Shown here piece after piece: positions 1 through 64,000 of a DNA stretch of 64,000 bases. This DNA is from Eucommia ulmoides (taxonomy: Eukaryota; Streptophyta; Magnoliopsida; Garryales; Eucommiaceae), in the NCBI GenBank assembly GCA_016647705.1, contig CM028326.1:1860001-1924000 (forward strand), written 5' to 3'. The notes under the pieces were generated by a model. It made no database searches, was not told where the DNA came from, and saw only the letters and a list, made by a program, of their open reading frames with translations. Position 1 is the first letter of the stretch; every line of letters begins with the position of its first letter. A program made the translations under genes and the position numbers.

Positions 1-112
1 CGATGGTTGAGACAGGTACGCTTTCGATTACTGTTTTTCATTGTTATGTCCTATAATCCATGTATGTTTACGATTATTAATTAATTCCGTTTTATTGTGA
101 TTATGAGAAATA

Positions 113-488
113 ATCAATACTCTTCTCTCTCCCTTATCCTCTCATCCGTTACATTTGCTCTCGCGTCTCCGAGTTTTTCTCTTCATATCACTCTATGTAT
201 CTCAGTATTATTTTCTCTTGCATGTCGCCACCACCACTATCGAAATCCTTCCATCTCTTTGCACAATGTTCCCTTGATCCCTCCATCCATCTCTATTTTT
301 ATCACCACCATTATCAAGAAGACTGATCGATGCAAATTAAACTTCTTGAGTTCATCCAGTAATTTTCACCGCAAAATAAGATTGTTTGGTAACTGCCTTT
401 ATATTTATAATCTGAATTTTTGGGTTCCATGACTTCGCATGTTCAACAACCGTGCATTCGATTTCTTTCCCTTCGAAAAAATTAGGCA
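113..488. repeat. Dispersed repeat A, first copy
   Basis: About 375 bases that recur, diverged, at about 9762-10126. Both copies share a pyrimidine-rich start, a run of CACCACCA-like triplets and the end around TTTGGGTTCCATGACTT. Each copy holds a short open frame, but the encoded stretches are low-complexity and Ser/Leu/Ile-rich, so I do not call a gene. The family is not recognised. Bases 1-112 show nothing I can name. Confidence 0.6.
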
Positions 489-568
489 TATAAAGTGTTA
501 CCTTAACTTCATAGATGTATGTTATGAGAGTTTTATATAATTTTTTTTAGAAATTTATCTCAAATTTA

Positions 569-1053
569 TATAGGCTATAAGGGGTTTATAAATTTTTATA
601 TGTTTTAGATTAGGAGTCTAAAATTATTGTAATACAAAAAAATTGTTGTTATTTTTATAGCGTATGGAGTCTTGAAAAAAAATTTGGACTTAAGAAAAAA
701 AATACTATGGCTCATGAGTTGGGTTAAATTTTAATTTCATAATTAAAAAATACTAAATTTTAAGTCTTAATTTTATTTATTTTCTAAATATAAAAATAAA
801 AATTGGAATTTTTAGAAGTTGTAAACTGAAACATGGGGTGCAATGTGTAATTAATCCATAAAGGCTAAAAAGAGAGAATTGTCTTTACACATAAATGACC
901 AAATACCCTTACACTAACGGTTCACCGTCAGTTTTGACTAATAGATTTGCAAATTAAGTCAAATTGAACGTAAATTCAATAATAAGAGACTAGATGCGTC
1001 TATCACTAAATAGTGAAGACTAATTAAATATCGACCCCATTTATGATAGGCCA
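569..1053. repeat. Dispersed repeat B, first copy
   Basis: AT-rich sequence that recurs in the same orientation at about 7388-7958. Both copies run from a TATAAGGG start through shared blocks such as CATAAATGACCAAATACCC to an end near GGCCAAAAAATCAT. No coding signal is seen. Repeat A sits just left of this copy, whereas at the other locus repeat A lies about 1.8 kb to the right. A (TA)n run follows at 1063-1087. Confidence 0.6.
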
Positions 1054-1087
1054 AAAAATCATTATATATATATATATATATATATAT

Positions 1088-1869
1088 TTTCCTTCGGGGG
1101 TCTTAAAAGTTATAAAAAACATCTTTCTAAGGACTACCGTTAGTCCCTAACCAAGCTGGAGGACAAGTTGGCACGAACTTGGTGCATTTTACTATCGAAT
1201 GTGGTGCATGTAGCACAAACGAAGGTGTTGGTATACAGAGGCACCAACTTGGTGCATATTATTAACCGAACTTGGTGCACGCGACGCCAAACGACGCGGT
1301 TGACAAGGAATATGCACAGAGGTTGACTCAAGTTCAAGGCTAAACAAATCTTGGACTGAGGAATAACAAAATGTTGGCATGATGGTGTCAAGTTAGGATA
1401 ACGCGGCATAAAATGCAGACGCACGACTAAGCCAAGGAGTCAACTGTGGGTAGAGTTCCACTGTTGATAACGCCAATTAGTGTTGGGTATTGTGATGGTG
1501 ATCTTATGTGCAATGCTACGATTGGTGCCATGGGTGTTGCATGTCAATGGGTGTAGAGGCAATGAGTGTCAAGATGCGACAACATACGTTGGAGGAACGA
1601 GGCGGCGTTAGACCAAGTTGTTGGGCACGCGTTGGAAAAATAGTGCACTGTTGGGCAATATGGGTGCACATTGGCGACATTGACATATGGTGCGAGGCAA
1701 TCCTATTTCATGGGCAAGGCATGGAACCAACGGAATACCTTGGTGTGGTACCAATGTGCGAAAATTGGTTAAGTGAGGCAGTTTATGGGTTATGTGTTAA
1801 ACATGTTGGGGCAGCTATGGATCTAGGCTAGAAAATTAGCCAACTGCCCTAGACACTTGTCTAGCCACA
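1088..1869. other. Unassigned intergenic DNA left of solo LTR
   Basis: This stretch is less AT-rich than its surroundings. The word CTTGGTGCA appears at least three times between about 1178 and 1280. Open frames of about 100 codons exist on both strands, but I recognise no domain in them. It may be old transposon DNA. It was continuous with the sequence after 3679 before the solo LTR was inserted. Confidence 0.35.
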
Positions 1870-3674
1870 TGTCACAACCCATCCCGATATCACAATATTC
1901 ATGGGCTGGTGTGACAACAATGCTACTTTTCCAGCAATGACTAACTCGACTTAAAATACCTTACACAAAAAGAATATTAATTACCATAATCAACAAAATA
2001 CACATATTCCTATATCTTGAGACTTTCTTTCCTTTTTAACAACCGCACTAATTCATTCATTTTTACAAAACAACATCTACAACCAAAATCAAAAAGAATC
2101 ACTACCCAGATACTCCCCGCTATGGTCCTCCAGAAATCGACCTACTGCCAGTAGGGGACAGACGTTTCTCTACAGCACCTGCGAGTGTACTGCCTTCTTA
2201 GTAAAAACCATTTTTTAACATAGCTACAATACATTTTATAAAATCCAACATTTAAATGGATCAAGAATGGATAAATATAAACACCTCACAGATTTAGTAA
2301 AATCTCTAGTATCAAATAAGCAATGGATGTAAAGCAGTATAATTCAGTTTCCAAAACACCCGATAAATAATAAGTCACCCAATATTTATAAAACACCCCA
2401 ATTTAAACACACATCTCAATCCCACACCCACCGGCCAAGCCATAATGATCGTTTTAACCTCACGATCGGGAGTTGCAACGGTACTGTAACCATCCGTAGG
2501 ATATGCCTTCCTAGCGGACCTAACTGCGCAGATCACCGCCAACCGGACGTCTCCGGAGGCCAATAATATAAATCACCACATGACATCAATCACCTTATAG
2601 TAACTATCCATCTGCCGAACCACCTTCCGAATAGACCATAATAATAATCACCATTTTAAATTAAAACACCAAATCCAACAGATTATTTATAAAGGCTTTC
2701 TTTTCTAAACCCAAACCTTTCAATGGAAAACCATTTAATTCAACTCACCCATAACATGGCTTGATCCATATAATTTATAAAATTCATACAGTTAAATAAA
2801 CACATATCTCATCATATTTATATGAAAAATATTTTGGCAAGAAGGGTAGTACACTCACCTGGAAATTTGAACTCGCAAGCCCCCCCCCCCCAGAATAAGC
2901 TCCTGCTCCCCACTGCCTAAGCGGAAATACGCCGCCTAGGCGAATAGGAGATTCTTGCTCTCTGTTGTTTTACCGCCTGAGCGATATTCCACCGCCTAAG
3001 CGGTCCTGGCTTCGTCCCTGACAGAACAGACCAGTCTTCTTCCTCCTTTTTGTCACCAACTCTGGCCTTTAAATCCTTCACTCCACCTTCACGATCAACC
3101 GCCCCAAGTTTACGCTAAAAATACCAACCTCATTCCCTTTACTCTAGCTAAAACACCCACTAAAATAACACCCCAAACCTTGGATTATAACTCTAACAAC
3201 AAAAACAGGGCACAATCCTTCACCCACACATACCTGCTTCCATTAGACCTCAGAACATGTCACCCTTGCACACCCCTACAACCCAAACGGCTCTTAGCCT
3301 TGGGAAAATACCCTGAACCTGCACCAGTGATTCCGGCAACCCTTCCGACGGCTTCTTCTTCCTCTTCACTTCTCTCTCTCTCTCTCTCCTTTTCTTGTTT
3401 CTTCCCGAATGATCGTTCATCTTCTAACCTCAAATATACATATATATATCAATGAATTTATGGAGTGAAACATGCCACGTTACCCCTTCCCCTCTCTTTC
3501 TCCCGGCATGGTCACGGCACAAACCCTCATGCACAATTATATATATATATATAAATAAATAATTATATAATTGTTTGTTTAAAAATATCTTAACAAAAAT
3601 ACTTTTTCTCCCCCCCCCCCCAATTTCTCATTTTTTCTCATTTCATCCCCCCCTTTTTTTTACTGGGTCTTACA
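1870..3674 (-). mobile_element. Solo LTR of a retrotransposon
   Basis: Reading on the minus strand the element begins TGTAAGACCCAG and ends TTGTGACA, so it has TG...CA ends. It is flanked by a perfect 5-base target duplication, CCACA (1865-1869 and 3675-3679). There is no coding domain, primer site or second LTR, so a solo LTR left by recombination is the simplest reading. It belongs to the same family as 34946-37644, which is inverted relative to it and longer. Long TGTAAGACCC-type LTRs are common in Ty3/gypsy chromoviruses; that lineage is inference. Simple repeats lie inside near 3377-3390 and 3538-3552. Confidence 0.8.
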
Positions 3675-4380
3675 CCACATGTCCAACATGAAAGGGAACA
3701 ACTTTGTGCATTTTTTCTAGCAATTGGGGTTGTTAATTGCGTTGTTCTCTATATATATGTGTGTGTGTGCATTTCGGATTTTTGTGGGCAGAGTAGTGAG
3801 CTAATATTCCTGCCAACTTTAGCCAGAAATTGTGTATGTGTTTCCTTATTTTCACTAAGTTATAAAACAGGGTTGGTTGCGGTTGTAATCGTTGTATGTT
3901 CATACCATTTATAGTGTGTGTCTGCGTTTGGATGGATGTGACAGTGGTTGTCCAGGAACAAACGAGCGTCTGACTAGTTGGTGGACAACTAAGCCATCAC
4001 AGGTGTGAAAAATTTCAGTTCGGACTTTGAACGCGTGACTACTACCAAAATTATATTTGTTCAAAAGTAACAACACAATTATCATTCCGAAATTAGTCCT
4101 CAATTTTTAATATTTCACTTAATTTTTTAAAATATCACTTAATGTTAAAAATTCAATTGAAATTTTATTTTTTAATAAATTTTTTTAGATAATTTTATTA
4201 TTAAAAATATACATTTTCTTTTAAAATATCATAAATATCCTTATGTACGTTTCACTTCCACATAATATGATTTTTCAATAGAATTTCACTGAATTTTATT
4301 GTTTGTTCATAATTTTTTTTAAAATACCCTAAATACCCCCTAAAAATCACTTACATAAATTCACTTAAAATCCGAGGCTT
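3675..4380. other. Unassigned AT-rich intergenic DNA
   Basis: Begins with the second copy of the solo LTR target duplication. After that comes ordinary AT-rich sequence with a short GT run near 3760. I see no supported gene or named repeat. Confidence 0.3.
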
Positions 4381-4800
4381 GATCTCCATAAGTCGTCGGT
4401 GACAATACACGATACTTTAAGAAAATGCAAAACTAACTTATGTAAAGGAAATATAAATTTTGACGTTTGAATCCTATATTTTCCTATATGTAGTTTTGGA
4501 AATCTGCATTAAGATACAAAACATATATCTCAAAATTTTTATAAAGTATATATGATTGTAAGAGCTAATTGTATCTTTGACTTCTTAAAATAATTAAGGA
4601 TTTTGAGAAGGGTATAATGGACATTAAAAAATTTACATTTTAAAAAATACGATTAGAATCAATACAAGATTAGATTTCAAGGTTTCAAAAATAACAAAGT
4701 TTTTTGTTCGTGAGAGAATTTATGGGTTATGGATTGTTAAACAAGATATTTAGTAGATTTTTTCTAAATGAAATTATATTTTGTATTCTTTAAATTTGTA
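4381..4800. repeat. Repeat shared with 53.33-53.73 kb
   Basis: About 400 bases that recur in the same orientation at about 53330-53730, upstream of pseudogene copy 4. Shared blocks include GAGCTAATTGTATCTTTGAC-like and TTTTTTGTTCGTGAG segments. At the second site it lies just before the conserved S-RLK 5' flank. Here it may be a displaced piece of the same ancestral flank, separated from gene copy 1 by later insertions. Confidence 0.5.
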
Positions 4801-4848
4801 TCTTTACACCACGAGACCCCATTTTTTTTTTTTTTTTTTTCCAGTTTA

Positions 4849-6565
4849 TGTTAAGATGTATTTAGATCAGTTAACATGCACCTCTAGAATCTTTCATTGC
4901 CAAATTGTTATGTTTGTTATGCTGGTTTGTTATAGTTTGTTAAGCTCATCCATATGGCATTTTGGTAGGCTATAAATGTTGTATCTCTTTCCCTTTGATA
5001 TCAATAAAAAGTAATCTTTTATTCTCCATTTTTAATATGGTATTAGAGCAACAAATGTGATGGGAGGCACCAGTGTGAATGACCCAAGTATTTGGAGGAA
5101 CCAATGGGTGAGAAAGAGAGAGTAGTGCAGGAATTACCATTGTCGGGAAGAACCGAAGGATTGATGGCTGATGGGGTCGCAACAGAAGTAGAGAGCCCAT
5201 TAGGAAGAAGCTGCGAGCTGAGGTAGGCGATCATTTGCTGAACTTGAGTTGGGGAAAGATGGTCAGAGGCAGTGGAAATGGCCGGAGCAGTAGCAATTGT
5301 GGGTGGAGATGCTGTATATCGATGATGGGCTGGCTTGGATGCAAAAGAGATGGGATGGGCTGGGTATTGGGCTTTTGGTTTGGGCTTATAGCCAGGGGGA
5401 TATCCATGTAAACTGTAACATTGATCAACTAGGTGATTGGCAAGCCCACAATGAGAGCACTGTTTAGGGCGTTGATTGCGAAATGGCGGAGAAGAAGAGA
5501 TCGCTGCGACGGGAGCAATCGGAGGTGGAACACCAAAGGCAAGAGGGTTAGTCGATGCAGAAGAACCAGCACAGAGGGTCCTCTGTCGCTCCTCCTGAAC
5601 GACAAGGTTGAATACTTTCGGAACCGAAGGCGGAGGGTCCATGAGCAGAATTTGGCCACGAATACCCGCATATGATTCGTTGAGTCCCATTAGAAATTGC
5701 ATTATGTGTTCAGTTTGTTGATGATCGATCCAAGATTTCATGCCCCCACATTGACAAAGAGGAACCGGTTGGAAGTTTTTGAGTTCATCCCATAGAGTTT
5801 TCAATCGAGTGAAATAGGTGTTGAGATCAAGGGATCCTTGAGAGAGACCATGAAGTCGCTGCTTGATCTGGAATATGTGAGGGGCATTGTTTTGGCGAAG
5901 TCGGTCATGAAGATCAGTCCAGGCAGCATGAGCACTATCGAGATAAAAAAGATTGTCTACAATTTCTTTGGAAACAGCATTAAGAAGCCAGGAAAGCATC
6001 ATATTGTTGCAACGAGACCAAATACCAGCAGAGGGATCATCAGGGGATGGTTGCGGAATAGTGCCGTCAACGAAGCTGAGCTTGTTCTTGGCATTGAGAG
6101 CCATCGTCATTACACAAGTCCAGGTATTGTAATTAGGTCCAGTGAGTATGTGAGAAATGAGAACTAAACTAGGGTGATCCCCACTGTGGAGGAAGAAAGG
6201 ACTATGAATATTGTCCATGGAATGAGTTTCCAAAGAAGATTGTGGAGTGGTAGATGGCGATGGAGGAGTTAGAGGTTGGAATCTGTTGTTGGTGACTGGT
6301 GGCTGTTGATGGCCACCACCACGAGCCATGGTGGCTCAAAATAGAAAAAACTGCTAGGTGCAGGGAAGAAAGACTTATGATACCATATTAAAAATGGTGA
6401 ATGAAAGATTAATTTTTTATTGATATCAAAGGGAAAGAAATACAACATTTATAGCCTACCCAAATGCCACATCGATGAGCCTAACAAACTATAACAAGCC
6501 AGCATAACAAACATAACAATTTGACAATGGAAGATTCTAGAGGAATATATCTAAATTCTAACACC

Positions 6566-6566
<1 letters not shown>
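4849..6566 (-). mobile_element. Rearranged Ty1/copia fossil with inverted LTRs
   Basis: On the minus strand an LTR (about 6566-6388) is followed by a primer-site-like TGGTATCA and a long gag region (6329 to about 5043). That region contains a copia gag domain, a CCHC zinc knuckle and the beginning of an aspartic protease motif. The body then stops against a second LTR copy (about 4849-5037) in the opposite orientation, also followed by a primer-site-like motif. Both LTRs therefore face inward. Integrase, reverse transcriptase and RNase H are absent, so the element is broken and cannot move by itself. A further LTR start fragment in plus orientation lies at about 6626-6670, after a 45-base T run. 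Confidence 0.75.
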
Positions 6567-6621
<55 letters not shown>

Positions 6622-6669
6622 CAATTTATGGTAAGATGTATCCAGACCAATTAACATGCACTTCGATAG

Positions 6670-7387
6670 CTATTCACTTCCTTGGGCGATCTTAAAAACG
6701 CACTTCTTCATATTGGTCTAATGCATTCAAAATTAAATTCGAAATTTAATACCAGAAGTGTTCACCAAGTTTGAGGGTTTAGGGTTAAACCTTTTTTTCT
6801 TTTTCTTTTTTCGATTTTTTTTTTTCATGATTCCGAGGTTAGATGTTGCATCGTATTCATTGCACCCTTTTTTCTTTTGACGTTTTTCTATTTTTCTATA
6901 TTTTTTATTCTTTCCGTTTTCTCTTTTTCTTTTTAACATTTTTTTTTTTCACAACACCACCTGGGTTGAATGGCTTCTTCGTTTCATTGGGTGTAGGCTC
7001 CGAATTCCCTGAGTTTTTTTTTTTTTTTTTTGTTTTTTTTTGGTCAAGAATTTCCTGAGTTTAATTGTCCTATTATGTTTTGGTTTTACACCACCAAGTT
7101 CCACAATTTCACCTAGAAAGAAGACTTAATTGCAGTTTGAACCCTAGTTTTTTTTTTTTTATATATATATATTTTTTATTTTAATTATCTCATATTAATC
7201 CTTAAAACTATTATTAAAGGACAAACTTGAAAATTCAAAGTATGAGTCTAAAGTGAAATGATATAATGGACAATTTCTTTCTATGTTTTGTTAAAGGGAG
7301 TGTGACTAGCCTCTGACATAATATGTTGATGGGTCTAGAAAGCCATTTTGATAACATAGAGAGTTCTCATGATTTTATTGAAAATCT
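6670..7387. other. T-rich intergenic DNA
   Basis: Many homopolymer T runs (near 6819, 6941, 7015, 7150) and AT-rich sequence. Open frames here are made of Phe/Lys homopolymer code and are not taken as genes. Confidence 0.35.
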
Positions 7388-7958
7388 CAAGGGCGTAAGT
7401 TATAAGGGATTTATAAATTTTTGTGGGTTTTAGATTATGATTCTAAAGTTATTGTAATACATGCAAATAATTATAATTTTTTATGTAAAAAAATTATAGT
7501 TATTTCTATAGTGTATGTAGTCTTGACAATAATTTTGGACTTATGGAAAAATATTATAGCTTGTGAATTGAGTGTTAAAACTTAACTCTAGAATAAAAAG
7601 TGCTAAATTCTATGTCTTATTTTATTTATTTTCTAAATATTAAAATAAATATGTGAATTTTTTAGAAGTTGTAAAATGAAACATAAGGGTATAAAGTGTA
7701 ATTTATCCATATATGCCAAAAAGTGAGAATTGGCTTTACACATAAATGACCAAATACCCTTAGACTAACGGTTGACCGTCATTTTTTACTAGCAGATTTA
7801 CAATTTGAGTATAAATCCTTTACTTACGTTTTGACTTATATTTTAGTTTCATGATCAATGCTCTCTTAAATTTAATAATGAAAGACCAGATGTGTCCATC
7901 ACTAAATAGTGAGGACCAATTTAATATCGACCCTATTTATGAGGGGCCAAAAAATCAT
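7388..7958. repeat. Dispersed repeat B, second copy
   Basis: Second copy of the element at 569-1053, same orientation and diverged. It carries an extra internal stretch around 7480-7520. A 45-base segment (AGTATAAATCCTTTACTTAC and following) occurs at 7808 and again at 8029, a local short duplication. Confidence 0.55.
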
Positions 7959-8640
7959 GAGATAATTGGTGAATAGTCCCAATTTGATAGTGTAATTCAT
8001 TATTTATCCTATTTTAATTTTAAGTTGAGTATAAATCCTTTACTTACGTTTTGACTTATGTTTTAGTCTCATGATTAATGCTATCTTATATCTCAACTAT
8101 ATGCTTCCAATTGAGGTATGCATTGTCGATTGCCACCACCAACTTTCGTGGCCACCCATCGCCGCCCATCGTTGGATTCGGGCCATCGGCCGCCATAATT
8201 GTTTTTTAGTTATATGTAACTATTTTTTTATTTGTATCTTTTACTTACATGTAATTATTTTTTAATTACATTTTTTAGTTATATTTTTAGTATATTTTTA
8301 ATTACATATTTTAATGTATTTTTTTTAACATTCATGTAATTTTTTGACAGCTAATATTTAAAAAATTAATCGAATGTAACTAAAAAATATAAATAAATAA
8401 TATATTAAAAGATGTTACTAAAAAATTAGTCTCATGTAACTAAAAAGAATTTCGACGACCGGCGGCCGACAATGGTCAAAATCAGGAGGGCAGAGTTTGG
8501 TGGCGGCGGCGGCGAGTGGCGATACAATCCTAATTAAAATTTTGTTTTCCATGAACTTTAATAAATAGAACTAAAACTAAAGTATTTATTTGATTTAAAT
8601 TTTTTTATTAATTTAATATCATTATTAACAACTCACAAAA
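7959..8640. other. Unassigned intergenic DNA
   Basis: AT-rich with two GC-rich islands (about 8128-8205 and 8455-8520) holding GCCGCC and GGCGGCGGC runs. Between them are repeated short words TTTTTAGTTA and ATGTAACTAAAAA in opposite orientations, so the stretch may be a degraded foldback element. No gene is supported. Confidence 0.3.
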
Positions 8641-8780
8641 GAAAACAAATCCAAGTCAAGCATGCGAAAATGGTGGGTAAAATGTCAACCCAATAACATT
8701 TTTTTAATCTCAATAGGATGGAATGGAATAGCTAGTCACCGACAGCTAGGGCCGCACTTGGGTTACTTTGTGTGTTCATG
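8640..8780 (+). promoter_or_regulatory. Displaced piece of S-RLK 5' flank
   Basis: The block with AAAGAAAACAAATCC and CAATAGGATGGAA matches the flank at about 53898-53945 before pseudogene copy 4. In copy 4 this block lies about 100 bases from the GCCCGCCTCCAC box. Here the matching box is at 11889, so about 3.1 kb has been inserted between the two parts of the ancestral promoter of gene copy 1. Confidence 0.45.
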
Positions 8781-9761
8781 ATTCATGTTTTCACAACTAA
8801 ATTTTTTAAATTAATGTATAGACTCCGTAAATAGGTTTTGAGGAAATGATTTTTTTAAGTCTTTCACATTTGGGATGAGTATTCAATTGGTTCTCTCTAT
8901 GTCGGTTCGATATATTTGATCTTTTATTATTGAAATTATTTTGATTTGACCCGATTAATAACGGTATTTGTCAAATTTAAAAGGCAACCATTAGTTTAAG
9001 GGTTTTTTCGTCTTTTCACTTCCGAAAATAAAGATAATTTCATCATTTTACTCTAACTAATTTAATAGAGTTTATTTAAATATACCCACGAGTGTCCTTC
9101 TACCCACACAGGTGAAAGATTAGCTCGTTCGGAGTGTTTTTTCACAAACTCGAACTCCTGATTTTGTAGAAAGGTCCCTCAACTACTTTAGTTCAGATAT
9201 GCCTTATTACTTGAACTACACCTTGTTGGTTTTTTATGAGTTAAAGTTTTATTGTTTTCTGTTTATTCCCCCTCACCATCGTTGTGTCTTCCACTCCGCA
9301 AAACAAGGGCGCTAGTCTTCATAGTCCCCTCTCCCTTCTTTTCTCTCATCTCTCTCTTTGTAATAAATACACAAATATATATATAAAATCAGGACAGAGA
9401 TAAAGAGGATGGTCAGATGAAAAGACAAAACTCATCTAGATTTCTAGATTGTAACCTAATAAAATCAAAACAAAAAAATTAGGGTTTAAATCTGTCAGTC
9501 GACCCTTTGTCTCTATTTGTACACTTTCACTATGAGCTTAGCCGTAAGGTTTCAACTAGGGAAGCAAATTCTATGCCCTCGATCTCGCGACGATGACGGC
9601 GGTTTCTCCCTCACCCTCGTGACGACGATAGATGCTTTTCCCTTGCGACGACGGCGGCGCCCCCTCCCTCGACGCCGACGCCTCCTTCACTGGCATATTT
9701 TGAAAAATTATGGCATATTTTGTATTTTGCCTCCTATTTTTTCTTCTCATATCAGATCTGA
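8781..9761. other. Unassigned intergenic DNA in copy 1 upstream region
   Basis: AT-rich DNA with a CGACGACGG-type GC-rich segment at about 9585-9690. One short open frame is Arg-rich because of that repeat. I see nothing that supports a gene. Confidence 0.3.
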
Positions 9762-10126
9762 GTAGTTCTCTTCTCTCTCCCTTATCCTCTCATCTGTTAC
9801 ATCTGCTCTCTCGTCTCCGAGTTTTTCTCTTCATGTCTCTCTGTATATCTTTGTTTTATTTTCTCTTGCATGTTGCCGGCACCACTATCGAAATCCTTCC
9901 ATCTCTTTGCACATCGATCCCACCGTCCATCCCTATCTCTATCACCATCATTATCAGGAAGACTGATCGGTGCAAATTAAACCTCTTGGGTTCATCCGGT
10001 AATTTCCATCGCAAAATAGGATTGTCCGGTAACTTTCCCTATATTTATAATCTGAATTTTTGGCTTCCATGACTTTGTCTTTTCAACAACCCTGCATATG
10101 ATTTCTTTCCCCTTGAAAAATTTAGG
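9762..10126. repeat. Dispersed repeat A, second copy
   Basis: Diverged second copy of 113-488 in the same orientation, sharing the end around TGGCTTCCATGACTT. Not recognised as a known family. AT-rich sequence continues to about 10470. Confidence 0.6.
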
Positions 10127-10470
10127 GCTTTATATACTTGAATGTAATATTATATTTATTTGAAATCTAAAATTAGAGTTGATATATTCTTAGAGTTGAT
10201 TCAAATGGGGTATGATATTATACTATATATTTTTTATGTGAATTTCGGTTGAAGGTGAGATTATGATTAATTTTTGTTTTTCAACTTTTTTTAACTATTG
10301 TAATCTTATATACTTCTTATCTTTTAAGTTGAGGTTTGTGGAATTAGCTAACTGCTTCCCAACAACATGTTCAGTTTTGTCGGTCTTAATTTTTTTTTCT
10401 AGGAACTAATTTTCCATTACACGAAGAAAAAAAAAACTTGCAAAAACTCTTGGATTTTTGCGTGCTACTA

Positions 10471-10945
10471 GGGTACGTTTGGTTGGATGAAAAAAAATAT
10501 AAAAAAATACACAATTTTCAAAACAATTTTTTTTTAGACATGCATAATTTAGTCCCAAAATACAAAAGAAATTATCAATTATTCCCATCACTTTTTTTTT
10601 TTTTTTTTTTGCACCAATAAGTCATTTTGTCTTTTTCTGACCAAAATATCCCTCATATGGATGTTGAATGTAACATTAAATAACTATGGGTGTTGAAGGT
10701 AACATCAGCTGTTTATTTATTATTTATTTATTTATTTTATTTATTTTTAACTGATGTTATATTTTTTTGACCAATATACTCCTCATGTGAATGTTGAATG
10801 TAACATCAATTTTTTTATTTTTTATTTTTTATGATGTTATAGTTTTCTGATCAAAATACCCCTTATATGGATGTTGAATGTAATATTCAAAACCTGTGGG
10901 TGTAAAATGTAACATCAATTTTTTTTTTTTTTTTTTATTATTATT

Positions 10946-10978
<33 letters not shown>

Positions 10979-11845
10979 TTATATTTTTCTGATCAATATA
11001 CCCCTCATGTGGATGTTGAATGTAACATCAATTTTTTATTTTTTTTTATTTTTATAATATTATCTTTTTCTGACCAAATACAACTCATGTGGAAGTTGAA
11101 TGTAACATTTAATACCTGTGGATGTTGAATGTAACATCCATTGTTCTCTTATTTTTGTATGTAGAGTAAAATCCATATGATATTACATTCAACACATGTG
11201 GATGTTACATTTAACACCTGTAAATGTTAAATATAACATCAATTGTTCTCTTATTTTACATCATGTTTGGAAACGATTTTATCCTAAAATCAAGATTATT
11301 ATTTTTTTTTTATTTTTTTTTGGGAACATATAAAAAATGACAAAAAAATCATAAAGTTTGGGGTGAAAACTGTAATTTATGGCGGCGGCGGCAATCGGCA
11401 ACTGACGGTGGTACACCAGTTTGACGACCTTCCTTATCGATGTGAAGCTCACAGGAAGATATTTTGGTAAACTCATTTCTCACCATTTTTAAAAATGAGA
11501 CTAATTGGTGCAAGAAAAAAATGTTAATGGGACCAATCGGTGCAAAGAAAAGTCGATGGAAGTAGATGGTAAATAATTTTTTTTTTGGAGATTAATCGAT
11601 AATTTTTCCTTTTTTTTTTTTTCAAATAAAATTGAAAGAAAAATGAAAGAAAACGGAGGAGAATAAATAAAATTATAATTATATTTTGATAATAAATTTT
11701 TTAATTTAATTATGTAATATATGTTGATAAAATAGTAAATTATTTTTTCTCATTTTATTTATTTTTTTAATCAAACAATACTAAAAAAAAAAAAAAAAAA
11801 AAAATTGAATAAAATATTATTCTCTTTTTCAACCAACGTATCCTG
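10471..11845. mobile_element. Possible non-autonomous TIR element with inner repeats
   Basis: The left edge reads GGGTACGTTTGGTTGGATGA and the right edge contains TTCAACCAACGTATCC, which are imperfect inverted matches typical of Harbinger or hAT-like MITEs. No convincing target duplication was found, so the limits are tentative. The interior is extremely AT-rich and holds the degenerate tandem array at 10630-11250. No transposase is present. Confidence 0.4.
10630..11250. repeat. Degenerate tandem array with GTTGAATGTAACAT core
   Basis: A block consisting of TTTCTGACCAA, CCCTCATGTGGATG and GTTGAATGTAACATC recurs at about 10634, 10766, 10843, 10986 and 11066, with further core copies to 11240. 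Spacings alternate between roughly 80 and 135 bases, suggesting a two-part higher unit near 210 bases. A (GAT)n run occupies about 10946-10978. Confidence 0.6.
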
Positions 11846-11884
11846 GAACGAGTTAAAAAAAAAGAAAAAAAAAAGAAAAAAAGC

Positions 11885-12027
11885 ACTGCCCGCCTCCACG
11901 CGTCTAGAACGGCGACTTTCATTGCCTGTTTGACTTTCATAGTCTTCTAATAAAACGGCACAACAAAAATATTTCCTACTATCTTTTGCTTCCCAGATTC
12001 CATTTCAGACAAGTTTTGCTTCAAGAA
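11885..12027 (+). promoter_or_regulatory. Conserved proximal 5' flank of S-RLK copy 1
   Basis: The segment with GCCCGCCTCCAC, GTCTA and GGCG followed by a cytosine/thymine-rich stretch recurs before copy 3 (about 45205-45250) and copy 4 (about 54015-54065). In copy 1 it lies only about 100 bases from the ATG, so it probably contains the core promoter and 5' leader. A TATA-like TAATAAAA is at 11948. Function is inferred from conservation between copies only. Confidence 0.45.
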
Positions 12028-19949
<7,922 letters not shown>

Positions 19950-20196
19950 AGAATAGAGGATTCATCATAATAGTATTTTTTGTTCAAAAGAGCTAATGAT
20001 GTGTTTTTCAAACATCCTTGAAACATTTGTGTCAAAAACAAAATTTTAAGATTTCGATTTGTTTTATGGTTTGATCCATTTTCTAATCTTTTGACATTGC
20101 ATGATCACGTTGATCTAAAAAAGATTTACCTTGTATTTGGTTGTGCGGAATTCCAGTCTTGAAATTGAAAATTAGAAATGAAGGCACGTAAAAATT

Positions 20197-20237
<41 letters not shown>

Positions 20238-21533
20238 ATTTGTACTTAAAGTATTGAAAGACAATCATTTTCTAACACAAGCCACCTTATAGCCCGATGG
20301 CCTTAATGTTTGGAGAATCCAAATTGTATTTTTGAACCACAACTTATAGCCGACAGATGGGTACATTTAAAACCCGATCATAATTGATAGCGAGTAGATC
20401 CAACCAGCCACCTGTCCTCCAGATTGAGCGGCCATGACGATTGTGGGCCGCACCTCATGTGGTCGTGCTAGTGAAGTTGAACAAAGGCACTTCTTGCCGA
20501 CTTCCGAATAGGACTGACAACTTCAGCTCAACCAAACATTGAACAAAGGCACTTCTTGTCGACTTCCGAATAGAACTGACAACTTCAACCCCGTTTGGTT
20601 GGTATTTCCGATTCCTGATTTTGTTCCCACTTCCAGAATTTTGGGATTGACGTACAGAAATGCATTTGGTAACACGTTTCTGTTTTCATCCCATCTCAAA
20701 ATTTTGGGATTAATTCATGATATCCATAAGAATGTGATAAACAAAAAATAGTTGATTCTTTTCACTCCCATTCTTTTATTCTCAATCCTAGGACACACTC
20801 ATCATTTTTTCAAATGTAAATGAATTCTCATTGATCCCATTCATTCCCAACCTTCGTGCTTGTCTTCTCTGTATCGATGTCTTTTCTCTTCTCTCCACTA
20901 ACGAGCAGTGCCTCTCCATCGCTTTATGTCTTCTCTCTTCTCTCATTGCCGACGAGCAGTAATGGTGTCTCTCCATCTCTCTCTGTCTTTTCTATTCTCT
21001 CCATCGTCGACGAGCAAGAACATGTAATAACTCTCTCACTCTCTTTCTCCCCTTTGTTTCATTCCAATTTTAGAAATCAGAATTATGGTACGATTTTTTC
21101 ATTTTCCCTCATAAATTCTCTAGAAAAAAACTATAGTATATGAAGTTACTTGTATATCTTTGGGCATTTAGTTGGGAAAGAGAATGGGAAGGAAGGAGTG
21201 GATTGAAATTCCCATGAAACCTCTTAAAATAGTTAGGTGCATGACAGGTGATTATTTTTTGCCCAAATTGTAGTCGATAAAACGGCTTGGACGGTAGTGA
21301 AATGATTAATAAACTTTGAGGTTCTATATGTTCAAATTGAAATTATGGAAGCTAAAGCGAGATTTTGGTCAAACTTCAAGGGTACAAAGTGTCAAAATCC
21401 CTCTATATAATTATGATGAGCTCTACTTTATATACTCTCTTTTATTTGGCATGGACTAAGCCCCCACAAGTTTGGAACACGTAAAATTCATCATATAACG
21501 GCCCAATAGAGAGTCTAGAGAGAAAGAAACTAA
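19950..21533. other. 3' spacer of S-RLK unit 1 with local tandem repeats
   Basis: Shares its sequence with the spacers after copies 2, 3, 4 and 5, including the GGTGTTTGGTTG block at about 20130, a (TA)n run at 20201-20235 and the block CGACTTCCGAATAGGACTGA. Two local duplications are specific here: a roughly 68-base unit repeated at 20471 and 20539, and three units of about 57 bases ending CGACGAGCA at about 20867-21030. No gene is supported. Confidence 0.6.
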
Positions 21534-23156
21534 GGTGGCGTTTGGTAACGAAAAATTTTGTTTTTGTGCTGGGAACAGAATCGCGTTTGGTAACCACATT
21601 ATTCTGGAACTGTTTTCTCATTCAAACAAAAATCATCCAAACAAAAATTACCAAATCAGAGAATTTATGAAAACAATTCTAAACAACTTAACCAAACTTT
21701 ATAATTTTTTCTTCTTCTTTTCATTTTTTTTAAAGAAAATAAGATTATATTAATTGGAGGAATTAAAAACCCCTAGAGATACACAAGAGACCGATACATC
21801 AAGTAAATCCTCTAACAAATGAGGAGAACCACCAACAATGAGGAAACAAATAAAAAAGCAGCAAAGCAACAAAACAGAAACAAGGAAATAGAAATTGCGC
21901 CAAAAGGCCAAACCCCTAGCCTCTAGCAAAAAACTGCCTGCACAAACAGAAATAGAGACAACATACCAATTGCAGAAAAACTAGTTGTATCATACTATCA
22001 GCATCGAACATACAACATGCCAATATCAAAGATGATAAAAAACCGCAGCAAAAACTCGGGACCAGAATAAGACTTTAACAACAACCAATTAACACTGGCT
22101 GCTATCAAATCACACTGTCTGCTGCTATAGAACACCAGCATATTATAAAACTTCACAAGAACTTCCTGCATCCAGGGGATTAGCAGTGGGATTCCAAAAG
22201 TCCTTGTTTGAAATATATATTCATAAGCAATTGATTGCAAAAGCCTGTTGAGCCCTGATAAAAGCTAGTTAACATTAGAACTTGAACCAAATGCACCAAA
22301 TTCAAGCCCATCATTCAGAAAAACATGCAAATCATACACTAGTTTATAGCATAAATTCATAATCAAAACTTGCAGTCGAATTCCTGAACAAAATCATTGA
22401 CGAAATCAAATTCGTTGATGAAATCGTTGACGAAATAGAAAATGAATCACTCATGAAGTCATTAACGAAATCGAATTCTTGAACGAAATCGATTTCGTTA
22501 ACAAGCAACGAAATTGATTTCATTCACGAACCCTAGCTGCCCAATCGATTTTGTTCATCGATTCATCATCGATTAGGACAGCTGAAGTTCCATTCATCGA
22601 TTTATCGTTGATTGGTTTCGGTGGTGGCGAACTAGAGAAGAGCTGAAGAACAACAACTCATCACTCCAATCCCTCTCTAATTTCGAATGGTAGCGACAAA
22701 AGTGATGGAGAGACGATAGCGATGGAGAGACGACGAAGGCGATGGAGAGACAACCAAGACGATGATGGATAGACGAGGATGATGGTTTCGACGGTGGTGA
22801 ACGGCGACTGGCGATGAGGAGTTCAGCAAAGAGAAGACGGAAGAGAATGGCGAGGAGGAACTAAAGACATTAGAAATGTCAAAAAATAAAAGGTTTTCAA
22901 AATGCATGGGATGAAGTTTGAGTAAGGGATTTCATTAACAATTACAAAAATTTCGAGCGTGTCCCTAAAGTTCAGTTCAGTTTTTTGGGTACAAAAAAAA
23001 ATTGTTTTTCATTTCCTTAGAATTTTGAGAATCAATTCTCATTTTTTTGGTTGGGTTGGGTAGAGTGTGTTACCAAACGCGTTCCCGAAAATCAATTCCA
23101 AAATTTTTGAGTCGGGTTGGGTTGAATTGAAATGAAAACACTAACCAAACAGGGCC
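21534..23156. mobile_element. Harbinger-like non-autonomous element
   Basis: Ends GGTGGCGTTTGGTAA and TTACCAAA-type complement (TAACCAAACAGGGCC) form 15-base imperfect inverted repeats, flanked by TAA on both sides (21531-21533 and 23157-23159), the PIF/Harbinger target type. The equivalent spacer of unit 2 near 38360-38385 lacks the element, which supports insertion. No transposase frame is seen. The interior holds a run of ACGAAATCG words at about 22380-22560 and GATGGAGAGACGA repeats at about 22705-22775. Confidence 0.7.
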
Positions 23157-23479
23157 TAAAAAACCCAACGCCCAATTTATGTTGAACTTTTGGATTAAGC
23201 AAAAACATTTTTGAGGTCCAAACAAGTATTTTGTCCCAACATGAAAATGAAGAAATTGTCCTTGAACAAAAAATCAGAAGGGAAAAATATTTTTGGTTTA
23301 TAATTAATTTATTGTTGCTTTTGAAAGGAAAATAGTGACCGAGATTTAACAACAAAATTAAATTTTATCTTTTTATCTTTATTCTAAATTTTTGAATATT
23401 TTTAAATTTTAAAAGTAAATTATTTTACTGTCACATCTACAGTTTTGTTTTGGTACACGACAGAAAAAGAAAACACTAA
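23157..23479. other. Spacer between Harbinger-like element and LINE
   Basis: Continues the unit spacer and matches 38385-38680 in unit 2 (shared block TTTTTGAGGTCCAAACAAGTA). No gene is seen. Confidence 0.5.
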
Positions 23480-26440
23480 GGGTCTTTAGCAAAAGCCTCT
23501 TTATCCATTTTGGACAACACCATCGTCTCAATCTCTTCCGACGGTGTCTACATCATCTTCAGTTCCACTATTCCATTTGCTTCTTTTTTCGCAAGGAAGT
23601 TTGCGCACTCGTTCCCTTCTCTTCGTGTGAACTGGATAAGATGGTTGTTATTCTCTAAAAATCTCTAGCAATCGTCCACCCAAGAGTTTAGTTGATGAGT
23701 TTCTAAACACTCTTCTGTGATGAGCGTTATAGCTTCTACAAAAAAGATTACTCCCTTTAATATGTTTCCCAATCCAAGTCAGGACATCCATACCCAAGTC
23801 TTTTCTGAATTGAGTAGGGTCAAATGAATTTTGTCCACAGACTAGCAACTTTGGGGCCTATGTTCTAAGAGCATGATCAATGCATTCAATTTGGTTTATG
23901 ACACATTTGACAAAAAGGTGATGCATTATCAGGCCTATCAACCTTAATCTTATTATTCATGATCTATGGTACGTTATCCACAAGAAGAATTTGATATTCT
24001 GAGGAATTTTGAGTTTCTAAATCCAATTCCATTGAGAAAGCTCTTTCGGATTTTCATTATTTTCTACTAAGCAGTAGGTTGACCTAGTGAGTTTTTTGGG
24101 GTCCAAATCAATATGTCCTCAAGGAGAAGGTTGGGATGATTCATTTTTCCAATAGATTGCAATTTATCTGAAACCAGGTATATAGAATGGGCAAGAGGTA
24201 CCAATTTTTCAGATTTATCAATGATGTTCGAGACTCTCGTATTGTACAAATTTGGAGTTCTCTCATCTCCGAGGGGGTTATCTCCACACCACCAATCCGT
24301 CCATAGATTAATGGAGGCATCATTTCCCACTTTCCATTTAATTCCTTTAGTCAACAACTCTTGTTTTGAAGATGCCTCTCCAGATACGAGAACTATGCAG
24401 TTTATTTTTTTAGGAGTTGGGACTGTTCTATATATCATATCTACTCTTCATTATGTCCACCCATAGGTTGTTCTTTTTAGAAATTGAGTTCCATTCTACT
24501 TTCGCCAGAAAGTCTAAATTTGTGTTTCTCGATTTTCTAATTCCAAGCCCCCCCCACCACCACCACTCGCTGGGTTGGTAAACATAATTCGAATTAAGAA
24601 GATGATTTTTTTTTTTTTTGAGATTCCGTATCACCCTATATGAACTTTCAGTTAATTTAATCAATATCGTCACAAGTTCCAGAAGGAGGTGGTTAATCCT
24701 CTTAGAGTAATTTGGGATGTCAGAGCAGACATATTTGATAAGTGTAATTCTCTTAGCTATTGAAAGATTTTTCGATTTCCAGGAAGTTGGCCTTTTTTGG
24801 ATTTTCCCAGGGAAATGATTGAAACTCTTCACGTTAAGTCTATTATGAATTGATGGGACTTCAAGCTAAATCTCAAGGTCATCAATAAGGGTAATTCCAA
24901 ATTTCCTACTAATATTTCGGGCTTCCACTTTGGGTATATTAAGGGAAACAAAAAGTTTTAGACTTAGCACGATTAATTCTATGGCTAGTGCATTTGGTAA
25001 AGGTATCAAGAATTCGCAATATATTATTGCAGTACTTTTCTTCCATTCTTGAGAAAATTATAAGATCATCTACGAAGAAAATGTGGGAAATAACTGGTCA
25101 TTTCTTAGAAGTTTTAATATATTTCCATTTCTCTCTTTTGGTGTCTTCGATGATAAGGTGTGATAGTCTTTCCATGCACAATACAAATATATAAAAAGAT
25201 AGAGGGTCTCCCTGTCTAAGGCTTTTGGAAGGTGAAAACTCTTAGAGAGGTACTTCATTCCAGATAATAGACACAGAACAATTTTTTATACAGCTCATAA
25301 TCAGGGATATCTAAACTTGGGGAAGATTGAAAAAGTGAGTTTCTTCAATAAAATCCCAGCTTAATCTATCAGATGCTTTTTCAAGGTCCAATTTCAATAT
25401 TAACCCCCATTCTCTCTTTTTATTTCTTCTAACATAATGGATAACTTCTTGAGCAATAATAACGTAATCAATAGTCATCTTACCCAGAATAAAGCTATTT
25501 TGGAAAGACCCAACAATATCTTTCAGGAGGGTCTAAGCCTAACAACCATAATTTTAGTGATAATTTTATAAGAGTTGCATAGGCTTATGAGTCTAAATTG
25601 GGTAATTGTTTCAGGCATATCAGTTTTAGGGATAAGGGCAACAAAGGTTTTATTGTTTCTTTCTAGCATACTCTTATCAACAAAACATTAAGATACAAAA
25701 TCACAAAAATCCTTACCGATGATGTCCCATTTTTTCTTGAAACAAATAGCTTGGAAACCATCGGACTAAGAGCTTTAAAGTCTTGCGTATTGTTTAAGGC
25801 ATCTTTAATTTCTTTTTCACAATAGGCCCTAGTAAGAAAAGTATGATTTCTTTCCCTTATGATGAAATTGGATCCATTCTGGTTGGGCCATTGAAGGCTT
25901 GACTTTTCTTCTTTAAATAAATTTATAAAATAATCTTGATCGAGATTTGTAATGAGTTCAGTTTGACTAACCCAGTTATTGTTACAATATTTGAGGGATA
26001 AAATTTTGTTTCTTTACCTTCTTTGGTTGGTAGCAATATGAAAGAAAAAAAAATTGTATTATCCAAATCATCCAGTTTTTCCGAGTATCTAATTTCTCGA
26101 GCTTTTTGAAACCCAGTAAGCATGGCTAGTAAGTTATTCTAAGTTTTAAAAAATATTTTTGAAAATATCTTTATTTCAGATCATCATATCCTCTATAAAC
26201 TGATCAATTTTATCAAGCAAATTAGTTTGGTTAGAGGACCACGAATTTTAAAGAATTGTGAGGAAATTAGGATGAGATAATCACATAGCCTCAAATCTAA
26301 AGGGTCTCCTTATTCTATGAGAATAATCAAAGCAGAGTGATCAAAGTACGTATGAGGCACAATTTCCCCCACATCCCCTTCTAGTATGGTTAAATTAAAT
26401 TATATTCTATACCCTTTAAATTTACATCTGAATTTAACTG
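23480..26440 (-). mobile_element. L1-type LINE ORF2 remnant, unit 1
   Basis: Minus-strand coding remains in the order expected for a plant L1 LINE, from right to left. A linker and reverse transcriptase region occupies about 26100-24850, with recognisable pieces such as LIPKTDMPET and ISLCNS. A zf-RVT region with WTDWWCGDNPLG lies at about 24320-24270, and an RNase H-like end at about 23850-23500. Many stops and frameshifts interrupt it, so it is a pseudogene. Copies of the same insertion lie at 38680-44540 and 56028-56742. The unit-2 copy lacks about 0.8 kb that is present here (about 23840-24660). The true 5' end is not located. Confidence 0.75.
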
Positions 26441-27106
26441 ATCATTTTTTATTCAGTATTTTTTTATGCTTATAAATTAAAAAATCAATATGATGCCACA
26501 GGAGAATCTCTATTCCTCAGTAATAATATAAGAGTAATTCGATATGTGCATCTCTTTTTGATAAATGTACATTTTATTTAAAAAATCAAAAATATTTTAA
26601 AACTAATCTTTTAGCCTTGTTAAAATAATTTTACCTTTTTTCTTTTCAACCCTCTAGTTTTTCTTAAAAATGTACTAACCACCCTCCTACACTCCCATCC
26701 CTTCCCCCCGCCAACAACCCCCCACAACCTGCCCCCCGCCGACGCTATCCATCTAGTTTTCTCTCTCTTCATCTTTTTTCTTCTCTCTCCTTTGCCCCCA
26801 CCCCAAATCCGTCGGATCTGCAAAGATTCGACAGGTTTGGGGGTTAAAACTTGGGAAGAAAAAAGAGAAGATAAAATTCGGCACAACACTAGTGCCGACA
26901 CTAACATTGGTTGCTCGCCAAAGGAGGAAAGAAATTGTAAAAAATGAAAATAAAAATAAAAATAAAGAATATATTTGCTAATAATTTAAAGAGTAAAATA
27001 ACAATTAGGTTAAATAATTTTTAGGACGAGCAAAAATATGTATATTAGAATCACAATATTATAAATATGAATCCTTTAAATTCTGAACTTGCATTTGATA
27101 TGGACT
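26441..27106. other. Flank between LINE and copia fossils
   Basis: Corresponds to about 44540-45130 in unit 2, sharing CTCCTACACTCCCATCCC and CTTGCATTTGACATGGACT-like blocks that lead into the S-RLK 5' flank. The match stops abruptly at 27106 where retroelement sequence begins. The GACATGGACTAA block before copy 3 shows what originally followed. Confidence 0.55.
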
Positions 27107-27435
27107 ATGTTAAAAATAAGTATAGAAGATTTCATTTCTAATTCATTTTTAATACAACAACACATTACATATATATACAATACAAGAACAAACAAGGCGT
27201 GAATAAGCATTTAATGAGCCTTTTCGGTGCATTTAAGATCAGATCTGAAACATGGCTAGTGAACAGGATCTTTGATATGAGCTGTAATCATACAACTCAT
27301 GCCAACATTCCCTCTCAAGTTGGTGCATATGTATCTCGGATGCCCAACTTGCCAAGTGAATTGTAGAAGTTTTGGCTACATATAGCTTTTGTAAGAATGT
27401 CTGTCAACTGGTCTTCGAATTTAACAAATGGGAAT
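27107..27435 (-). mobile_element. Ty1/copia fossil: 3' tail and LTR
   Basis: On the minus strand this reads as the end of a copia RNase H region (QLTDILTKA motif), a polypurine tract CTTGAGAGGG and an LTR of about 200 bases with TG...CA ends (27107-27307). The rest of the element is missing: the sequence meets a plus-strand copia element near 27435. It is a fossil fragment of a family different from that neighbour. Confidence 0.7.
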
Positions 27436-30400
27436 TGAATTATCATAGTGTATTATTATTTAGTAAGGGTAGAATTATTTTTTACTTGTTTTCTAGGTTT
27501 TCCATTGTACACTTATAAAAGTCTCTTTTTCCTAGGTTTTCTATTGTGTTCTTGTATTCTTTATTTAGAGACAATAAACCCTAGTCGTCATTTCTATTTT
27601 CTCTGTAGATTCTTTCATGTTATTCATTGATTTTCGTACAGTTTTGGCTTTCGTGCAACTTTGATTTGGTTTTCTCTACAGCGAATCATCGATTTGTTTT
27701 TGGCATTTGATTTTATTTCTCCATTGCATTAGATTTGTGCTTTCGTTTGTTGGTATTTGTAATGGCTTCTGAAATGGATGATTCGCTTCAGTCTATTGCT
27801 ATGAGATTGAATGGAAAAAAAATTCATATGGGAGTTATGTAATGAAAAATTTTCTGAAAGGCAAAAAAATGTGGGGTTATATTAGTGGTACGTTGGTTAA
27901 ACCAAAAGATAAAAGGACTAAATATTATATAATTTCGTTAGACACTTGGGATGCGAATAATTCGAAAATCATTACCTGGATTAACAATTCTGTTGAACAT
28001 TCAATTGGTATGCAATTGGCAAAGTATGAGTACGCCAAAGAGGTCTGAGATCATCTATCAAGGCTGTACACACAGTCTAATTTTGCAAAATAATATCAAT
28101 TAGAATCTGATATTCGAGTACTAAAGCAGAATGATATGAATATCCAAGAATTCTACTCTGCTATGACAGATCTTTGGGATCAATTAGCTCTCACAGAATC
28201 TGTAGAATTACGAGCATGTACTCTGTACATTGCTCGTAGAGAAGAATAACGTTTGGTCCAATTTTTTATGGCGTTACGTGATGATTTTGAGAGACTTCAT
28301 GGGAATATTTTACACCGTAATCCACTTCCTTCTGTTGACTCAATGGTTAGTGAATTATTAGCTGAGAAAATACGCTTCAAGTCTCAATCAGACACAAGGG
28401 TTCTCCAATCACCCAGTCCATCTGTTCTGGCAGTTCCTTCTAAACCACCTCCTAATTATCAAAACAAGCCCTATTCGAGGCCTCCCTTTTATGAATGTAA
28501 CTTTTGTAAGCAGAAAGGTCATTGGAAGGCTCAATGCCCTAAACTGAGTAAAACATAGCAACAGCCGCCTTCCCAGTGGAAATCTGATAATCGTTTTCAA
28601 AAACGTCTTTACAGGTCTCCACAGCCTAATACTGCAGCAACTGTACCGTCATCATCAAATTCGTTTAGTTTTGGAGACCCAACATCTTCAAATCCCACAA
28701 TGGAGGCCCTTATTGAACAATTTCAGAAGTTCCTTACCGCACAACCACATGCCATATCCGTTGCATCTTTTGTTGGTTTATCGCCCTCTAATTCTTCAGG
28801 TATGTCTTCCTCCATATGGATTTTAGATTCTGGAGCCTCTCATCATATATCACCTGATTTGTCATCATTTACTTCTTTAAACCCTACATCATCTGTATCT
28901 ATTAGGACTGCGGATAGTACTCCGATGCCATTAGTAGGTATTAGTTCTGTTGTCAAATCTCGATTATCTCTTTCAAGTGTTTATCATATTCCCAACCTTG
29001 CATTGAATCTCGTTTCTGTTGGCTAATTATGTGATTCTGGTTACTCAGTTTATTTTTTTTTCTACCTCTTGTCATGTACATGATCTGCAATTCCAGAAAC
29101 TGATTGGGACAAGCCATAGGTAGGGGGGACTATATATACCGGATGAGCTACGAGTACCAGATGTTGTAGCTTCTGGTGTTGACTTGTTGTCTTTTCATTT
29201 GACTTCTTCACATTCTAGTTTTTATTTATGGCATTCTCGTCTTTGTCATGTTTCAGCATCTCATTTAAAATACTTAGTATCTAAAGGATCCTTACAGAAT
29301 TTGTCAGTTTGTGATATTTCTGAATGTAATGGTTGTAAACTTGCAAAATTCTCTACTTTACCTTTTAATCGAAGTATTTTTTTCTTCTCTTGCACCATTT
29401 GATCTGATTCACTCTGATATGTGGGGACCTTCCCCGATTGCTACAAAAGGGGGTCCAGATACTATGTTTCCTTCATTGATGATTACACTCGATATTGTTG
29501 GGTTTATCTGAAACGTCATTCTGAATTCTTTGATATTTTTCAAAAATTTTGAGCTCTTGTTAAGACCCAACATTCTGCTGTTATCAAGTGCTTTAGATGT
29601 GATTTGGGTGGGGAGTACACTTATAATCATTTTACTAACTTGTTTGCTCTAGATGGAACAATTTACCAAACCTCGTGTACTGACACTCCCGAGCAAAATG
29701 GTGTCGCTGAAAAGAAACATAGGCATAATGTTGAAGCTGCTCGTTCTCTCTTACTGTCTGCCTCTGTTCCTAGTGTATTTTGGGGAGAAACAGTACTTAC
29801 TGCAGTGAACCTAATTAATAAGATCCCATCCTCTCATTTTTCAGGTTTGTCTCTATTTGAAAAGTTTTATGGTCGTGCTCCCAACTATTCCTACTTAAGA
29901 GTATTTGGGTGCACTTGTTTTGTTTTTCGACCAAGAGTAGAGCGTAGTAAGTTATCTTCTCGCTCTGCCATTTGTGTCTTCCTAGGCTATGGTGAGAGAC
30001 AAAAGGGATATCGTTGCTTTAATCTAGTTGCACAAAAACTATATGTGTCCCGTCATGTTGTGTTTCTTGAGCATATACATTTTTTCTCTATTCCTTCTAG
30101 TACACACAACTTGACAAAATATGATCTCATTTCCATTGATCCTTTCTCTGATGACAAATAGTTTACCTTCTCAAAACCCATGCATTACAGATATTGACTC
30201 ATCTCATGCGTCTCAATCTCATGTTGACACTGGTAGCTCTGTAGGTATTGATACTTCTAAAGTCTCCTCCCCTCCGACGGCCTACCAAGAATCTTCTCAG
30301 ATTGTGGATTATCTTCTTCACTATTCTCAGCGTATTCGTAAGTCCACTCATATACCAGATTTTATTTACTCTTGCTATTCATATTCATTTGCTTCATTTT

Positions 30401-32186
30401 TAGTCTCTATTCACTGTCTCTCTGAGCCTTTATCCTATAAAGAAGCAACACTTGATCCTCTTTAGCAACAGGCTATGGTTGAGGAACTTTCTTCTTTATA
30501 CAAGATAGATACATGGGATTTGGTACCTTTACCTTCGGGTAAAAGTCCAATTGGTTCTCGTTGGGCCTACAAAATTAAAACCAAGTTTGATGGTTCAGTT
30601 GAGTGGTACAAAGCTTGTTTGGTTGCCAAGGGATTTTCTCAGAAATATGGTATGGATTATGAGGATACTTTTGCTAGTTGCAAAAATGACGATTGTTCGC
30701 ACTCTTATTGCCGTTGCATCTGTTCATCAATGGCATATTTCTCAGATGGATGTTAAAAATGATTTCTTGAATGGCGATCTTCAAGAGGAAGTTTACATGA
30801 CTCCACCTCCGGGTGTTGCTCATAAGTCTGGAGAAGTTTGCAAACTCAAGAAAGCTCTATACGGCCTTAAATAGGCTCTTCGAGCCTGGTTTGAGAAGTT
30901 CTCTACCATGATTACTTTGCTTGATTTTCACTCAAGAAATCATGATTCCGCTCTGTTTATAAAGTATACCACTGTCGGTCGTATTCTACTATCTTTATAT
31001 GTGGATGACATGATTATTATTACTGATGATGTTGATGGGATTGCAATTTTGAAATCATAATTATCTCTTCAGTTTGAAATGAAGGACTTGGGGGCTTTAC
31101 GCTACTTTCTGGGTATTGAAGTAGTTTTTTCTCTGAAAGGCTATCTTCTCTCTCAGTCTAAATATGGAGCTGACATTCTCGAGCGTGCTCGTCTTACTGA
31201 TACTAGGACTGTTGATACTTCTCTAGATGTGAATGTTCACTACTCACCTTCGGATGGTGCCTCTCTGTCAGATCCTACATTATATCGTACTATTGTTGGC
31301 AGTTTGGTCTATCTAACTATCACTCGCCTAGACATTGCCCACGCACGCTGTTCATATCGTCAGTCAATTTGTCACTTCTCCTACTATAGTTCATTGGGCT
31401 GTTGTTCTTCGTATCCTTCGGTATCTTTGGGGTACCCTCTTTCAGAGTCTCTTACTTCCATTGACCTCATCTTTGGAGCTACATGCCTATTCTGATATTG
31501 ATTGGGCTAGTGATCCCACAGATCGCAAGTCTGTCAAAGGTTTTTGTGTATTTTTGGGTGATTCTCTTATTTTATGGAAGAGCAAGAAGCAAGCCGTTAT
31601 TTCTAAATCATCCACGGAAGTTGAGTATCGTGCGATGGCATCCACTACCATCGAAATAGTTTGGTTGCGTTGGTTACTTGCAGATATGGGTGTTTTTCTT
31701 TCTCATCCCACTCCCATGTATTATGATAACAAGAGTGTTATTCAGATTGTTCACAATTCAGTCTTTCATGAACGGACCAAGCACATCGAGATCGATTGTC
31801 ATCTCACTCGTCATCATCTTCAACATAGGACTATTACTTTGCCTTTTGTGTCATCATTCATGCAAATTGCCGACTTGTTCACCAAGTCGCATTCTACTTC
31901 ACGTTTTCGTTTTTTGGTTGGCAAATTCTTGATGCTACTTGCAGCAACATCGTGAGTTTGAGAGAGGATATTAGAGTTAGCAGGGTTTATTGTTATTATT
32001 ATTATTATTTAGTAAGGGTGAAATTATCTTTTAATTGTTTTCTAGGTTTTCCATTATACGCCTATATAAGTCTCTCTTTCCTAGATTTTTTATTGTGTTC
32101 TTGTATTCTTTATTCACAGACAATAAACCCTAGCCGTCGTTTCTTTTTTCTCTCTAGATTCTTTCATGTTATTCATTGATCTTCAC
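27436..32186 (+). mobile_element. Ty1/copia retrotransposon fossil, near full length
   Basis: LTR copies of about 210-230 bases lie at roughly 27436-27645 and 31960-32186, sharing blocks such as TTCTTGTATTCTTTAT and GACAATAAACCCTAG. Between them the domains follow the copia order: gag with CCHC knuckle (about 27760-28560), protease motif DSGASHH (about 28830), integrase (about 29180-30160), reverse transcriptase (about 30470-31250) and RNase H (about 31480-31950). The polyprotein is broken in roughly ten places, so the copy is dead and fairly old. Its right end touches the exon-2 remnant of S-RLK copy 2. Confidence 0.85.
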
Positions 32187-32429
32187 AAAGATAAAATCAA
32201 AGAAAAGAGGTAACTTAAATTTAAATTCTCCTTTTTATATTAGAACTCTTACCTTTCGTTTACATTTAAGATTTTAATAATTATGCAAAAGTGAAAAGGA
32301 AGAAGGAAGACTTAGAATTGCCTTTGTTTGATTTGGCAACCATTGCCTCTGCAACAAACAACTTCTCTCCCGCAAACATGATTGGAGAAGGTGATTTCGG
32401 TCTTGTTTACAAGGTAAAATTCGAGCATC

Positions 32430-32468
<39 letters not shown>

Positions 32469-32811
32469 ATGTATCCTAGTGAATAAAATTTCTTCTACAA
32501 TTGTAGATTTAAGACAACGGGATTTTGACACTTCGTATCCGCGAAGTTTGACCAAAATCTCATATTGGTCCCCATGGTTTTAATTTAAACATAAAAAAAA
32601 AAAAAAAAAACAAAAAAAAAACACCTTAATATCAACAAAAAAAAAACTTCAAATTTGCTAATCATCCCACTACAGTCCAAATAATTATATCCATTACAGT
32701 TTTTGACAGAAAATAGTCACTTGTTGCACATATGATTAGAACTTTATGAGTATTTTCAGCCTCTTTCTTTCCCTCTTGCTATTCTCTTTTCAAACCAAAT
32801 ACTCAGAATTC

Positions 32812-32842
<31 letters not shown>

Positions 32843-34538
32843 TATGCAGACCGTTTTTATAGAACATTTGCAAAAGAAGAAAGAAAAATGATGGAAATGT
32901 CCTTAAGGTAGTCATAAAAAATAGTTAGGTGCATAGATGATAAATGTTTGTCATCCAAAATTGTATTGTATCTATTGATTTGGACTGAAATGGGGTTATA
33001 ATGAAACTTCAGGGTGTCATGTGTTCAAATTGAAACTACAGGGAAAAAGTGAAGTAATGGTCAAACTTCAGGGGTGCAAAGTGTCAAAACCCATAAGACA
33101 CACAAATATTGATATATGCAGGGAAAATTATCGATGAAACAAGAGATAGCAGTGAAGAGGCTGTCGAAAAACTCACGACAAGGTCTGCAAGAGTTTAAGA
33201 TTGAGATAGTTTCGATTTCTAAGTTCCAACATAGGAATCTAGTGAGGATGTTGGGATGTTGCATTCAATGAGAAGAAAATATGCTAATCTACAAGTACAT
33301 GTCCAATAAAAGCTTGGATTACTACATCTTCGGTACAATGTTTTTTGTCTAATTTACGCAAGAATAATTTACTTATATGTTTTTCATTAAAACTTTCCAT
33401 AATGGTGTGTTAGATGACAAGAGAAGCAATTTATTGGCATGGAGAAAATTGTTTGATATAATCATGGGGATTGCTAAAGGACTACTCTATCTTCACCAAT
33501 ATTCAATACTAAGAATTATTCACAGAGATCTAAAAACAAACAATATTCTACTAGACGGTGATCTAATCCCAAAAATTTCTGATTTCGGGCTAGTTAGAAT
33601 ATTTGAAGGGGACTAAATTTTTGGGAAAACAAAAAGAGTAATCGGAACATAGTAGGTTTTATAATCAATATAGTGAATCCAATATATATGTGTGTGTGTG
33701 TATGTGTATCCATGTTAAGATTAAATATATTAATTAAATTTTGCAGCGGTTATATGTCTCTAGAGTATACAATTGACGGGAAATTCTCTACAAAATCTGA
33801 TGTCTTTAGCATTAGGTTGCTTTTGCTAGAGATAGTGAGTTGACAAAGGAGCAAATGTTTTTGCCACCCAAATCACTACCACAACCTTTTGGGACATGTA
33901 AGAAAAATAGGGGCGGATCCACTATAGAATTAATGACCTCCATTACTCATTTTAAATTATTTGAAAAATAATTTTCATGATTGAGAGAATATTTCTATCC
34001 AAAGAAAGTAGATATAATATAAATTAATAAAATTTGAATTTATTAACTGGTAAAACTTGATAAAATTAATCTTAATTTATGATTATACACTTGTTATTTT
34101 ATAGTGTATCAATATAGTTATACTCGTCCACTAAAACTTTTTTGTCTACCCCCTGAGAAAATAATTGTTTTTTTTCCTAGTCTACTCTTTAAAATTGCTA
34201 TTCTGAAGTAATCTATAATTGTTAAAAATGGCTATTTGTTAGGCATGGCTGCTTTGGAAGGAAGAGAAAGGCTTGGAGCTGGTGAACGAATGTTTGGGGG
34301 GATTCGTACGAGGTATCAAAAGCTCGAAGATGCATTCAGGTGGGATTATTGTGTCCAGAAGCTTCCGGAAGATAGGCCAGCCATGTTGTCTGTTGTGTTT
34401 ATGTTGGGTAATGAAGAAGCAATATTGCCTCAGCCTAAGGAGCCTGATTTCTTTGTGGAAAGGCGTGCTGCTAATACAGGGTCATCGATAGACAATTCGA
34501 ATCATATAAAGACAATATCAATACTCGAAGGTAGGTAG
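32184..34538 (+). pseudogene. S-RLK copy 2, kinase-only pseudogene
   Basis: Remnant of the same seven-exon gene. Exon 1 (ectodomain) is gone and only the last 25 or so bases of exon 2 survive against the copia fossil. Remaining exons by alignment: 32289-32413, 33122-33332, 33414-33651, 33747-33897, 34243-34538. The exon 3 acceptor CAG is changed to CAA, and the glycine loop reads GEGDFG. Exon 4 has TGA at 33269-33271, exon 5 TAA at 33614-33616 and exon 6 TGA at 33841-33843. Exon 7 has a one-base gain and a two-base loss. Intron 3 carries the ancestral MITE and a (GT)n run at about 32443-32467. It cannot encode an active kinase. Confidence 0.9.
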
Positions 34539-34663
34539 AGGACAGAGGATTCATGTCAATTGTGTCAATCTAAAAAAGCTTTAGCTGGTGTTTGGTTGAG
34601 CGGAATTCGAGTCTTGAAATTGAAAATTAAAAATGAAGGCATGTAAAAATTCAATATTTGTGA

Positions 34664-34717
<54 letters not shown>

Positions 34718-34945
34718 TTTGTACTTAAAGTATTGAAAGACAATCATTTGCTAACACAAGCCACTTTATAGTTCGATTGCCTTAAAGTTTGAGGAATCCA
34801 ACTTGTACTTTTGAACCATAAATTATAGCCGGCAAATGGGTACATTGAAAACCCCGTCATAATTGATGACGAGTAAATCCAACCAACCACCCGTCCTCCA
34901 GATTGAGTTGCCACGACAATTGTGGGCCCCATCTCATGTGGTCGA
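34539..34945. other. 3' spacer of unit 2, left part
   Basis: Matches the spacer after copy 1. It contains a (TA)n(GT)n run at about 34668-34716. The last five bases, GTCGA (34941-34945), are the left target duplication of the following LTR. Confidence 0.6.
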
Positions 34946-35163
34946 TGTAAGACCCCGACTTTTCATATACGAATAATTCAAGTTGCGTTTTAAAATATTT
35001 TGAAAATGTCGGGGTGGATTACGATATTAAGTATGTGAATAAAAATTTAGGAGGGTGTATTGAAATTTTTATAAACATTAAAACATAATTTTGGGTTTAA
35101 TTTCTACCCCAACATAAATTAAGGGGAGGTTGGTGTAATATTACAAAAAAATATCTTCATATT

Positions 35164-35207
<44 letters not shown>

Positions 35208-35261
35208 GAGATTTGGTGAAGGGGGTAAGGGGGGCATGGGTTTTGGTCGGCTGTTTTGAGA

Positions 35262-35294
<33 letters not shown>

Positions 35295-37644
35295 CATACG
35301 GAAGAGGGAAGGCGAGGAGGATCGAGAGAAAACGAGAAGAGAGAGAAAGTGAGAGAGAAAGAGAGATCCGCCGGTGGGTAATGTTGCCGATCGTGTGGAA
35401 ATCACCGGTGGTGACTTGTGGGTTTCGTTGTGTGTATGTGCTGCGTGTATGTGTGTGTTGTGTGTGTGCTTGTTTGTTTGTGTTCCCCTGTTTCCTGTTT
35501 CGGTTTTGGTGAGGCGGTGTGTGCATGGGTTTCGACGGTGGTGTGTGTGTGAGTGTGTATTTTGTGTGCTTAGTATGTGTGTGTGAGCGATCACGGATCG
35601 GGTCTGTGTATGTGCCGGTGGTGTGGGTTTTGATCATTTCCGGCAGTCGAAAGTTAGAAAGAGAGAGAGATGTCAGTTGTGAGGTGCCGTTGTGGGTGTT
35701 GGTACGTGTGCGTGTTTCTTGTGTGAGAGTGGTTGCTCGATTTGTATGAGAGGGTGCTCTGCGCTGCCGACTGTGTGCAAGTACGTGTGTGTTGTGCTCT
35801 GTTTCTGGTTTGGGTAGGTGAGTAGCGTGCGTGATCGCCTCTGCTGTGTGTGTATGTGTGTGATGTTAGAAAAACAGAGAAGAGAGAGAAGGGAAGGTAG
35901 GTTTGTTGGTGAGTGTCCAGTGGCCGACGATTGTGTCGGTTTGTGTGTGTTGTGTGGTATGGATGTGAGTCGATGGTGAAAAGAGAGGAAGAGAGGTGAC
36001 TGAGATCTCAAACAGAGCAGAAGGAGGAAGACGTTTATCGCCTAAGCGGTGGATTTTCGCTTAGGCGGTGAAAATGCAGTGTATAGTTGAGAGAAAGGGA
36101 GAAGCAGTCACTCGTTCGCTTAGGCGGTGTGACGTCGCTTAGGCGGTGGGGAGCAGAATCAGAAATACATGGAATTTTAGGGAAATCCACGATCGGTTCG
36201 GAACGGGTAACCTTTCTAATTTATTTTGTGAATTCTAAATTTAGTTTTCTAACCTTAGAGTAATAAAAGGAAAATAATAAATCTTGAGGTTGTTTATAAG
36301 AATAAAGTTTATAAATAGTAAACCGTAACGAAACGATACTAGTTGAATAGTTATATTTCGTAATAAAAGAGGGGAAATAGAAAATTAAGGAAATTAGGAT
36401 TTCATGGTGTGATTAGTTTGTTTTTATACAAAAATATTAATTTAGGTACTGTTACCGTTAGGTTCGCAGGCACCGGAGTTCGGATAGGGGATAGTCGGTT
36501 AAAGTTTATGAAAGCGGATATCAGGTGAGTATACTGCCCTTCTTGCCAAACTATTTTCATATAAATATGATGAGATATGTGTTTATTTAACTGTACGAAT
36601 TTTATAAATTATATGGATCAAGCCAGTTGTGGGTGAGTTGGTAAAATGGATTTCCATTGAAATGTTTGGGTTTAAAAAGAAAGATTTTATAAATAATATG
36701 TTGGATTTGGTGGTTTTCATAAAAAGGTGGGAAAAACATGATTTTTAAATTAAAAAGTGGGTTTTGTTAAAAAGAGGTGGACAAAGGTGATTTTCACGGC
36801 ATTGATGAAATAGTGATTTTGTCGATATTATTGAAGTGGTGATTATTATTATGGTCTGTCCGGAGGGTGGTCCGGCAGAGGGATAATTATTTGTGATTTG
36901 GTGATAATATTATTGAATTGACTATACCATAGTTTATATTATAATTTGTCCGGAGGGTGGTCCGACAGATGGATATTTACTATATAGTGATTGGCGTTAT
37001 GTGGTGATTTATATTATTTGCCTCCGGAGACATCTGGTTGGCGGTGATCTGCGCAGTTAGGTCCGCTAGGAAAGCATATCCTACGGATGGTTACGGTACC
37101 GTTGCAACTCCCGATTGTGAGGTTAAAACGATCACTATGGCTTAGCCGGTGGGTATGGGATTGAGATGTGTGTTTAAGTTGGGGTGTTTTATATATATAC
37201 TGGGTGACTTATTATTGATTGGGTGTTTGGAAACTGAATTATACTGCTTTACTTTCATTGTTTATTTGATACTAGAGATTTTTACCAACTCTGTGTGGTG
37301 TTTATATTTATTTACGCTTGATCCATTTAAAAGTTGGATTTTATGAAATGTATTGTTGCTATGTTAAAAATGATTTTTACTAAGAAGGCAATACACTCGC
37401 AGGTGAATCCTTTAGGAGACGGTCCCCTACTGGCATTAGGTGTAGTCATCTGGGAGGTTTTTGAGTTGAGTTGTCAGAGAGGAACAATAAGATAGCGAAA
37501 GATTATGTATGTAGTGTATGTTGAAATTGTATAGAACATTTATGTAATTATGTAATGTATAAGAAGATTTTATATGAAATTGGTGATGTCATATTGTCGT
37601 CACGCCGGTCCTGGGATGATAGGTGTCCAGGACGGGTCGTGACA
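34946..37644 (+). mobile_element. Solo LTR of a retrotransposon, larger copy
   Basis: Starts TGTAAGACCCCG and ends GTCGTGACA, flanked by a perfect 5-base duplication GTCGA (34941-34945 and 37645-37649). Spacers after copies 1 and 4 show the unbroken site (GGTCGTGCTAG and GGTCGAGTTGG), so insertion is certain. No coding domains are present. Same family as 1870-3674 but about 0.9 kb longer, with (TA)n and (GA)n at 35165-35205 and 35261-35287, a GT-rich stretch at 35400-35960, and four copies of a GCCTAAGC palindrome at 36039-36149. Confidence 0.8.
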
Positions 37645-37649
37645 GTCGA

Positions 37650-38339
37650 GCTGGTGAAGGTCAATCAAATGTTGAACAATGGCATTGCTTGCCGACTCCC
37701 GAATAGGACTGACAACTTTAGCCCCGTTTGGTTAGTGTTTCTGATTCCTGATTCTTGTTCCCACTTCCAGAATTTTTGGATTGATGTACAAAAATACATT
37801 TGGTAACACATTTCTGTTCCCATCCTCTTTTCTCTCTATCGCCGACGAGTTGGATCAGGTAAGAGCTCTCTCTCTCTCTCTCCTTCTTTGTTTAATTCTG
37901 ATTTCAGAAATCGAAATTAGGGTTCAATTTCTTCCTTTTCTCTTAAAAATTTCCTACAAAAAACTATATCATATGAAGTTACTTGTACATATTTGAGCAT
38001 TTAGTTGGGAAATACAATGGGAGGGAGGGAGTAGACTGATATTCTCATGAAACCTATTAAAATAGTTAGGTGCATGATAGGTGATTATTTTCTGTCCAAA
38101 TTGTAGTCGATAAAACAACTTGGACGGTAGTGGAATGATTAGTAAACTTTGAGGTTCTATGTGTTCAAATTGAAATTATGGAAGCTCAAGCCAGATTTTG
38201 GTCAAACTTCAAGGGTACAAAGTGTCAAAATCCCTCTATATAATTATGATGAGCTCTACTTTAGATAATCTCTTTTATTTGGCATGGGCTACGCCCCCCA
38301 CGAGTTTGGAACACATAAAATTCAGCATATAACGGTCCA

Positions 38340-38375
<36 letters not shown>

Positions 38376-38680
38376 AAACATCCCCAAATCCAATGCCCAG
38401 TTTATGCCAAACTTTTGGATTAATCAAAAATATTTTTGAGGTCCAAACAAGTATTTTGGCCCAACATTGAACTGAAGAAATTGAAATATTTTTGGTTTAG
38501 AAATAATTTATTTTTGCTTTTGAATAGAAAATAGTGGCCGAGATTTAATTTAATTTTATCTTTTTATCTCTATTATAAATTTTTAAATATTTTTAAATTT
38601 TAAAAGTAAATTATTTTACTGTCATACCTACACTTTTTTTTTTTTTGGTACATGACAGAAAAAGAAAAAACTAACAGTCT
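37650..38680. other. 3' spacer of unit 2, right part
   Basis: Continues the shared spacer: a TTGCCGACTCCCGAATAGGA block, a single CGCCGACGAG unit near 37841, a partial MITE copy at about 38060-38240 and (GA)n at 38343-38373. It leads into the LINE as in unit 1. No gene is seen. Confidence 0.55.
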
Positions 38681-39399
38681 CTATCAAAAGCCTCTTTATC
38701 CATGTCGGACTAACACCATCATCTCAATCTGTTTCGACGATGTCTCCATCATCTTCAGTTCTACTATTCCATTTGCTTCTTTTTCGCAACGAAGTTTGCG
38801 CACCTGTTCTCTTCTCTTGGTGTGAACTGGATAAAATAGTTGTTTTTTTACTAAAAATCTTTGGCAATCATCCACCCAAGAGGTTAGTTGATGAGTTTCT
38901 AAACACTCTCCCGTGATGATAGCTTCCATAAAAAAGATTACTTCCGTTAATATGCTTCTCAATCCAAGTCAGGACATCCATACCCAAGTCTTTTCTAAAT
39001 TGAGTAGGGTCCATGAATTTTGTCCACAGGTTAACAACTTTAGGACAGAATAATTTCATCACAAAGTTCCAGAAGTAGGGGGTTAATCCGCTTAGAGTAA
39101 TTTGGGATGTCAAAGCATACATATTTGATAAGTGTAGTTCTCCCAACTATTGAAAAAAAAATCGATTTCTAGGAAGTTGGCTTTTTTTTTTTAATTTTCG
39201 CAACGACATGATTGAAACTCTTCTTGTTAAGTCTATTATGAATTAATGGGACTCCACGCTAAATCTCAAGGTCATCAGTAAGGGTAATTCCAAGTTTCCT
39301 AATATTTTAGACTTCCACTTTGCGTATATTAAGGGAAAAAAAGAGTTTAGACTTAGCACGATTAATTCTTTGGCTAGTGCATTTGGTAAAGGTATCAAG

Positions 39400-40085
39400 T
39401 GTAACGACCCGGTTTCCTCAGGGTTGTTACGCGGTATCTCCTATTGGAGAATTAACACTAAAATCGATTGACCCAATTTTCATTTCATGAAATTTGATAA
39501 ATTTTATAATGCGACGGCGACAAATAATTAATAATTCGTTTTATAGAAAATATTTTAATTTACAATGCAGCGGCGATAATGATAATGATAATTATCGAAT
39601 TTATAATTTATCAATAGATCAAATCGATTTTACAACGATGAATAATAAATACAACTATTACAATTTTAAATAAAAATTCAACCAAAATTCTGGTCATTAT
39701 TTCCCTTTCGCCAGCCCTACAATCAAGATTGTGGGATTGTGAGCCGACGCTCAGTAGAATTTCAATCCCTCTATTACGTGTATTTAATTAATATATCAAA
39801 TAAATACCCAAGCCTGATTTCCAAATAATTTCATAATTATTTCATAAAAATTAACAATTAAAATTCGACGTAAATTTCACACAATATGAACGTTAAATAC
39901 ATATATTAAAAGAGTTAGAAATTTTACCTGAAATTCGAAAATTGTTGATAACCCGCAAAAGAAACTATTTTTTTTTATTTACTATTTTCTTCTCTTGTCC
40001 TCCCTTTTTTGTTTCCTGCGTCGTCTACCTTCTCTACTCCCTCCCCCTTCTCAATCTCTCGGCCCTCTCTCTCTATATATGCATG

Positions 40086-40136
<51 letters not shown>

Positions 40137-43056
40137 TAATATCCTTACACGTAGGGCCCACGTGTATTGGCCTTGCATCATTTGCTTCGATTTTCTCCCG
40201 TTCCAATTTCACAACAAACAATCCATATATACATTACACTAAAGAATGGGACCCACCATCCTAGCCACAAGCTTTCCCTACAATTTTTATTTTTAAAATT
40301 ACACTAACCTCCCTCAATTATAAAATAATTTATATTAAATTCAATAATTATATTTATGTCTCCTAAATTTATCAAATATTATTTATGCCAAATATCAAAT
40401 TATGTTCATACTCAATATTGCATATAGCCACATATTAATTGTGAAACAAATCCCAAAACTTTTAAACTAACTAAACACCTTATTTAATAACAAAGATAAT
40501 CTCAAGACTCAAAAATCACAAAATTAACCCAAAATGGTACATAATTTTTTAGATAAGCTATATTAAATTACAAAACAATCCCCAGAAATTTGGAATGTGC
40601 TCACTATCAACAAAATATATTAGACTAAACTAGGGGTGTGCACGGGTCAAAACCCGCCGGTATGGTGCTGACCCGCCACCCGACCCGACCTTGTCGGGTG
40701 GAAAAAGCTGTGACCCGTCGGCCGACCGTCGGACAGCAAAATCCGGTCATTTTCGGGTTCGACAGGTGTCGGGCGGTTACGGGCGGGTGGAAGGTCGGGT
40801 ATGGGCTAATCAATTCTCTAATCAATAGATTCAATAGAGAAATCAAAGCAGAAATCAAAAACGAAATAAAAAACGTTACTGCTAATCATCAACCTCAAAG
40901 AACAAATCGAACTCACCGTTGGTCCATGATTGTCGCCGCCGTTTCCGTCTCTCATCGTGACAGAAGAAACAGAAACAAAAGCCCCGTCATCGATCGATTG
41001 TCGCCGCCGTTCCCGTTTCTGTCTCTCATCGTCGGTCCATCAGTTTTTCGGAAAGAGAAACGAAATGAGGAAGAGAGGAAATCGAGATAAAGAGGAAATG
41101 AAATAAACGGTCAAATCAAGACTAAACGAAGAAGGAAATGATCGTCATCCATGGATTTGCAGCCACGGCTCTATGAAAACAATAAACCCTAAAACGTGAG
41201 GAAGAGCAGAGACCATTTATCGCGTTGTTCCTTCGGGTCGGGTGTTATGCGGGTAATGGACGGCGAAATCCGACCACCGACCGTGAGCTTCGCTAGTTCG
41301 GATCGGGTGTTACCCGATCTGAACAAAATGGTTCAAAGGCCCGAAAATTTCGGGCCTGGCCCGGTCGGTTTGTTCGGCCGGGCCGGGCCAGCGGTTTATT
41401 TGCACAGCCCTAGACTAAACTAAATACAAAGTCAATTTGCATACGTTAAAATTAATTTCAAACCCTCATGCAACTATAAAATTGACCGATTATCTCACTT
41501 AACAAATTAAACAACTATAGATTAAACTTATATTTTCATAAATTACAAATACCACTTTCCATATTTTTCTTTTAACTTTTTATTTTTCCTAGTTTTTTTT
41601 GTTTCAATTCGATTTTTTTTTTTTTGGTTTTCATATTGTATATTACCATTGTAATGTGATGTGGCATTTAAGGGAAAATATGTCATTATAAATTTCTTAA
41701 TGTTGGAATCTGGTCAAAAGGGGTCTCGGTTCCATTTTCCAAACAAGAAGGGGTTTCAGTGTTTGTCATCAAAACATTATGGGGTCTGATAGAAATTAAC
41801 CTCGGAAGAATTATGTTGATGCAATTTAAGTCCATCTAACTTCTCCAGTGTATGGATATCTGAGTTTTGATATAATTTTAATGAACTTTGCTGGCTAAAA
41901 TTACCTTGATGCCAACAGTTAATTAGTGGCCTTTTTTCTTATTCATTTCTATAAAATAGCCATAACCCAAGCCTTATACCCTCGCAAACTCGCTCTGATA
42001 CCAACTGTAACGACTCGGTTTGGCCAGGGCAGTTACGCGGTTTCTCCCTTTAGAAAATTAACACTAAAATCGAATGACCTAATTTTCATTTCATAAAATC
42101 TGATAAATTTTATAATGCGACTGCGACAAGTAATTAATAATTTATTTTGTAGAAAATATTTTAATTTACAATGCGGCAGCAATAATGATAATTATCGAAT
42201 TTATAATTTATCAATGGATTAAATCGATTTTACAATGGTGAATAATAAATACAACTATTACAAGTTTAAATAGAAATTCAACCAAAATTTTGGTCGTCGT
42301 TTCCCTTTCATCGGCCCTGCAATTAAGACTGCGGGGTTGTAAACCAACACTCAGTAGAATTTCAACGTCTTTAATACGTGTATTTAATTAATATACCAAA
42401 TAAATACCCAAGCATGATTTCCACATAATTTCATAATTATTTCATGAAAATTAACAATTAAAATTTGACAACAATAACAACGTAAATTTCACATTATAGG
42501 AACGTTAAATACATATATTTTAGAAATTCTACCCGAGATTCGAAAATTATAGATAATCCGCAAAAAAAACTACTTTTTGTTTTTACTACTTTCTTAGCCC
42601 CTTTTCCGGCGTCCCTTCTCCTCCCTTTTTTGTTTCCTGCTTCGTCTACCTTCTCTACTCCCTCCCCCTTCTCAATCTCTTGGCCCTCTCCATCTATATA
42701 TGCATGATAATATATATATAGTATAATATCCTTACACGTTGGGCCCACGTGTATTGCCTTGCATCATTTGCTTCGATTTTCTCCCGCTCCAATTTCACAA
42801 CAAGCAATCCATATATAAATTACACTAAAGCATGGGACCCACCATCCTAGCCACAAGCTTTCCCTACAATTTTGATTTTTAAAATTACACTAACCTCCCT
42901 CAATTATAAAATAATTCATATTAAATCTAATAATTACATTTATTTCCCCTAAATTTATTAAATATTATTTATGCCATACATATACAAAACAATCCTAAAA
43001 AAATTAAATTTATATAAAATAATAATCTAAAAAATATAAATTTATCGGGTATTACA
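39400..43056 (-). mobile_element. Non-autonomous LTR retroelement inserted in LINE
   Basis: TG...CA ends with a 5-base target duplication TCAAG (39395-39399 and 43057-43061). The unit-1 LINE shows the empty site with a single TCAAG at 25006-25010. The right LTR is 42006-43056 and is adjoined by a primer-site match GCTCTGATACCA (41992-42003, complement of TGGTATCAGAGC), so the element reads on the minus strand. The left LTR matches from 39400 to about 40390; its inner limit is unclear. The internal region has no gag or pol, so this is a LARD-like or decayed non-autonomous fossil. It carries an hAT element at 40631-41412 and a (TA)n run at 40088-40133. Confidence 0.8.
40631..41412. mobile_element. 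hAT-type non-autonomous DNA element
   Basis: The termini TAGGGGTGTGCA and TGCACAGCCCTA are 12-base inverted repeats with one mismatch. They are flanked by an 8-base target duplication GACTAAAC (40623-40630 and 41413-41420), the hAT signature. The interior is GC-rich near both ends (CGGGTCGGG-like words in opposite orientations) and contains an open frame at 40638-41090, but no transposase motif. It is nested within the LTR element. Confidence 0.8.
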
Positions 43057-44540
43057 TCAAGAGTTCGCAATATATTATCACAACACTTTTTCTCCCCTCT
43101 AGAGAAAATTATAAGATCATCTACGAAGAAAATGTGATAAATAACTAGTCCTTTCTTAGAAGTTTTAATATCTTTTCATTTCCCTCTTTTCGTGTCTTCA
43201 ATGATAAGGTGTGATAGTCTTTCCATGCACAAGATAAACGTATAAGAAGACAAAGGGCCTCCCTATCTAAGGCCTCTAAAAGGTGAAAACTCTTGGAGAG
43301 GTTCCCCATTCCAAAGAATAGACACGGAAGAATATTTTAAACAACTCATAATTAGATATATCCAAACTTGGGAAAGATTGAAAAAGTGAGTTTTTTCAAT
43401 GAAATCCCAGCTTAATCTATCATATGCTTTTTCAAGGTCCACTTTCAATATTAATCCCCCTTCTTTGTTTTAGTTCTTCTAAGATAATGGATAATTTCTT
43501 AAGCAATAATAACGTTGTCAATAGTCATCGTACCCATAATAAAGCTACTTTGGAAAGGCCCAACAATATCTTTCTGGAGGGTCTATGCCTAATAACAATA
43601 ATTTTAGTGACAATTTTATAAGAAGAGTTCCATAGGCCTATGGGCCTAAATTACGTAATTGTTTCAGGCATATCAATTTTAGAAATAAGGGCAACGAAAG
43701 TTTTATTGTTTCTTTCTAGCATACTCTTAACAACAAAATATTTAAATACAAAATCATAAAAATCCTTATTGACAGTGTCCCAATTTTTCTGGAAAAAGAT
43801 TGCTTGGAAACCATCGATTCTAGGAGCTTTAAAATCTTGCGTATTGTTTAGGGCAACTTTAATTTCTTTTTCACAATGGGGCCTAGTAAGAAAAGTACGA
43901 TCTCTTTCCCTTGTGATGAAATTGGATCTATTCTGGTTGGGCCATTGAAGACCTGACTTTTCTTCTTCAAATAAATTGATAAAATAATCTTGAACGAGAT
44001 TTTTAATGAGTTCAGATTCACTAACCCAGTTATTGTTACAGTCTTTGAGGGATAAAATTTTGTTTCTTTTTTTTCTTTGGTTGGTAGCAATATGAAAAAT
44101 TTTGTAGTCTTGTTGGCAAGAGTAGGCCGTTGGATCCTGGTTTTTGATATCAATATATTTCCTCTTGTCTAAGAATCAATCTATACTTTTGACGTAAATT
44201 TTTCTCCAAATCATCTAATTTTTTTCAAGTATCTAATTTCTCTAGCTTTTAGAATCACAATAAGCATGGCTAGTAAGTTATTCTTAGTTCTACAAAATAT
44301 TTTCGAAAACATCTTCATTTCAGATCATGATATCCTTCATAAACTGATTAATTTTATCAAGCAAACTAGTTTGGTTAGAGGACCACGAATTTTAAAGACT
44401 TGTTAGGAAATTAGGATGAGATAACCACATAGCCTCAAATCTAAAAAGTCTCCTAATTCTATGAGAAGAATCAATGCCTAAAACATGAATAATCAAAGCA
44501 GAGTGATCAGAGTACATACGAGGATCTCTATTCCCCTGTA

Positions 44541-44612
44541 ATAATATAAGGATAATTCTATATGTACATCTCTTTTTGATAAATGATAAATGTACATCAC
44601 GTTTAAAAAATA

Positions 44613-44666
<54 letters not shown>

Positions 44667-45204
44667 CAAAATGTTTTAAAAATAATCTTTTAGCTTTACC
44701 ATTTTTCCACTAACCAACCTCCTACACTCCCATCCCTCCCCCCGCCAACAACCCCACAACCTGCCCCCGCCGGCACCACCCATCTGGTTTTCTCTCACTT
44801 CTCTCTTCCTTCTTTTTCTTCTCTCTCCTAAGCCGCACCACCAATTCGTCGGACCTAGATCTGCACAGATCCAACAGAGTTGGGGTTAGAGCTTGGGAAT
44901 AAAAAAGAGAGGATAAAATTCAAACACAACACCAGCGTTGGCACTAACAATCATTGCTAGCCAACGGAGGAAAGAAATTGTTAAAAAACGAAAAAAATCT
45001 CGATATGTGCTAATAATTTAAAGAGTAAAATAACAATTAGGTTAAATAATTTTTAGTACTAGCAAAAATATGTATATAATAATCACGATAGTATAAATAT
45101 CAATCCAACTTGCCTTTGACATGGACTGACTAATGGGGAAAACCATGCATGGTAAAGACCACGTGTATTTTACTTCGCCTGGGACGAAAAAGCAGGAACG
45201 AGAA
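44541..45204. other. Flank before S-RLK copy 3, with (AAT)n
   Basis: An (AAT)n microsatellite fills about 44606-44665. The rest matches the flank at 26441-27106 of unit 1 and ends with CATGGACTGACTAA and AACCATGCATGGTAAAGACCA, which recur before copy 4. Confidence 0.55.
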
Positions 45205-46061
45205 AAGTATGCCAGCTTCCACATGTCTAAAAGGGCGATTTTATTGCCTATTTAACCACAGATATGGTCAAACTTAGGACTTGTTTGATAACGATTTAAT
45301 TTTTAAGTGCTGAAAATTAAGTGTTGAAATTTTAAGTGCTAAAAATTTAAGAAGGTTATTTGAGAAAAATGTGCTGAAAATTTAAGTGTTGAATTTTTTT
45401 TTTTATTTGTTTGATAAGTACAAAATTTGTATGCTGAAAAATGTTTAATTTACATAACTACTTTTGAATCAAGATAATGTGAAAAAAAAAAAATAAAATT
45501 GAGAACAAAATAATAAAATCAGGTGCCATTTTTTTTAAAAAAAAATTAAATTAAAATTAAAAATAGAAATTAACCAAAAATATGTAAATATTATGTATTT
45601 TGTTATGTAGTTTGATTGCTTAAATTAAATTATAACAATAATTTAAATATAAAATAAAATTAAAATTATAAAATAATCCAAAATTAATCTAATTCTCATT
45701 AATCTTAACTCTAATTAAATACTCATAGGGGATCAAGGGTAAAATAGTCAAAATATAATTTTTTTTAAATGAAAAATAATGGAGTGCATTAAGTAAAATG
45801 AAATAAGTAAAGAAGTATTGACTTAATTTTTTACTCACATTTTGACTTAATTTTTAAGTTAATTTAATTAATTAAATAATATTAATTATATTTATCAAAC
45901 AAACTTAATTAATTAAATACTTAATCTAATCAGTTTTAAGCACTTTATTTTTTTATTCTCTTACTTTACTTTGTTCATCTCATCATTGCAAAAAGAAAAC
46001 ACACATTTTCTATGATTTTGTGCTTCTCAGATTCCACTTCTGACAAGTTTTGCTTCAAGAA
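45205..46061 (+). promoter_or_regulatory. 5' flank of S-RLK copy 3 with inserted AT-rich DNA
   Basis: The conserved box (GCTTCCACATGTCTAAAAGGGCG, split here for length at about 45210-45232) matches the proximal flanks of copies 1 and 4. It is separated from the ATG by about 0.7 kb of AT-rich sequence (about 45270-45980) with TTGTTTGATAA near the left edge and TATCAAACAAAC near 45895, probably a MITE. Compared with copy 1, where the box is about 100 bases from the ATG, promoter spacing is disturbed. Confidence 0.4.
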
Positions 46062-49000
46062 ATGATCGCAAAAAACTTTGTTTTCTATGCTTTGTTGTAT
46101 CCATCAGTCTTCTTACAATGCTCCATATCCCAAGACACAATCACTCCGAACAAATCCATAGTGGATGTCGATAATCTGTTTTCCCCAAACAGAAGATTCG
46201 CGTTGGGATTTTTCTCTCCCGGAAACTCCAAAAACAGGTACCTCGGCATATGGTTCAGAACAACCCCTGATGTAGTTGTTTGGGTCGCCAACAGAAACAA
46301 CCCGATTTCAGATTCTGGAGGAACCTTAACAATCAGCGAAAATGGCGAACTGGGTCTTTTCAATCAAACCCGTTTCGCTATTTGGCATTCAAATTTTTCA
46401 AGAATTGCGGTAAACCCGATTGGGAAATTTTTGGACAATGGAAATTTCGTCGTTCTCGACACGAGTAGTGATCATGAAAACCGCGTTTGGCAAAGCTTCG
46501 ATTTCCCTTCCCAAACGCGGCTTCCGGGCATGAAGATGACAGAAACCTCATACTTAACATCGTGGCGAACCGAAGATGATCCATCGATCGGGAATTTCAG
46601 TTACAGAATTGAAAATCACGGGCTGGCTCAAACCGTCGTTAGCTCTGAATTCAAAAAACTGTTTCGAAGTGGGACGTGGAACGGGGTACGATTGAGCGGG
46701 CTATCAACTTTCGTACGCAAATTCGAGTTTAACGGCGATCGTCTGATTTCTCTTTCAGAGTCCTACAACAACTCAGTCATCATCATAGTGAGCTTGAACC
46801 CTTCGGGTTTGCTCCTCCGGGGCATAATGGATGAACAAAATCGAAAATGGAATTTAATTTACACCTTACCATACGACCCCTGCGATAATTATGCTCATTG
46901 TGGTGCTAACAGCATTTGCAAAATCAATGAATCACCGATATGCCAGTGTTTGCACGGGTTCACCCCAAAATCGCAGAGAGAATGGGATGTCCTTCAATGG
47001 TCTAGTGGGTGTGTAAGAAAAGAGAACTTGAGTTGTAACAGTGAAGAAGGTTTCCTTAAAGTTGAAAGTGTGAAGTTGCCTGATCTTTTAAGGTTTTGGG
47101 TGAACACTAGCATGAACCTGGGTGAATGTAGAGCCGAGTGCTTGAAAAACTGTTCTTGCACTGCATATGCAAATGCTTACGTTAGTGGTGGAGGCAGTGG
47201 CTGCTTGATATGGGTTGAAGACTTGGTTGATATCAGAGAGATTAGAGTTAATGACAGTGATCAAGATATCTATATACGCTTATCAGCTTCTGAATTCGGT
47301 ACAAGTACTTTTATTATTATAATAATAATAATAATTATTATTATTATTTACTAGTTTTTCAACATTCCGAAAAAAGAGATTAATCCACATTTGTTTTCCA
47401 TCTTTTTGTGCTCTAGATATCAATATTTCAGTTCACAGGAAGAGAAAAGTTGGGAAAATTGTATTACTTTCCGTTGTTCCAGGGATGATAATTTTGGGCC
47501 TAGTTTTCGGGTGTGTTTTTATGAAGATAACATCAAAGAGAAGATGTAACTCCTTTTATATTAGAACTCTTACCTTCTCTTTAAATTTAAGATTTTAATA
47601 AATTATGCAGAAGCGAAAAGGAAGAAGGAAAGCTTAGAATTGCCTTTGTTTGATTTGGCAACCATTGCCTCTGCAACAAACAACTTTTCTCCCACAAACA
47701 TAATTGGAGAAGGCGGTTTCGGTCCTATTTACAAGGTAAAATTCGCTTGTCTATGTATATATATATATATATATACATATATCCTAGTGAATAAAATTTC
47801 TTCTACAATTGTAGATTTAAGACAATGGTGTTTTTACACTTCGTATCCGTGAAGTTTGACCAAAATCTCACATTGGTCCCCATGGTTTTAATTTAAACAT
47901 ATAATATCAAAAAAATAAAAAAAAAACTTAAAGTTTCCTAATCATCCCACTACAATCCAAATAATTATACCCATTACAATTTTGGACAGAAAATAGTAAC
48001 TTGCTGCACATATGACTGAGACTTTATGAGTATTTTCAGTCTCCTTCTTTCCCTCCTCCCGTTCTCTTTTCAACCCAAATACTCAGAATTCACACACACA
48101 CACATACATATATATATATACATACATATATATATATATGCAGGCCGTTTCTATAGAACATTTACAAAAGGAGAAAAAGAAAATGATGGAAATGTCCTTA
48201 AGGTTGTCATAAAAAATAGTTAGGTGCATGGACGATGAATGTTTGTCATCCAAAATTGTAATATATCTATTAATTTGGACTGAAGTGGGTTTATCACGAA
48301 ACTTCAAAGTGTCATGCGTTCAAATTGAAACTACAGGGACAAAGTGAAACAATGGTCAAACTTTAGGGGTGCAAAGTGTCAAAACCCGTAAGACATAGAA
48401 ATATTGATATATGCAGGGAAAATTATCGATGAAACAAGAAATAGCGGTGAAGAGACTGTCGAAAAAATCACGACAAGGTCTGCAAGAGTTTAAGAATGAG
48501 ATAGTTTCGATTTCTAAGCTCCAACATAGGAATCTAGTGAGGATGTTGGGATGCTGCATTCAAGGAGAAGAAATGATGTTAATCTACGAGTACATGTCCA
48601 ATAAAAGCTTGGATTACTACATCTTCGGTACAATTTTTTTTATCTAATTCACTCAAGAGTAATTGACTGACTTATATGTTTTTCATTCAAACTTTCCATA
48701 ACGGTGTGTTAGATGACAAGAGAAGCAATTTATTGGCGTGGAGAAAACGGTTTGATATAATCATGGGGATTGCTAGAGGACTACTATATCTTCATCAAGA
48801 TTCAAGACTAAAAATTATTCACAGGGATCTAAAAGCAAGCAATGTTCTACTAGACGGTGATCTGATCCCAAAAATTTCTGATTGCGGGCTAGCTAGAATA
48901 TTTGAAGGAGACCAAATTTGTGGGAAAACAAAAAGAGTAATCGAAACATAATAAGTTTTATAATTATTATAGTGAATCCCATATTTATGTGCATGTGTGG

Positions 49001-49843
49001 GTGTGTGTATCCTTGTTAAGATGTAAATATATTAATAAAATTATGCAGTGGTTATATGTCTTCAGAGTATGCAATTGATGGGAAATTCTCTACAAAATCC
49101 GATGTCTTTGGCATGTGGGTGCTTTTGCTAGAGATAGTGAGTGGACAAAGGAACAGAGGTTTTTGCCACCAAAATCCCTACCACAGCCTTTTGGGACATG
49201 TAAGAAAAATAGGAGCGGATCCACTATGAGATTAATGGCCTCCATTACTCATTTTAAATTATTTAAAAAATAATTTTCATGATTCAAAAAATATTTCTAC
49301 CCAAAAAAAGTAGATATGATATAAATTAATAAAATTTGAATTTATTAACTGAATTTTTTTTTGATAAAATTAATCTTAATTTATAATTATACACTTGTTA
49401 TTTTATAGTATATCAATATAGTTATACTCGGCCACTATAATTTTTTTATCCACCCCCTGAGAAAATAGTTGTTTTTTTCCCTAGTATACTCTCTAAATTT
49501 GTTATTCTGAAGTGTTCTATAACTATTAAAAATGGCTATTTGTTAGGCATGACTGCTTTGGAAGGAAGAGAGAGGTTTTGAGCTGGTGAACGAATGTTTG
49601 GGGGATTCGTACGAGGTATCAGAAGCTCGAAGGTTCATTCAGGTGGGGTTATTGTGTGTCCAGAAGCTTTCGGAAGATAGGCCAACCATGTCGTCTGTTG
49701 TGTTTATGTTAGGTAATGAAGAAGTAATATTGCCTCAACCTAAAGAGCCTGGTTTCTTTGTGGAAAGACATGCTACTAATACAGGGTCATCGATAGACAA
49801 TTCAAATGATATAGAGACAATAACAATAATTGAAGCTAGGTAG
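46062..49843 (+). pseudogene. S-RLK copy 3, open ectodomain, decaying kinase
   Basis: Same gene structure as copy 1: exons 46062-47298, 47417-47545, 47611 (or 47614)-47735, 48417-48627, 48713-48950, 49049-49199, 49547-49843. Exon 1 is fully open, with signal peptide, bulb-lectin, S-locus, EGF-like and PAN regions; it is five codons shorter than copy 1, mainly at the GLSTFVRK site. The membrane exon is also open. Exon 2 ends in T instead of G, so splicing to the usual acceptor gives a TAA at the junction; the CAGAAG tandem acceptor offers a site three bases on that gives TCG. In the kinase, DFG is DCG, the exon 5 donor GT is AT (48951-48952) so reading continues straight into TAA, SPE is SSE, and exon 7 has TGA as its second codon. 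A full kinase is not possible; a membrane or secreted ectodomain product remains possible. Confidence 0.8.
47832..48388. mobile_element. Ancestral foldback MITE in intron 3 (copy 3)
   Basis: Arms with ACACTTCGTATCCGTGAAG on the left and TTTAGGGGTGCAAAGTGT on the right are inverted relatives, as in copy 1. Here the element makes up nearly all of the 681-base intron 3. A CA/TA microsatellite lies at about 48093-48140. Confidence 0.7.
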
Positions 49844-50343
49844 ATGACAGAGGATTTCATCATAATAGTATTTTTTTTACAAATCAGAAACATTTGTACT
49901 TGAAGCTAGGTGTATTGATATGTTTTTCTGACATTCTTGAAACATTTGTGTAAAAATAAAAAATTCAAGACTTGGATTTGTTTTATGGTCCAACCCACTT
50001 TCTAACTCTCTCAGGCTGCATGATCATGTCAATCTAAAAAGCTTTAGCTGGTGTTTGGTTGCACAGAATTTGAGTCTTGAAATTGCCTTGCAGTTTGGAG
50101 AATCCAAATTTTATTTCTAAACCACAACTTATAGCCGCCAAATGGGTACTTAAAACCCCCTATTTTAGGATAACGGTTAAATCCAACCAGCCACCTATAA
50201 TCCAGATTGAGCAGCCACGACGATTATGGGTCCCACCTCATGTGGTCAAACTGGTGAAGGTCAACAAAACATTCGACAAAGGTAATTCTTGCCGACCTCC
50301 GAATAAGACTGACAACTTCATTGTCTCATCCCATGATTTATGG
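49844..50343. other. 3' spacer of S-RLK copy 3
   Basis: Shared tail with the other copies (GGTGTTTGGTTGCACAGAA near 50050 and the CCGACCTCCGAATA block near 50294). It is mirrored at about 61809-62351. The last five bases TATGG (50339-50343) are the left target duplication of the TRIM. Confidence 0.6.
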
Positions 50344-50944
50344 TGTTAGATTTTTGTCCCACATCGTCCATCTAAGAGTTCCCAAGTCACTATATAAATT
50401 AAAAGATTTATTCTACTTAACACCATATAGTTTTAAGTTGGAACTTCCTAACATGGTATCAGAGCCAAAGTTATGAGTTTCTCATTCCCTCGTTGTCAAA
50501 TCATCCGTGTAAGCCAGGGATTGCACATTTCTTATAATTTTCTCGTAGTCAAATCATTCGTGCAAACCGGGGGTTGCACACAAGGACGAGTGTTAGATTC
50601 TTATTTCATATCGCCTATCTAAGAGTTCCCAAGCCACTATATAAATTAAATGAGTTACTCCATTTAAAACCATATGTTAAGTTGGAACCTCCTAACATGG
50701 TATCAAAGCCAAGGTTATGGGTCTCTCATTTCCTTGTAGTCAAATCATCTGTGCAAGTCGGGGGTTGCACATTTCTCATCATTCCCTCATAATCAAATCA
50801 TTCGTGCAAATCGGGGGTTGCAGTCAAGGGCGAGAGTTAGATTCCTGTCTCACATCGCCCATCTAAGAGTTCCCAAGCCACTATATAAATCAAATGAGTT
50901 ATTCCACTTAACACCATATGGTTTTAAGTTAGAACCTCCTAACA
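50344..50944 (+). mobile_element. TRIM retroelement with three tandem LTRs
   Basis: Three LTRs of about 107-110 bases (50344-50453, 50591-50697, 50835-50944), each starting TGTTAG or a close variant and ending CTAACA. The first two are followed by a primer-site match TGGTATCAGAGC or near match (50454, 50698), and are separated by two short non-coding internal regions of about 137 bases. The whole unit has a perfect target duplication TATGG (50339-50343 and 50945-50949). This fits a terminal-repeat retrotransposon in miniature in its known tandem form. An inverted copy is at 61209-61808. Confidence 0.85.
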
Positions 50945-51241
50945 TATGGGATTAGTAAATACCTAAGAATGAGAATAAAAACTAATCTTACACACCAAAT
51001 ATGAGAATATAATGGTCATTTCTATAACCATTTCATTCATTTGTTGAATCCTACCTACCAAACATGCTGGTATTGTCAGCGTCAACCAAGGGATGGTTTC
51101 GAAAGAGACCCATCCTACTCGTCAGACCTCCAATCCGTTCATCCACGTCAGCAATACCACCCCATGCTTCACATTATCTGCTAGAGTCTAGTTTTAGACA
51201 TCAATGAGAAAGAATCAAAACTTAATTCAAGGCGTTCTCTC
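50945..51241. other. Shared spacer between TRIM and copia derivative
   Basis: No gene. Mirrored at about 60902-61208 in the inverted arm, with blocks such as AACATGCTGGTATTGTCAG. Confidence 0.5.
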
Positions 51242-52384
51242 TGTTAAATCATTATGATTTCAGATCCCCCATAATTGTAAATAATGAGAATAAATGTGCA
51301 ATCAATCAATAGTAATTATAGGTTATAACTTAGGATCTAAATTCCATGATTTACTCTTTATACATGTATAAATAGACACCTCCTTGAAAGATGAATACAT
51401 GCGGTATCAGCCAAAACGATCATTTCTTCTTCTTCTTCTTCTTTTCAGCTATCACTATTGCATTAACAGTCGTCTTTGCTGCTTCGCGATCAATCTTCCC
51501 AACACTTGCAAAACCCTTTTCTTTCACGAACCAATCCTTTTCCTCTAGATCATTGAAGTCGAGATCTTTTCTCTCCTTTCTCTGTAAGATTTCTACTTAT
51601 TTCCATTAGTTTTCAATTTTTCTAAAAAATTACAGAATCAGTCACAGCTTTCTAGAATCTGAAAAAACTGGCCCACGTCTTTTTATAACCAACAAAAACA
51701 AACACACAACTCTATAGGAACTGTCCCACATCTTTATACAACCTATAGAAACAATCCCAAACATTTTTTTGACTTACTGAATCAGCTCCAAACTTTTCTG
51801 GAAGATACAAAATTAGCACCAAACCTTTCAAGTAATTCAAAAAAACAACCCATTGTCTCTCGCTCAAGCGTTGAAACCGAGTACCAATCTCTTACTCATG
51901 TTTGTGCCGAATCCATGTGGATATTCCATCAGCTTCAAGAGTTGCAATTTTCCATCTCCACGCCTATCACCTTACCATGTGATAATCTCAGTATTACTTA
52001 CATGGCTTTAAATCCTGTGTTCCACGCTCGTACTTAGAACATTGAACTGGATTACCATTTTATACAGGAACGCATTTTATTGGCACACATCAAGTCTAAT
52101 TTATTCCTTTTAAGGATCAACTTGCAAACATATTCCCTAAATGACTTCACAAAACCTACTTTCATCTTTTACCGTCCAAACTTGTCTCTCCCAAATAGCC
52201 GAGTTTGCAAGGGAGTGTTAAATCACCATATTTTCAGCCCCTCCTAATTGTAAATAATGAGAATAAATGTGCAATTAATCAATACTAATTATAGGCTATA
52301 ACCACAGGATCTAAATTCCATGATGTACCCTATATACATTAGAAATTCTCCTTCTAGATCTTCGAAAAAAAACTGCATCTTTGT
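51242..52384 (+). mobile_element. Internally deleted Ty1/copia derivative
   Basis: An LTR starting TGTTAAATC (about 51242-51400) is followed by a primer-site-like GGTATCAGCC, a leader of about 450 bases, then only the end of RNase H (about 51850-52205, with motif SSVETEYQSL) and the beginning of a second LTR (from about 52217). Gag, protease, integrase and reverse transcriptase are missing. The fossil is mirrored at 59737-60901. At its right end it overlaps a reverse-oriented copia integrase fragment. Confidence 0.7.
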
Positions 52385-52735
52385 TGCAAATCACTTTCTT
52401 GTCAAGTGGATCGCACAATCTGTAGCCAAAGTCCTCACGTGCATACCTCAAGAACATGTATTGTTTTATCTTGCTATCAAGTTTCAATCTCTTATCTTTC
52501 GGAACATGAATAAATGCCTTGCAATAAAATACCTTCAAATGCTCGAAGTAAACGCCTTTTTTCCTGTCCACACACTTTGTAGGATGCCACCGTCTAAAGG
52601 AGTTGATGGGTACAAATTGATCAAGTCAATTATTGTTCTCATTACCTCACCCCAAAATTGATTCAGGCAATTTTGCATGGAATCTCTCATCTTTCGAAAC
52701 ATGTCGTGTTACAGTTCACGTTGTGGATTTCAACA
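52340..52735 (-). mobile_element. Ty1/copia integrase fragment
   Basis: Minus-strand remains of the C-terminal part of a copia integrase, with words NCLNQFWGEV, PSTPLDGG and KLDSKIKQ typical of that region. Isolated fossil piece without LTRs, broken. Only its first 45 or so bases are also present in the inverted arm at 59737-59780. Confidence 0.65.
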
Positions 52736-52782
52736 TAAAAACATTTGAAAACAGAAAAAAAATATTTTGCTTACATCCTTTA

Positions 52783-53251
52783 GGGTATGTTTGGTAAGGT
52801 GGAAAAATGAAATGGATAGGAAAATAAAAATGAAAATGGGGTGGAAAAGAAAAATTTGTTGTGTTTGGTTAGAGGTGAAAATGAAAAAAAAATAAATAAA
52901 ATAAATAAAGTGAAAAAAGCCATTCCCTCCACTCCTCCCCCCCCCCCCCCCCCTTTTTTGGCTGGAGATGAAGGGATGGTGAAGAAAATGATCCAAGATT
53001 ACCATTATACTCCTTTGTTTTAAGTGTATATTATTTTTTTCTTTTACTGTTAATATGTAGTAAGGGTAAAATAGTAAATTAAAATAGTGCATATTATTTA
53101 ATATGCACATAAATTATTATTTTTCCTCATTTTATATCCCTCCAACCAAACATACTAAGAAAAATTATATTTCCTCTACAAAGGATAAATAAATTTTCTT
53201 TTTCGTTTCCTTTTTCTTTTTTCTTTTCCATCCTTCTAACCAAACATACTC
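52783..53251. mobile_element. Harbinger-like MITE
   Basis: Starts GGGTATGTTTGGT and ends ACCAAACATACTC, inverted repeats flanked by TTA on both sides (52780-52782 and 53252-53254), the PIF/Harbinger target type. A second inner copy of the right end (ACCAAACATACT near 53146-53157) suggests a nested or tandem terminus. A C-run lies at 52938-52953. No coding capacity. Confidence 0.7.
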
Positions 53252-53329
53252 TTAGCTAACAAAGATCTTATGAGATTGGCGAATAATAACAATTATCTAG
53301 TAGAAACATATTCGGGCCTTAACTTCCAA

Positions 53330-53730
53330 AAGTTGTTAGTAATAACATGCTATACTTTAGGAAAATGCAAAATTTGCTTATATAAAGAAACTCTAAATTT
53401 TGAATTATATACTTTCTCAAATGGTAGTCTTGAAAATCTGCATCAATATACCAAATATATAACCCAAAATATGTGATTTTAGGAACTAATTGTATCTTTG
53501 ACTTCCTAAAACGACTAAGGATTTCAGGAAAAGAATAATGGACATCCAAAAATTTACATCTTAGAAAGTAGGATTAAAATCAATACAAAATTATATTTCA
53601 AGGTTTCAAAATGACAAAAGTTTTTTTGTTCGTGAGGTAATTTATAGGTTATGGATTATTAAATAGGATAATTAGCCGATTTTTCTAAATTAAATCATAT
53701 TTTGTATTCTTTGAATTTTTTTTTTTATTT
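53330..53730. repeat. Repeat shared with 4.38-4.80 kb
   Basis: Second copy of the sequence at 4381-4800, same orientation. It directly precedes the conserved S-RLK flank here. Confidence 0.5.
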
Positions 53731-53799
53731 ATTTATTATCTTTTTATACTTATAAATTAGAAAATCAATATATTATCTTCGTACCGCGAATCCCTAATA

Positions 53800-54320
53800 A
53801 TAATATAAATATGAATCCTTTAAATTTCGAACTTGCATTTGACATGAACTAACGAGGAAAACCATGCATGGTGAAGACCAAGTCATAAATGACCCACACA
53901 AGAAAACAGATCCATGGAGGATAAAATATCAATAGGATGGAACAACTAATGACTATTTGGTTAGATCACCATCACTAAGGGTCATTTACTTCACCTGAAC
54001 AAGAAAAGCCGGCACTGCATGCCCGCCTCCACAAGTCTAAAACCGCGGCTTCATTTGTCTATTTGCTTCACTGTTATTGCATTATTGTCAAACTTAATTC
54101 ACCTTCAGACACCTAATACTTTTAAAAGAAAAAAATACTAAATAGTATCTTTAAAAGGTTAAATCTACAAGATACTCATTCAAAAAGCACTGATTTGCAT
54201 AGGATGGTCCTAAATTTTTTGAAATGACGCTTTTGCCCTTCCTACACCTTCTTTTTCCCTTCCCTTTTCCGTTCCTTCGTTGCTCCCTTCCCCATAACGT
54301 TGTCATATATTAATAATGTT
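53800..54320 (+). promoter_or_regulatory. Retained 5' flank of S-RLK copy 4
   Basis: Contains the blocks AACCATGCATGGTGAAGACCA (53868 onward), AATAGGATGGAA and GCCCGCCTCCACAAGTCTA-like sequence that lie before copies 1 and 3. After about 54100 the match ends; a short unrelated CT-rich stretch leads directly into the end of intron 5. The promoter is therefore present while exons 1-5 are deleted. Confidence 0.5.
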
Positions 54321-54326
54321 ATGCAG

Positions 54327-55171
54327 TGGCTATATGTTTCCAGAGTCTGCAATTGATGGGAAATTCTATGCAAAATCCGACGCCTTTAGCATGTGGGTGC
54401 TTTTGCTAGAGATAATAAGTAAACAAAGGAACAGAAGTTTTTGCCACCCAAACCGCCACCACAACCTTTTGGGACATGTAAGAAAAACATGGACGGGTCC
54501 ACTACAGGATTAATGACCCCAATACACATCATATTTACTTAAAAGAAAAGTTTCATGATTCAAAAAATATTTTTATTCAAAAAGAAAGTAAAAACGATAA
54601 ATAAATTATATTTGAATTTATTGACTGCCAATACTTGATAAAATTAATTTTAATTTATGATTATTTGCTTGTTATTTTATTGCATATCAGTATAGTTAAG
54701 TTCTACATATATTTTTAACATTAATGGTTAATTATGAAATTTTTATTGGTTTTTTATTTTGTTATTAATAAAAACGCCCTCAGTCACTAAGAAAGTAGCG
54801 TTTTTTTCCTACTCTACTCTCTATAATTGCTATTCTAAAGTATTATAAAATTGTTAAAAATGGCTATTTGTTAGGCATGGCTGCTTTGGAAGGAAGAGAG
54901 GGATTTGGAGCTAGTGGACAAATGTTTGAGGGACTCGTATGAGGTATCAAAAGTTCGGATGTGCGTTCAGGTGGGCTTATTGTGTGTCTAGAAGCTTCCA
55001 GAAGATAGGCCAGTCATGTTGTCTGTTGTATTTATGTTGGGTAATGAAGAAGTGATACTACCTGGGCCTGAAGAACCCAATTTCTTTGTGGAAAGACGTA
55101 TTGCTAATACAGGGTCATCAACAGACAATTCAAATCATATAGAGACAATAACAATGCTTGAAGCTAGGTAG
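54327..55171 (+). pseudogene. S-RLK copy 4, last two exons only
   Basis: Exon 6 at 54327-54477 and exon 7 at 54875-55171, aligned exactly to the 151- and 297-base exons of copy 1. Exons 1-5 are missing. Exon 6 has no stop but several changes in normally conserved positions (MSPEYA becomes MFPESA). Exon 7 has an in-frame TAG within the QVGLLCVQK segment, where CAG has become TAG, near 54990. Nothing functional can be made from it. Confidence 0.9.
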
Positions 55172-56027
55172 AGGACAGAGGATTCATGTCGATCTAAAAA
55201 AGCTTTAGCTGGTGTTTGGTTACGCGGAATGCGAGTCTTGAAATTGAAAATTAAACATGAATACATGTAAAAATTCAATATGTGTGTGTGTGATTTGTAC
55301 TTAAAGTATTGAAAGACAATCATTTGCTAACACAAGCCACCTCATAGCCCGATTGCCTTAAAGTTTGGGGAATCCAAATTGTATTTTTGAACCACCTCTC
55401 TTCCAGATTGAGCGGCCACGACAATTGTGGGCCCCACCTCATGTGGTCGAGTTGGTAAAGGTCAACCATACGTTGAACAAAGGCACTTCTTGCCGACTTC
55501 CGAATAGGACTGACAACTTTAACCCCATTTGGTTAGTGTTTCTGATTCTTGTTCCCACTTCCAAAATTTTGGAATCGATGTATAGAAATACATTTAGTAA
55601 CACGTTTTTGTTCCCATCCTCTCTTCTCTCTATCGCTGACGAGCAGGATTAGGTAAGAGCTATATATCTCTCTCTCTCTTTCTCTCTCCCTTTCTTTGTT
55701 TCATTCCGATTTCAGAAATCAAAATTAGGGTTCGATTTCTTCCTTTTCCCTTATAAATTTCCTACAAAAAAAACTATATTATATGAAGTTACTTGTATAT
55801 CTTTGAGCATTTAGTTGGGAAATAGAATGGGAAGGAAGGAGTAGACTGAAATTCCCATGAAACCTCTTAAAATAGTTAGGTGCATGATAGGTAATTATTT
55901 TATGTCCAAGGTTACATCACTACCCGAGACCCATCTCAGACCTCTCCATCTCTACTCCAACAAGGAAGAAGACCTCCAACATAGTGACCAGACTATACCG
56001 TTGGTGTCGACCAAGATTCGGCATCAA
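55172..56027. other. 3' spacer of copy 4
   Basis: Shared tail (GGTGTTTGGTTACGCGGAA near 55212, CGACTTCCGAATAGGACTGA near 55495, CGCTGACGAGCAGGATTAG near 55634, CT microsatellite at 55665-55690). From about 55905 it changes to sequence not seen elsewhere in the window until the LINE starts near 56028. No gene. Confidence 0.55.
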
Positions 56028-56742
56028 CAGTCATCTTACCCAGCATGGAGCTACTTTGGAAAGGCCAAACAATATCTTTCAGGAGAGTCTAAGCCTAGCA
56101 ACAATAATTTTAGTGGCAATTTTACAAATAGAGTTGCATAGGCTTATGGGTCTGAATTGGATAATTGTTTTAGGGATATCAATTTTAGGAATAAGGACAA
56201 CAAAAGTTTTATTGTTTCTTTCTAGCATACTTTTATCAACAAAACATTTAGATACAAAATCATAAAAATCCTTATCAACAATGTCCCAATTTTTTTTTTG
56301 GAAAAAGATAGCTTGCAAACCATGGGGTCTAGAAGCTTTAAAGTTTTGCGTATTGTTTAAGACATCTTTAATTTCTTTTTCACAATGGAGCCTAGTAAGA
56401 AAAGCATGATCTCTTTCCCTTATGATGAAACTGAATCTATTTTGGTTGGGCCATTGAAAACTTGACTTTTCTTCTTTAAATAAAATTGATAAAATAATCT
56501 TGAACGAGATTTTTAATGAGTTTAGGTTGACTAATCTAGTTACTGTTACAATATTTGAGGGATAAAATTTTGTTTTTTTTCTTTCTTTGGTTGGTAGCAA
56601 CATGAAAAAAATTTGTATTCTCCAGATCATCCAATTTTTCTGAGTATCTAATTTCTTGAGCTTTTTGAAACCTAGTAAGCATGGCCAATAAGTTATTCTA
56701 AGTTTTAAAAAATATTTCCGAAAACATCTTTATTTCAGATCA
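56028..56742 (-). mobile_element. L1-type LINE fragment, unit 4
   Basis: Matches the reverse transcriptase part of the unit-1 LINE (about 25480-26170), beginning CAGTCATCTTACCCAG. A stretch of 183 codons stays open on the minus strand (56079-56630), with recognisable pieces such as VLIPKIDIP, FRPISLCNSICK and KIIVARL, better preserved than the other copies. It is cut at 56742 by the CACTA element. Confidence 0.7.
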
Positions 56743-57299
56743 CACTACAATAAATATGACTTTTGCTTACAAAATTTTGCTACGGAATAAAAATTTCGTA
56801 GCTAAACGTTAGTTTTTCACAATGAACTACAAAATTTGTTGCCAAATATCTTTCCCCCAAAATGCTTTTGGCGAAAATGAAATAAATACAAAATTGATTC
56901 GTAGCAAAAAATATTTTTTAATTATTAACTACGACAAGTATTTTTTCGTCACTAAAGAACTGTATAGGCTACGAAAATAAATTTTGTAGCCAAAAATTGA
57001 ATTTTTTTTTTTTTTTTTTTTGTGACAATTATAAATTTTGTTGCTAAATATATGGATTACTCAACAAGTTCTTTAATTTGTTGCAAATGAGTATTATTCG
57101 AGTTGACGCCCAATGAAATTAAAGTCGAAGTAATAAAAAATATTACTTAAAAACATATGAAAACTAAAATTATTGTCCAAAAAATAAAAACTAGATTAAT
57201 AATAATACATAATATTATATTTATAATAATTAAACCGCAATTTTAAAAGAAAAAATGAAATAAATAAAAAAAGAAAACATTTTTTTTTTAAATCCAAAT

Positions 57300-58344
57300 T
57301 CGAGTGTTTTTATAATAGCGGCAAGCATTATTACCTCTCCCCCGCCCCTTTGCATTTCATTCCCGGCTCACCAAAATCTTGTTCGCGCCCAAGTTGTGAA
57401 CAAAACCGAAGTTGTGTATCAAATGTGTGTGCAGGCCCAAACAACAACGTTGCAAATGAAAATTTAGAGAGAGAGAGAGATGCCCAAATTCACCCCATCC
57501 ATGGTCGAAACTACTGCGATTTTCGTTGAGGACGGCGAACGGCGCAGACAGGTGAATGTTGAAATCGCGACGGAAAAAAGAAAGGTTTGATTTCATACTC
57601 AGATCTGATTTGTTTCGATCTTGACCTGTGTTTGGGTATGTTCGCTGCCTTCCTTTCTGTTCAGTTCTGTGATGCTGCTTCCACTGTTCAGATCTTCTTT
57701 GTGATTTTGATGTTCGTCGTAATGCTTAGCTCAGAAAGAATGAAGGCTCCAGAGAGAAGAATGGATGTTTTTCTGAAAGGGCTGTTTACCCCTCTCTGTT
57801 CTGGAATCGATTTTCACAAAATCGATTCTTGGAGCCTGTGATTTCTTTGTATTCGGAAAACAATCAACCCTTTCTCGCCATCGCCAAACAAACAACAACG
57901 TTCAACCAAACACAACCTTATCTTCTGCGGTTGCATTTTCGTGCTTCTTCTGCGTTGTCTGTCGTCTATCTATCTACTACTATGAACCTTGAAAAAAAAA
58001 AAAAAAACTTGAATGAGCCAGGTGACTGAGTTTTATTAAATACTGACAACACGGGTGGGTTTGGGTTCTCATTATTGAAAGAATCTAGTTAGGTTTGGGC
58101 ATAAATCTGGTAAACGGGGTTAAAAATTAAGCAATTTTTTAGATTGACATGCTAACTTTAGATAGTACATGGATGGTTAAGATTGTCATAGGGGTCTTTT
58201 GCTGTCTAAGGATCTGTGAGCTAAACCCTATATTCTAATGGATTTTCTGAAGTTTGCTTCGTGTTCTATTGTGAATTACTAGGTAATATTGTCTTGCGTT
58301 TTAAGCTTATGGTCAATAACACCTTCCCTCAAATTTTCTTGTAG
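57300..58344 (+). other. Unrecognised transcribed-looking region inside the CACTA element
   Basis: Less AT-rich than its flanks, with a GA run at 57466-57480, a Kozak-like ATGGTCGAAAC region near 57500, and a possible donor GTGAATG near 57552. Open frames at 57587-57841 and 57829-58029 have no recognised domain. It could be the leader and first exon of a captured gene or of the element's own transcript. Not assigned. Confidence 0.3.
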
Positions 58345-58655
58345 CAATTGGCTCTTTTAAGGAGCAGGTGGAGGCAATCCCTAACCTTGGCCAGTCAGTG
58401 GAGATTTTGATCCGTTTACTCTGTGCTGTCCCTGGCTGGAATGAGAAAAATGTTCAGGTGCCTTGTGTTTTTGTTTTCCTTGTTGGGGGCTCCTGCTGAT
58501 GGAAGTTGTGTCTTCTGTTTTTTTGACTTTTAAGTTAACCACCCTCCTCAAATCTGCAAACATGCAGGTGCAGCAACAGGTTATTGAAGTCATTACATAC
58601 ATAGCTTATACGGCTTCCAAATTCCCGAAGAAATGTATTGTCCTTTGCCTTCTTG
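58345..58655 (+). pseudogene. MOR1: Captured fragment of MOR1 (XMAP215/TOG microtubule polymerase)
   Basis: Two adjoining exons are recognisable: 58345-58457 encodes a stretch with SFKEQVEAIPNLGQSVEILI and LLCAVPGWNEKNVQ. After a 110-base GT-AG intron (58458-58567), 58568-58655 encodes VQQQVIEVITYIAY and ASKFPKKCIVLCL. These closely match a TOG-array segment of the plant MICROTUBULE ORGANIZATION 1 protein, which promotes microtubule growth. A normal MOR1 is about 2000 residues, so this is about 67 codons. The retained intron shows capture from genomic DNA, not from mRNA. Both exons are open and in phase, suggesting recent capture or selection. It could be spliced into a CACTA transcript; it cannot act as MOR1. 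Confidence 0.75.
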
Positions 58656-59236
58656 GTTGGTTTCCGGTTCTGGTTTCTACATACATGTTTGCGTTGGTGG
58701 ATCTGTTTTTTTTTTTTTTTTTCTCTCTTCTTTTTTTTTTTTCTTTTTAAGTTCATTTTAGTGGGGTTTGTAGTCATTGTTAAACTGAATTTTGTTCACT
58801 CAGATGCTTGTTTATTTGGATATATATGTTCAGTCACGTATATATGGATGTATGCATGTGTCTGCAATGGCTTGTGTACTGTTTTTTGTTCTCTAGTTTT
58901 TATATCTTTTCCTAGAAATCTTTGGCTGACTGGAACATGAGTAGAATTTTTTCATTTTAAATGCTCCTGAAGGCTCCCAGCAGTTCAAAAACTCTGTTCA
59001 CATGCAGTTTAAACGCTTTTGAAGGCTGCTCTGTTTTTGTTTCTTGTTGCTCTGCTGTTTCGTTTATATTAATTGTTCATAATATATTTGTTTAATTGTT
59101 GATTTATATTGTTAATTATCTGTTCAATTGTGAATTTATGTTAAAATTTGTTTGTTTAATTGTTAATTTCTGTTGAATTTTGGCCTTCTTTAATGAATTC
59201 AACCACCTGCAGTTTTTTTTGGTTGTTTGATTATAG

Positions 59237-59547
59237 AAAAACAAAGCCACCGGGAAAAAGGAAGAGCACGATAGTTAAGCCTAAAAATCTTAGTAAAGTG
59301 CTTTATAATCATACCGTGGGGTCTAGATCCTTTATGGAGACACGACATGCATTGGTATGTTATCAAACTACTAATTTGAATTTTATTTTTAGTTAGACAA
59401 TTCAAATAATAAAGGTTATATTTTCTTATTTATTTGCAGAAGAACAAGGACACTAGTGAGCTACCTAATCTGATTGAATTTCACAAGTTGACACACTTTA
59501 ATTCAAAATCTGAAAAGTGGATAGCGCCTAAGATAGAAGAACTTTTT
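59237..59547 (+). CDS. Partial Ptta/En-Spm-type transposase-like exons
   Basis: Exon 59237-59354 (acceptor TTATAG, donor GTATGT) encodes a basic stretch KTKPPGKRKS followed by HTVGSRSFMETRHAL. Exon 59440-59547 (acceptor TTTGCAG, donor GTGAG) encodes KNKDTSELPNLIEFHKLTHF and a WIAPKIEELF end. The order GSRSF, a spacer, then a THF-x-W motif resembles the plant Ptta/En/Spm transposase family carried by CACTA elements. Only two exons are visible; the rest is absent or cut at 59736. The match is by motif pattern alone. Confidence 0.5.
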
Positions 59548-59736
59548 GTGAGTTTTTTTAAGTACTTGAAATTTGTAGTTTGTCTTGATAGTAACACCAT
59601 TAAAATGTGGATCCACTGTAGCAACCTCTGGCATAATGTCTTTTAAGCATAAAATGTCATGGTCACCTAATGTCTTCACTTTGTTAAGGTTGGGGTATTA
59701 ACATTATTTTGAAGAATTTCCATTGTCTTTTAAGCA
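59548..59736. other. Distal part of truncated CACTA element
   Basis: AT-rich sequence with no CACTA terminus. It ends where identity to the inverted arm begins (AAGATGCAG near 59738). Confidence 0.35.
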
Positions 59737-60901
59737 AAGATGCAGTTTTTTTTCGAAGATCTAGAAGGAGAATTTCTTATGTATAAAGGGTACATCATGG
59801 AATTTAGATCCTGTGGTTATAGCCTATAATTAATATTGATTAATTGCACATTTATTCTCATTATTTACAATTAGGAGGGGCTGAAAATATGGTGATTTAA
59901 CATTCCCTCGCAAACTCGGCTATTTGGGAGAGACAAGTTTGGACGGTAAAAGATGAAAGTAGGTTTTGTGAAGTCATTTAGTGAATATGTTTGCAAGTTG
60001 ATCCTTAGAAGGAATAAATTAGACTTAATATGTGCCAATAAAATGCGTTCCTGTATAAAATGGTAATCCGGTTCAATGTTCTGAGTACGAGCGTGGAACA
60101 CAGGATTTAAAGTCATGTAAGTAGTGCTGAGATTATCACATGGTAAGGTGATAGGCGTGGAGATGGGAAATTGCAACTCTTGAAGCTGATGGAATACCCA
60201 CATGGATTCGACACAAACATGAGCAAAGATTGGTACTCGGTTTCAGCGCTTGAGCAAGAGACAATGGGTTGTTTCTTTGAATTGCTTGAAAGGTTTGGTG
60301 CTAATTTTGTATCTTCTAGAAAAGTTTGGAGTTGATTCAGTAAGTTAAAAAAATGTTTGGGACTGTTTCTATAGGTTGTATAATGATGTGGGACAGTTAC
60401 TGTAGATTCCATAAAGTTGTTTGGTTGTTTTAGTTGGTTATAGAAAGACGTGGGGCAGTTTTTTCAAATTCTAGAAAGCTGTGACTGATTCTGTAATTTT
60501 TTAAAAAAGTTGAAAACTAATGGAAATAAGTAGAAATCTTATAGATAAAGGAGAGAAAGGATCTCAACTCCAACGATCTAGAGGAAAAGGATTGGTTCGT
60601 GAAAGAAAAGGGTTTTGCAAGTGTTGGGAAGATTGATCACGAAGCAGCAAAGACGACTGTTAGTGCAATAGTGAGTTGAAAAAAAGAAGAAGAATAAGAA
60701 AGGATCATTTTGGCTGATACCATGTTAGAAGGCTGGTACCGTATGTATTCGTCTTTCAAGGAGGAATCTATTTATACATGTATAAAGAGTAAATCATGGA
60801 ATTTAGATCCTAAGTTATAGCCTATAATTACTATTGATTGATTGCACATTTATTCTCATTATTTACAATTATGGGGGATCTGAAATCATAATGATTTAAT
60901 A
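59737..60901 (-). mobile_element. Internally deleted Ty1/copia derivative, inverted copy
   Basis: Counterpart of 51242-52384. This copy has the more complete first LTR (about 60724-60901 on the minus strand, ending in TAACA) next to a primer-site match TGGTATCAGCC. It also has the RNase H end (about 60300-59910) and part of the second LTR (about 59900-59780). It is a broken fossil lacking most of gag-pol. Confidence 0.7.
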
Positions 60902-61208
60902 GAGAGAACGCCTTGATTTAAGTTTTGATTCTTTCTCATTTATTGTTATTGATGTCTAAAACTAGACTCTAGCAGATAATGTGAAGCATGGGGTGGTATT
61001 GCTGACGTGGATGAACGGATTGGAAGTTTGACGAGTAGGATGGGTCTCCTTCGAAGCCATCCCTTGGTTGACACTGACAATACCAGCATGTTTGGTAGGT
61101 GGGATTCAACAAATGAATGAAATGGTTATAGAAATGACCATTATATTCCCATATTTGGTGTACAAGATTAGTTTTTATTCTCATTCTTAGGTATTCACTA
61201 ATCCTATA

Positions 61209-61808
61209 TGTTAGGAGGTTCCAATTTAAAATCATATGGTGTTAAGTGGAATAACTCATTTGATTTATATAGTGGCTTGGGAACTCTCAGATGAGTGATA
61301 TGGGATAAGAATCTAATACCTGCCCTTGAGTGTAATCTCCAGTTTGCACGAATGATTTGATTACGAGAGAATGATGAGAAATGTGCAACCCCGGCTTGCA
61401 CGGATGATTTGACTACGAGGGAATGAGAGATCCATAACCTTGGCTCTGATACCATGTTAGGAGGTTCCAACTTAACGTATGGTTTTAAGTGGAGTAACTC
61501 CTTTGATTTATATAGTGGCTTGAGAACTCTTAGATGGGTGATGTGGGACAGGAATTTAACACCCGCTCTTGAGTGCAACTCTCGGTTTGCACGAATAATT
61601 TGACTACGAGGGAATGATGAGAAATGTGCAACTCCCGGCTTGTACGAATGATTTGACTACGAGGGAATGAGAGACTCATAACCTTGACTCTGATACTATG
61701 TTAGGAGGTTCCAACTTAAAACCATATAGTGTTAAGTGAAATAACTTCTTTGATTTATATAGTGACGTGGAAACTCTCAGATGGACGATGTGGGACAGGA
61801 ATCTAACA
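61209..61808 (-). mobile_element. TRIM retroelement with three tandem LTRs, inverted copy
   Basis: Reverse-complement counterpart of 50344-50944 with the same three-LTR layout, TGTTAG starts, CTAACA ends and TGGTATCAGAGCC-type primer sites (seen on the plus strand as GGCTCTGATACCA near 61442). The flanking 5-base duplication is degenerate here (CTATA against TCATA), so this copy has drifted more. Confidence 0.75.
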
Positions 61809-62351
61809 TCATAAATCTTGAGATGAGACAATGAAGTTGTCAGTCTTATTCGAAGGTCGGCAAGAATTGCCTTTGTCCAACGTTTTGTTGACCTTCACTA
61901 GTTTGACCACATGAGGTGGGACCCACGATCGTCGTGGCCGCTCAATCTGGATTATAGGTGGCTGGTTGGATTTAACAGTTATCATAAAATGGGGGGGGTG
62001 GGGGGTGGGTTTAAGTACCCATTTGGCAACTATAAGTTGTGGTTTAGAAATAAAATTTGGATTCTCGAAACTGAAGTCAATTAGACTGAGAATTCTCCAA
62101 ACTGCAAGGCAATTTTAAGACTCAAATTTCGTGCAACCAAACACCGGCTAAAGCTTTTTAGATCGACATGATCATGCAGCCTGAGAGAGTTAAAAAGTGG
62201 TCTGGACCATAAAACAAATCCAAATCTTGAATTTTTTATTTTTACACAAATGTTTCAAGAATGTCAGAAAAACATATCAATACACCTAGCTTCAAGTACA
62301 AATGTTTATGATTTGTACAGAAAATACTATTATGATGAAATCCTCTATCTT
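61809..62351. other. 3' spacer of S-RLK copy 5
   Basis: Mirror of 49844-50343. A G-run lies at 61991-62008. No gene is seen. Confidence 0.55.
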
Positions 62352-63776
<1,425 letters not shown>

Positions 63777-63803
63777 TTGCATATATCAATATTCTATTTG
63801 TTA

Positions 63804-64000
63804 TGGGTTTTGACACTTTGCACCCTTGAAATTTAACCATTGTTTCACTTTGTCCCTATAGTTTCAATTTGAATACATGACACCTTGAAGTTTCGTGATA
63901 AACCCACTTGAGTCCAAATCAATAGATACATTACAATTTTGGATGGCAAACATTTATCGTCCGTGCACCTAACTATTTTTATGACGACCTTAAGGACATT
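63804..64000. mobile_element. Ancestral foldback MITE in intron 3 (copy 5), partial
   Basis: Starts GACACTTTGCACCCTTG next to exon 4 and runs off the window. It corresponds to the right arm of the MITE in copies 1-3. Confidence 0.65.

Follow-up and report, generated by a model that had tools for sequence, protein, structure and literature searches.

A CACTA element of Eucommia ulmoides carrying a genomic fragment of the MOR1 gene

Introduction

Capture of host gene pieces by CACTA-type transposons is well known. The 64,000-nucleotide stretch of Eucommia ulmoides DNA analysed here (hereafter called the window; C2:1860001-1924000, in a genome of 946.7 Mb and 391 contigs) contains a CACTA-like terminus followed by two exons resembling MOR1 and by transposase-like exons. 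This arrangement raises the questions of whether the MOR1 sequence belongs to the transposon, how it came to be there, and whether it could act on the gene from which it derives. No paper on MOR1 together with a transposon and CACTA was found in the open-licence literature.

Nested tandem and inverted duplications surround the element, and nearby are sequences that we take, from reading alone, to be copia-like and receptor-kinase-like. The features discussed below are as follows.

56023-56742, minus strand: LINE fragment hosting the insertion, recognized by identity to its paralogues and ending exactly at 56742
56743-57100, plus strand: CACTA 5' terminus CACTACAATAAATATGA with subterminal repeats, from the start of the family copies and the motif count
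57101-58159, plus strand: 5' portion of the CACTA element and probably its leader, from alignment to L034, L035, L037 and L038
58160-58874, plus strand: captured MOR1 fragment, 93% identical to the parent on C13
58345-58457, plus strand: putative MOR1 TOG3 exon, whose first two bases complete a codon
58568-58655, plus strand: putative MOR1 TOG3 exon, leaving one base for the next codon
58875-59730, plus strand: distal interior of the CACTA element, which lacks its final ~1 kb and with it the 3' terminus
59237-59354, plus strand: TnpA-type transposase exon, fused at 59273-59286 across a deletion
59440-59547, plus strand: TnpA-type transposase exon, matching Transposase_24 when joined to 59237-59354
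59728-64000, minus strand: arm of an inverted segmental duplication, pairing with 48191-52390

Results

The sequence CACTACAA at 56743 is the 5' end of the CACTA copy. Searching the genome with positions 56743-57743 yielded at least 55 matches, the best 40 of 151 candidates having been scored; as only the best candidates were scored, diverged copies may exist. In 19 family loci, not counting the window copy, similarity starts at base 56743 (14 loci), one base later (2), at the fourth base (1) or at the 33rd (2), and hence at most 4 bases from 56743 in 17/19. None of these loci shares the left flank of the window copy, bar three AT-rich matches of 25-31 bp to the LINE flank, which we took as chance similarities. 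Short subterminal repeats, a hallmark of CACTA (En/Spm) elements, are also present: a motif picked after the sequence had been read occurs seven times in the first 358 bp, compared with a maximum of two in 560 other segments of that length. The common start of the family copies and the motif count bear out the original prediction of a CACTA terminus with subterminal repeats. A further exact CACTACAA is found in the window at 47948.

Both termini of L034, L036 and L038 are of CACTA type, the 5' one with altered bases. L034 (2388 bp) is flanked by an exact 3-bp duplication, ATT, and L036 (2707 bp) by an exact TAA, while two of the three bases of the target-site duplication match in L038 (7299 bp). 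Among the five relatives compared, no 3-bp duplication was found for L035 or L039, and the 3' match of L039 does not correspond to the family terminus.

The element had also been placed inside a LINE, and its flank agrees. Positions 56023-56742 are 88% identical to 25467-26183 and 84-87% identical to 43518-44327 of the window, and both paralogues run uninterrupted across the insertion point (25467-26333 and 43518-44477), without the CACTA element. A reverse transcriptase domain (PF00078, E 4.9e-17) is encoded on the minus strand at 24.0-25.5 kb, adjoining the 25.4-kb paralogue. Pfam searches gave no match in the three minus-strand frames of the LINE flank and none that was convincing in the matching stretch of the paralogue. 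The bases at the 5' side predict a TCA duplication, the other side of the window copy being lost.

Within the probable leader, a segment of ~50 bp (57531-57583) runs in the opposite direction to its counterpart in L037 and L038. Positions 57720-58007 form a 288-bp foreign repeat with copies elsewhere of up to 94-95% identity; in L050 and L052, 13-bp inverted ends (AATGCTTAGCTCA/TGAGCTAAGCATT) were noted by eye on these copies, which makes the repeat MITE-like. We considered this segment as a second captured gene and rejected the idea as unsupported, the segment being a dispersed repeat instead.

The MOR1 fragment (715 bp) aligns with positions 1274-2064 of L002 on C13 and spans intron-exon-intron-exon-intron of the parent MOR1/XMAP215 gene, with an 83-bp deletion in its first intron relative to the parent. 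A DNA search of the genome with 401 of these 715 bp (58300-58700; all three candidates scored) identified three places only, namely the window itself, the parent (95%) and L003 on C1 (86%). The limits of the two window exons were set from the reading frame and the splice signals, and the exons encode 66 residues corresponding to positions 34-99 of the 231-residue parent query. The parent exons match the Pfam family XMAP215_CLASP_TOG (PF21041, E 5.9e-12) and TOG3 of Mini spindles (4y5j, E 1.5e-21), while the 66-residue piece alone matches no TOG family; a TOG domain is thus recognized in the parent and not in the window piece. Compared with plant MOR1, animal XMAP215 and Mini spindles TOG3, the piece supplies 66 TOG3 residues in the frame of the parent, out of 226 aligned. 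MOR1/XMAP215 is a multi-TOG protein, and what the window holds does not reach a third of a single TOG domain.

The parent continues as TOG3 exons on both sides of the copied stretch. MOR1-like open stretches were followed by eye over ~19 kb, and on this by-eye reading the parent gene appears to be whole. Its joined TOG4-like stretch matches HEAT (7.8e-8) and, below the cut-off, PF21041 (5.8e-5). Pfam searches of the parent frames gave one HEAT match in L044, too weak to show that the gene is whole, nothing in L045 and nothing for 74 residues close to the beginning of L044. As to another MOR1 gene as donor, the search with 58300-58700 revealed none beyond the window, the parent and L003; a diverged one may exist. 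L003 (1503-2408; C1:41.518 Mb) is another MOR1 TOG3 fragment that has diverged further: it is 86% identical to the parent, overlaps the captured exons and has one changed splice donor and a 9-bp exon deletion. A ribosomal protein S24e piece lies nearby (PF01282, E 2.5e-6, first 32 residues).

The alternative that the segment is part of a MOR1 gene residing at this site was rejected, CACTA sequence flanking it on both sides and the parent being on C13. Two MOR1-like exons still separated by their intron had been predicted, and they are indeed a copy of parental genomic DNA, introns included; their similarity to MOR1/XMAP215 is supported by the 93% identity to the parent and by its TOG matches. 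Our analysis confirms that the CACTA element carries a genomic MOR1 fragment.

Related elements reveal what stood at the place of the fragment. In L037, the flanking CACTA sequence continues through 235 bp (6350-6584) at the place of MOR1. This stretch is whole in L038, but split there by a ~2.2-kb insertion; 183/235 bp are present in L035 and 129/235 bp in L034, and it is absent from L036, L039 and the window. Because L034 and L035 also lack 58043-58159, only L037 and L038 combine the replaced stretch with the left flank. As L035, L037 and L038 have ordinary CACTA sequence at that place, the MOR1 DNA replaced DNA of the element. The left joint (58159/58160) is blunt, with no overlap, and at the right joint TTG (58872-58874) is common to the parent and the CACTA element. 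Allowing for up to 4 mismatches in 17, we detected no inner CACTA terminus between 56743 and 59735.

Downstream transposase-like exons had been predicted as well, and the evidence points to them: joined, 59237-59354 and 59440-59547 match Transposase_24 (E 9.1e-6), though with 26.3 bits, below the 28.7-bit cut-off. No transposase domain was detected in unjoined stretches of the window or in L037 and L038 pieces read in three frames. At one codon of the first transposase exon, the window has AAG, three of five relatives (L035, L037 and L047) have ATG, and L038 and L046 have ATA; judging from its place, this ATG is the probable former start codon. About 0.9-1 kb, present in L035, L037, L038, L046 and L047, is deleted from the window at 59273-59286. 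As the MOR1 piece is upstream of the probable former start codon, it is probably situated in the leader.

The MOR1 and transposase exons have the same orientation. The two MOR1 exons total 201 nt, a multiple of three, with AG and GT kept at all four borders, and the prediction that the frame is open across the splice stands for this pair. It fails where they are joined to the next, transposase exon: the exit phase does not fit, and a stop follows after 12 codons. The cassette has no in-frame ATG, and if read unspliced it is preceded by a stop nine codons ahead of its first full codon. With its phase mismatch, its missing ATG, AAG in place of the transposase ATG and the loss of the 3' end of the element, the copy does not support the proposed fusion of a TOG fragment to a transposon protein.

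The element is truncated by an inverted duplication, in which 48191-52383 pairs with 64000-59735 at 91% identity; the pairing goes on into the next 30 kb, and the 7.35-kb spacer holds the CACTA element. Family sequence ends at 59718 according to the aligned relatives and at 59730 according to two weaker genome matches, and the duplication arm starts at 59728-59735. The breakpoint therefore cuts the element near 59730, which accounts for the absence of its 3' end. The final ~1 kb of L038, with its 3' terminus, was found neither in the window nor in the next 30 kb; TTGTAGTG is absent from the window, and no 3' terminus was found on its plus strand at up to 3 mismatches in 17. We looked for the lost 3' end nearby and discarded this possibility: L037 and L038 match this region no further than 59718, L038 finds no counterpart in the 30 kb that follow, and the six matches of L037 there (65-552 bp, 70-80%) all come from parts of it outside its 3' end.

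Differences between the window and the parent affect 5/201 exon and 29/501 intron positions, a contrast that is not significant (Fisher P 0.08); constraint on the parent would explain the lower exon divergence. With L003 as an outgroup, three of the five exon changes fall on the window side and two on the parent side. Bases specific to the window copy are found, for example, at 58383, 58608 and 58637. All five changes are nonsynonymous, which has a probability of ~0.19 without selection, and no selection is apparent from them. The introns diverge from those of the parent by 0.060 (Jukes-Cantor), and at rates that we assume, the captured piece would presumably be 2-4 million years old. The nearest relative of the 5' part of the element is L034, at 89% identity. 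As the intron divergence is smaller than the divergence from L034, it would fit a capture after the lineages split.

Discussion

How did MOR1 DNA enter the element? Very probably, a LINE was hit by a CACTA (En/Spm-type) element, and an internal stretch of the latter (235 bp in L037) was replaced, by repair copying, with a 715-bp genomic MOR1 piece, introns included, in a copy that is now immobile and likely carries a neutral passenger. The blunt and 3-bp joints and the missing inner CACTA termini suggest that the MOR1 DNA was copied in while a break in the element was being repaired, a mechanism that we read from the two joints of a single copy. Subsequent decay would have removed the probable start codon and caused the internal deletion. 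The inverted duplication removed the 3' end and would have left the copy immobile, presumably as a later step. Capture is best read as a one-off.

A different route has been proposed for Pack-CACTAs (PMC8903248; PMC13317346), by which two neighbouring CACTA elements flanking MOR1 would have moved together and then lost their inner ends. Decay could have erased an old inner terminus, and this model itself foresees such loss, so the missing inner termini are compatible with it. In the 19.9 kb examined, the parent locus has one exact terminus-like 8-mer, CACTACAA or TTGTAGTG, ~10 kb from the copied piece, against an estimated chance expectation of ~0.6. However, the 19.9 kb around the parent has no match longer than 40 bp to three CACTA queries, and the fragment joins internal CACTA sequence on both sides with only ~235 bp of the L037 sequence missing, which under this model requires that two separate end deletions happened to agree. 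We regard tandem insertion as unlikely, and break repair fits better. What broke the element is another matter. That the MOR1 piece is filler DNA from ordinary double-strand-break repair, which hit a CACTA copy by chance, is a possibility to be taken seriously, if somewhat less probable than not. It overlaps with our preferred explanation, and only what caused the break sets it apart; it foresees the same joint features, and the dispersed MOR1 piece L003, whose 9.9-kb surroundings have no match to the CACTA relative L038, is in keeping with it. The sequence offers nothing to tell it apart from repair of an excision gap.

Could the fragment act on MOR1? The original prediction suggested that, within a transposon transcript, it might produce a decoy TOG peptide or small RNAs lowering MOR1. 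The shared orientation with the transposase exons, the four kept splice sites and the open 201-nt cassette would favour such a role. Against it, the cassette has no ATG of its own in frame, has an upstream stop if unspliced, is out of frame with the next exon and encodes only ~66 of the 226 aligned TOG3 residues, and the truncated element is the sole CACTA copy with a MOR1 piece found by the genome search. We consider this role highly improbable, and hold out even less hope for a version in which the element is immobile and its leader cassette would yield copy-specific small RNAs or a TOG3 peptide tuning MOR1. Most likely, the MOR1 piece is a neutral passenger that, were the locus transcribed, would add no more than two exons to an untranslated leader.

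Comparison with known systems places this element in context. The CACTA element Tgm-Express1 of soybean contains five host gene fragments, lies within an intron of a gene that is expressed and has its fragments spliced into transcripts (PMC1947982). The window copy resembles it as a CACTA element with an intron-containing host fragment and usable splice sites, and differs in having one fragment and no 3' end and in being known from sequence alone. With Pack-CACTA and other Pack-TYPE elements, as described in PMC8903248, it shares the CACTACAA terminus and a host gene piece inside the element. Pack-CACTAs are non-autonomous, have both termini and are devoid of transposase sequence (PMC8903248), whereas the window copy retains a transposase remnant and has no 3' terminus. 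A 2026 review leaves open whether DNA transposons capture fragments of unlinked genes by a further, as yet undiscovered mechanism (PMC13317346). The element described here is relevant to that question, as gene DNA of another contig took the place of an internal stretch and the joints overlap little or not at all. One case does not settle whether such a mechanism exists. The captured piece can be compared base by base with its parent and with related elements free of it, which makes this a clean single example, and its joints are the useful part of the case for the question of capture.
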